A stretch of 42,757 nucleotides of DNA from Chloroflexota bacterium (lineage in GTDB: Bacteria > Chloroflexota > Anaerolineae > DTLA01), in NCBI GenBank assembly GCA_014874485.1, contig JADBJK010000034.1:1-42757 (forward strand), in the 5' to 3' direction. This document shows positions 1 to 42,757 of this stretch, piece after piece (position 1 is the first letter of the stretch; every line of letters starts with the position of its first letter). A model generated the notes under the pieces. The model did no database searches. It was not told where the DNA came from and was given only the letters and a program-made list of their open reading frames with translations. A program made the position numbers and the translations under genes.

Positions 1-34
1 GCCGTAGTATGTCGGGCATTGATATTTCCTGCAT
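1..34 (-). CDS. Possible start of a gene running off the left edge
   Basis: Only 11 codons are visible (MQEISMPDILR). The ATG at 34-32 has GGAGG at 43-39, 4 nt upstream, and a promoter-like pair lies upstream on the same strand (TAAAAT at 76-71, TTGCAT at 100-95, 18 nt apart). No function can be read from so short a piece. An in-frame ATG at 46 is an alternative start. Confidence 0.35.
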   Translation of the reverse strand, partial: MQEISMPDILR

Positions 35-70
35 AGCGCCTCCCATGCGACAGTCTCACAACGAGGGCGC

Positions 71-100
71 ATTTTAGCAGGCCCACCAATATAAATGCAA
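71..100 (-). promoter_or_regulatory. Putative sigma-70-type promoter, leftward
   Basis: On the minus strand TTGCAT (100-95) and TAAAAT (76-71) are separated by 18 nt. It points at the partial gene at the left edge. Confidence 0.45.
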
Positions 101-120
101 TTGCCCTGAGGACACCCCAC

Positions 121-250
121 CTGTCATTGCGAGCGACGCCATCCCCACGTGCGACGCACCTCCGAGGTGCGTCGCACGTGCATTCTCACGTCACGGTTCA
201 CGAGGTTCTTCGCCGCTTCGCCGCCCAGAATGACACCCTGACTGGGATTG
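121..250. repeat. Composite repeat: GTCATTGCGAG-type fragment plus perfect REP-like palindrome
   Basis: A degenerate GTCATTGCGAG unit (122-143) is followed by a perfect inverted repeat: left arm CACGTGCGACGCACCTC at 146-162, centre C at 163, right arm GAGGTGCGTCGCACGTG at 164-180. An inverted GTCATTCTG-like fragment ends near 236. Close relatives of the palindrome are at 14243-14277 and 26107-26140, and a core-only copy is at 8110-8126. The rest of 1-436 holds only the two promoters; 250-360 shows no gene or clear structure. Confidence 0.8.
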
Positions 251-363
251 CTTCGGGCGCCCCGAGTGCCGCGGCAGGCCCCCACCCGGGCCGTCCCCCA
301 ATGGGCCACGGGGGATTCCACCGACATGTGTAGGCGGCGGCCCGTGTCTCCCGCACGGCTTCT

Positions 364-392
364 TTGCAGTTACCGCCCCACTGAAGTATAAT
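364..392 (+). promoter_or_regulatory. Promoter of the polysaccharide cluster
   Basis: TTGCAG (364-369) and TATAAT (387-392) are spaced by exactly 17 nt, about 45 nt upstream of the rmd start. The following genes run in the same direction with short gaps or overlaps, so this is the best candidate for the main promoter of the cluster. Confidence 0.7.
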
Positions 393-436
393 GCCCCTGT
401 CGTTTCGCGGGCAGCAATGCCCCGCCGCTGGAGGAC

Positions 437-1396
437 GTGTTGAAGGCGCTCATCACAGGCATATCCGGCTTTGTCGGCAGCCACCTGGCCGAACACCTGC
501 TCCAAACCCGGCCCTGGAAGGTCGCCGGCACCGTGTACGGCCCTACGGACAACATCGCGCATATCCAGGGCCAACTGGAACTGCACCCGCTGGAACTGTC
601 GGACCTGGACGCGGTGGTGCGGCTGCTGGAGCAGAGCAGGCCCGACTACATCTTCCACCTGGCTGCCCAGCCGGTGGTGCACTTGTCGCGCAAGGACCCG
701 TGGTTCACGCTGGCCAACAACATCCGCGCGCAGTTGAACATCCTGGAGGCGGTGCTGCGCGCGAAGGTCAAGGCCCGCGTGCTCGTCATCGGCTCCAGCG
801 AGGAATACGGCCTGGTGTACCCCGACGAGGTGCCGGTTCGGGAGACCAATCCCTTCCGCCCCATGAGTCCCTACGCGGTCAGCAAGATCGCACAGGACAT
901 GTTGGGGTTCCAGTACTTCCTGAGTGAAGGGGTGGACGTGGTGCGGGTGCGGCCGTTCAACCACATCGGCCCGCGGCAGGGGCTGGGGTTTGTGGCGCCC
1001 GACTTCGCCAAGCAGGTCGCCGAGGCCGAGGCAGGGCTACGCGCCCCCGTCATCAAGGTCGGCAACCTGCGGGCCAAGCGCGATTTCAGCGACGTGCGCG
1101 ACGTGGTGCGCGCCTACGCCCTGCTCATGGAGAAGGGCGAGTCGGGCGAGGTGTACAACGTCGGTTCGGGGCAGGCCCGCGAGGTGCAGGAACTGCTGGA
1201 CGTGCTGCTGTCGCTGGCGCGCGTGCGGATTCGCGTGGAGCAGGATCCGGAGCGGATGCGTCCGTCGGACATCCCGGCCGTCGTGGCCGACTGCACCCGC
1301 CTGCGGGAATGCACCGGCTGGGCGCCGGAGATTCCCTTTGAGCAGAGCCTGCTGGATGTGTTGGAATATTGGAGACAGAAGGTTGCTAGCCTTTAG
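437..1396 (+). CDS. rmd: GDP-6-deoxy-D-mannose (GDP-4-keto-6-deoxymannose) reductase, SDR family
   Basis: Extended short-chain dehydrogenase of 319 aa that should reduce GDP-4-keto-6-deoxy-D-mannose, the product of Gmd encoded next, to GDP-D-rhamnose in the cytoplasm. Visible features are the N-terminal Rossmann motif TGISGFVGSHL (residues 8-18), the catalytic YAVSK (Tyr-x3-Lys, near residue 148), and the stretch RPFNHIGPRQ followed by RDFSDVRDVVRAY, which recalls Rmd proteins rather than fucose synthases. The gmd neighbour supports the assignment. Start: GGAGGA at 430-435 lies only 1 nt before GTG 437, so TTG 440 (4 nt spacing) is an alternative that removes one residue. Another NDP-sugar reductase of the same family cannot be excluded. 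Confidence 0.88.
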   Translation: MLKALITGISGFVGSHLAEHLLQTRPWKVAGTVYGPTDNIAHIQGQLELHPLELSDLDAVVRLLEQSRPDYIFHLAAQPVVHLSRKDPWFTLANNIRAQLNILEAVLRAKVKARVLVIGSSEEYGLVYPDEVPVRETNPFRPMSPYAVSKIAQDMLGFQYFLSEGVDVVRVRPFNHIGPRQGLGFVAPDFAKQVAEAEAGLRAPVIKVGNLRAKRDFSDVRDVVRAYALLMEKGESGEVYNVGSGQAREVQELLDVLLSLARVRIRVEQDPERMRPSDIPAVVADCTRLRECTGWAPEIPFEQSLLDVLEYWRQKVASL

Positions 1397-1399
1397 CCG

Positions 1400-1448
1400 T
1401 CAGCGGTCAGCCATCAGCGGGGGCTGACTGCAGATCGCTGACCGCTGA
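1400..1448. repeat. 12-bp inverted repeat between rmd and gmd
   Basis: TCAGCGGTCAGC (1400-1411) and its exact reverse complement GCTGACCGCTGA (1437-1448) frame a 25-nt loop. The same 12-mer recurs twice in tandem at 5865-5890, and most of it at 5804-5813, so it is a dispersed intergenic element of this genome and not a gene-specific terminator. Confidence 0.75.
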
Positions 1449-1474
1449 ATGCTTCACTCAGCATAGGGAGATAA

Positions 1475-2449
<975 letters not shown>

Positions 2450-2499
2450 GCCACCGGCCGGTCCGCCGCACCATGACACCGCATAACGAGGTGCACAGC

Positions 2500-3933
2500 A
2501 TGACGACGATCAAATTCGGCACGGACGGATGGCGAGCGCTCATCGCCGAGGACTACACCTTTGACAACGTCCGCATCTGCGCCCAGTCGGTGGCGCGCTA
2601 CCTGCTGGACCGCAACGTGGCCGACCAGGGGCTGGTGGTCGGCTACGACACGCGGTTCCTGTCCGAGGATTTCGCGGCGGCGGTGGCCGAGGTGGCCGCA
2701 GCCAATGGCGTCCGCACCTACCTGTGCGACCGATTTGCCCCCACGCCGGTGGTCTCCTGGGGCATCCTGGACCGCAAGGCGGCGGGCGCTGTTGTCATCA
2801 CCGCGAGCCACAACCCGGGCGTCTGGAACGGGTTCAAGTACAAGCCGGAGTACGCCGGCTCGGCCTCGCCCGAAGTCGTGGCCGCCCTGGAGGAGCGCAT
2901 CGCGGCCATCCAGGCGGGGCGCGATGCGGTGCGGCGGATGCCCCTGGACGAGGCGCGGCGCAAGGGGCTGGTGCAGATGTTTGACCCCACGCCGGCCTAC
3001 TTCGCCCAGGTGGCCCGCATGGTGGACTTGGAGCCCATCAAGGCCGCGGGCCTGAACGTCGTTGTGGATGCCATGTACGGCGCCGGGATGGACTACTTCC
3101 CGCGCCTGCTGGAGGGCGGCAACACCCGCGTGTTCCAGATTCACGGCGAGCGCAACCCGCTGTTCCCCGGCCTGGACCACCCGGAGCCTATCGGCCACAA
3201 CCTGCGTGCCCTGTCCGACGCCATCCGCGACCGGGGGGCCGACGTGGGCCTGGCCAACGACGGCGACGCCGACCGCATCGGCGTGATGGACGAGAACGGG
3301 ACGTTCGTCAACCAGTTGCAGGTGTACGCGCTCCTGCTGCTGTACCTGCTGGAGGTGCGCGGGTGGCGCGGGCCGGTGGTGCGCTCCATCACCACCACCG
3401 TGATGGCCGACAAACTGGCCGCCCGCTACGGCCTGGAGGTCATCCGCACGCCCGTTGGGTTCAAGTACGTGGGCCCGGCCATGATTGAGAAGGACGCCAT
3501 CCTCGGCGGCGAGGAAAGCGGCGGGTTCGGGTTCCGCGGGCACATCCCCGAGCGCGATGGCATCGTCGCCGGGCTGTTCATCCTGGACCTGATGGTGCAG
3601 ACGGGGAAGAAGCCGTCGGAACTGATTGATTACCTGTACTCGCTGGTCGGGCCGCACTTCTACGACCGCATAGATGCGTCCTTCCCCGCCGAGCAGAAAG
3701 AGGCCATCATCGCGCGGGTGCGGGACCATATCCCCAAGACCCTGGCTGGGATGAAGGTGGTGGGGCTGGACACGCGCGACGGGTTCAAAATGGACCTGGA
3801 GGACGGCGGCTGGGCGCTCATTCGCTTCTCGGGCACCGAGCCGATTCTGCGCGTGTACTGCGAGACGACCCGCGCCGACAAGGTGCAGGAACTGCTGAAC
3901 GAGGGGCTGCGCCTCACGGGCCTGAAGCGGTAG
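2500..3933 (+). CDS. Phosphoglucomutase/phosphomannomutase family protein
   Basis: Alpha-D-phosphohexomutase of 477 aa that interconverts hexose 6- and 1-phosphates. In this context it probably provides mannose-1-P (or glucose-1-P) for nucleotide-sugar synthesis. All four domain signatures are present in order: the phosphoserine loop VITASHNPG (about residues 106-114), the metal loop NDGDADRIG, the sugar-specificity loop GGEESGGFGF, and the C-terminal phosphate-binding RFSGTEPILRVY. ATG 2500 is chosen because GAGGTG lies 6 nt upstream and the protein then begins MTTIKFGTDGWR, the usual N-terminus; ATG 2473 would add nine unconserved residues. Substrate preference (glucose or mannose) cannot be read from the sequence. 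Confidence 0.9.
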   Translation: MTTIKFGTDGWRALIAEDYTFDNVRICAQSVARYLLDRNVADQGLVVGYDTRFLSEDFAAAVAEVAAANGVRTYLCDRFAPTPVVSWGILDRKAAGAVVITASHNPGVWNGFKYKPEYAGSASPEVVAALEERIAAIQAGRDAVRRMPLDEARRKGLVQMFDPTPAYFAQVARMVDLEPIKAAGLNVVVDAMYGAGMDYFPRLLEGGNTRVFQIHGERNPLFPGLDHPEPIGHNLRALSDAIRDRGADVGLANDGDADRIGVMDENGTFVNQLQVYALLLLYLLEVRGWRGPVVRSITTTVMADKLAARYGLEVIRTPVGFKYVGPAMIEKDAILGGEESGGFGFRGHIPERDGIVAGLFILDLMVQTGKKPSELIDYLYSLVGPHFYDRIDASFPAEQKEAIIARVRDHIPKTLAGMKVVGLDTRDGFKMDLEDGGWALIRFSGTEPILRVYCETTRADKVQELLNEGLRLTGLKR

Positions 3934-3942
3934 GGAGGCGGC

Positions 3943-4764
3943 GTGAACGCGGGACCGACTCCAGCGCTGGTGGACACCCACGCCCACCTGGACTTTGCGC
4001 AGTTTGACGCGGACCGCGAGCAGGTTCTGGCGCGGGCGTGGGCGGCGGGCCTCGTGGCAATTGTGAACGCGGGCGCGGATTTGCCGTCCAGCCGCGCTGG
4101 GGTAGAATTGTCGGCGCGGCATGAGCGTGTGTTCGCGGCGGTGGGCGTGCACCCGCACGACGCCAAGGCCCTGACGGCGGAGGCGCTGGCCGAGTTGGAG
4201 ACGCTGGCGCGCGCGCCCAAGGTCGTGGCCATCGGCGAGATCGGGCTGGACTTCTACCGCGACCTGTCGCCCAGGCCCGCCCAGCGTGCTGCCTTGGAGG
4301 CCCAACTGGCGTTGGCGGCGCGGCTGCCCAAGCCGATCATCGTGCACGACAGGGACGCCCACGGCGAGGTCATGGGCATCCTGCGCGAATGGTCGCCGAC
4401 CTCGCCCCTGGCCGAGAAGGGCGTGCTGCACTGCTTCTCGGGCAGCCTGGACATGGCGGAGCAGGCGGTGGAGTTGGGGTTCCTCATCTCCATCGCGGGG
4501 CCGATTACCTATACGAACGCGCGCAAACTGCCCGAAATCGCGGCAGCGCTGCCGCTGGACAAACTGCTGATTGAAACCGATTGCCCATACCTTGCGCCGC
4601 ACCCGCATCGGGGCCAGCGCAACGAGCCTGCGTATGTGGCGCTGGTGGCCGAGGCGGTGGCCCGTGCGCGGGGCGTCCCTGTGGCCGAGGTCGCCCGTGC
4701 CACGACCGCCAACGCGGCGCGGCTGTTTGGATTAGGAAAATGGCCTTTGGCCGTTCGCCATTAG
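3943..4764 (+). CDS. TatD family metal-dependent hydrolase (DNase-like)
   Basis: TIM-barrel amidohydrolase-fold enzyme of 273 aa. Metal and catalytic residues of the TatD/YcfH group are visible: DTHAHLD (His13, His15), GEIGLDFYRD with the conserved Glu, VHDRDAHGE, HCFSGS, and the closing ETDCPYLAPHP. Family members are reported as 3'-5' exonucleases acting on DNA, but many are uncharacterised. GTG 3943 has GGGAGG just upstream, overlapping the stop of the phosphohexomutase gene, so the two are translationally close. It is a housekeeping gene within the sugar cluster, not obviously part of polysaccharide synthesis. The last ~8 residues run into an intergenic repeat (see 4739-4825) and look non-conserved. 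Confidence 0.92.
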   Translation: MNAGPTPALVDTHAHLDFAQFDADREQVLARAWAAGLVAIVNAGADLPSSRAGVELSARHERVFAAVGVHPHDAKALTAEALAELETLARAPKVVAIGEIGLDFYRDLSPRPAQRAALEAQLALAARLPKPIIVHDRDAHGEVMGILREWSPTSPLAEKGVLHCFSGSLDMAEQAVELGFLISIAGPITYTNARKLPEIAAALPLDKLLIETDCPYLAPHPHRGQRNEPAYVALVAEAVARARGVPVAEVARATTANAARLFGLGKWPLAVRH

Positions 4765-4825
4765 CCTTTGGCCCTCGCTGATGGGCGAAGGGCTGATGGC
4801 CGTAGGCCAATGGCCTTGGAGAGGA
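4739..4825. repeat. Imperfect inverted repeat rich in TGGCC motifs
   Basis: The stretch carries repeated TGGCC/GGCCA words (ATGGCCTTTGGCC near the left end, GGCCAATGGCC near the right) and an internal GCCCTCGC/GGGCGAAGGGC pairing. It spans the 3' end of tatD and the ribosome-binding region of the next gene. It reads as an intergenic palindromic element that has extended the tatD reading frame. Confidence 0.45.
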
Positions 4826-4831
4826 CGTCCT

Positions 4832-5800
4832 GTGAACCTTCTGCCCTTCCTGGAACCCATCCGAGCGCACATGGAGAGGGTGGAGCAGCGGCTGCTCCGC
4901 GCCTCTGACGTGGAGTTTCCCCTGTTGCGGGCAGCCGTGCAGAACCTGCTGCGCGCGGGCGGCAAGCGGATTCGCCCCGCGGTGGCCATCCTGGCGTCGC
5001 AGTTCTACGAGGCCGACGCCGACAAGGTCATCTCGGCCGCCGCCGCCATTGAGATGCTCCACACCGCCACCCTGGTGCACGACGACATGATTGACCGCGC
5101 CAGCACCCGCCGCGGCTACCCCACCCTCAACAGCCAGTGGAGCGGCGAGGCTACCGTCCTCACGGGCGACTACATGTTCGCGGTATCGGCTTCGCTGGCC
5201 GCGGAGACCGACAGCGTGCCCGTGGTGCAGATTTTCTCGCGGGCACTGATGACCATCTGCAACGGCGAACTGCGCCAGTTGTTGGCCGACCGCCAGTGGC
5301 CGCCCACGCGCGAAGCCTACGAGAAACGCATCTACAGCAAGACCGCCTCGCTCTTTGCCGCGTCGGCAGAGGTGGGCGCGGTGCTCAGCGCGGCCCCGAC
5401 CGACAAGGTGGCCCTCATCCGCAGTTACGGGCACAACCTGGGGATGGCGTTCCAGATCGTGGACGACGTGCTGGACTACGTGGGCGACCCGTCGGAGTTG
5501 GGCAAGCCTGTGGGCAGCGACCTGAGCCAGGGCATCGTTACGCTGCCTGCCCTGCGCTACCTGGAGCAGGCGCAAGGCCCCGACGCCGAGGACTTGGTGA
5601 AGCGCGCGGTCCAGGGCGAGAACGCTGCCGTGCAGGACGCCGTCGCCCGCATCATCGCCTCGGGGGCCGTGGACGGCGCGCTGGAGGAGGCCGCCGAGTA
5701 CGTCCGCAAATCCCACGCGGCGCTGGACCGATTGCCCGCGTGCCAATCCCGCGACATCCTCGCCCAACTGGCGGATTATGTCGTTGCGCGCCGAACGTGA
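4832..5800 (+). CDS. Trans-isoprenyl diphosphate (polyprenyl) synthase
   Basis: Condenses isopentenyl diphosphate units onto an allylic primer to make an all-trans polyprenyl diphosphate, used for quinone side chains or other lipid carriers. Both aspartate-rich motifs are present: HDDMIDRASTRR (Asp84, Asp85, Asp88) and the second QIVDDVLDYVG near residue 210, together with GGKRIRP, which binds IPP. GTG 4832 is preferred (GGAGAGGA at 4818-4825) and gives 322 aa, the normal family length; an upstream ATG at 4781 would translate a repeat. The product chain length is not certain. The UbiA-type prenyltransferase at 33 kb and the cytochrome bd oxidase both imply a polyprenylated quinone in this cell. 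Confidence 0.92.
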   Translation: MNLLPFLEPIRAHMERVEQRLLRASDVEFPLLRAAVQNLLRAGGKRIRPAVAILASQFYEADADKVISAAAAIEMLHTATLVHDDMIDRASTRRGYPTLNSQWSGEATVLTGDYMFAVSASLAAETDSVPVVQIFSRALMTICNGELRQLLADRQWPPTREAYEKRIYSKTASLFAASAEVGAVLSAAPTDKVALIRSYGHNLGMAFQIVDDVLDYVGDPSELGKPVGSDLSQGIVTLPALRYLEQAQGPDAEDLVKRAVQGENAAVQDAVARIIASGAVDGALEEAAEYVRKSHAALDRLPACQSRDILAQLADYVVARRT

Positions 5801-5803
5801 TAG

Positions 5804-5900
5804 CGGTCAGCAAATCGCTCTCGGCGTAATCGCACGGCGCTCGGCCTTTGGTCGGTGGCTGACGGCTGACCGCTGATTGCTGACCGCTGATTGCTGACGG
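5804..5900. repeat. GCTGACCGCTGA repeats upstream of the GT2 gene
   Basis: The 12-mer GCTGACCGCTGA occurs twice in tandem (5865-5876 and 5879-5890, period 14) with a partial third copy, and an inverted fragment lies at 5804-5813. It matches the inverted repeat between rmd and gmd. It fills the gap between the polyprenyl synthase and the glycosyltransferase, leaving no visible Shine-Dalgarno site for the latter. Confidence 0.75.
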
Positions 5901-5919
5901 TTATCGGCTGCTACCTACC

Positions 5920-6888
5920 ATGAGCGAAGTTGTGGACCTATCCGTAGTCATCGTGAGTTGGAACGTGAAGGCGCTGCTGGAGAAGTGCCTTCGCTCGCTC
6001 CTTTCTGCCCCTGGTTGGACGCTCGTTGCCCCCGATGACGAACCCGCAGGCGCGCGTACCCTGGAGGTCTGGGTGGTGGACAGCGCGTCTTCCGACGGCA
6101 GCGCCGACATGGTGCGGGAGACGTTCCCGCACGTGGGCCTCATCGCCAACGCCGAGAACGTGGGCTTCACACGGGGGAACAATCAGGGGCTGGCCCGATG
6201 CCGAGGGCGCGCCGTCCTGCTGCTGAACCCCGACACCGAAATCGTGAGCGATGCCCTCACCGTCATGGCCGACTACCTGGACGCGCACCCCGACGTGGGC
6301 ATCGTCGGCCCGCGCATCCTCACGCCCGACGGAGGCGTGCAGCCCTCACGCCGCCGCTTCCCCACCTACGCCACGGCCTTCGTGGAGAGCACATGTCTGC
6401 AGCGATGGTTCCCGCGCCACCGCCTGCTGGCCCGCTACTACCTGTGGGACGTGCCCGACGACCGCGAGCAGGATGTGGACTGGCTGGAGGGGGCGTGCCT
6501 CATGGCGCGGGCCGAAGTCGTGCGCGGGATCGGCGGGCTGGACGAGCGCTTCTTCATGTACTCCGAGGAGATGGACTGGTGCCTGCGGGCCAAGCGGGCG
6601 GGCTGGCGCGTGGTGTACCTGCCCCAGGCGGCCATTGTCCACTACGGCGGCAAGAGCAGCGAGCAAGTGGTGGCCGCCAAGCACATTCACTTCCAGCGGA
6701 GCAAGGTGGCCTACTTCGCCAAGCACTTTGGCGCGTTTCGGGGCGAGGTGCTGCGGCTGTTTCTCCTGGGCACGTATGCCTGGATGCTGGCCGAGGAGGG
6801 GGCCAAGTGGCTGGTGGGGCATCGCCGCCCCCTGCGCGCCGAGCGCATCGCCGCCTACACGAAGGTGTTGAGGTCGGGGCTGCGATGA
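5920..6888 (+). CDS. Family 2 glycosyltransferase (rhamnosyltransferase-like)
   Basis: Cytoplasmic or membrane-peripheral GT-A enzyme of 322 aa that should add a sugar to a lipid-linked glycan. It starts with VVDLSVVIVSWN, followed by the nucleotide-binding VVDSASSDGSADM and LLNPDTEI (the DxD-equivalent). The acceptor-side block has LEGACLMARAEV and GGLDERFFMYSEEMDWCLRAKRAGW, which is typical of rhamnosyltransferase-like GT2 proteins (WbbL/RfbF type). GDP-D-rhamnose made by rmd/gmd is a reasonable donor, but this is inference. No good ribosome-binding site precedes ATG 5920 because a repeat fills that region. Its stop overlaps the start of the next gene (ATGA). Confidence 0.88.
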   Translation: MSEVVDLSVVIVSWNVKALLEKCLRSLLSAPGWTLVAPDDEPAGARTLEVWVVDSASSDGSADMVRETFPHVGLIANAENVGFTRGNNQGLARCRGRAVLLLNPDTEIVSDALTVMADYLDAHPDVGIVGPRILTPDGGVQPSRRRFPTYATAFVESTCLQRWFPRHRLLARYYLWDVPDDREQDVDWLEGACLMARAEVVRGIGGLDERFFMYSEEMDWCLRAKRAGWRVVYLPQAAIVHYGGKSSEQVVAAKHIHFQRSKVAYFAKHFGAFRGEVLRLFLLGTYAWMLAEEGAKWLVGHRRPLRAERIAAYTKVLRSGLR

Positions 6889-8057
6889 AGGTGCTGTTCG
6901 TTACGGGCGAATTCCCACCCATGCAAGGCGGGGTGGGGGACTACACGGCGGTTCTGGCGCGCGCCCTGGCCGATTTGGGCGCTTCGGTCGCCGTGGTTAC
7001 GTCGGCGCAGGCCGCCGCGCTGGACGATTCGCGCGTGGCGGTGTACCCCGTGGTGCGTCGCTGGGGATGGGCCAGCCTGGGGACGGTGGCGGGCCTGGCG
7101 GCGTCGTGGGGCGCGGACATCGTCCACATCCAGTATCAGGCGGCGGCCTACGGGATGCGCCTGCCGATTCACCTGCTGCCCGCCTACCTGCGAATGGGCC
7201 GCCCTGGCATCCGCCGCGCTGTTACCTTCCACGACCTGAAACTCCCGTACCTGTTCCCCAAGGCGGGGCGCGCGCGCCGCTGGGCCGTGGCACGGCTGGC
7301 ACGCGATTGCGACGCCGCCATCGTTACCAACCGCGAGGACGAACTGGGGTTCGCCAACCTGGGCGTGCCCCGTCCGCCGCGCGTGATTCCCATCGGCAGC
7401 AATATCGCGCCGCGCCTGCCCCAGGGGTTTGAGCGCACGGCCTGGCGGGCCAAGTGGAGCATTGCCCCCGACGATTTGGTGCTGGCCTACTTCGGCTTCC
7501 TGAACGCCACCAAAGGCGGCGACACCCTCATTACCGCCGTGGGCCACCTGGCCAAGCAGGGGCGGCCCGTGCGCCTGCTGATGATCGGCGGCAAGGTGGG
7601 GGCCAGCGACCCCACCAACCGCGAGTTCGCCCGCCACGTGGAGAGCGTCATCGCCCGCGAGGGGGTGAGTGACCGCGTCGTCTGGACGGGGTTCCTGCCG
7701 CCCGAAGAGGTCTCCGCCGCCTTCGCCGTGGCCGATATGGCTGTGCTCCCGTATGCCGATGGCATCTCGTTCCGCCGCGGGAGCCTGATGGCGGCGCTGG
7801 CGCACGGGGTGCCCATCATCAGCACGGTGCCCCGCGTCCACCTGCCCGAACTGGTGCCCGAGGAGAATGTCATCCTGGTGCCGCCTGAGCAGCCCGCGGA
7901 CTTGGCCGAGGCCATCGCGCGCGTGGCCGACCACGCGGGACTTCGTGCGCGCCTGGGCGAGGGGGCGCGGCGGCTGTCGCGGCTGTTCGCATGGGAACGC
8001 ATCGCCCGCGACTCGCTGGCCCTGTACGAGTCGCTCGTCGGAGGGGAGCGGCCATGA
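6885..8057 (+). CDS. Family 4 glycosyltransferase (GT-B fold)
   Basis: Retaining GT-B glycosyltransferase of 390 aa. The N-terminal lobe begins MKVLFVTGEFPPMQGGVGDYT with the glycine-rich loop of GT4 enzymes; the C-terminal donor lobe has AYFGFLNATKGGDTL, and the usual E-x7-E region is represented by FRRGSLMAALAHGVPIISTVPRVHLPELV, in which the first Glu is not obvious. ATG 6885 overlaps the preceding stop as ATGA, and its own stop overlaps the next start in the same way, so GT2, GT4 and the two membrane transferases are translationally coupled. Sugar and linkage cannot be told from sequence. Confidence 0.88.
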   Translation: MKVLFVTGEFPPMQGGVGDYTAVLARALADLGASVAVVTSAQAAALDDSRVAVYPVVRRWGWASLGTVAGLAASWGADIVHIQYQAAAYGMRLPIHLLPAYLRMGRPGIRRAVTFHDLKLPYLFPKAGRARRWAVARLARDCDAAIVTNREDELGFANLGVPRPPRVIPIGSNIAPRLPQGFERTAWRAKWSIAPDDLVLAYFGFLNATKGGDTLITAVGHLAKQGRPVRLLMIGGKVGASDPTNREFARHVESVIAREGVSDRVVWTGFLPPEEVSAAFAVADMAVLPYADGISFRRGSLMAALAHGVPIISTVPRVHLPELVPEENVILVPPEQPADLAEAIARVADHAGLRARLGEGARRLSRLFAWERIARDSLALYESLVGGERP

Positions 8058-10522
8058 CCCCATCCCCCGCCAAGCGAACAACTCAGTCCCAAAGTCTTCG
8101 GGCTGCCTCCAGGTGCGACGCACCTGAAACCGTTGCCGATATTGCAGCGCCACTCCTGTTCGCGGCGATTGCCCTGGGCATCGGCTGGGCGCTGCGCGGC
8201 ATGGCCCTGGACGACCCGTTCATCACCTACCGCTACGCCGAGAACCTGGCAGCGGGGCGCGGGTTCGTGTACAACGAGGGCGAGCGCGTGCTGAGCACGA
8301 CCACGCCGCTGTATGCCCTGCTCCTGGCTGTGGGGTGGCTCCTCACGCCCGACCTGCCCGCGTTGAGCAACGGCATCGGCGTCCTGTCCATCTGGGCGGG
8401 CGCGTGGCTCCTGTACCGCATGGCGCGGCAATTTGGGCGGCCAGCGGCGGGTCTCGTCGCAGGGGCGCTCTATGCTGCGTTCCCGCTGCTGTGGCTCAGC
8501 CTGGGGTTTGAGGTTCCGCTCTACCTGCTCCTGGCGCTGCTGGGGTTCCACCTGCATTTTCGCGGGCGCACGACGCTGGCGGCGATTCCACTGGGGCTTG
8601 CCACGCTCACGCGGTTTGACGGTGCGATCCCCGCGGGCGTGGTGTTTCTTCTGGCAGGCGTCCAGGCGCTCCGCGGGGGGCAGTGCAGCGCCACACGGCG
8701 GCTGTGGTCGGGACTGGGGCGGCCTGTGCTGGTGTACCTGGCCGTGATGGCACCCGTCCTGCTGTGGCTCACGTGGTACTTCGGCTCGCCCGTGCCCGTT
8801 ACACTGGGGGCGAAGAGCGCGCAGACGGCGCTGGGCGTTACGGGATTCTACGCAGGCACGACGTTCGTCCAGGGGGCGCTGATTCTGGCGAAGGCGTGGT
8901 TCTCGCAGACGCCGCTGTACGCGCTGCTGGCCGCGGCGGCGCTGGTGGGGCTGGCAGTAGCGTTGTGGCGCGACCGCTGGGCGTTGGCGCTGGTGCTGTG
9001 GGCCGCGCTGTACGGGGTTGGGTACCACGTGCTGCGCGTCGCGCCGTACCACTGGTACTACGCGCCGTTCGTGCCCGCGGGCGTGCTCTTGGCGGGGCTT
9101 GGCGTCGCGTGGGTAGGCGGGACGCGCGGGCGCGGGGCGGCAGTGCGATGGGGCGCTGGGGCGATCCTCGCGGCGGCGACGCTGCTGGCGCTGGGCATAT
9201 CCGACTATCGCATCGCCGAGGCTCTGCGGAGCGACGCGCCCATCTCGCCCGACCGCCCCGATTACAAGGCGCTGCCCGAGGCCAAGACCGCCGTCTATCA
9301 GCAGGTGGGCGAATGGCTGGACGCCAACACCCCCGCCGACGCCGACGTGGGCGTAACCGAGGTCGGCGTCATGGGCTACTACGCCAAGCGCCGCATGGTG
9401 GACTTCCTGGGGCTTCTGCGGCCGCCAGTGGCCCAGGCGTTGGCCCGTGGCGATGTCGCCTGGGCGCTGTTCCACTATCAGCCCGATTACCTGGCCCTGA
9501 CCGAGGTCAACCCCCTGTACTCCTACGACATCCGCCGCGATGAGTGGTTTCGCGCGGCCTACGCGCCGGTGCAGCAGTTCCCGGACGCCCGCTTCTGGGG
9601 CGGGCCGGTTACGGTCTATCGGCGCGTCGTCCCGCGCAGCGCCGCGCAGACGGTGGGCGCTCTCCCCGCGTCGGCGACGCCGCTCCGTGTGCGGTTCGGC
9701 CCTGCCATCCAACTCCTGGGCTACGAGACGGCCGCCGAAGCGGTGCGCCCAGGTCAGCCTCTGACGATCACCTTGTACTGGCAGGCATCTGCGCCTGTGG
9801 GCGACGATGTGTACGCCTTCGTCCACCTGCTGGGCGAGCACGACATCGTCATCGCCCAGCGGGATGGCGTGCCGTGCATGGGCGGCTGCCCCACACGCGG
9901 CTGGCAGGCGGGCCAAATCTACGCCGACCGCGTGCTCCTGGCCCTGCCGCAGACGGCCTACGCGCCCGACCGCGCTGTGTGGGAAGTGGGGTTCTTCTCG
10001 CCCGCCGACGGGCATCGGCTGCCTGCCTACGCCGAGAGCGGCGCGGCGCTGGGCGACCACATCCGCTTCGGCTCGGTGAGCGTCCTGCCCAACGCGGGCG
10101 ACGTGCCCAACCCGCAGGACATCCGCTTTGAGGGCAAGATCGCGCTGGTGGGCTACGACATAGACCGGCGGGCGGCGACCCCAGGCGAGACGCTGCGCAT
10201 TACGCTGTATTGGAAGGCCCTCGCGTCGGTGGACAAGGATTACACCGTGTTCGTGCACCTGCTGGGCGAGGGGGCCGACATCTGGGGCCAGCGGGACAGC
10301 ATGCCGCAGGGGGGCCTTGCGCCCACATCCGCGTGGCAGGTGGGGCAGATTGTCCGCGACGAGTACGAAGTGCGGGTGAAGGACGAGGCCCCGCCGCTGG
10401 TGTGCACGCTGGAAGTGGGCCTGTACGATGCGGCGACGGGCACCCGCCTGAACGTGGTGGACCCCGACGGGCACGTGCGCGACAACCGCGCCCTGCTGGC
10501 GAAGGTGAGGATCGTGCGATGA
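8054..10522 (+). CDS. PMT/GT39-like membrane glycosyltransferase with two C-terminal beta-domains
   Basis: 822 aa. Residues ~30-400 form about ten hydrophobic segments of a polyprenyl-phosphate-dependent GT-C transferase; the first loop carries DDPFITYRYAENLAAG, the acidic pair near the catalytic site of this class. After a soluble segment there are two tandem copies of a ~130-aa domain (about residues 543-680 and 689-815), each with LLGYE/LVGYD, PG-x2-L-x-IT-LYW, VHLLGE, a QRD turn and WQ(A/V)GQI. The same domain occurs twice in the next protein. ATG 8054 overlaps the previous stop (ATGA). The N-terminal tail (RAASRCDAPETV) is encoded by a copy of the genome's palindromic repeat, so a short repeat sits inside the coding region. 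Confidence 0.82.
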   Translation: MTPSPAKRTTQSQSLRAASRCDAPETVADIAAPLLFAAIALGIGWALRGMALDDPFITYRYAENLAAGRGFVYNEGERVLSTTTPLYALLLAVGWLLTPDLPALSNGIGVLSIWAGAWLLYRMARQFGRPAAGLVAGALYAAFPLLWLSLGFEVPLYLLLALLGFHLHFRGRTTLAAIPLGLATLTRFDGAIPAGVVFLLAGVQALRGGQCSATRRLWSGLGRPVLVYLAVMAPVLLWLTWYFGSPVPVTLGAKSAQTALGVTGFYAGTTFVQGALILAKAWFSQTPLYALLAAAALVGLAVALWRDRWALALVLWAALYGVGYHVLRVAPYHWYYAPFVPAGVLLAGLGVAWVGGTRGRGAAVRWGAGAILAAATLLALGISDYRIAEALRSDAPISPDRPDYKALPEAKTAVYQQVGEWLDANTPADADVGVTEVGVMGYYAKRRMVDFLGLLRPPVAQALARGDVAWALFHYQPDYLALTEVNPLYSYDIRRDEWFRAAYAPVQQFPDARFWGGPVTVYRRVVPRSAAQTVGALPASATPLRVRFGPAIQLLGYETAAEAVRPGQPLTITLYWQASAPVGDDVYAFVHLLGEHDIVIAQRDGVPCMGGCPTRGWQAGQIYADRVLLALPQTAYAPDRAVWEVGFFSPADGHRLPAYAESGAALGDHIRFGSVSVLPNAGDVPNPQDIRFEGKIALVGYDIDRRAATPGETLRITLYWKALASVDKDYTVFVHLLGEGADIWGQRDSMPQGGLAPTSAWQVGQIVRDEYEVRVKDEAPPLVCTLEVGLYDAATGTRLNVVDPDGHVRDNRALLAKVRIVR
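8110..8126. repeat. Core of the REP-like palindrome inside a coding region
   Basis: CAGGTGCG, a central A, then CGCACCTG: a perfect 8-bp inverted repeat sharing the GGTGCG-CGCACC core of the elements at 146, 14243 and 26107. It encodes residues ~19-24 of the GT39-like protein, in its unconserved cytoplasmic tail. Confidence 0.6.
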
Positions 10523-12705
10523 GGGCGCGCTGGCTTCTCGCCGCGATTCTGATTGCGTATCTGGCTGTGGCCGTAACGTTCAGCGTGGCGACGCCTGTGT
10601 TTGAAGCCCCCGACGAGCCGCAGCATTTCTTCTACGCGCGCTACCTGGCCCAGACGGGCCGCCTGCCCGTGGCCGAGAAGGGGACACTGTGGGCCCAGGA
10701 AGCCACTCAGCCGCCGCTGTACTATGCCCTGACCGCCGTCGTCATCGCGGCAGTGGACACGTCGGACGCCGAGGCGCTAGCCCAGCGCAACCCCCACGCG
10801 GCCATCGGCGTGCCCCTGTACCCCGACAACAAGAACGCCTACGTGCACACCGACGCGGAGCGGTTCCCATGGCGCGGGACGGTGCTGGCGGTGCACCTGG
10901 CGCGGCTGGTCTCCGTCCTGCTGGGTGCAATCACGGTCTGGATGACGTATCTGGTGGGCACGGAAGCGGGCATCGGGGCAGCGGCGTCGCTGACCGCGGC
11001 GGCAGTGGCGGCGTTCCTGCCCCAGTTCGGCTTCGTCAGCGGCGCGGTGAACAACGACAACCTGGTAACCGCGCTGTGCGCCGTTGGGTTGTGGGCGCTC
11101 TTGCGGCATCTGCGGCTGGGGCCTTCGCCGCGGCGTGCCGTGGTGTTGGGCGTCCTGGCGGGCCTGGCAACGCTGTCCAAACTGTCGGGCGCGGGGCTGC
11201 TCGGCCTGCTCGTGGTGGCCTGCACCTGGCAGGCGTTGCGTCGCCGAGAACCTGCCTGGCTTCGGGATGTGGGCATCGTCGTCGCCGTGTGGGCGGCCCT
11301 CACGGGGTGGTGGTTCGCGCGGAACGCAGCCGTGTACGGCGACCTCACCGCCACTGCGCGCATGGTGGAGATGATGGGGCGGCGTGCAGGCGAGGTCTCG
11401 TTCGCCACCCTGTGGGGCGAACTGCGCGGCCTCGTGGGGTCGTTTTGGGGGCTGTTCGGCTGGTTCAACGTCCCCGCGCCCGACGCCATGTACCGCATGT
11501 TCAACCTGGTGGCGCTGGCAGCCGTGGCGGGATGGGGAGTGCGCCTCGTGCGGCGTCAGCAGTTGCCCACGCCCCGCGCCGTCGTCTGGCTGGCAGTCTG
11601 GGCGCTGATTGTGCTGGCCGCGCTGCTGCAGTGGACGGCACGGACGCCGGCGTCGCAGGGGCGGCTGATGTTCCCTGCGCTGCCTGCGCTGGCGGTGCTG
11701 CTGGCCGCAGGATGGGAGGGGATTTGGCCGCGGCGGGCGCGTGGCGCGGGGATGGCGGCGCTTGCGCTGGCGTTCCTGTTCTGGGCGGCCCGCGCGCCCG
11801 TGTTCACCATCCGCCCGACCTACGCGCCGCCGCCGACCGTCCCCGAACGTGCCATGCCCGCTTCGCTGGTGCCGTTGGACGCGCGCATCGGCGATGTGGC
11901 CTACCTGCTGGGTTACCAGGCCCGGCCCGACACGGTGCGGCCGGGCGAGTGGCTCACCGTAACGCTGTGCTGGCGGCCGCTCCGCCGCACGGAAGTGAAC
12001 TACAGCGTGTACATCCACCTGCTGGGGCGTGGCAGGAAGATTGTGGGGCAGCGCGACACGTACCCCGCCGGCGGGCGGCTCGCCACGTCGGCCTGGAATG
12101 CGAGCGGCGCTTTCTGCAACGACGTGCGGGTTCCCATCGCCCCCGACGCCGAGGGGCCGGCAGTCCTGCGTCTCACGGCGGGCCTGTACGACCTCCGGAC
12201 GGGCGACCGCCTGCCGGTGTACGATGGCTGGAACCGGCCCACGGTCATCATGGAGGAGGTGGCTCGCCTGGTCGCCGCCTCGCCCGACGCCCGCGAAACC
12301 GCCCCCGCCCTGGCCCGCCTGGGCGGCTTGGTGGAACTGGTGGACTGGCGGGCGGAGCCCCTGCCCGACGCGCCCGGACGGGTTGTGGTGCGCCTCTGGT
12401 GGCGGGCCGTTGCTGCGCCGTCGGCCGACTACGCCGCCTTCGTGCACCTGGTGGACGGGGAGGGGAACATCGTCGCCCAGCACGACGGTGTTCCCGCGTC
12501 GGGGGATTATCCCGCGCGCTGGTGGCTGCCGGGGCAGGTGGTGGAGGACGCGCACATCCTGGGGCAGGATTCGCCAATTTCGCCCGGCGCGTATATGATA
12601 CGGGCGGGGCTGTACCGCACCGACACTCATGAGCCGCTGCTGGTGGAGGACGGCGCGGGCGCAGCCGACGGCTACATCCTGTTGGGGGCGTTCACCGCGC
12701 CCTAG
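10519..12705 (+). CDS. GT39-like membrane glycosyltransferase with two C-terminal beta-domains
   Basis: 728 aa, paralogous in design to the preceding protein. The first transmembrane helix is followed by FEAPDEPQHFFYARYLAQTG, the P-DE-x2-H motif of the bacterial GT-C/DUF2142-type proteins, and ~10 hydrophobic segments run to about residue 430. Two C-terminal repeats follow (about 456-590 and 597-720) with LLGYQ, PGEWLTVTLCW, IHLLGR and QRDTYPAGG, and the more diverged VHLVDG and QHDGVPASGDYP. The start overlaps the previous stop (ATGA). Likely role: transfer of a sugar from a lipid carrier on the outer membrane face; the beta-domains would be extracytoplasmic and could hold the glycan acceptor. 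Substrate unknown. Confidence 0.8.
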   Translation: MRARWLLAAILIAYLAVAVTFSVATPVFEAPDEPQHFFYARYLAQTGRLPVAEKGTLWAQEATQPPLYYALTAVVIAAVDTSDAEALAQRNPHAAIGVPLYPDNKNAYVHTDAERFPWRGTVLAVHLARLVSVLLGAITVWMTYLVGTEAGIGAAASLTAAAVAAFLPQFGFVSGAVNNDNLVTALCAVGLWALLRHLRLGPSPRRAVVLGVLAGLATLSKLSGAGLLGLLVVACTWQALRRREPAWLRDVGIVVAVWAALTGWWFARNAAVYGDLTATARMVEMMGRRAGEVSFATLWGELRGLVGSFWGLFGWFNVPAPDAMYRMFNLVALAAVAGWGVRLVRRQQLPTPRAVVWLAVWALIVLAALLQWTARTPASQGRLMFPALPALAVLLAAGWEGIWPRRARGAGMAALALAFLFWAARAPVFTIRPTYAPPPTVPERAMPASLVPLDARIGDVAYLLGYQARPDTVRPGEWLTVTLCWRPLRRTEVNYSVYIHLLGRGRKIVGQRDTYPAGGRLATSAWNASGAFCNDVRVPIAPDAEGPAVLRLTAGLYDLRTGDRLPVYDGWNRPTVIMEEVARLVAASPDARETAPALARLGGLVELVDWRAEPLPDAPGRVVVRLWWRAVAAPSADYAAFVHLVDGEGNIVAQHDGVPASGDYPARWWLPGQVVEDAHILGQDSPISPGAYMIRAGLYRTDTHEPLLVEDGAGAADGYILLGAFTAP

Positions 12706-12719
12706 CAGGAACGCACAGG

Positions 12720-14186
12720 TTGAGGGAGATGGATCACCGCATCGCGCAACCCAAGTGGTACGAAGAGTGGTTCGCCGCCGACTCGCGTGCAGGCGTCGTG
12801 GCGGTCGTCCTGCTGTGCGTGGCGGTCGGCGGGGTGGTGGGCGCGCTCATCGGCCTGCTGGGGCCGCTGTACGCGGTCGCGGCGATTGTGGCGGTGGCCG
12901 CGGGCCTGCTCATGCTCCGCAGCGTCCACGTGGGGATGTTCGCCGCCATCGCCATCATCTGCCTGTTGCCCTTCGCGGCCATCCCGCTGCCCATCGGCTT
13001 CTCGCCTACATTCCTGGATGTGGCGCTGGTGGCCGTGTACGTGGTGTGGCTTCTGCGCGTGGCCCAGCGGAAACAGCGCGATTTCATCACAACGCCAGTG
13101 GCCTTCCCGCTGCTCCTGTTCATCATCCTGGCGGTTGTGGCCTTCCTGGCGGGCCTGGCTCACGCGCGACCCACCGCCAGCATCCTGCGCCGTTTCGCCG
13201 AGGTCATCATGGCGCTGGGCCTGTTCTACGTGGTGGTCAACATTGTGCGGACGAAGTCCCAACTGGACTGGATGCTGCGGGTCATCATCCTGGCGGGGTT
13301 TGCGTCGGCGTTCCTGGGTGTTGTGCTCTACTACCTCCCCGAGGGAACGACCATTCGGCTGCTGTCGGCGTTGGGGCGCTTCAATTACCCAACAGGTGCG
13401 GACATCATCCAGTACGTGGAGGACAACCCCGAACTGCCCATGCGGGCCATCTCCACGTCGGTGAACCCCAACCTGCTGGGCAGCCTGATGATCCTCATCA
13501 CGGCGGTAACCGTGGCGCAGTTGTTCGCCGAGAAGCCCGTCCTGCCGCGCTGGATGCTGTGGGGGATGGTTCCGTTCATGGGGCTGTGCCTGTACCTCAC
13601 GTACTCGCGGGGGTCGCTGGTGGGGCTGGCCGTGGGGCTAGGGGTCATTGCGCTCGTGCGGTATCGCAAGTTGCTCGTGCTCATGGCGATTGTGGGCATC
13701 GTGTTTCTGCTCCTGCCCAGCACCCAGGCGTACATCGCGCATTTCATAGAGGGCGTGCGAGGCGAAGACCTGGCGACCCAGATGCGCTTCGGGGAGTACA
13801 AGGACGCGCTGATCCTGATCTCGCGCTACCCGTGGCTAGGGGTCGGGTTCGCGGGCACGCCCGACATTGACCTGTACATCGGCGTGTCCAACGTGTACCT
13901 AATGATCGCCGAGCAGACGGGACTCATCGGACTGGCGCTGTTCCTCGCGGTCATGGGGACGGTGTTCGCGTATGTCTGGCGCGGGTGGCGCGCCCGCATG
14001 GGCCGCACGCACGAGGCGGCGCTGCTGGGGTTTGTGGCGGCGCTCGTGGGCATCATGACGGGCGGCTTGTTTGACCACTACTTCTTCAACCTGGACTTCC
14101 CTCATTCGGTGTCGTTCTTCTGGATTTACGTTGGGCTGGCGGTGGTCAGCGCGCGGTTAGGCCGCGAGGCTCCCGTCCGCGATTAG
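12720..14186 (+). CDS. O-antigen ligase / Wzy-like polymerase membrane protein
   Basis: 488-aa polytopic membrane protein with about a dozen hydrophobic segments and a large periplasm-side loop around residues 200-260 (TSVNPNLLGSLM follows it). The Wzy_C/WaaL signature is seen in LTYSRGSLVGLAVGL and in the downstream ISRYPWLGVGF and QTGLIGLALFL. Members polymerise or ligate lipid-linked glycans outside the membrane, which fits the end of a polysaccharide cluster. The start is uncertain: TTG 12720 has AGGA 9 nt upstream, while ATG 12729 has its only SD-like sequence immediately adjacent. Whether it acts as polymerase or ligase cannot be decided. Confidence 0.8.
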   Translation: MREMDHRIAQPKWYEEWFAADSRAGVVAVVLLCVAVGGVVGALIGLLGPLYAVAAIVAVAAGLLMLRSVHVGMFAAIAIICLLPFAAIPLPIGFSPTFLDVALVAVYVVWLLRVAQRKQRDFITTPVAFPLLLFIILAVVAFLAGLAHARPTASILRRFAEVIMALGLFYVVVNIVRTKSQLDWMLRVIILAGFASAFLGVVLYYLPEGTTIRLLSALGRFNYPTGADIIQYVEDNPELPMRAISTSVNPNLLGSLMILITAVTVAQLFAEKPVLPRWMLWGMVPFMGLCLYLTYSRGSLVGLAVGLGVIALVRYRKLLVLMAIVGIVFLLLPSTQAYIAHFIEGVRGEDLATQMRFGEYKDALILISRYPWLGVGFAGTPDIDLYIGVSNVYLMIAEQTGLIGLALFLAVMGTVFAYVWRGWRARMGRTHEAALLGFVAALVGIMTGGLFDHYFFNLDFPHSVSFFWIYVGLAVVSARLGREAPVRD

Positions 14187-14204
14187 GGCTTGACGACAGA
14201 GAAG

Positions 14205-14530
14205 ATTGCCCATTGTCATTGCGAGCGAAGCGAAGCAATCTCCACTTGCGACGCACCTCCGAGGTGCGTCGCAAGTGCCTTCTCACGTCATTGCGAGCGA
14301 AGCGAAGCAAATCCACGAATCGCACGAATCTACACGAATTCAAGGGTGCCACTTGTGTTCGTTCGCGCGGATTGGCGGTTTCTCAACATTGTCATGCTGG
14401 GCGAAGCGAAGCATCTCGGCTGACGAGATTCTTCGCGGCTTCGCGCCTCAGTAGGGACAATTCATGAATTGTCCCTACGGGCGCTGCGCGCCCTCGCAAT
14501 GACACACCATCAAGAACCCTGTGGCAGAGT
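14205..14530. repeat. Mosaic of dispersed palindromic repeats between the wzy-like gene and selD
   Basis: The 410-nt gap holds no gene. In order it contains: GTCATTGCGAGCGAAGCGAAGCAATC (14215-14240); a REP palindrome with arms CACTTGCGACGCACCTC (14243-14259) and GAGGTGCGTCGCAAGTG (14261-14277); a second GTCATTGCGAG unit (14287-14310); a CACGAATC-type element (14311-14341); a GTCATGCTG-type unit (14392-14440); a perfect 28-bp palindrome GTAGGGACAATTCA/TGAATTGTCCCTAC (14451-14478); and an inverted GTCATTGCGAG end with the GGGTTCTTGATGG flank (14479-14530). The last part is an inverted version of the sequences at 18884 and 22723. Confidence 0.85.
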
Positions 14531-14596
14531 ACCAGGGGCACGGACGCGCTGCGGCGCATGGGCGTTGGACGCCGTTCGTCGTCTGCGTCCGCCTGG

Positions 14597-15649
14597 CTAC
14601 ACGACCGCCACCGTCCCGTCGCCGTCCACCACCTCGCCCACGACCCAGTAGGGCTGGTTCGCGTTCCGCAATTCCGCCTCCAGCGCCGCCAGCCGCTCGC
14701 GGGCGACGGCGATGAGCAGCCCGCCCGACGTTTCGGGGTCGTACAGCAGCAGTTGTGTTTCGTCGGGGATGCCCGCCGCGAAGGACACGTGGGGCGCGTA
14801 GAACCGCTCGTTGTTGTATGCGCCGCCGGGGAAAATCCACTTGGCCGCGTACTCGTGCGCGCCGGGCAGGAAAGGCAGCGCCTCCAGCACAAACCGCAGC
14901 CCCACGCCGCTGTTGGCGGCCATCTCCTGCGCGTGGCCCAGCAAGCCGAAGCCGGTGATGTCGGTGGCGGCGTGGACGCCCGCGGCCTGCATGGCGCGAG
15001 CGGCGGCCTGGTTCAGGCGCAACATGCTGGCGGTGGCGGCATCCACGTGGGCCGGGTCGGCAAGGCCCTGCTTCAGCGCCGTCGTGATGACGCCGACACC
15101 CAGCGGCTTGGTCAGCACCAGGACGTCGCCGACCTGGGCGGCACTCTTGGTAATCACCTTGTCGGGGTGCACCGTGCCGGTTACGCAGAGGCCGAACTTG
15201 GGCTCCTTGTCCTCCATGGTGTGGCCGCCCGCCAGCACCGCGCCCGCTTCGGCCACCTTGTCGCCCGCGCCGCGCAGGATGTCCTGGGCGATTTCGGGCG
15301 GCAGATTGGGCGGGAATGCGGCGATGCTCAGCGCCAGCAGCACCTCGCCGCCCATGGCCCACACGTCGCTCATGGAATTGACGGCGGCGATAGCCCCGTA
15401 GGTGTACCCGTCGTCCACCACCGGCGCGAAGAAGTCCAGCGTCTGGACGATGGCCAAATCGGGCGCCAGGCGGTACACGGCGGCGTCGTCGGCCTTGCCC
15501 AGGCCCACCAGCAAATCGGGAAACTGGGCTTCCCGGAACGTGTCTTTGAGTGGCTGCAGAACCTGCGCCAGGGCCTCAGGCCCCATCTTGCCCGCTCAGC
15601 CCGCGCACGAGGCTAGGGCCGTCAGGCGAATCTTCTCGCGTTCGCTCAT
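14597..15649 (-). CDS. selD: Selenophosphate synthetase (selenide, water dikinase), itself a selenoprotein
   Basis: Makes monoselenophosphate from selenide and ATP, the selenium donor for Sec-tRNA and selenouridine. The gene is read as 350 aa with an in-frame TGA at 15598-15596 decoded as Sec18. Codons before it (MSEREKIRLTALASCAG) and after it (AGKMGPEALAQVL) form one uninterrupted SelD N-terminus, and the Sec is followed three residues later by Lys21, the spacing of the catalytic Cys17/Lys20 pair in E. coli SelD. ATG 15649 has GGAG at 15660-15657; the next ATG (15586) would lose the active site. ATP-site blocks such as GKADDAAVY, GGHTMEDKEP and DPETSGGLL are intact. It is the last gene of the selenium operon. 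A stop codon with internal restart is the only alternative and is unlikely. Confidence 0.93.
15569..15585 (-). promoter_or_regulatory. Candidate bacterial SECIS hairpin in selD
   Basis: Within the coding region, TGGGGCC (15585-15579), loop TGA (15578-15576), GGCCCTG (15575-15569): five Watson-Crick pairs and two wobbles. The apical loop begins 17 nt after the Sec TGA and has a G at its second position, as expected for bacterial SECIS elements recognised by SelB. Confidence 0.55.
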
Positions 15650-15754
15650 CTTCGTTCTCCCAAATCAGGTGCTCCGGCGGGGGATTGTACCCCGCGCGAG
15701 GTGGCGGTGCCCACCGGCGCGGCGGACAACACGGCGTGCGTTGCCCCCGTCCCG

Positions 15755-15979
15755 TTAGATGTCGCGGATGTCCTCAATCTCCAGCCCCGCGGCTTCCAGT
15801 GCACGGCGGGCCGCATCCACGTCGGCGCGCCCGACCCGCACGCACACGCCGCAGTCGGAACTGATGTGGCGCGGCACCGGAATCATCTTACACGGGATGC
15901 CCGCGGCGCGCAAGACCTTCTCGGCGCGGATGGCGTGGCTGGTGCTGTGCACCAGGATGACGGAATAGGTCTCGCTCAT
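15755..15979 (-). CDS. DUF3343 putative Se/S carrier protein
   Basis: 74-aa protein of the DUF3343 family (MSETYSVILVHSTSHAIRAE at the N-terminus). It carries a CxxC-type pair in SSDCGVCVRVG (about residues 43-46) and an upstream Cys in AAGIPCKMIPVP. Proteins of this family repeatedly accompany selD and a cysteine desulfurase and are thought to carry sulfur or selenium. ATG 15979 overlaps the stop of the desulfurase gene (ATGA), so production of the two is coupled. It lies about 105 nt upstream of selD. No biochemical function is proven for the family. Confidence 0.85.
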   Translation of the reverse strand: MSETYSVILVHSTSHAIRAEKVLRAAGIPCKMIPVPRHISSDCGVCVRVGRADVDAARRALEAAGLEIEDIRDI

Positions 15980-17133
15980 CGCCGCGCCTCCCGCGCCAGG
16001 GCTTCCACCGCGGCCACAGCGGCGTCCACCTCGTCTGCCGTGTTGAACACGCCCATCCCGAAGCGCACCGTGCCCACCGGGAACGTGCCCAGCGTCTTGT
16101 GGGCCGCCGGCGCGCAGTGCAACCCCACCCGGCACAAGATGCCATGCTCCTCGTCCAGGCGCAGGCCCGCCTCCGATGGCTCCATGCCGGCGATGTTGAA
16201 GGAGACGGTGGCCGTCTGCCGCGCCGCATCCAGCGGGCCGTACACCGTAACGCCGGGAATCGCCCGCAGGCCGTCTATGGCCCGCTGCGCCAGGGCCATC
16301 TCGTGGGCGCGGATGGCCTCCACGCCCCGCTCCAGCACCCAGCGGATGCCCGCCTCTAGCCCCGCGATGCCCACGGCGTTGGGCGTGCCGCTCTCCAGCA
16401 TGTCGGGCAGGAAGTCGGGCTGCTCTTCGCGCTCCGAGCGGCTGCCTGTGCCCCCGCGGATGAGCGGCTCCATCCGCGACACGTCCACCCGCGGCCCCAG
16501 GACCAGCCCGCCCGTGCCCATCGGCCCCAGCAGCGACTTGTGGCCGGTGAAGGCGAGCAGGTCTATGCCGTCGGCCTGCACGTCAATGGGGTAGGCCCCC
16601 GCCGTCTGCGCCGCGTCCACCAGGAGCAGCAGGTTGTGGGCGTGGGCGATGTGGCCCACCTCGCGCACGGGCAGGATCGTTCCCGCCACATTGGAAGCGT
16701 GGTTCAGCACGATCATGCGGGTATTGGGGCGGATGGCCGCTTGCACGTCGGCGGGGTTCAGGAAACCCTCCGGCGAGCACCGCACCACGGTCAGTTCCAC
16801 GCCCTTGCGTTCCAGCGCGCGCAGCGGGCGCATGACCGAGTTGTGCTCCATGGAACTGGTGATGACGTGGTCGCCTGGGCGCAGCAGCCCCCACAGGGCC
16901 ATGTTCAGCGCGACGGTAACGTTGGCGGTGAAGGCTACGCGCAGGGGGTCGGGCGCGTTGACCAGTTCGCAGACGGCCTCGCGGGCGGCGTACACAATGC
17001 GGCCAGATTCTACCGCGGTGCGATGGGCCGAACGCCCTGGGTTCGCGCCCACGTCGCGCAGGAAGTGCATCATGGCTTCGGCCACTTGGGGCGGCTTGGG
17101 CCACGAGGTGGCAGCGTTGTCAAAGTAGATCAT
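15976..17133 (-). CDS. Cysteine desulfurase family protein (class V aminotransferase fold), selenium-associated type
   Basis: PLP enzyme of 385 aa that liberates S or Se from cysteine or selenocysteine as an enzyme-bound persulfide/selenide. It starts MIYFDNAATSWPKP, the hallmark of the EF2568-like cysteine desulfurase subgroup often found beside selD. PLP lysine: TGHKSLLGP (Lys199). Catalytic Cys: RVGLHCAPAAHKTLG (Cys340), with Cys334 nearby. ATG 17133 is chosen because the protein then begins at the conserved block and AAGGA lies 6 nt beyond a GGGAG; a longer frame to 17169 would add unconserved residues. It probably hands selenium to the TusA-like or DUF3343 proteins for SelD. Confidence 0.92.
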   Translation of the reverse strand: MIYFDNAATSWPKPPQVAEAMMHFLRDVGANPGRSAHRTAVESGRIVYAAREAVCELVNAPDPLRVAFTANVTVALNMALWGLLRPGDHVITSSMEHNSVMRPLRALERKGVELTVVRCSPEGFLNPADVQAAIRPNTRMIVLNHASNVAGTILPVREVGHIAHAHNLLLLVDAAQTAGAYPIDVQADGIDLLAFTGHKSLLGPMGTGGLVLGPRVDVSRMEPLIRGGTGSRSEREEQPDFLPDMLESGTPNAVGIAGLEAGIRWVLERGVEAIRAHEMALAQRAIDGLRAIPGVTVYGPLDAARQTATVSFNIAGMEPSEAGLRLDEEHGILCRVGLHCAPAAHKTLGTFPVGTVRFGMGVFNTADEVDAAVAAVEALAREARR

Positions 17134-17164
17134 CTCCCGTCCTTTCGCGGCACGGTTCGTTCTG

Positions 17165-17198
17165 GGCACCTCCGAGGCCCCAAAGGACCTCGGAGGTC
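17165..17198. repeat. Hairpin between the tusA-like gene and the cysteine desulfurase gene
   Basis: GCACCTCCGAGG is followed by CCCCAAAGGA and CCTCGGAGGTC: a 10-bp inverted repeat (ACCTCCGAGG with CCTCGGAGGT). The CACCTCCGAGG word is shared with the dispersed REP palindrome. It lies in the operon's only sizeable upstream gap and could act in mRNA processing. There is no T-run, so it is not a terminator. Confidence 0.6.
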
Positions 17199-17211
17199 TG
17201 CTGCGTGTCGC

Positions 17212-17418
17212 CTACTTGTCCAGCGTAACTTTGAAGCCATCGCCGGAGGGTTCTGCCTGGACCTTGAGACCAAGGCGCTGGGCGAGCCGTCGCACGTTCT
17301 CGCGCGAGGTTACGGTGTCCACCAGGACCTCAATGGGGAACTCGCCCTTGTCAATGGCCTGCTTGGCCAGCATGACCGGCTGCGGGCACGAAAGCCCGCG
17401 TGCGTCCACAGTAACCAT
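17212..17418 (-). CDS. TusA/SirA-like sulfur (selenium) carrier protein, YedF N-terminal type
   Basis: 68-aa single-domain protein with the family motif DARGLSCPQPVMLAKQAI; the Cys of CPxP (Cys11) carries persulfide sulfur in TusA. In selenium loci a TusA-like domain is usually the N-terminal half of YedF, but the DsrE-like second half is absent here. ATG 17418 lies 1 nt beyond the yedE stop, so the pair is coupled. Together with YedE and the desulfurase it forms the uptake-and-relay part of the selenium operon. The frame ends with TAG, so it is not a truncated selenoprotein. Confidence 0.88.
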   Translation of the reverse strand: MVTVDARGLSCPQPVMLAKQAIDKGEFPIEVLVDTVTSRENVRRLAQRLGLKVQAEPSGDGFKVTLDK

Positions 17419-17419
17419 G

Positions 17420-18547
17420 TTACACCTCCCCTGCCTTCTTGGAGCGCATGGTGAAGCCGATGAGCAGGCAGAGCACCAGGCCGATGATGACTGCCCACTG
17501 GCCGTAGGTGGTGAGGCCGCCGACCTTGATCACGCCATCCACCACGGAATCGGGCGTGCCTGCCAGCGCGAAGTTGTGCGAGAAGCCCGCGCCGACGATC
17601 ATGCCGATGACGAACACGCCCGCGTCGCCGTCGCCCTCGCCGGCGAGGAACAACTGCCGCCCAGGGCACCCGCCCGCCAGGGCGAACGCCAGCCCGGCCA
17701 GCGACATGCCCAGGAAGTTCCACAGGTGGCTGGAGTGGGCCACGGGCTGCGGCGAGAAGCCGAGTTTGAACTGCCCCAAGGCCAAATTGGTGAGGAACGC
17801 CACCACGAGCAGCGCACCAACGCCGCTGATGAGGTGGGTGTCGCCCATGAGAATCACGTCGCGGATGGAACCCATGGTGCAGAAGCGGGTGCGCTGGGCC
17901 AGGAAGCCGATCACCAGGCCCACGGCCAGGGAGATGAGGATGGGCGCATGGAGCGAGCCCGGGCCGGTCTTGCTGAAGAAGATGGCGCCATCCTTCGTGA
18001 ACTGCGGCCGCAGGATGAGGAGCACCAGCAGGCTCACCATGAACAGCGGCATGACCCAGCCGACGGCGGTGTGAGTCCTCTGCGCGCGGCCCAGGTTGTA
18101 GCCTGCCTTCAGGAACAGGACGCCCACGGCGATGCCGGTTACCAGCCCCGCCAACCCCAGGATGGCGTTGAGGTCGCCGCCCGCCAGCCGCAGGAGCGCC
18201 CGCCACGGGCAGCCGAGGAACGCCAGCGCGCCGATCATGGCGAACATCCCCAGGAAGAAGCGGACGATGGGGGCCGAGCCTGCGCGGGGCTTGAACTCCT
18301 TGAAAAGGAGCGCGGCGATGAGCGAGCCCAGCACGAAGGCGATGATCTCTGGGCGGATGTACTGCACGACCGCAGCCCGGTGGAGCCCAAGAGCGCCTGC
18401 GATGTCCCGCTCAAAGCAGGCCACGCAGATGCCCATGTTGGGCGGGTTCCCGGCCTTCTGGAGCAACGGGGCCAGAAGGCCGATGGCTGCCCCGGCTAGG
18501 ATGATCCCCCAGCGCGAGGCAAAGAAGCGGGTGAGACGTTCGGACAT
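17420..18547 (-). CDS. yedE: YedE/FdhT-type selenium metabolism membrane protein
   Basis: 375-aa polytopic inner-membrane protein of the YeeE/YedE (DUF395) transporter family, ~10 hydrophobic segments in two related halves. The conserved Cys motifs are seen: GICVACFERD, FLGCPWRA, RTRFCTMGSIRD and GGCPGRQ, the GCPxR pair being diagnostic. Relatives import thiosulfate; those linked to TusA, DUF3343 and SelD are annotated as selenium-metabolism proteins and are thought to bring a selenium or sulfur compound into the cell. ATG 18547 has AGGAGG at 18561-18556 with 8 nt spacing. It is the first gene of the operon and is preceded by a structured leader with an intrinsic terminator. Confidence 0.9.
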   Translation of the reverse strand: MSERLTRFFASRWGIILAGAAIGLLAPLLQKAGNPPNMGICVACFERDIAGALGLHRAAVVQYIRPEIIAFVLGSLIAALLFKEFKPRAGSAPIVRFFLGMFAMIGALAFLGCPWRALLRLAGGDLNAILGLAGLVTGIAVGVLFLKAGYNLGRAQRTHTAVGWVMPLFMVSLLVLLILRPQFTKDGAIFFSKTGPGSLHAPILISLAVGLVIGFLAQRTRFCTMGSIRDVILMGDTHLISGVGALLVVAFLTNLALGQFKLGFSPQPVAHSSHLWNFLGMSLAGLAFALAGGCPGRQLFLAGEGDGDAGVFVIGMIVGAGFSHNFALAGTPDSVVDGVIKVGGLTTYGQWAVIIGLVLCLLIGFTMRSKKAGEV

Positions 18548-18605
18548 GGCGCATACCTCCTGTTGATGTATTCTCCACGCGGTTGGATGCTGCTCCGCTG
18601 TGGGC

Positions 18606-18641
18606 AACAAAGAACCGCTGCCATCACGCGCTGGCAGCGGT
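18606..18641 (-). terminator. Intrinsic terminator (attenuator) in the yedE leader
   Basis: ACCGCTGCCA (18641-18632), 8-nt loop GCGCGTGA (18631-18624), TGGCAGCGGT (18623-18614): a perfect 10-bp stem followed by TTCTTTGTT. It lies in the yedE direction, downstream of the promoter and ~59 nt before the yedE ATG, so it can only serve as a premature terminator for this operon. Confidence 0.75.
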
Positions 18642-18701
18642 CCAGGAGGTCGCGGCTAGGGTACCTAGGGTGCGGTTCCGACGCCGCACCCCAGCGCGTG
18701 A
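18624..18701 (-). promoter_or_regulatory. Candidate antiterminator pairing in the yedE leader
   Basis: TCACGCGCTGG (18701-18691) is the exact reverse complement of CCAGCGCGTGA (18634-18624), which comprises the terminator loop and the inner three bases of its 5' arm. Pairing would compete with or pseudoknot the terminator. Between the two strands lie two local hairpins, GGTGCGG/CCGCACC and CTAGG/CCTAG. The pairing is seen directly; its role is inference. Confidence 0.5.
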
Positions 18702-18712
18702 CGGCCGGCTGC

Positions 18713-18732
18713 TGGGCGCCAACTGGCACCCA
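18713..18732 (-). promoter_or_regulatory. SECIS-like hairpin after the leader UGA
   Basis: TGGGTGCC (18732-18725), loop AGTT (18724-18721), GGCGCCCA (18720-18713): 8 bp with one wobble, extended below by GGCC/GGCC. The apical loop begins 18 nt after the UGA at 18745-18743 and has G as its second base, the same geometry as in the selenoprotein genes here. Confidence 0.4.
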
Positions 18733-18742
18733 GGGCCATCGC

Positions 18743-18772
18743 TCATGTGCGGCGACGAACCACCTTGTACAC
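18743..18772 (-). CDS. Putative leader peptide MYKVVRRRT ending at UGA, upstream of yedE
   Basis: GTG 18772 has a strong AAGGAG-containing site (GGAAAGGAG) 7 nt upstream and opens a 9-codon frame closed by TGA (18745-18743). If that TGA were decoded as Sec, the frame would continue 25 more codons to a TAG at 18667-18665, passing through the antiterminator strand. The peptide is not recognised. Placement inside the leader, between promoter and attenuator, and the hairpin just after the UGA suggest a selenium-sensing uORF. That is a hypothesis; a fortuitous short frame is possible. Confidence 0.4.
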   Translation of the reverse strand: MYKVVRRRT

Positions 18773-18822
18773 TTTCGCTCTCCTTTCCGAATGTCCCGAT
18801 GGGCTTCCTCAAGCCTGTGATA

Positions 18823-18851
18823 ATTATAGCAAGCCGCGCGGCGAAATGCAA
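18823..18851 (-). promoter_or_regulatory. Promoter of the selenium operon
   Basis: On the minus strand TTGCAT (18851-18846) and a perfect TATAAT (18828-18823) are spaced by 17 nt. Transcription would start near 18816, giving a ~268-nt leader before yedE; a GGCTT-GAGG-AAGCC hairpin would sit at its 5' end. Confidence 0.75.
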
Positions 18852-18883
18852 ATACTGCGCGGCTGGGCGGTTAGTGTTTTACC

Positions 18884-19640
18884 CCACAGGGATTCTTGAT
18901 GGTTTGTCATTGCGAGGGGCGCAGCGCCCGTAGGGACAATCCATGAATTGTCCCTACTGAGGCTCGTCAACCGAGATGCTTCGCCTCGTTCGCAATGACA
19001 CATGGGATGTCATTGCGAGGGGCGAAGCCCCGAAGCAATCCCCGCGGGGTGCGAGATTGCTTCGCTTCGCTCGCAATGACACAGGGGATGTCATTGCGAG
19101 GGTGCAGAGCGCCCGAAGCAATCCCACGGGGTGCGAGATTGCTTCGCTTCGCTCGCAATGACACAGGGGATGTCATTGCGAGGGGCGAAGCCCCGAAGCA
19201 ATCCCCGCGGCGTGAGATTGCTTCGCTTCGCTCGCAATGACACAAGGGATGTCATTGCGAGGGCGCGCAGCGCCCGAAGCAATCCCCGCGGCGTGAGATT
19301 GCTTCGCTTCGCTCGCAATGACACAAGGGATGTCATTGCGAGGGCGCGCAGCGCCCGAAGCAATCCCAGCAGACTGTCATTCTGAGCGGCGAAGCCGCGA
19401 AGAATCTCGCCAACCGAGATGCTGAGCGAAGCATGACAAGTGGGGAGCGACCGCAAGTCCGCGCGAATGAACACGAATGCCCCTTTGAATTCGTGCAATT
19501 CGTGGATTTGCTTCGCTTCGCTCGCAATGACATTGTGGAGAAACCGCCAGTCCGCGCGAATGAGCACGAAGGGCACCCTTATGCATTCGTGTAGATTCGT
19601 GCGATTCGTGGATGGAACCTTTCGCTCGCCATGACAACGG
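18884..19640. repeat. Array of ~81-bp tandem repeats and related elements left of cydAB
   Basis: The flank CCACAGGGATTCTTGAT (from 18884) leads into GTCATTGCGAGG. A 28-bp GTAGGGACAAT palindrome lies at 18930-18957. Four full tandem units start with GTCATTGCGAGG at 19009, 19090, 19172 and 19251, and a fifth partial unit at 19332. Each unit pairs a 5' half (GTCATTGCGAG, CGAAGCAATCCC) with a near-inverted 3' half (GATTGCTTCGCTTCGCTCGCAATGAC). A GTCATTCTGAGCGGCGAAG unit follows (19376-19437), then CACGAATC-type elements to ~19615. There are no unique spacers, so this is not CRISPR, and there is no gene. Confidence 0.9.
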
Positions 19641-19660
19641 GCAATTCCCCCTGAGGTCAA

Positions 19661-20692
19661 CTACGAGTAATGCTCCTCGTGCGCGCGCACCTTGCCGCGG
19701 AAGATGTGGTACACGTAGGCCGTGTACGCCACCACCAGGGGCATGCCCACCAGCGCGATGATGAACATGGTCTGCAGGCTCTTCTGCGAGGCCGAGGCGT
19801 TGAAGATGCTCAGCCCGTATGCGGCCACGTTCCGCGCCGGCAGGAGATAGGGATAATTGGCCACGCCCCAGATGCCCATGATGGCCGCGATGGACAGGCT
19901 GGACAGGAGGAACGACCGGCCCGCGGCTCCCTTGTGCAGGCTCATGCGGGTGAGCGCGAGCAGCACGAAGGCCGCCACCGGCACGGCGAACGCAATCGGG
20001 GCGCGCGTGTAGTTGTCCAGGCGCTCGGGCGAGTCGGCGATGACCACGAGGCCCGCCACGGCGAGCAAGACGACCAGCGCCGCCCAGGCCCACTTGGCGG
20101 CGTTCCGCGCCCGATGCGCCAGTTCGCCGTTGGTCTTGACGGTGAGGTACGCGGCCCCCTGCATGACGAACATGGCCAGCCCCGCCAGCCCCACCACCAG
20201 CGCGAAAGGATTGAGCAGCGTGAAGAAGTCGCCGGCGAACTCCATGCGGGCGTCCAGCGGCACGCCGCGCATCACGTTGCCCACGGCCACGCCGGTGAGC
20301 AGGGCCGGAATCAGGCTGCCGGCGAAGAAGACCCAGTCCCACACCCGCCGCCATTTCGCGCTCTCCACCCGATGCCCGAACTCAAAGGACACGGCGCGCA
20401 GGATGAGCGCGTAGAGCACCAGCATCAGCGCCAGGTAGAACCCGCTGAACACCGTGGCGTACACGTGCGGGAAGGCCGCGAACAGCGCCCCACCCGCCGT
20501 GAGCAGCCAAACCTCGTTGCCATCCCAGAACGGCCCGATGGCCCCGACGAGCGCCCGCCGCTCCTCGTCCCGCTTGGCGATGAACGGCGACAGCACGCCC
20601 ACGCCCAGGTCAAACCCGTCCAGAATGGCATATCCGACCAGCAGAACCCCGATCAGCAGGTACCATGCGTTTTGCAGAAAAGCGTGGCTCAT
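19661..20692 (-). CDS. cydB: Cytochrome bd quinol oxidase subunit II
   Basis: 343-aa integral membrane protein with about nine transmembrane segments. The N-terminal block GYAILDGFDLGVGVLSPF with the conserved DGFDLG, then PFWDGNEVWLLTAGGALFAAFP, is diagnostic of CydB. Together with CydA it forms the bd-type terminal oxidase that oxidises quinol and reduces O2 with high affinity, typical of microaerobic life or oxygen scavenging by anaerobes. ATG 20692 has GGGAGGG just upstream and lies 18 nt beyond the cydA stop. A much longer open frame upstream overlaps cydA in another frame and is spurious. It is the last gene of the rrf2-cydA-cydB unit. Confidence 0.95.
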   Translation of the reverse strand: MSHAFLQNAWYLLIGVLLVGYAILDGFDLGVGVLSPFIAKRDEERRALVGAIGPFWDGNEVWLLTAGGALFAAFPHVYATVFSGFYLALMLVLYALILRAVSFEFGHRVESAKWRRVWDWVFFAGSLIPALLTGVAVGNVMRGVPLDARMEFAGDFFTLLNPFALVVGLAGLAMFVMQGAAYLTVKTNGELAHRARNAAKWAWAALVVLLAVAGLVVIADSPERLDNYTRAPIAFAVPVAAFVLLALTRMSLHKGAAGRSFLLSSLSIAAIMGIWGVANYPYLLPARNVAAYGLSIFNASASQKSLQTMFIIALVGMPLVVAYTAYVYHIFRGKVRAHEEHYS

Positions 20693-20709
20693 CGCATCCC
20701 TCCCGTAGA

Positions 20710-22038
20710 TCAGCCATTCGCCGCGCCCGAAAGCGACGCAGGCCCGCGTTTTACCTCGCGCATGATGAGGAACACCAGCAGCGCCAGGAGCAGGCTGTAG
20801 ATGCCCACGAACATGATGATGGTGAACAGGATTTGACCCGCCGGAACGACGACGGATGCCGCGTCCACCGTTTTGAGCAGGCCGTACACCACCCACGGCT
20901 GCCGGCCCATCTCCGCGGCAATCCAGCCGGACTCCAGCGCCAGGATGGGCAGCAGCATGGACGCCAGCATCGCCTTCAGGTAGGCCTTGCTCCCGAACAG
21001 TTGCTTGCGCCACAGCAGGTACACGCCCAGCCACGACAGCGCGATGAAGTAGAACCCCAGGAGCATCATCACGTGGTACGAATAGAACGTGATCTCTACC
21101 GGCGGCCAGTGGTCGCGCGGGAACTGATCCAGGCCCGCGACCGTGGCGTTGGGGTCAAACGAGATGAGGAAACTCAGCAGTTTGGGCACGGCGATGCGCA
21201 GCCGAATGACCTGATTGCCCACGTCCGGTATGCCGAAGAAGACCATGGCCGCGCCGCTCTCGGTCCGGAACACGCCCTCAAAGGCGGCCATCTTCGCCGG
21301 CTGGGTCTGGGCCACCTGCACGGCGTGGAAGTGCCCCACTCCCAGCACGCCCAGCGAGAACGCCGCCGCCGCAACGACCGCCACCGACAGCGTCCGCCGC
21401 GCGAACTCCACATGGCGGCCCTTCAGCAAATACCAGGCGCTGATGCCCGCCATGAAGAACGCGCCCGACAGGACGCTCGCGACGACCGTGTGGCCGTAGC
21501 GGGGCAGCGTGGACGGGTTGAACACCGCCGCCCAGAAGTCCGTGAGCACCGCCCGCCCGTCCACGATGGTGTACGCGGTGGGCGTCTGCTGCCACGAGTT
21601 GGCGACGATGATCCAGAACGCCGAAAGGGTGGAGCCGATGGCCACCATCAGCGCCGAGACCCAGTACACCCGCTTGGACACGCGGTTGCGGCCCAGGACG
21701 AGCACGCCCATGAACGTGGATTCCAGGAAGAAAGCGAAGACCCCCTCGGCCGCCAGCGGTGAGCCGAAGATGTCGCCCACAAACCGCGAGTAGGTGGACC
21801 AGTTGGTGCCGAACTGAAACTCCATGGCGATGCCGGTGGCCACGCCCACGGCGAAGACGAGCGCCAGGATGCGCACCCAGAAGCGGGTCATCTCGTCATA
21901 GACCGCCTCGCCAGTGCGCAGGTAGCGCCAACCGATGTACACGATGAGCCAGGCCAGGCCGATGGAGATGGGCGGATACAGGAAGTGGAACGCAGCGGTA
22001 AGGCCAAACTGAATGCGAGCCAATAGGACTGGATCCAT
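20710..22038 (-). CDS. cydA: Cytochrome bd quinol oxidase subunit I
   Basis: 442-aa haem-binding subunit. The start MDPVLLARIQFGLTAAFHF places the conserved haem-ligand His at residue 18 (His19 of E. coli). Later blocks include EFQFGTNWSTYSRFVGDIFGSPLAAEG, FFLESTFMGVL and the family signature GRQPWVVYGLLKT near the C-terminus. The protein is shorter than E. coli CydA, consistent with the short-Q-loop form. ATG 22038 has GGAGGTG ~8 nt upstream; a longer frame to 22101 has no support. It lies 68 nt downstream of an Rrf2 regulator gene. Two repeat arrays flank the three-gene unit. Confidence 0.96.
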   Translation of the reverse strand: MDPVLLARIQFGLTAAFHFLYPPISIGLAWLIVYIGWRYLRTGEAVYDEMTRFWVRILALVFAVGVATGIAMEFQFGTNWSTYSRFVGDIFGSPLAAEGVFAFFLESTFMGVLVLGRNRVSKRVYWVSALMVAIGSTLSAFWIIVANSWQQTPTAYTIVDGRAVLTDFWAAVFNPSTLPRYGHTVVASVLSGAFFMAGISAWYLLKGRHVEFARRTLSVAVVAAAAFSLGVLGVGHFHAVQVAQTQPAKMAAFEGVFRTESGAAMVFFGIPDVGNQVIRLRIAVPKLLSFLISFDPNATVAGLDQFPRDHWPPVEITFYSYHVMMLLGFYFIALSWLGVYLLWRKQLFGSKAYLKAMLASMLLPILALESGWIAAEMGRQPWVVYGLLKTVDAASVVVPAGQILFTIIMFVGIYSLLLALLVFLIMREVKRGPASLSGAANG

Positions 22039-22105
22039 AAACACACCTCCCACTCGTTTACTGATGTGTCGCGGACCAAACCCCTGGACGCGGGCGGGCA
22101 AAGGG

Positions 22106-22525
22106 CTACAGGGCCCGTGGCGCGCCCTCGGCCAATCGGGCGAACGTCGTGTCGCGCAGGAAATCCATCAACTGACTGCTGGCCTGAACCCAAGCCAGGT
22201 GGACTGTGCATTGCTCCATCAGGGGGCATTCCTGCGGTTCGGCCACGCAAAGGTTGAGGATGGGCGGCCCCTCCATTGCTGCCACCACGTCCAGGAGCGA
22301 AATCTCGGCGGGTGGGCGGGCCAGGGAGATGCCCCCGCCGACGCCGCGAGTGCTGGCGAGAATGCCCGCGCTGCTCAGTCGTGTAACGACGCGCCGCACG
22401 ATCGCGCGGGGGACGTGGCACTGCTGCGCCACCTCCTGGGCGGTCGTTCGCGTTCCCGGCGGCCTCTGCGCCAGAAACAGCACGATGCGCGCAGCGTAAT
22501 CCGTCTCGCGGTTGATGACGAGCAT
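22106..22525 (-). CDS. Rrf2 family transcriptional regulator with Fe-S-type cysteines
   Basis: 139-aa winged-helix regulator of the Rrf2 family (IscR/NsrR/CymR relatives). The N-terminus MLVINRETDYAARIVLFLA and the recognition-helix region VPRAIVRRVVTRLSSAGIL are typical, followed by the wing STRGVGGGISLARPP. Cys93, Cys100 and Cys106 (NLCVAEPQECPLMEQC) match the three-cysteine arrangement that binds an Fe-S cluster in IscR and NsrR. ATG 22525 has AAGGAGAG 8 nt upstream. Being first in an operon with cydA and cydB, it probably senses O2, NO or Fe-S status and controls the oxidase and itself. A candidate operator overlaps its promoter. Confidence 0.9.
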   Translation of the reverse strand: MLVINRETDYAARIVLFLAQRPPGTRTTAQEVAQQCHVPRAIVRRVVTRLSSAGILASTRGVGGGISLARPPAEISLLDVVAAMEGPPILNLCVAEPQECPLMEQCTVHLAWVQASSQLMDFLRDTTFARLAEGAPRAL

Positions 22526-22551
22526 AGCGCGCTCTCCTTCTGCCGCAGGGT

Positions 22552-22576
22552 AAATGATACGTTTTCAGTGTTATTT
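22552..22576. promoter_or_regulatory. Candidate Rrf2 operator
   Basis: Imperfect inverted repeat AAATGATAC, 7-nt spacer, GTGTTATTT (7 of 9 positions complementary). It overlaps the -10 box and likely start of the rrf2-cydAB promoter, as expected for an autorepressor site. The repeat is visible; binding is inferred. Confidence 0.45.
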
Positions 22577-22602
22577 ATACACCCGAAATGCGATTTTGTC
22601 AA
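22574..22602 (-). promoter_or_regulatory. Promoter of rrf2-cydA-cydB
   Basis: A perfect -35 TTGACA (22602-22597) and a -10 TATAAA (22579-22574) are spaced by 17 nt on the minus strand, ~50 nt upstream of the Rrf2 start. This is one of the strongest promoters in the window by match. Confidence 0.8.
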
Positions 22603-22607
22603 GGGGT

Positions 22608-23145
22608 TTTATCCACGAATAGCACGAATCTGCGCGAAAAGACGGACGCAAGGTGTTATCCACGAATCACACGAATATGCGCGAAACGATGTTGCTGGGG
22701 GCCCACGATCCCTGGTGCTTTGCCGCAGGGATTCTTGATAGTTTGTCGTTGCGAGGGTGCGCAGCGCCCGAAGCAATCCCCGAGTGCGAGATTGCTTCGC
22801 TTCGCTCGCAATGACAGGTGGTGATGTCATTGCGAGGGCGCGCAGCGCCCGAAGCAATCCCCGAGCGCGAGATTGCTTCGCTTCGCTCGCAATGACAGGT
22901 GGTGATGTCGTTGCGAGGGTGCGCAGCGCCCGAAGCAATCCCCGAGTGCGAGATTGCTTCGCTTCGCTCGCAATGACAGATGACCCTGTCATTCTGAGCG
23001 GCGAAGCCGCGAAGAATCTCGCCGTCGGAGATGCTTCGCTTCGCTCAGCATGACCAATGTGGAGAAACCGCCGATCCGCGCGAATGAACACGAACGGCAC
23101 CTTTGCATTCGTGTAGATTCGTGCGATTCGTGGATTTGCTTCGCT
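22608..23145. repeat. Array of ~81-bp tandem repeats and related elements right of cydAB
   Basis: Two CCACGAATC-type elements (22612-22690) are followed by CCGCAGGGATTCTTGATAG from 22723, which repeats the left boundary of the array at 18884 in the same orientation. Three tandem units start at 22745, 22826 and 22907 (period 81), each with GTC(A/G)TTGCGAGG and an inverted GATTGCTTCGCTTCGCTCGCAATGAC half. A GTCATTCTGAGCGGCGAAG unit (22988-23053) and a further CACGAATC element close the block. No gene is present. Confidence 0.9.
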
Positions 23146-23162
23146 TCGGAAATTGGCCCGCC

Positions 23163-23191
23163 TTGTGCAAGCACACAGGCGAGGTTATAAT
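23163..23191 (+). promoter_or_regulatory. Promoter of the membrane-protein/selA unit
   Basis: TTGTGC (23163-23168) and a perfect TATAAT (23186-23191), 17 nt apart, 28 nt before the GTG start at 23219. It is the only evident promoter for selA. Confidence 0.7.
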
Positions 23192-23218
23192 ACGGCCAAC
23201 TCGGCGAGGAGGACTGCC

Positions 23219-23590
23219 GTGGACGGGAGACAATTCGCGGTGGGCGCCATTGTGTTCGCCCTCATCTGCTGGCTGACCCTGGCCGCGCTGGTTACAGGGT
23301 TCTCGCCCACAGAACCCCTCATCTACCTGTTCTACGCGCTGCTGGCGCTCGGCGTCAGCGGCACGCTAATGCCGGTCGTGTACTACCTGCACGTCCGATT
23401 TGGCGGCGACCGGGACAACCCCCGCTGGTTCCGCTACATCCGCCAGAGCCTGTGGATCGGCGCGCTGGTGGCGTTCTACCTGTGGCTCAACAGCCTGCGC
23501 GCGCTCAGCGTGCCGGCGCTCCTGCTGGGCATCTGCATCGCCGCCCTGGTAGAACTCGTCATCCTGCGCCCGTCTAGCACGGAGGGATAA
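23219..23590 (+). CDS. Small four-helix membrane protein of unknown function
   Basis: 123 aa, not recognised. Four hydrophobic segments are visible: GAIVFALICWLTLAALVTGF, IYLFYALLALGVSGTLMPVV, SLWIGALVAFYLWLN and PALLLGICIAALVELVIL, joined by a short basic loop (HVRFGGDRDNPRWFRYIRQ). GTG 23219 is chosen because GAGGAGGA lies at 23206-23213; the open frame extends upstream but crosses the promoter. The gene ends 1 nt before selA with the selA ribosome-binding site inside its last codons, so the two are co-transcribed. A role in selenium metabolism is not implied by anything in the protein itself. Confidence 0.7.
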   Translation: MDGRQFAVGAIVFALICWLTLAALVTGFSPTEPLIYLFYALLALGVSGTLMPVVYYLHVRFGGDRDNPRWFRYIRQSLWIGALVAFYLWLNSLRALSVPALLLGICIAALVELVILRPSSTEG

Positions 23591-23591
23591 C

Positions 23592-24980
23592 ATGGCTGAC
23601 GAGAGCGCGTTGGAAGCACGCCTGCGCCAACTCCCCAGCGTGTACCGCCTGCTGCAGACACCCGAAGCGCAGGGGTGGGTGGAGACATTCGGGCACGAGT
23701 TGACCACCGAGGCGATTCGCGAGGCCCTGGACGAGGCGCGCGATCGCGTGTTGGCCGGGGAGGAGACACCCTCGGCGGCGTCGGTGCTGGCATCGGCGCA
23801 AGCGCGGCTGGAACGATTGGTAGCGCCGACGCTGCGGCGCGCCATCAACGCCACTGGCGTCATCATCCACACGAACCTGGGCCGCGCGCCGTTGAGCCGC
23901 GCCGCCCGCGAAGCGATGGAACTGGCCGCGCGGGGGTACACCAACCTGGAGTACGACCTGGCGGCTGGCGTCCGCGGGTCGCGCTACGTCCATGCCGTCG
24001 GGCTGCTCAAGCGGCTGACGGGGGCGGAGGATGCCCTCGTGGTCAACAACAACGCAGGCGCGGTGTTGCTGGCCCTGAGTACGCTGGCTGCGGGGCGAGA
24101 GGTCATCATCTCGCGGGGGCAGTTGGTGGAAATCGGGGGCGGGTTCCGCATCCCCGACGTGATGCGGCAAAGCGGCGCACGCCTGGTGGAAGTCGGCACG
24201 ACGAACCGCACGACCCTCAAGGACTACGCCGCGGCCATCTCGGACGAGACGGCCCTGCTCCTTCGTGTGCACACCAGTAACTTCCGCATCATCGGGTTCA
24301 CCCACCAGCCCAGCCTGGCAGAACTCGTGGAACTGGGCCGCAGCCATAGCCTGCTGATCATGGACGACCTGGGGAGCGGCACGTTGCTGGACACGGCGCA
24401 GTATGGCCTGGCCCACGAGCCGACGGTGCAGGAGAGCGTGGCAGCAGGGGCCGACGTGGTTACTTTCAGCGGCGACAAACTGATGGGCGGGCCGCAGGCG
24501 GGGTACATCGTCGGGCGGCGGGAACTCATCGCCCGCATGAGGACGCACCCGCTCACCCGAGCGCTCCGTGTGGACAAAGTGGCCATCGCAGGGATTGAGG
24601 CCACGCTGCGGCACTATCTGCTCAACGAGGCGACCCGCGAGATTCCCGTCTGGCGCATGATCGCGACGCCCGCCGAAGCGCTGCGAAAGCGGGCGCGTGC
24701 CTGGGCGCGACGGCTGAGGGCCGCGGGCGTGGACGCGACTGTGGTGGAAGGGCAATCCACCGTCGGCGGTGGCTCCCTGCCAGGCGAGACGCTGCCCTCA
24801 TGGCTGCTGGCCCTGGCCGTGCCTTCGCCCGATGGGTTCGCGCGCGCGCTGCGCATGGGCAAGCCCGCCATCGTCCCGCGCATTGAGGAAGACCGCGTGC
24901 TGTTTGACCCGCGGACGGTCCTGCCCGACGAGGACGAGGCGCTGGTCAAGGGCATCCTGGCGGCGTGGAGCGCGGCATAG
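23592..24980 (+). CDS. selA: L-seryl-tRNA(Sec) selenium transferase
   Basis: PLP-dependent enzyme of 462 aa that converts seryl-tRNA(Sec) to selenocysteyl-tRNA(Sec) using selenophosphate from SelD. Visible SelA blocks are the N-terminal LRQLPSVYRLLQ, INATGVIIHTNLGRAPLS, YTNLEYDLAAGVRGSR, VVNNNAGAVLLAL and the PLP site TFSGDKLMGGPQAGYIVG, whose Lys296 corresponds to Lys295 of E. coli. ATG 23592 has GGAGGG 4 nt upstream. Its presence indicates the bacterial Sec pathway, which supports reading the in-frame UGAs in this window as selenocysteine. selB and selC, often adjacent, are not here; the selA stop is one base from the end of a convergent gene. Confidence 0.96.
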   Translation: MADESALEARLRQLPSVYRLLQTPEAQGWVETFGHELTTEAIREALDEARDRVLAGEETPSAASVLASAQARLERLVAPTLRRAINATGVIIHTNLGRAPLSRAAREAMELAARGYTNLEYDLAAGVRGSRYVHAVGLLKRLTGAEDALVVNNNAGAVLLALSTLAAGREVIISRGQLVEIGGGFRIPDVMRQSGARLVEVGTTNRTTLKDYAAAISDETALLLRVHTSNFRIIGFTHQPSLAELVELGRSHSLLIMDDLGSGTLLDTAQYGLAHEPTVQESVAAGADVVTFSGDKLMGGPQAGYIVGRRELIARMRTHPLTRALRVDKVAIAGIEATLRHYLLNEATREIPVWRMIATPAEALRKRARAWARRLRAAGVDATVVEGQSTVGGGSLPGETLPSWLLALAVPSPDGFARALRMGKPAIVPRIEEDRVLFDPRTVLPDEDEALVKGILAAWSAA

Positions 24981-24981
24981 G

Positions 24982-25938
24982 CTACGGCTTGGCGAGCGAA
25001 TCCAGCCACGCGCGGATTTCGGGATCGTCGGCGAAGTCCGCGCCCAGCGTGATGGTCTTGCCGCTGTGCGAGACGACCTTCCCGGCCTCGTTGATTTGGA
25101 GAATCAACTGGCCGATCCACTCGCCCTGATACCCCGCCTGGACGAGAATCGTGCCATACGTCGGCTCGCGGAACGGCTCGGGCAGCAGGACGCCGGGGTT
25201 GCCGCCCACGATGGCCGCGATGCCCGGAACGCTCGCCGCGAGTTGCTGGTCCTGCTGGAAGCCCAGGTTGGAGCAGACGATGACGACATCGGCCTTGCCT
25301 GCCAGGTCCGACATCACGCGGCGCACGGCCTCTATGGGGTCGGCGACGAGCACCGGCACGCGGTTGTCCGGCGGGAGGAAGGCCAGCAGGTTCTTGCTCG
25401 TAACGCCGATGATGGCGATTCGGTGTCCGGCCATCTCCTTGATGACGTAGGGCTGCGCGAACAGGGCGTTGGTGCCGCCCGCGTACACGTTCGCCGAGAG
25501 CACCGCGAACCTGGCCTCGGCCATGCGCGCCTGGATGACCTCAGGCCCCCAGCGGAAGTCTTGGTCCCCCAGGGTCATGGCATCGTAGCCCAGGCGGTTC
25601 ATGCCCTCAATCATCACTGCGCCTTTGGTGGAAGCGGTGAGCGCCTGGTCGGTCGTGAGGGCGTTGCCGGCGTCCAGCAGCAGGACGTGCGGATACTGCT
25701 CCCGCACCTCACGGATGAAGGTGGCCCGACGGGCCAACCCGCCTTTCGGTGGCCTTCAGCCGCAGGGCTCGGTGAAGCCGCGCACGTCGTTGGTGTGCAG
25801 GATGACGAGGTCAAACGCCTGCGGGGCCTGGGTAGCCGTCGGGCTAGGGGCCAGGGTCGGGGCACTGCCCCCGCACCCGGACAGCAGCACAGCAGCGGCT
25901 ACAAGCAGCGCGATGGCACGGAGTATCGTTCTACGCAC
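24982..25938 (-). CDS. Selenocysteine-containing lipoprotein of the 5'-nucleotidase/metallophosphatase superfamily
   Basis: 318 aa with an in-frame TGA at 25758-25756 read as Sec61. Upstream codons give a lipoprotein signal (VLLSGC, Cys22), then DLVILHTNDVRGFTEPCG; downstream codons give RPPKGGLARRATFIREV, so the UGA falls inside one contiguous family motif where relatives, as I recall them, have a PCGC-x-GGLARRA pattern: Cys is replaced by Sec. Only the N-terminal metallophosphatase-like domain is present. Usual metal ligands are altered (N-D-x-H-G has become NDVRG, G-N-H-E has become GDQDF), so a redox rather than phosphatase role is possible. GTG 25938 has GAGGGGGAG upstream. Convergent with selA. 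Alternative: a pseudogene with a nonsense mutation, but both halves are intact. Confidence 0.82.
25722..25736 (-). promoter_or_regulatory. Candidate bacterial SECIS hairpin in the lipoprotein gene
   Basis: TGGCCC (25736-25731), loop GTC (25730-25728), GGGCCA (25727-25722): a perfect 6-bp stem. The loop begins 25 nt after the Sec TGA and opens with G. An alternative hairpin closer to the TGA (CC-GAAA-GG core) also exists. Confidence 0.5.
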
Positions 25939-25972
25939 GTTGGCTCCCCCTCGCCGGGATTCTATGGGGCGA

Positions 25973-26001
25973 ATCATACGCCAGCGCGGCGGGGATGTCA
26001 A
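25973..26001 (-). promoter_or_regulatory. Promoter of the Sec-lipoprotein gene
   Basis: A perfect TTGACA (26001-25996) and TATGAT (25978-25973) are spaced by 17 nt, 35 nt upstream of the GTG start. A dedicated strong promoter argues that the gene is expressed and not a relic. Confidence 0.75.
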
Positions 26002-26071
26002 CAACGCGCCATTCGCCGCGAGTTTCGGACAGGAGCCGGCCCGCCACCCGCGAGTGAGCGCGAAGGTTGTA

Positions 26072-26140
26072 TCCACGAATAGCGCGAATGGACACGAATG
26101 AGAGGGCACGTGCGACGCACCTCGGAGTGCGTTGCACGTG
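26072..26140. repeat. CACGAATC element and imperfect REP palindrome
   Basis: A CCACGAATAGCGCGAATGG-type element (26074-26100) is followed by arms CACGTGCGACGCAC (26107-26120) and GTGCGTTGCACGTG (26127-26140), which pair with one G-T. It separates the divergent Sec-lipoprotein and LysR promoters. Confidence 0.75.
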
Positions 26141-26182
26141 GGCCGATACTTGTAAGCGAGTGCTGCTCCAAACCCTCATGAG

Positions 26183-26210
26183 TTGCGTTTTTTCCGCACT
26201 CTGTTATAAT
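26183..26210 (+). promoter_or_regulatory. Promoter of the LysR gene
   Basis: TTGCGT (26183-26188) and a perfect TATAAT (26205-26210) are spaced by 16 nt, 35 nt upstream of the ATG at 26245. Confidence 0.6.
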
Positions 26211-26244
26211 ATGCACAAATGGATCTATATAAGCGAGAGGTTCT

Positions 26245-27171
26245 ATGCTGGACATCCACCGCATTGCGATCTTTCTGAGCGCCGTTGAGGAGCGCAGTTT
26301 CTCCGCTGCTGCGAAGCGCCTCAAAATGAGCCAGCCCGCTGTGAGCCTCCAGATTCAGGCGCTGGAGCAACAGTTGGGCGTGGAACTGTTCCGGCGCACC
26401 GGACGCGCGGTCGTCCTCACCGAAGCGGGGCGCGCGCTTGTCCCCCTGGCCCGCCAGATGATGGGCCTGTCCAAGCACATAGAGGAGACCATGTGCGCGC
26501 TGAGGGGCAAACTGGTGGGCCAACTCCTCATCGGCTGCGCGGCCACCCCCGGCCAGTACATCCTGCCGCGCCTCATCCTCCTGTTCAAGCAGCAGCACCC
26601 GGAAGTCATCATCCAGATGAAGACCATGGACGCCGAAACCGCCATTCAGCGCGTGCTGAACCAGGAGATTCACATGGGCGTGGTGGCCTACGAGCCGCAC
26701 CATCGCAACTTCTACGTGCGCGAGTTCATGGAGGACGAGACGGTGCTCCTGGTGCCGTCCGGGCATCCCTGGGCCGACTGCCCGCAGGTCTCGCTCGCCG
26801 AACTCGCCGACCCCAGCATCCCGCTGCTCCGCGAGCACAACCACCCGCCCACCGACCCGCTGTGGCGCGCGCTGGAGCGAGCCGTGAAATCGCCGGAGCG
26901 GATGCAATCCATCGTGGACATCGGATGCACGGAATCTGCAATCTCTGCCGTGGAGGCGGGCCTGGGCGTTGCGATTCTCTCCAAGGTCGCGGCACAACAG
27001 GCGGCCAGGCGAGGCCACTCCCGTGTGATTCCCTTCGCCGAAGGCCCGTTCAAGCGCACGCTGTACTTCTTCAGCAACACCGAAAACCCCGAAGTGTGCG
27101 CGCGGGTGGGGTTCTGCGACTTCGTGCACACGGCGGAGGCGATGGCGCTGGTAGAGGAATGGATCGCCTGA
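26245..27171 (+). CDS. LysR family transcriptional regulator
   Basis: 308 aa. The N-terminal winged helix is canonical: FLSAVEERSFSAAAKRLKMS (helix-turn-helix about residues 10-38), QPAVSLQIQALEQQLGVELF and TEAGRALVPLA. The rest is a two-lobed effector-binding domain beginning near residue 90 (LLIGCAATPGQYILPRL), of the CysB/CbbR-like class. ATG 26245 has GAGAGG about 7 nt upstream. The effector cannot be told from sequence. The gene is followed by its own terminator, and glutamine synthetase comes next on the same strand with its own promoter, so nitrogen control is possible but not shown. Confidence 0.93.
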   Translation: MLDIHRIAIFLSAVEERSFSAAAKRLKMSQPAVSLQIQALEQQLGVELFRRTGRAVVLTEAGRALVPLARQMMGLSKHIEETMCALRGKLVGQLLIGCAATPGQYILPRLILLFKQQHPEVIIQMKTMDAETAIQRVLNQEIHMGVVAYEPHHRNFYVREFMEDETVLLVPSGHPWADCPQVSLAELADPSIPLLREHNHPPTDPLWRALERAVKSPERMQSIVDIGCTESAISAVEAGLGVAILSKVAAQQAARRGHSRVIPFAEGPFKRTLYFFSNTENPEVCARVGFCDFVHTAEAMALVEEWIA

Positions 27172-27183
27172 CGGTGCGGATGG

Positions 27184-27212
27184 ACGGGAGGGAAGCCCCT
27201 CCCGTTTTTGTT
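27184..27212 (+). terminator. Intrinsic terminator after the LysR gene
   Basis: ACGGGAGGG (27184-27192), loop AAGC, CCCTCCCGT (27197-27205): a perfect 9-bp stem followed by TTTTGTT. It lies 12 nt after the LysR stop codon. Confidence 0.85.
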
Positions 27213-27226
27213 GGGTAGGTGAGTTT

Positions 27227-27255
27227 TTGGCCTCGCGCACAGATGCACATATAAT
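27227..27255 (+). promoter_or_regulatory. Promoter of glnA
   Basis: TTGGCC (27227-27232) and a perfect TATAAT (27250-27255), 17 nt apart, follow directly after the LysR terminator and lie 79 nt before the glnA start. Confidence 0.6.
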
Positions 27256-27334
27256 CATGCGGCCCGCGAGTGGCCCGCATGTCAGGTTCACGGTGCGCAA
27301 GCGGACGAAGGAATGCACATCACAAGGGGGTGAT

Positions 27335-28762
27335 ATGGTGGCCTTCGCCGACATCCGAGAGGCAATGCACTTCGTGCAACAGAAGGGCATTCGCCTGGTG
27401 GATTTGAAATTCTCGGACCTTTGGGGACAGTGGCGGCACGTAACCATCTCTGCCCGCGAGTTCAACGAGCGCCTCATGCAGGAGGGCGTCGGGTTTGACG
27501 GCTCCAGCGTAGGGTTCAAGCGCGTGGAGGCGGGCGACATGGTCCTCGTGCCCGACCTGGCGACCGGCTGGGTGGACGTCTTCTGCGAGGTCCCGACGCT
27601 GAGTTTCATCTGCCACATCGTGGACGCGACGACGCGCGAAGCGTTTCGCTGGGACCCGCGCAGCATCGCCGCGAAGGCCGAGGAGCACCTCAAGCACACC
27701 GGCATCGCCGACGAGAGCCGCTGGGGGCCTGAACTGGAGTTCTACGTCTTTGACCGGGTGAACATTTACAACGAGCCGCATCGGAGCGGGTTTGAGGTGG
27801 ACGCCGAAGAGGCCCACTGGCGCATGGGGCGCGACGGGACGGGGCTGGAACTGCCCAAGCACGGCGGGTACCACGCCGCGCCGCCTCGGGACGCGCTCAA
27901 CGACCTGCGCTCCGAGGTCTGCGTCCTGCTGGAGGACGCGGGCGTGCCGGTCAAGTACCATCACCACGAGGTGGGCGGCGCAGGCCAGTGCGAGATTGAG
28001 GTCCCCATGGACGGACTGGTGCGCAGCGGCGACGTGGTCATGATGGTCAAGTACTTCGTCCGCAACGTGGCGCGCAGGCGCGGCAAGACCGTAACGTTCA
28101 TGCCCAAGCCGCTGGTGGGCGAGGCGGGCAACGGAATGCACTTTCACCAGCACCTTTTCAAGGGCGGCCGGCCGCTGTTCTACGACGAACGCGGGTATGC
28201 GGGGTTGAGCCGCCTGGCGCTGTCGTACATCGGGGGGCTGTTGAGCCACGGCGCGGCGCTGTCGGGGCTGGTCAACCCCAGCAGCAACTCGTACCGCCGC
28301 CTGACGCCGGGGTACGAGGCGCCGGTCTCGCTGTTCTTCTCGCTGGGCAACCGCAGCGCGGCCATCCGCGTGCCGGAGTACGCCACGACGCCCGAGACCA
28401 AGCGGATTGAATACCGCCCGCCCGATGCCACGTGCAACGTGTACCTGGCCCTGGCGGCGCAACTCATGGCGGGCATCAGCGGCATCCGCAGGAACGTGGA
28501 CCCGACCGCCGAGGGGTTCGGCCCCTACGAGGACAACTTCTTCTCGCTCGCCGACGCGGAGAAGGAGCGCATCCGGGCGTTGCCTACCAGTCTGGAGGAG
28601 GCGCTGGATGCCCTGGACGCGGGGCACGACTTCCTGTTGGAGGGCGACGTGTTCCCGAGAGACCTACTCGCCTTCTGGACGCGACACAAGCGCGAGACGG
28701 ACGTTCGGGAGATTCAGAAACGTCCGCATCCATACGAAATGGTGCTATACTATAATACGTGA
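27335..28762 (+). CDS. glnA: Glutamine synthetase, type I
   Basis: Cytoplasmic enzyme of 475 aa that joins ammonium and glutamate to glutamine with ATP, the likely nitrogen source for the pyr genes downstream. Conserved GS blocks in order: GFDGSSVGF near residue 50, WGPELEFYVFD, HHHEVGGAGQCEIEVP, KPLVGEAGNGMHFHQHLF, NPSSNSYRRLTPGYEAPV, RSAAIRVPEY, and RIEYRPPDATCNVYLALAAQL. The segment that carries the adenylylated Tyr in enteric GSI (NLYDLPPEE type) reads DNFFSLADAE here, with no Tyr, so control by adenylylation is unlikely. ATG 27335 has AAGGGGGTGA just upstream; the frame stays open to 27227 but that part covers the promoter. Confidence 0.93.
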   Translation: MVAFADIREAMHFVQQKGIRLVDLKFSDLWGQWRHVTISAREFNERLMQEGVGFDGSSVGFKRVEAGDMVLVPDLATGWVDVFCEVPTLSFICHIVDATTREAFRWDPRSIAAKAEEHLKHTGIADESRWGPELEFYVFDRVNIYNEPHRSGFEVDAEEAHWRMGRDGTGLELPKHGGYHAAPPRDALNDLRSEVCVLLEDAGVPVKYHHHEVGGAGQCEIEVPMDGLVRSGDVVMMVKYFVRNVARRRGKTVTFMPKPLVGEAGNGMHFHQHLFKGGRPLFYDERGYAGLSRLALSYIGGLLSHGAALSGLVNPSSNSYRRLTPGYEAPVSLFFSLGNRSAAIRVPEYATTPETKRIEYRPPDATCNVYLALAAQLMAGISGIRRNVDPTAEGFGPYEDNFFSLADAEKERIRALPTSLEEALDALDAGHDFLLEGDVFPRDLLAFWTRHKRETDVREIQKRPHPYEMVLYYNT

Positions 28763-28769
28763 GGCAGCG

Positions 28770-28797
28770 ACGCCGAAGCAGACGCTTCGGCGTTTTT
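28770..28797 (+). terminator. Intrinsic terminator after glnA
   Basis: ACGCCGAAGC (28770-28779), loop AGAC, GCTTCGGCGT (28784-28793), then a T-run: a perfect 10-bp stem. A TATAAT occurs just upstream at 28751-28756, inside the glnA end, without a good -35, so the hairpin could also act as an attenuator for pyrC, which starts 12 nt later. Confidence 0.85.
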
Positions 28798-28808
28798 GTG
28801 AGGTCGGA

Positions 28809-29870
28809 ATGGGCAAACGCATCCAACTGCCGGCGGGGATAGACCCGCACGTACATCTGCGCGACCCGGGCGGCACGCACAAGGAGACGTTCCTGACGGG
28901 CACGGCGGCGGCGCTGGCCGGCGGCTACTCCTGCGTCCTGGACATGCCGAACAACCAGCCGCCCATCGCCGACCTAGAGGCCCTGTCTGCCAAGGAGCGA
29001 GCGGCTGCGGCAGCGGTCTGCGACTACGGGTTCTGGTGGGGTGGCACGGCGGCCAACGCCGACCTCGCGCCCCAGGCGGCGGCGCGATGCGTGGGGATGA
29101 AGGTGTACATGACCCACACCTACGGCCCGCTGCTGGTGGACGACGCGCCCGCGCTGGTGAGGTTGTTCCAGGCGTGGCCCGCGGGCCGTCCCATCGCCGT
29201 CCACGCCGAAGGCTCGGCGACGTTGGCGGCCATCCTGCTGGGGCAACTGTACGGCAAGTGGGTGCACATCTGCCACGTGTCCGAAGCCTGGCAGATTGCG
29301 GCCATACGGCGGGCGAAGGAGCAGGGGTTCCGCGTAACCTGCGAGGTAACGCCACACCACCTGTTCCTCACCGAAGACGACGCGCGGGCGCTGGGCAGCC
29401 TTGGGCAGATGCGCCCGCCGCTGGGCACGGCCGCCGACCGCCAGGCGCTGTGGGACAACCTGGACGTGATAGACGTGCTGGCCACCGACCACGCGCCGCA
29501 CACGCTGGAGGAGAAGCGCAGCGCCAACCCGCCCCCCGGCGTGCCCGGCCTGGAGACGGCGCTGCCGCTCATGCTGACCGCCGTCGCAGAGGGGCGGCTC
29601 ACGCTGGAACGGCTGGTGGCGTTGTACCACGACGCGCCCGCCCGCCTGTTCGGGATTTCGGCGCCGGACTCGTTCGTCGTGGTGGAGACCGGCGTGCGCG
29701 CGGCGATTCGCGGCGACACCTTGCAGACCAAGTGCCGCTGGACCCCCTTTGAGGGGATGGCCGTGGGCGCGCGGGTGCTGGAGACGTGGGTGCGCGGCAC
29801 ACGGGCCTGGGGCGATGGGCGTATCCTCGTCGCGCCTGGGTTCGGGCAGCGGGTGAGGCGGGGAGAGTAG
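28809..29870 (+). CDS. pyrC: Dihydroorotase
   Basis: Third step of de novo pyrimidine synthesis: cyclises carbamoyl-aspartate to dihydroorotate. 353 aa with the full amidohydrolase metal set: HVHLRD (His14, His16), GMKVYMTH with the carboxylatable Lys98, VHAEGS (His132), HICHVS (His153/His156), VTPHHLFLT, and ATDHAPH (Asp226). Its compact size and the Lys98 context resemble the DHO domain of animal CAD more than the long bacterial form, a guess from memory. ATG 28809 is preceded by GAGG at about 7 nt; a longer in-frame reading into glnA is an artefact. pyrB follows 88 nt later. Confidence 0.92.
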   Translation: MGKRIQLPAGIDPHVHLRDPGGTHKETFLTGTAAALAGGYSCVLDMPNNQPPIADLEALSAKERAAAAAVCDYGFWWGGTAANADLAPQAAARCVGMKVYMTHTYGPLLVDDAPALVRLFQAWPAGRPIAVHAEGSATLAAILLGQLYGKWVHICHVSEAWQIAAIRRAKEQGFRVTCEVTPHHLFLTEDDARALGSLGQMRPPLGTAADRQALWDNLDVIDVLATDHAPHTLEEKRSANPPPGVPGLETALPLMLTAVAEGRLTLERLVALYHDAPARLFGISAPDSFVVVETGVRAAIRGDTLQTKCRWTPFEGMAVGARVLETWVRGTRAWGDGRILVAPGFGQRVRRGE

Positions 29871-29958
29871 GGGATCGCGCGTCGGGCGCACGGAGGAATC
29901 TCAATGATCTCCGCGCGCCCTCGCATGAACTCATAAGTTTGTGTTAGGAGGGAAAGGT

Positions 29959-30912
29959 ATGGCTCCAAAACCGATCAAGGGAATCAATCCGTTTCGCGGG
30001 CAGGACATCTTGTCGGTCAAGCAGTTTGACCGCGAGAACCTGCGCTACCTCTTCGGGCTGGCCGAGGAGATGCGCATCATCGTGGAGCGCGTCGGCCACT
30101 CCAACCTGCTGCAGGGCAAGGTGATGGCGTCGCTGTTCTACGAGCCGAGCACCCGCACCAGTTCATCGTTCATCGCGGCCATGTCGCGGCTGGGCGGGGC
30201 GGTCATCCCCATCAACGAGGTGGTGTACTCGTCGGTTACCAAGGGCGAGTCGCTGCCCGACACCGTGCGCACGCTGGAATCCTACGCCGACGTCATCGTG
30301 CTGCGCCATCCAGAAGTCGGGTCGGCCGCCGTCGCCGCGCATTACTGCGAGAAGCCCATCATCAACGCGGGCGACGGGGTGGGCGAACACCCCACCCAGG
30401 CGCTGCTGGATCTGTTCACCATTGAGGAAGACCACAACCGCGTGGACGGGCTTTCGGTGGCGATGGTGGGCGACCTGAAATACGGCCGCACGGTGCACTC
30501 CCTCACCCGCCTGCTCAGCCTGTACAACGTGAAGTTCTACTTCGTCTCGCCCGAAATCCTGCGGATGCCGCCCGAACTGATTGAGGAGGTCAAGCAGAAG
30601 GGCCTGGAGTACGAAGAACTGGAAGACGTCTCCCAGGTGATTGACAAGGCGGACGTGCTGTACGTAACCCGCGTGCAGAAGGAGCGGTTCACCGACCTGG
30701 CCCAGTACGATGCGGTCAAGGACTACTACGTCATCACGCCAGAAATCATGAAGCGGGCCAAGCAGACGATGACGGTGATGCACCCGCTGCCGCGCGTGGG
30801 CGAGATCAGTTACGCCGTGGACGCCGACCCGCGCGCGTCCTACTTCCGCCAGATGAAGAACGGCATGTACGTGCGCATGGCGCTGCTCACGGCGGTGCTG
30901 GGCCGCGCGTAG
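29959..30912 (+). CDS. pyrB: Aspartate carbamoyltransferase catalytic subunit
   Basis: Condenses carbamoyl phosphate with aspartate, the committed step of pyrimidine synthesis. 317 aa with the carbamoyl-phosphate loop [12 protein letters not shown] (about residues 62-73), [15 protein letters not shown], the [12 protein letters not shown] block, and HPLPRVGEI near the C-terminus. No regulatory-chain gene (pyrI) is adjacent, so the enzyme is probably a trimer working alone or with the pyrC product. ATG 29959 has AGGAGG at 29946-29951, 7 nt upstream. The 88-nt gap after pyrC has a weak inverted repeat (GGGCGCACGGAGG region) but no clear attenuator. Confidence 0.95.
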
Positions 30913-30941
30913 GCCGCGCCCGAGTGGCAAGGAGCGCACCG

Positions 30942-31559
30942 TTGGGCCAGCAAGGCCGTTTTGACAGCGTCGCGCCGCACTACGACAGGGTCTTTGAGCG
31001 GCTGGAGCGCCGCATCATGCGCCCCTGGCGCAGCCGCGTGTGGGCCGAGGTCGCGGGTTGCAACGTGCTGGAGGTGGGCGTGGGTACGGGGTTCAACGCG
31101 CCGTACTACGCGCCCGCCTTGCGCGTTACGGCCGTGGACGTGAGCATGAAGATGCTCCTGCGCACGCGGGCGAAACTGGCGGGCAAGGGCGTGCCCGTGC
31201 CGCCATTGGCCCAGATGGACGTCCAGCACCTAGCCTTCGCCGACGGGGCGTTTGACTGCGCGGTGGCGACGCTGGTCTTCTGCGGGGTGCCCGACCCCAT
31301 CCAGGGGCTGCGCGAGTTGGCGCGCGTGGTCAAGCCTGGCGGGCGCATCGTCCTGCTGGAGCACATGCGCGCCCGTTCGCCCTGGGTCGCCAGGATCATG
31401 GACGCGCTGAACCCGCTGGCGTGGAAGATCATCGGCGAGGACATCAACCGCGACACCGTGGCCAACGTGCGCGCCGCGGGCCTGCGCGTGGTGAAGGACG
31501 AGCCGCTCTGGGCCAATGGCATCGTGCGGCTCATCGTGGCGGAGCGTGCCGCGGAGTAA
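30942..31559 (+). CDS. Class I SAM-dependent methyltransferase (UbiE-like)
   Basis: 205 aa. Motif I is VLEVGVGTGFNAPYY (about residues 43-57), then VDVSMKMLLRTRAKL, the acidic turn AFADGAFDCAVATLVFC and the post-motif VVKPGGRIVLLEHMR, which together place it in the UbiE/Methyltransf_11 group. Menaquinone or phospholipid methylation are possible roles; a UbiA/MenA-type gene lies 1.3 kb away, but the link is weak. TTG 30942 is preferred because AAGGAG lies 7 nt upstream; GTG 30924 would place that site inside the gene. It converges on the HepT-like gene with 5 nt between the stops. Confidence 0.82.
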   Translation: MGQQGRFDSVAPHYDRVFERLERRIMRPWRSRVWAEVAGCNVLEVGVGTGFNAPYYAPALRVTAVDVSMKMLLRTRAKLAGKGVPVPPLAQMDVQHLAFADGAFDCAVATLVFCGVPDPIQGLRELARVVKPGGRIVLLEHMRARSPWVARIMDALNPLAWKIIGEDINRDTVANVRAAGLRVVKDEPLWANGIVRLIVAERAAE

Positions 31560-31564
31560 GACGA

Positions 31565-31903
31565 TCAGGGCATATCTTGTAGAATCTTCTGCATCTGGGC
31601 CTTGACCTGCGGCAACCGCTTTTTCACGGTTGTCCACACCAGTCTATAGTCCACGCCGAAGTAAGCGTGGATCAGCCTGTCGCGCATGCCAGCCATTTCC
31701 TTCCAGGGGACTTGCGGATAGGCTGTTCGGACCTCATCGGGCACCTGTTTGGCGGCCTCGCCGATGACCTCCAGTTTCCTGATGACGGCGCTGGCGGTTT
31801 TGTCATCGGCTTTGAACGCTTTCAGCGTCATTCCTTCGGTGAAGGCCTCTATGCTCTCCATCGCGGCCAGGATATCCTTGATGTAGAGCCGATGGTCTCT
31901 CAT
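31565..31903 (-). CDS. HepT-like ribonuclease toxin (HEPN, DUF86)
   Basis: 112-aa HEPN-domain protein. The catalytic motif R-x4-H-x-Y is seen as RDRLIHAY (Arg74, His79, Tyr81). In characterised HepT-MntA pairs this motif cleaves RNA and the Tyr is AMPylated by the partner nucleotidyltransferase (type VII toxin-antitoxin). The start ATG 31903 overlaps the stop of the upstream mntA-like gene (ATGA), the usual arrangement. The protein is complete in length for the family. Toxicity and target are not shown. Confidence 0.88.
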   Translation of the reverse strand: MRDHRLYIKDILAAMESIEAFTEGMTLKAFKADDKTASAVIRKLEVIGEAAKQVPDEVRTAYPQVPWKEMAGMRDRLIHAYFGVDYRLVWTTVKKRLPQVKAQMQKILQDMP

Positions 31904-32199
31904 AGAGGCACGACCTCTTCAAGCACCGACTTGCGTATCTCTGCCCGCAGCGCCCGCTTGGGCACCACATCTATCGGCCTGTGGAACTGCTCTTCCAGAA
32001 ACTGGGCAAGCCCCACGAGGTCCAGGAGATCGGCCCCCTCCTCAAAGTCCACAAGCACGTCAATGTCGCTGGCTTCTCCGTGCTCATGCCGCGAGAAGGA
32101 GCCGAACACGCCGATCTCGCGAACGCGATACCGCGCCGCCATCTCTGGCTTGAGCGCACGCATCTTTTCCAAAACCGACTCCAGGTCGTCGCGGGACAT
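31900..32199 (-). CDS. MntA-like minimal nucleotidyltransferase antitoxin
   Basis: 99-aa protein with the nucleotidyltransferase signature GVFGSFSRHEHGEASDIDVLV: GSF-x-R (about residues 33-37) and the metal pair Asp45/Asp47. MntA proteins silence HepT by adding AMP to its active-site Tyr. ATG 32199 follows GAGGAG with about 9 nt spacing, and a promoter lies at 32243-32271. The frame stays open further upstream but crosses the promoter. The pair may stabilise the region or act in defence; it sits between housekeeping genes and a type III restriction system. Confidence 0.88.
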   Translation of the reverse strand: MSRDDLESVLEKMRALKPEMAARYRVREIGVFGSFSRHEHGEASDIDVLVDFEEGADLLDLVGLAQFLEEQFHRPIDVVPKRALRAEIRKSVLEEVVPL

Positions 32200-32242
32200 T
32201 TGCCTGTCTCCTCGGTGTCTCACACAGCGAACCGATGCCGTT

Positions 32243-32271
32243 AGTATACCGCAGGGCATTGCGCAGGTCAA
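32243..32271 (-). promoter_or_regulatory. Promoter of the mntA-hepT pair
   Basis: TTGACC (32271-32266) and TATACT (32248-32243), 17 nt apart, 43 nt upstream of the mntA-like start. Confidence 0.7.
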
Positions 32272-32318
32272 GCGAGGTAACCGGCCGATTCCGTTCCAGC
32301 GTTGCTTGGTCTCGCCAC

Positions 32319-32392
32319 GTAGGGGCAGGTCTGGCAGGGGCAGGTCTGGTAGGGGCAGGTCCGGTAGGGGTAGGTCTCAGACCTGCCCCTAC
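32319..32392. repeat. Four 15-nt tandem repeats closed by an inverted copy
   Basis: GTAGGGGCAGGTCTG at 32319-32333 is repeated with small changes at 32334, 32349 and 32364; the last copy pairs with the inverted AGACCTGCCCCTAC at 32379-32392 (14 bp, one G-T, central C). Only one arm of the palindrome is amplified. It lies between the end of the isomerase gene and the mntA promoter and could act as a terminator-like hairpin for the former. Confidence 0.85.
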
Positions 32393-32407
32393 GGCTGCCC
32401 CCTACGC

Positions 32408-32767
32408 CTACGGCGACTTCAGGTACGCGGCGCGCCGGATGTCCTGGATTTCCACGGAGAGTTGGACGGCGGGGCCCCCGTCCACCGGCGGGTAGTGGGC
32501 CTTCAGCACGTCCATCACCGCCGCGAGCATCGCCTGCTTCAGTTCGTCCGGCCGCCCCTCAAACATGCGGATGTCCAGGTGCACGAAGGCCTGGTCCGGG
32601 CTGCCGTCGGCGATGCGGTAGGCGTCCAGCCGATAGGCGCGGCTCTTGAAGTTGGCCATGGGGATGCCGCCCACGCGGGCCAGCGCCCCTTGCAGATCGG
32701 CGAACAACGCCTGGAAATCCACTTTCTGCGGGACGTTCGCGGTGTACTCTAGCCTCAAATGTGGCAT
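32408..32767 (-). CDS. 5-carboxymethyl-2-hydroxymuconate delta-isomerase (CHMI) family protein
   Basis: 119-aa tautomerase-superfamily protein. After Met removal it begins PHLRLEYTANV, giving the N-terminal catalytic Pro1 of CHMI. The blocks RAYRLDAYRIADG and FVHLDIRMFEGR are typical of the family (HpaF in homoprotocatechuate degradation). No other aromatic-degradation gene is nearby, so the physiological substrate is unknown and the classical role may not apply. ATG 32767 follows AGGAGGG by 5 nt. It is followed on its strand by the 15-nt tandem repeats. Confidence 0.87.
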   Translation of the reverse strand: MPHLRLEYTANVPQKVDFQALFADLQGALARVGGIPMANFKSRAYRLDAYRIADGSPDQAFVHLDIRMFEGRPDELKQAMLAAVMDVLKAHYPPVDGGPAVQLSVEIQDIRRAAYLKSP

Positions 32768-32809
32768 CGCGCCCTCCTGTCAGCGTTGAAATTCAGCCCC
32801 ATTCCCATT

Positions 32810-33703
32810 CTAGCCGATGAACAGCCCGATGGCAAGCAGGACTGGCGTCAGGATGTTGATGAGCACGTTCTGCGCCAGGTGCGGCCCCAACTTGGGCAAA
32901 TCGTCGGCGTAGCGGTACGCGCCCATGCCCGCCTGCACGGCCAGGGGTACGGTGAGCAGGCCCAGGAGCGCCCACGCGGGCAGCAGGTTCAGTACGACGC
33001 CCGCGATGATGGACAGGTACGCCGCCGCGTTGAAGGCGTTGTAGATGATGCTGCTCTTGCGCCGCCCGATGAGGATGGGGAAGTGGCGGCGGCCCACGCT
33101 GCGGTCGGCCTCCACGTCAGGGAACTGATTCAGCAGGAGGAGGTTGTTCACCAGGAAGAACGGAACGAGCGAGGCGACGAACGCGGTCCACGAGTAGCGC
33201 CCCGTGAGGACGAAATCCGTGCCCATGACCATCAGCGTCCCGAACCCCAGGCCGGGCCCGATGAGGCAGATAACCGGGTTGTAGGTGAACACCGGGGTGT
33301 AGGCCACCACGACGAAGAGGCCCAACAGGCCCAGGGGCACGATGGCCCATCCCCACACGAACAGGAAGTACACGCCGATGACCGCGACGATGGCGGCGGT
33401 TACGATGGCGGTTGCCAGGGCCTGGGGAGCCAGTTCGGGGTGCGCCTGGAGCGTGCCGCTGCCGCCGCTGAAGGGCGTGCGCACGGTGCGGGAGTCCACG
33501 CCGCTCTTGAAGTCAAAGTACTCGTTGAAGGCGTTGACGCTGATGTGGGCGCACAGCCCGCCGATGAACGCCAGCACCGCGTGCCAGGCGTTCACCGCGC
33601 CCTGGGACCAGATGGCCGTCCCCAGGCCGACGATAACGCATGCCGGGGCCAGGACAAGGAACGGCACGCGCATGGGACCCAACAGCAGTTTCACTTTGCT
33701 CAT
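32810..33703 (-). CDS. UbiA family prenyltransferase (MenA-like)
   Basis: 297-aa integral membrane enzyme with about nine helices that attaches a polyprenyl chain to an aromatic acceptor, probably 1,4-dihydroxy-2-naphthoate for menaquinone. The two Asp-rich motifs are SVNAFNEYFDFKSGVDS (NxxxD form, about residues 67-83) and NQFPDVEADRSVGRRHFP, the second with the DVEAD of MenA-like proteins. ATG 33703 follows GGAGGAGGA. The polyprenyl synthase at 4.8 kb could supply the chain, and the bd oxidase would use the resulting quinol. Other UbiA substrates cannot be ruled out. Confidence 0.85.
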   Translation of the reverse strand: MSKVKLLLGPMRVPFLVLAPACVIVGLGTAIWSQGAVNAWHAVLAFIGGLCAHISVNAFNEYFDFKSGVDSRTVRTPFSGGSGTLQAHPELAPQALATAIVTAAIVAVIGVYFLFVWGWAIVPLGLLGLFVVVAYTPVFTYNPVICLIGPGLGFGTLMVMGTDFVLTGRYSWTAFVASLVPFFLVNNLLLLNQFPDVEADRSVGRRHFPILIGRRKSSIIYNAFNAAAYLSIIAGVVLNLLPAWALLGLLTVPLAVQAGMGAYRYADDLPKLGPHLAQNVLINILTPVLLAIGLFIG

Positions 33704-33802
33704 GCTCCTCCTCCGAGTGGATGTTGGGGATTCCTGCGCAGGATAGAACACAGCGCGGCGGGCGGGGTTGCGGGGGAGGCTTGTCCAACGCAACTTCGGA
33801 TT

Positions 33803-36800
33803 CTATACAGCGGCGCGCGCCATCGCGTTGAGGCAGGCCAGCCAGGAGCGCATGGCTTGCCAAGCCTCCTGCTCGTCGGTCAGAGGCTCTTCTACATGCG
33901 CGATGCGTGTGTTGCGGAATTTGTTGACCTCTCCCAAGCGGGCATGGAGTTCGCCAAAAGTTGGCGAGGAGAATGCGCGTTGCACGACCTGCCAAACGCC
34001 ACCTGCGCCTTTCCCTCCAGTTTGTGCATAGTCCAGACAGAATAGCAATGTTCCCAATCGCTGGATGGAGCGGCCGTACACGAGATTATCTCGCAAGTAG
34101 CGCTGGTTCTTCTCTAACAACGAGCGGTCGCGGTTGAGGAGAACGTCGTCTAGATCTGGAGCGAAGAATCCTTCAATCTCGTCTGGCCTGGCAGGAATGG
34201 CCGGCTTGACGTATTTCTCCAGAATACGCAAGGCGTATTCATCAAGCGGGCCCAGCAACGGCTGGAACGCGTGGGCCAGCGTTGGGTATCTTGAGCGAAT
34301 GGCGTGGTCCAACAACAGCACCGCTTGGCGCATCAGATCTTCAATATCAGGCGGTGGCTGTGCGATACCGGCTTCGCGTAAAGCGCGCTGGAACACCTTC
34401 TCGGCCTGCGATTTGGCCTCGGCCTCCTCCAGCGGCAAAGCCAATTGTTTGGTTTTCCATTCTTCTAACAAGTCCTTCAGGCTCGGTTCGCAGGCGCGGG
34501 CCAGTTCCGCGACGGTGCCAGCCGCCCCCTGCTGGAAGAGGTGGTACGGCACGTAGAGATAGTGCCAGTGCGTTTTTTTGTCTGAAGCGACCCTACACCA
34601 TTCCACCGCGGCGCTGGCCTTGAGCGGGACCAATTCGTCTTGCCGTCCCTTGAGTTCCACCAGGTAATGATCGCCATCTCGTGTCCGCACGAAAAAGTCA
34701 GGCACGTAGAACGCACGCTGACCGTCTGGTTTGAGATAGTCAATCATCAGTTTCTGAGGCCCGGCGTTCTTGGCGAAAGCCACAACGTCTTGGGCCGTAT
34801 CCAGAAAGGTAGCAAACTCTTGCTCAAAGTCATTCTCGCAAGGCACGAGGTTGAACATGGTGCGCTGCGCCGCAATTGCTGGGCGTTTGTCGTGGCTTGT
34901 AGCCTGATAAGGCTTCCACGTGGAAAGACGTTGCACGCGGCTGGTGCGCTCGCGTTTCTCTTGGCGCACCGTCTTTGCCAGAATCAGGGGCGCGAAAGTG
35001 GCGCGGATGTGCTCCATGACATCCATGTCGCGCATGCGGTGATCCACTTCGCCGCTGTACAGGTCCACCGGGCGCTCGAACAGCACTTCGGCAATAAAAC
35101 GCTCGACCAGCGGGGCCAGCACCTGATGCGGGTTACTGATGCGACAGGCGCGCCCCAGCATCTGGGCAAAATAGGCCGGCGCCGACCAGGCGTTGTTCAA
35201 CAGCCCGGCATCCAGCTTCATCGTGGCCACGATCTCATCGGTGAACAGGTGTCGCTCTTTGTACTCTATGGCTCCTTCCTTCTTCCTCCCGATTGGCAAG
35301 GGCCGGAATTGAGCCAGGAAGGCGTCGCGCACCTCGTCAAAAGTCAAGCCCTGCAATTCCTGCGTCGTTTCAACCGCGTCGGAAACCAGGGGAATCTCAA
35401 TCTCCAACGCATCAACGTTCTTCTTCTCATGATCCACGAAGATGGTAACCGTTTGCTTGAAGACCTCGCGCACTGGCAGGACGGCGATGTCCAGCCCTTC
35501 CTGCGCCAGTTCATCCTCGTAGAGTTTGCGAAAGGCAGGATGTTCAATGACGGTTACAATCTCCGGCGTCTCGCCCAGGGGGAACATGCGCCGCAAGCCG
35601 CGCCCCAGGGTCTGTTCCGGCAAGATGCCCGACTTTGCAGAATAGGGGCGCAGCGGGACGATGGTGGTTACGTTGCGCACGTCCCAACCCTCGCGCAGCA
35701 TCATCACCGAAACCACGCAGCGGAACTTGCTATCGGGGCTGTCCAATTCGCGGGACATCTCACGCAGGGCGCGCAGGTCCTCCGGCTTCATCGCCGTTTC
35801 ATTTTCCACAAACTCTTTGTACGTTTTCCCGCCGCGCTTAACCGTCTTGATATGCCCTTTCAGCCGGGTGTGGATATTCAACACGCGGCCTTTGATCAAG
35901 GGGAAGGCATCGCTATCCAGATAATCAGCGACCTGGTTGGCAGCAGCGGCATCCTCGGTCATCACGAAGAGTACGGGCTTACGGACCTTGCTCAATTCCT
36001 CGTAGGTCATGGCGTAGCGCTGGTAGCCCAGTTGCAGGTGCATGGAATAGCGCTCGTGGGCCGGCGTCTTCTTGTCGCCGCGCACGACGAGTTCATCCGA
36101 CTCGCCCAGAACGGGCACTTTGACAATGCCGGCATCCACCGCCTCGCCCAGAGGGAAGTCCACCACGATGTGGCGGAAGAGGGAGCCATCGTTGTGCTTG
36201 GGCGTGGCGGTAAAGTCCAGTTGCGCACACAGGCCGCGGTTGCCCCGTTTCAGGCTTTCCTCGTGCAAGGCATCAATGGCCCGGTTCCAGGCCAGGTCGG
36301 GATCGTGCAGGTGGTGGGCCTCATCGTTGAGCGCCATCAGGCGCGGATGGGCGGTGATGCGCGCCCGCAGGCTTTCGCCGGTATCCAGCGCCCGGCCGCG
36401 CACCACCGGCGGCCCGAATATGGAGCTTTCTGCGGAAGTTTGACTTCCGCAGTCCACATCCCGACTTGGGTAAAGACGATGAATATTGGTCAGATAGAGC
36501 GCACCGGTCGTGGTCGCGCCGCCGGGTTCATCCTGCAGCACCACCTGCATCTGAAAGTCGGGCCGCCATTCTTCCGGGATGAGCGGGTCCTGATAGAAGA
36601 TGGCGCAATTCTCAAAGTCATCCTTCAAGCGCTCATAGACGGTCAGGTTGGGCGCGATGACGACGAAGTGCCGCGCCAGGTCGGACCCTGGTTCATAGAG
36701 GCTGTGAAAGTAACTCCAGACGATGGCCAGGCTCATGATCTTGGTCTTGCCGGCGCCGGTCGCGATCTTAGCGCAGTATTTGGCCCAGCGATCCTGCTCT

Positions 36801-37228
36801 GGCAGGATGCCCAACGCCAGGTTGGCCAGTTGTTCATCGCCAAATTCAAAGAGCAATTCGGCCACGTTGCGCACGCGGCGCAGTTCGTAGAGATAAATGA
36901 AAGTCTCAATGGCTTCCCGCTGCGCCCAGTGATAGCGGAAGGGGATGAGGTCGCCGGTTTCGTTCTTGACCAGATGCTCGCTGTTGAACCAATGATTCAG
37001 CAGGGTACGCGAAGTCTCGCTGACGCCGGCATAGCCCCCGCGCCGCCAGACATCCACCTCGGCGCGGATGGCCCGCACCAGCGGCACCTTGCTGGGACGG
37101 CGCCCCGGCGCGATGATGGCCGGCTGCCCCGGCTGCGGGTTGGGCAGGCGGTGCTTGATCGGCTCTTCCCAGGGCTTGAAGAGCGGCTCCAGGGCAGAAG
37201 CGTTCCTTGCGGTGACTTCAAAGGGCAT
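33803..37228 (-). CDS. res: Type III restriction endonuclease subunit (Res)
   Basis: 1141-aa helicase-nuclease. Walker A is ATGAGKT (residues 156-162), the DEAH box is ALNDEAHHL (302-305), motif III is LDFTATPKH and motif VI is QTLGRGLRRMFP. The C-terminal part has a PD-(D/E)xK nuclease: YVPDFFVRTRDGDHYLVELKG. With the Mod subunit it should cut DNA lacking methylation after ATP-driven translocation. Residues ~259-268 (DCGSQTSAES, between motifs Ia and II) are encoded by a palindromic repeat, an in-frame insertion. ATG 37228 follows GAGAGGTG. It is separated from mod by a RAYT transposase gene. Codon use is less GC-extreme than in the flanking genes, suggesting acquisition by transfer. Confidence 0.9.
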   Translation of the reverse strand: MPFEVTARNASALEPLFKPWEEPIKHRLPNPQPGQPAIIAPGRRPSKVPLVRAIRAEVDVWRRGGYAGVSETSRTLLNHWFNSEHLVKNETGDLIPFRYHWAQREAIETFIYLYELRRVRNVAELLFEFGDEQLANLALGILPEQDRWAKYCAKIATGAGKTKIMSLAIVWSYFHSLYEPGSDLARHFVVIAPNLTVYERLKDDFENCAIFYQDPLIPEEWRPDFQMQVVLQDEPGGATTTGALYLTNIHRLYPSRDVDCGSQTSAESSIFGPPVVRGRALDTGESLRARITAHPRLMALNDEAHHLHDPDLAWNRAIDALHEESLKRGNRGLCAQLDFTATPKHNDGSLFRHIVVDFPLGEAVDAGIVKVPVLGESDELVVRGDKKTPAHERYSMHLQLGYQRYAMTYEELSKVRKPVLFVMTEDAAAANQVADYLDSDAFPLIKGRVLNIHTRLKGHIKTVKRGGKTYKEFVENETAMKPEDLRALREMSRELDSPDSKFRCVVSVMMLREGWDVRNVTTIVPLRPYSAKSGILPEQTLGRGLRRMFPLGETPEIVTVIEHPAFRKLYEDELAQEGLDIAVLPVREVFKQTVTIFVDHEKKNVDALEIEIPLVSDAVETTQELQGLTFDEVRDAFLAQFRPLPIGRKKEGAIEYKERHLFTDEIVATMKLDAGLLNNAWSAPAYFAQMLGRACRISNPHQVLAPLVERFIAEVLFERPVDLYSGEVDHRMRDMDVMEHIRATFAPLILAKTVRQEKRERTSRVQRLSTWKPYQATSHDKRPAIAAQRTMFNLVPCENDFEQEFATFLDTAQDVVAFAKNAGPQKLMIDYLKPDGQRAFYVPDFFVRTRDGDHYLVELKGRQDELVPLKASAAVEWCRVASDKKTHWHYLYVPYHLFQQGAAGTVAELARACEPSLKDLLEEWKTKQLALPLEEAEAKSQAEKVFQRALREAGIAQPPPDIEDLMRQAVLLLDHAIRSRYPTLAHAFQPLLGPLDEYALRILEKYVKPAIPARPDEIEGFFAPDLDDVLLNRDRSLLEKNQRYLRDNLVYGRSIQRLGTLLFCLDYAQTGGKGAGGVWQVVQRAFSSPTFGELHARLGEVNKFRNTRIAHVEEPLTDEQEAWQAMRSWLACLNAMARAAV
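36430..36452. repeat. REP-like palindrome inserted in frame in res
   Basis: CTGCGGAAGT, TTG, ACTTCCGCAG: a perfect 10-bp inverted repeat, extended on one side by TCC. It encodes the Cys-Gly-Ser-Gln-Thr-Ser-Ala segment of Res and matches the element at 37846-37874 beside the RAYT gene. Confidence 0.8.
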
Positions 37229-37242
37229 GATTACACCTCTCT

Positions 37243-37265
37243 CTGCTGAAGCCTGGCTTCAGCAG
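37243..37265. repeat. Flanking REP palindrome at the 3' end of the RAYT gene
   Basis: CTGCTGAAGCC, central T, GGCTTCAGCAG: a perfect 11-bp inverted repeat followed by TCC. The TGA stop of the RAYT gene lies within it (37261-37259), and the res ribosome-binding site is just outside. It is a sequence variant (CTGAAG for CGGAAG) of the other elements in this island. Confidence 0.85.
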
Positions 37266-37810
37266 TCCAAATCAGGCACATTCACCCGGTCGTAAGGGAA
37301 GGACTCCACTCTCTCACAAAAGTCTTGCGGTGCGTTGGCCTTGAACCAGGCGGCAGAGCAGAACGGGTATCGCTCGGCTACGGCGACAAGACCATGCTTG
37401 ACCGGGTTATTGTGCACGTAGTTCAGACGGGCATAGTAACTTTTCTCGTAGGTCAGGCAGGTATCCCAATATTGAAACCAGACGCGCCGGCCAGCGGTGC
37501 GATCTATCTCATTGACCAGGCGGGCCGACTGGGAATGCAGGCGCTGAATCAGGCGCTTGAGCGATGCGCCGTCTTCGGGCGCACGAGCGATGAAATGGTA
37601 ATGATTGACGAACAACGCCCAGGCCTGCAATTCCCACCCATATGCCTGCATCACTTCAAAGAGGGTATTCTGAAGCAATGCGAGTTTCGCCGAGGTATCA
37701 AAAATGCGCTGCTTGTAGAGAGTTGAAGCAGTAACGATGTAGAAGGCGTTCGGCACGAAAATATGGAGTGGAGCGTGCTGCCACGCGCTGATGTGTACCT
37801 CTTCGGCCAT
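37259..37810 (-). CDS. REP-associated tyrosine transposase (RAYT, Y1_Tnp superfamily)
   Basis: 183-aa single-domain HUH nuclease. The HUH motif is NHYHFIA (His-Tyr-His, about residue 90), and the C-terminal region YYARLNYVHNNPVKHGLV holds the catalytic Tyr candidates and the conserved NP-x-KHGLV of the family. RAYTs are single-copy domesticated relatives of IS200/IS605 transposases that act on REP palindromes. Palindromes flank this gene on both sides (37845-37875 and 37243-37265), the latter providing its stop codon. ATG 37810 has AGGAGGCGGGA upstream. It sits between mod and res, all in the same direction, so it probably entered an existing mod-res operon. Confidence 0.9.
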   Translation of the reverse strand: MAEEVHISAWQHAPLHIFVPNAFYIVTASTLYKQRIFDTSAKLALLQNTLFEVMQAYGWELQAWALFVNHYHFIARAPEDGASLKRLIQRLHSQSARLVNEIDRTAGRRVWFQYWDTCLTYEKSYYARLNYVHNNPVKHGLVAVAERYPFCSAAWFKANAPQDFCERVESFPYDRVNVPDLDC

Positions 37811-37844
37811 TCCCGCCTCCTTTATGGACTGCGTGTGGGCTGTG

Positions 37845-37875
37845 TGGACTGCGGCAGTTTGACTTCCGCAGTCCA
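37845..37875. repeat. Flanking REP palindrome at the 5' side of the RAYT gene
   Basis: GGACTGCGGCAGT (37846-37858), TTG, ACTTCCGCAGTCC (37862-37874) with one mismatch, plus an outer T-A pair. It lies immediately after the mod stop codon and 35 nt upstream of the RAYT start. Confidence 0.85.
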
Positions 37876-37878
37876 AAG

Positions 37879-39882
37879 TCAAACTTCCACATCCAGTACA
37901 ATCGTGGTATCCACACCAAAGACATCAATCACCTTGACCGCGATGCGATGTTCGCCGGGCGTCTCGTACTTCCAGCCCAGATCGGTGCGCGTCTTCAGCG
38001 AGCGGTCTTTGCGGGTGCGGAAGTCCTGCCAGTGGTGCTCAAAGGGCTTGTCCGGCGAGTAGTCAAAGTCCACCGCCCAGAAGTCAATGAAGTCAAATGG
38101 CGACCTGACCGCCCGTTCGCGCAGAGCGGCCAGTTCGGCCTCGGGCGCTTCGGCCAACGCCGGCATGAAGCGCACCAGTTCCACATCCACCCTTTTGGAC
38201 TGCTGAAGCCCTGCTTTGGATTGCTGAAGCGGGGCTTCAATCCATATTACCCGCGCCTCCAGCGCGCCGGCCTCAAAGAACTGCACCTCGGTGCGGTTCG
38301 GCTCCATGACCTCGCGCGGAATGTACTTCAGGCGGATGGTGACGCCGGTCTCGGCTTCCAGCGCCTCCTTCTTGCGGCTGAGTTCCATCTCGAACTCCCA
38401 CGCCAGGCAGTGGACCTCGCGGCCACCGGCCTGACGCACCGCCTCGGCTACGGCGCGCAGTTTGTCGTAGGAGAAGATGCTGTCAATCTGATCTACATGG
38501 ACATAGGCCGCGCCTTTCTTGCCGTGCAGCAGGGGATTTATGGATTGCGGAAGCCCGGCTTCCGCAGTCCATAAGGGAGTGGCCTTGTAAAACTGCAGGA
38601 CGATGCGGCGGTGTTCGCCGTCGGCGCCCTTCAGGCGATCCAGTTGCCACCATTGCCGCTCGTAGCGCCCCAGGTTATAGACGTCAAAGGAGCGGTAGGG
38701 TTTGCCCGCGGCGTGCAGTTCGCGCTGGACCTGGATGAGTCGCTTGCGCGTGGTGTGAATGGCATAGCGTCCCAAGTCTACGCCGATCCAGCGCCGGCCC
38801 AGCTTCTCCGCCACCGCCAGCGTCGTGCCGGAGCCGCAGAAGAAATCAGCCACTAGATCCCCTTCGTTGGAAGAGGCTTTGATGATGCGCTCTAATAGGG
38901 CTTCGGGTTTTTGAGTCGGGAATGCGAGTATCTCGGACGTGGTTCCGGTCTTGTATGCACGCGGGTCAGCATAGACTTGCTGAATATCCGTCCACACAGT
39001 GGACAAGGGTGTTCCCTTGCTCTCATCAAGATACTGCTTCTCCCACACAATCGCCCCACTTTCATCCCTACCCCGCATCCGACGTTGGTATCTGCGGCCA
39101 TCGGCGTCTTGCCACTTGAACCAATCAGCGATGTACCTCTCGGAGTAAGGAAGAAAGATTTTGTTGTAGATGTGCTGACCGTAGGAACGGGCGTAAGCGA
39201 TGAGGTATTCGTGGGCTTTGATTATCTTGTTTGCTGCGGCTCGGCCTCCTGACGGACTGCCGTATGACCATACAATCTCATCGATCTCGTTCTCCTTCCC
39301 GAAGACCTCCTCAAGGAGAAGCCTCATCATATGGTTCACTTGTACTCCTGCGTGCACATAAATACTCCCCCGCTCACTGAGCAGGTCGCGCATCAGGGTC
39401 AGGCGCTCGTACATCATGTGCAGGTAGGAATCGGTGCCCCTGCCCCAGGTGTCGCGGTAGGCCACCGCTTCCAGGATAGACTGCTCCTTCTGCACCGCGT
39501 CGCCCTCTTCGCCGATCTGCACCTGCATAGTGAAATCGGCGCCCACGTCGAAGGGCGGGTCAATGTAAATCAGGTCAATCTTGCCGCGGAACTGCCCCAG
39601 CAGGGCGGCCATCACCAGTTTGTTGTCGCCCCAGATGAGCATGTTGCGCCAGTCGTCGCGGTGGGCTTTCTGGTGGAAGGCGTCCTCATTGAACAGGCTG
39701 AGTTGTCGCGCCTTTTCGCGATCGCGCGGCTCATCGATTGTCTCGATGCGCTGGAGCGGGAGCGGCGAGTCGGGCAGGCGCACGGGGCGGCGGTTGCCGT
39801 ACTCGTCGTACTTGCCCTCCCAGACCAGTTCGGTCTTCATGCGGGAAAGGGGGTGAGGGTTATCAGGGCCATACACCGTCAT
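37879..39882 (-). CDS. mod: Type III DNA-methyltransferase subunit (Mod)
   Basis: 667-aa N6-adenine methyltransferase of the beta class, with the catalytic motif IV first (YIDPPFDVGADF, DPPF at 108-111) and the SAM motif I later (DFFCGSGTTLAVAEKLG, 348-354). The central region (about 115-330) should recognise the target sequence. Two palindromic repeats are read in frame: residues ~437-448 (LWTAEAGLPQSI) and ~546-563 (QQSKAGLQQSK), both outside the catalytic motifs. ATG 39882 is preferred because GGAGGG lies 6 nt before it; ATG 39888 abuts that site. The promoter is at 39952-39980. Mod recognises and methylates alone and is required for Res cutting. Confidence 0.92.
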   Translation of the reverse strand: MTVYGPDNPHPLSRMKTELVWEGKYDEYGNRRPVRLPDSPLPLQRIETIDEPRDREKARQLSLFNEDAFHQKAHRDDWRNMLIWGDNKLVMAALLGQFRGKIDLIYIDPPFDVGADFTMQVQIGEEGDAVQKEQSILEAVAYRDTWGRGTDSYLHMMYERLTLMRDLLSERGSIYVHAGVQVNHMMRLLLEEVFGKENEIDEIVWSYGSPSGGRAAANKIIKAHEYLIAYARSYGQHIYNKIFLPYSERYIADWFKWQDADGRRYQRRMRGRDESGAIVWEKQYLDESKGTPLSTVWTDIQQVYADPRAYKTGTTSEILAFPTQKPEALLERIIKASSNEGDLVADFFCGSGTTLAVAEKLGRRWIGVDLGRYAIHTTRKRLIQVQRELHAAGKPYRSFDVYNLGRYERQWWQLDRLKGADGEHRRIVLQFYKATPLWTAEAGLPQSINPLLHGKKGAAYVHVDQIDSIFSYDKLRAVAEAVRQAGGREVHCLAWEFEMELSRKKEALEAETGVTIRLKYIPREVMEPNRTEVQFFEAGALEARVIWIEAPLQQSKAGLQQSKRVDVELVRFMPALAEAPEAELAALRERAVRSPFDFIDFWAVDFDYSPDKPFEHHWQDFRTRKDRSLKTRTDLGWKYETPGEHRIAVKVIDVFGVDTTIVLDVEV
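38196..38252. repeat. Double REP-like element inside mod
   Basis: TGGACTGCTGAAGCCC is followed by TGGATTGCTGAAGCGGGGC and TTCAATCCA. The second copy closes as TGGATTG/CAATCCA with GAAGC/GCTTC inside; the first is a half element. Both are read in frame in Mod (QQSKAGLQQSK). Confidence 0.75.
38539..38573. repeat. REP-like palindrome inserted in frame in mod
   Basis: TATGGATTGCGGAAGCC, central C, GGCTTCCGCAGTCCATA: 17-bp arms with a single G-T wobble. It is the longest palindrome of the island and encodes about 12 residues of Mod. Confidence 0.9.
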
Positions 39883-39951
39883 CTCCATCCCTCCAGCAAC
39901 CACTTGTTCTGGGCGACAGACCGGCAGGCGGTTGTGCACGCACCTGTGCCC

Positions 39952-39980
39952 ACTATATCACAAATCGGCTCGCGAATCAA
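39952..39980 (-). promoter_or_regulatory. Promoter of mod
   Basis: TTGATT (39980-39975) and TATAGT (39957-39952) are spaced by 17 nt. The -35 overlaps the stop codon of the thioredoxin-like gene, so mod is independently transcribed. Confidence 0.65.
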
Positions 39981-40297
39981 CGCGACGCCGCCTCGCGCAG
40001 GGCTGCGACGATCATCTCGCGCGGGGGCATGCCCGATGCCCCGTACCTCCGTCAGGTGAAGCCGAACGCGGTCTGATTCCGCATGGCGGGGTCCAAATCC
40101 AGGCCGTTGACCAGCACCGTGGGGCTTCCGAGGAAGTGGTGCGCCTCGGCCTCCTCCTCGGTGTTCACGAGCACCTGCGTGAGTTCAATCGGGATGCCCA
40201 GTTCCGCCGCCACCTCGCGAATCCGCTGGATCGTGGGCGGCGTGTTGGCGCACCCCTCGGTGTACACGACTTTGATCTGCACGACGTCCCGAGTCAT
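39977..40297 (-). CDS. Thioredoxin-like selenoprotein with C-terminal selenocysteine
   Basis: 106 aa if the in-frame TGA at 40054-40052 is read as Sec82. The first 81 residues have a thioredoxin-like fold with one active-site Cys (VVYTEGCANTPPT, Cys16) and the cis-Pro loop FLGSPTVLVNG. After the TGA the frame continues RRYGASGMPPREMIVAALRE to a TGA at 39979-39977. In Cys-containing relatives, as I recall them, the C-terminus reads FG-x-x-CR-x-Y...PP-x-E-x-I-x-x-AL, so Sec replaces that Cys and could pair with Cys16. ATG 40297 overlaps the proS stop (ATGA), fixing the start. Function unknown; probably a cytoplasmic redox enzyme. Terminating at the first TGA would remove a conserved helix. Confidence 0.82.
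40024..40042 (-). promoter_or_regulatory. Candidate bacterial SECIS hairpin in the thioredoxin-like gene
   Basis: GGGGCAT (40042-40036), loop CGGGC (40035-40031), ATGCCCC (40030-40024): a perfect 7-bp stem. The loop begins 16 nt after the Sec TGA and has G at its second position. Confidence 0.55.
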
Positions 40298-41991
40298 CGT
40301 ATGCAATCCCCCCGTAACTCCGTCAACAGGCGGTCGCGCGGGACGACCGCCACGTCCTTCTCGCCGCGCCGCTTGACCTCCACGCCGCCCTGCTTGAGCG
40401 CGCGCCGACTGACGGTTACCCGCACGGGCACGCCGATGAGGTCCGCGTCGGCGAACTTGACGCCCGGGCTCTCGGCGCGGTCGTCGTACAGCACCTCCAG
40501 CCCCGCGTCCTGGAGTTCGCGGTACACGTCCTCGGCGGCGCGGCGCACCTCGTCGTCCTCCAGGTTCAGCCCCACCACGTGGACATCAAACGGCGCGACC
40601 GACGCGGGCCACACGATGCCCCAGTCGTCGTGGTGCTGCTCTACGATGACCGCCATCAGCCGCCCTAGCCCGATGCCGTAGGACCCCATGACGATGGGCC
40701 GCTCCGCGCCGTCGGCGTCCAGGTACGTTGCGCCCAGCGCCTGGCTGTAGCGCGTGCCCAGTTTGAACAGGTGGCCGACCTCAATGGCCCGCGTGGAGCG
40801 CAGGGGCGCGCCGCACCGAGCGCAGGGCGCGCCGTCGTAGGCGGCGGCGATGTCGGCGAAGAGGTCGGCCTGGAAGTCGCGCGGGTAGTTGGCGTTGCGG
40901 ACGTGGTAGCCCGCGCGATTGGCCCCCGCCACGAAATTCGCGCCCGTCGTGATGCTGGGGTCGGCCACCACCGTAACGCCGCGCACGCCGATGGGCGAGG
41001 CGTACCCCGCCGCGATGCCCGCCCCCGAAAGCGCCGCCTCGTCCGCAGGCGCGATGCTGCTCACCCCCAGCACGCGGCGCAGTTTCGCCTCGTTCACCTC
41101 CAGGTCCCCGCGGATGACGGCGAAGATGAGCCGCTCGCCCGCGGTGTAGAACACAGCCTTCATGGTCTTGCTGGTGGGCACGCCCAGGAAATCGGCCACG
41201 GCCTGGATGGTCTTGCAGCCCGGCGTGGCGACCTCCTCCAGCGGCAGTGGCTCCTCGGCCGGCAGCGGCGGCACGGTGAACTCGGCGACCTCCTCGTTGG
41301 CGGCGTACCCGCAGGCGTCGCACAGGAACAACGTGTCCTCGCCGTGGGGGCTTTCGGCCATCCACTCGTGGGACGCCGCGCCGCCCATCATGCCGGTGGA
41401 CGCCAGCACGGGGATGGCCCGCACCCCGCAGCGGGCGAAGATGCGGGCATAGGCGTCGTAGTGCGCCTGGTACTGGACATCCAGCCCCGCCTCGTCCACG
41501 TCCAGCGAGTACGAGTCCTTCATGACGAATTCGCGCACGCGGACAAGGCCCCCGCGCGGGCGAGGCTCGTCACGGAACTTGGTCTGGAAGTGGTAGATGA
41601 GCGCGGGCAGGTGGCGGTACGAGCGAATCTCGCCGGCGGCCAGCATGGTGGCGACCTCCTCGTGGGTCATCGCCAGCACCATGTCGCGCCCGGCCCGGTC
41701 CTGGAACCGCACCAGTTCGGGGCCGACGGAGTCGTAGCGGCCCGTGGCGCGCCAGATGTCCGCCGGGTTGACCAGCGGCATGAGCATCTCTTGCCCGCCG
41801 ATGCGGTTCATCTCCTCGCGGATGATGGCCTGGATTTTGGCGAACACGCGCCAGCCCAGCGGCAGGAACGCGAAGACGCCGCTGCTGACGGGGCGGATCA
41901 TCCCCGCCCGCACCAGCAGGCGGTGGCTGGGCAGTTCCGCGTCCGATGGCGCGTCGCGCAGCGTGTTGCCGAACAGTTGCGAGAGTCGCAT
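40294..41991 (-). CDS. proS: Prolyl-tRNA synthetase, bacterial type with editing domain
   Basis: 565-aa class II aminoacyl-tRNA synthetase that charges tRNA(Pro). Class II motif 1 lies around FLPLGWRVFAKIQAIIREEMN, motif 2 around FRDEPRPRGGLVRVREFVMKDSYS and motif 3 in MGSYGIGLGRLMAVIVEQ. Between motifs 2 and 3 is the INS editing domain (about residues 230-390; CKTIQAVADFLGV, TMKAVFYTAG), which marks the bacterial type. The anticodon-binding domain follows (DVHVVGLNLED onward). ATG 41991 has GGAGGAGG upstream. Its last codon overlaps the start of the thioredoxin-like selenoprotein gene, so that protein is co-translated with a housekeeping enzyme. Confidence 0.96.
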   Translation of the reverse strand: MRLSQLFGNTLRDAPSDAELPSHRLLVRAGMIRPVSSGVFAFLPLGWRVFAKIQAIIREEMNRIGGQEMLMPLVNPADIWRATGRYDSVGPELVRFQDRAGRDMVLAMTHEEVATMLAAGEIRSYRHLPALIYHFQTKFRDEPRPRGGLVRVREFVMKDSYSLDVDEAGLDVQYQAHYDAYARIFARCGVRAIPVLASTGMMGGAASHEWMAESPHGEDTLFLCDACGYAANEEVAEFTVPPLPAEEPLPLEEVATPGCKTIQAVADFLGVPTSKTMKAVFYTAGERLIFAVIRGDLEVNEAKLRRVLGVSSIAPADEAALSGAGIAAGYASPIGVRGVTVVADPSITTGANFVAGANRAGYHVRNANYPRDFQADLFADIAAAYDGAPCARCGAPLRSTRAIEVGHLFKLGTRYSQALGATYLDADGAERPIVMGSYGIGLGRLMAVIVEQHHDDWGIVWPASVAPFDVHVVGLNLEDDEVRRAAEDVYRELQDAGLEVLYDDRAESPGVKFADADLIGVPVRVTVSRRALKQGGVEVKRRGEKDVAVVPRDRLLTELRGDCIR

Positions 41992-42026
41992 GGGCTGCCT
42001 CCTCCGGAACTAAGATGCGTTGAGCG

Positions 42027-42055
42027 ATATTGCACATTGAATTCGGTCTTGTCAA
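42027..42055 (-). promoter_or_regulatory. Promoter of proS
   Basis: A perfect TTGACA (42055-42050) and CAATAT (42032-42027) are 17 nt apart, about 35 nt upstream of proS. The following 42056-42279 shows no gene or clear structure that I recognise. Confidence 0.6.
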
Positions 42056-42279
42056 ACTGGCTGCTGGGGTGTCTGTAACATACACGGCGGGTGAGTTTGA
42101 GCGCCTCGCTAGACGCACGCATATCGCATCAGAAATGGACTTGACCACCCACTCGTGGGCCACAACCGGCCTGAGAACTGCCATGTTCGCCGCACCGTGC
42201 GGCCAATCAACCGCCTATTCGCAGACAAGCTGATCAGGTTGCCCACCAACTCAGTCTGACTCTGACTACCCACACGAGG

Positions 42280-42308
42280 TTGACTCCCCGACTCGCTATT
42301 GCTAGAAT
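42280..42308 (+). promoter_or_regulatory. Promoter of the radical-SAM gene
   Basis: TTGACT (42280-42285) and TAGAAT (42303-42308), 17 nt apart, 62 nt before the ATG at 42371. Confidence 0.65.
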
Positions 42309-42370
42309 ACATATACGTGGAGATGGTCAATCCCATTGTGGGACAGAAGAGAAGTGTAGGGAGCAATCTG

Positions 42371-42757
42371 ATGCTTCGTGAGGGAAAAGCAGAAGCAGAC
42401 TCATGGGCAAGAACATACCGATATGCGTTGTCCCTCACAAGCCAATTCTACTTCTGCGGTGTGCCTTTCAGGCTCGATGCGACGCCAAAATGTGCTCTAA
42501 ACTGCCTATATTGTTTTGCGAGAGCTCGCGGAGGTAGGCGTACGTCTCTGAACCTGGTGGCTAGTGCCGCGGCGATTCGGAGAAAGGTCAGAGGGGCGCT
42601 GAAAGGCCGACTGGACAGGTACGATGTCAACGTCGAGCTCCTGCAAAGGCGGGTCCCATTGCATTTCGGGGGTATTAGTGAACCAATGGTGCTACTTCAC
42701 AAACTGAACTCGGCGATGGACAGCCTCACAAAGCCGTCCTTGTCTGGCTGGAGACCG
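42371..42757 (+). CDS. Radical SAM protein, SPL-like, 3' end beyond window
   Basis: The first 129 codons are visible and open to the window edge. They include FRLDATPKCALNCLYCFARA, whose C-x3-C-x2-C (about residues 41-48) binds the radical-SAM [4Fe-4S] cluster, and downstream LHFGGISEPM. The -FR-D-x-x-x-x-C-x3-C-x-YCFAR pattern resembles the spore-photoproduct-lyase-related radical SAM family. ATG 42371 has TAGGGAG 7 nt upstream. The codons used (AGA, AGG, CTA, ACA) differ strongly from the rest of the window, suggesting recent transfer. The exact function cannot be stated from this fragment. Confidence 0.8.
   Translation, partial: MLREGKAEADSWARTYRYALSLTSQFYFCGVPFRLDATPKCALNCLYCFARARGGRRTSLNLVASAAAIRRKVRGALKGRLDRYDVNVELLQRRVPLHFGGISEPMVLLHKLNSAMDSLTKPSLSGWRP

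Follow-up and report, generated by a model that had tools for sequence, protein, structure and literature searches.

A predicted lipid-anchored UshA-like PCGU selenoprotein in Chloroflexota, carried on a phosphoesterase fold that lacks the canonical metal site

We describe here a gene, in a 42,757-nucleotide stretch of Chloroflexota DNA (the window), with an in-frame UGA that almost certainly encodes selenocysteine (Sec). The gene product is probably a Sec-dependent redox protein, exported and lipid-anchored, which is built on a dead phosphoesterase scaffold and belongs to the UshA-like PCGU selenoproteins. The features of the locus are collected in Table 1. The frame reads LHTNDVRGFTEPCG-UGA-RPPKGGLARRATF with the UGA as residue 61, and the read-through translation (UGA taken as Sec) has an N-terminal lipobox, LLSGC, followed by LVILHTNDVRGFTEPCGU-RPPKGGLARRATF. 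An earlier interpretation made from the letters alone (the sequence-only reading) had assigned the gene its own near-consensus promoter, and this is upheld by a match score of 11/12, where 0.3 such sites are expected by chance, and by retention of the element in both sister species.

Table 1. Features of the selenoprotein locus and of the selenium genes in the window.
Feature	Coordinates	Strand	Remarks
Sec-containing UshA-like lipoprotein gene (predicted)	24982..25938	minus	GTG start codon at 25938; TAG at 24984-24982; product of 318 aa
In-frame UGA, putative Sec61, motif PCGU	25756..25758	minus	sole UGA in frame
SECIS-like hairpin TGGCCC-GTC-GGGCCA	25722..25736	minus	6-bp stem, GUC loop; first loop base 26 nt after the UGA
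Sigma-70-type promoter TTGACA-17-TATGAT	25973..26001	minus	conserved in both sister species
Shine-Dalgarno-like sequence GAGGGGGAG	25944..25952	minus	upstream of the GTG
selA	23592..24980	plus	convergent with the selenoprotein gene, whose TAG lies one base away
selD	14696..15628	minus	span per family-model match; own in-frame UGA (ASCAGU)

The two halves around the UGA behave as one protein, as had been proposed. Both fit a single 5'-nucleotidase fold, with PDB matches such as 4h1y covering residues 37-312, and the AlphaFold model of the read-through protein (pLDDT 94.1) is similar to CD73/UshA with a TM-score of ~0.8. A search of the protein returned no significant Pfam domain. Two genomes of the same genus also carry the UGA, in proteins 92% and 79% identical to that of the window, and dN/dS is ~0.15-0.21 over the 255 codons downstream of it, a range that points to purifying selection on the stretch after the UGA. 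A standard gene caller would end the gene at this codon, as would be appropriate for a pseudogene, a sequencing error or an ordinary stop followed by a shorter downstream gene. Such an origin is nonetheless highly improbable given that the UGA recurs in three genomes of the genus and in dozens of relatives (most of the genomes compared being metagenome-assembled), that the sequence beyond it is under apparent selection, and that it is accompanied by a conserved hairpin and replaced by Cys in a relative.

The sequence-only reading placed the UGA where the second Cys of a PCGC motif would be expected, and the homologues agree. The same UGA lies in the same motif region in 30/30 representative Chloroflexota Sec relatives, mostly as PCGU, with PCNTU and TCGU among the variants, and one Chloroflexota relative (L158), TEPCACDPAVGGLARRA, reads PCAC with its Cys exactly at the UGA column. 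Cys forms also occur in the alignment of Desulfobacterota proteins, as SCGC (L213), in which the Cys again aligns with the UGA column, and as CxxC (L207/L217). The earlier reading had staked its claim on the absence of homologues with neither Cys nor Sec at this position; one does exist (L186, PSGR), while the site is otherwise conserved, and it would therefore be described as nearly, not strictly, invariant. In some members the place of the first Cys in the CxU pair is taken by S, A, T or U; this partner Cys is thus not strictly conserved, and the Sec position appears to be the more conserved of the two. Ser or Ala replaces the first Cys in L200, L201, L220 and L186, with Sec kept except in L186, which is without both. 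Two relatives, L222:436-1563 (+) (G411:C35, Anaerolineales UBA2200) and L071:5611-6789, contain two in-frame UGA codons; one, L222, reads NUGUG (UxU for CxU), which might form a diselenide, the other reads GGUU, and the hairpins of both are strong (8 and 10 bp). The double UGA was seen in one genome only, the family's other five genomes having single-UGA copies.

Downstream of the UGA, the hairpin with a 6-bp stem and GTC loop that had been noted as SECIS-like proves to be conserved. A hairpin with a three-base loop starting with G stands at the same place relative to a GGxARR motif in 24/24 non-redundant genes, and in most of these the first loop base lies 26 nt past the UGA. Stem length in these 24 ranges from 6 to 10 bp and averages 7.25, where synonymous-codon shuffles average 2.19 (z 11.5), whereas a stem of at least 5 bp is present in just 1/69 non-UGA homologues and that of the Cys homologue is 4 bp. 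The paired positions covary: 95.2% of cells are paired, both sides have changed in 12 of them, and 0/500 shuffles reach this level; the sequences are related, and these counts are hence not independent, but the variety of compensated changes (CG to UA or GC, GC to AU or UA) argues against simple inheritance. The folding energy of the post-UGA stretch of the window, taken alone, is unremarkable (z -1.4), and the case for the hairpin is thus one of conserved position and covariation and not of plain folding energy. A search of the window against Rfam returned no family at its gathering score. In Desulfobacterota genes the loop mostly starts ~19-20 nt after the UGA, as compared to 26 nt in Chloroflexota, which suggests that the SECIS-like element has shifted place within one protein family.

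The genome also has the means to insert Sec. In addition to the selA and selD genes of the window, selB and selC are present elsewhere in the genome, in line with the expectation set out earlier. The end of selA does lie a single base from that of the selenoprotein gene, and selA is the neighbour in both sister species as well; because the two genes are convergent, they are not co-transcribed. Co-occurrence with selA is a weak test of Sec usage since selA is present in 322/400 Chloroflexota genomes. The selD of the window is a selenoprotein gene too (ALASCAGUAGKMGPEAL). It is the Cys at the site in the PCAC homologue, the conserved and covarying SECIS-like hairpin and the complete sel machinery that together support the UGA as a Sec codon, and insertion of Sec61 by the standard SelA/B/C/D route, with the SECIS hairpin just downstream, is strongly supported by sequence.

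The sequence-only reading had gone further and offered the gene as a new selenoprotein family missing from the common lists, and in this it was mostly mistaken. UshA-like CxU selenoproteins of COG0737 were reported in a table of the GOS survey of Zhang and Gladyshev in 2008 (PMC2398784), reappear in 2022 and 2026 reviews, and are covered by two NCBIfam models, NF041198 (UshA_like_PCGU) and NF049981 (UshA_like_Sel_2). The best NCBIfam match of the window protein is to the first of these (E 2e-47), at 161.9 bits against the curated cut-off of 275 bits for this equivalog; against the second it scores 52.5 bits, with a cut-off of 140 bits, and it has CxU rather than CxxU. It shares with NF041198 proteins, most sampled members of which use UGA, a PCGU at the same place, the same metallophosphatase-like fold and the loss of the metal site. 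The differences are that the 318-residue window protein matches only model positions 13-276, has no CXXCH and so lacks the C-terminal tetrahaem region of the model (positions ~346-519), falls in a separate Chloroflexota clade and has the longer UGA-to-loop spacing. The short, single-domain NF049981 model describes the same fold, and its CxxU spacing is found in a Chloroflexota relative (L033). Four C-terminal CXXCH motifs, scoring as Cytochrome_C554, are present in most of the over-cut-off Desulfobacterota proteins examined and absent from the Chloroflexota proteins, and short Desulfobacterota forms exist as well. Among the Desulfobacterota loci, UshA_like_PCGU proteins (L170-L199) are mostly fused to this cytochrome c554-like domain, small Desulfovibrio proteins (L165, L166) resemble the domain alone, and in tandem pairs (L211, L212) the gene directly behind a short PCAU copy is a long PCGU one that carries the tetrahaem domain.

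In a quick maximum-likelihood tree the Chloroflexota proteins form one clade (support 98) and the Desulfobacterota proteins another (98), with the conventional nucleotidases all on one side of a branch of support 99; with the root assumed to lie among the conventional enzymes, the Sec proteins would therefore be one lineage with two arms. A wholly new family could be argued from the missed cut-offs (0/400 sampled Chloroflexota genomes pass that of NF041198, as compared to 65/345 genomes from the phylum of a Desulfovibrio) and from a clade that stands apart and spaces its SECIS differently. However, motif, fold and best match all indicate UshA_like_PCGU, both Sec clades fall on the same side of the support-99 branch, and selenoproteins of this type were described in 2008, so that we regard a new family as improbable. 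On these grounds we would class the window protein as a broadly defined UshA-like COG0737 CxU selenoprotein (it has CxU and the UshA-like fold and, under the assumed root, groups with the NF041198 proteins apart from conventional nucleotidases), within what appears to be a distinct Chloroflexota clade or subfamily of the known PCGU proteins that lies below the curated cut-offs. Chloroflexota members may be among the marine matches of 2008.

The replacement of the usual metallophosphatase ligands, remarked on in the sequence-only reading, is extensive. The overall fold is that of UshA/CD73 (~20-30% identity over the domain) and of the SoxB thiosulfohydrolase, but the window protein is without the C-terminal nucleotide-binding domain, its metal ligands and catalytic dyad are replaced, and it contains Sec. 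Nine UshA residues (metal site and catalytic dyad) were scored from the alignment, and the window protein retains only D41; its changes include H43->R, D84->N, N116->D, H117->Q, H217->N and H252->N, and it thus lacks the di-metal ligands and His-Asp dyad of a 5'-nucleotidase. Between 0 and 4 of the nine are kept in 80 Sec/Cys-type proteins (0 or 1 in 47/80), as opposed to all nine in 32/38 conventional homologues, so that CxU and a lost phosphatase site occur together. The fold would have lost its di-metal phosphoesterase site and acquired a C-x-Sec pair in the loop that immediately follows the first metal motif.

It is conceivable, though unlikely, that the protein has remained a hydrolase or handles sulfur (as a SoxB-like thiosulfohydrolase or persulfide carrier), with Sec standing in for a metal ligand or bearing a sulfur atom. 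SoxB ranks among the better NCBIfam matches for this fold, the tetrahaem fusion of Desulfobacterota would equally suit oxidation of a bound sulfur compound, and a few members, including a paralogue in the same genome, retain four of the nine residues (D41, D84, H217, H252). Most members, however, retain two, one or none, and gene neighbourhoods that contain DsbD and thioredoxin-like proteins are indicative of thiol exchange. The second Sec copy in the genome of the window (G000:C86) directly follows a protein that combines several thioredoxin-like domains with a membrane part and itself adjoins an Fe-S protein gene. Clusters of an FeS protein, a thioredoxin-like protein and a DsbD/CcdA-type membrane protein beside a Sec UshA-like gene occur in G411, G409, G763 and G764, and one of the membrane genes reaches 107 bits with the DsbD_TM model, whose cut-off is 27; the arrangement was found in five Anaerolineae lineages, including the genus of the window. 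The FeS protein is of type PF04060 at L237, L241, L254, L268 and L270. The window copy has no adjoining redox gene and no conserved neighbourhood was found for it beyond its own genus; a sugar-nucleotide epimerase-like neighbour of stand-alone copies at four other Anaerolineae loci looked uninformative.

The redox role at which the sequence-only reading hinted is therefore likely, because of the metal-site loss in Sec/Cys proteins, the tetrahaem fusion, and the FeS, thioredoxin and DsbD-type genes beside paralogues. Carried over from these paralogues, to which the window copy is ~40% identical, the most likely activity of this exported, lipid-anchored protein is that of a selenol/thiol oxidoreductase outside the cytoplasm. 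Other Chloroflexota copies probably receive electrons from DsbD/thioredoxin modules, as their gene context would imply, and Desulfobacterota copies probably do so via the fused tetrahaem cytochrome domain. Whether this extends to the UshA-like CxU selenoproteins as a whole, such that the class comprises dead phosphoesterases turned extracytoplasmic selenol oxidoreductases with a tetrahaem arm in Desulfobacterota and a DsbD/thioredoxin arm in Chloroflexota, some having gone on to UxU and a possible diselenide, is in our estimation an even bet.

As far as we have searched, both the loss of the canonical phosphatase residues in Sec/Cys members and the DsbD-type/thioredoxin/Fe-S cluster of the five Anaerolineae lineages are new; no report of either was found in the literature searched, although they may still have been published. 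The Chloroflexota branch, often with several copies per genome, falls under current annotation cut-offs, so that annotation will probably truncate its genes at the UGA. The joint loss of the metal site and gain of CxU offers a reason for the presence of Sec, and a selenoprotein family that has been listed without a function since 2008 would thereby gain a concrete, testable role together with candidate electron partners.
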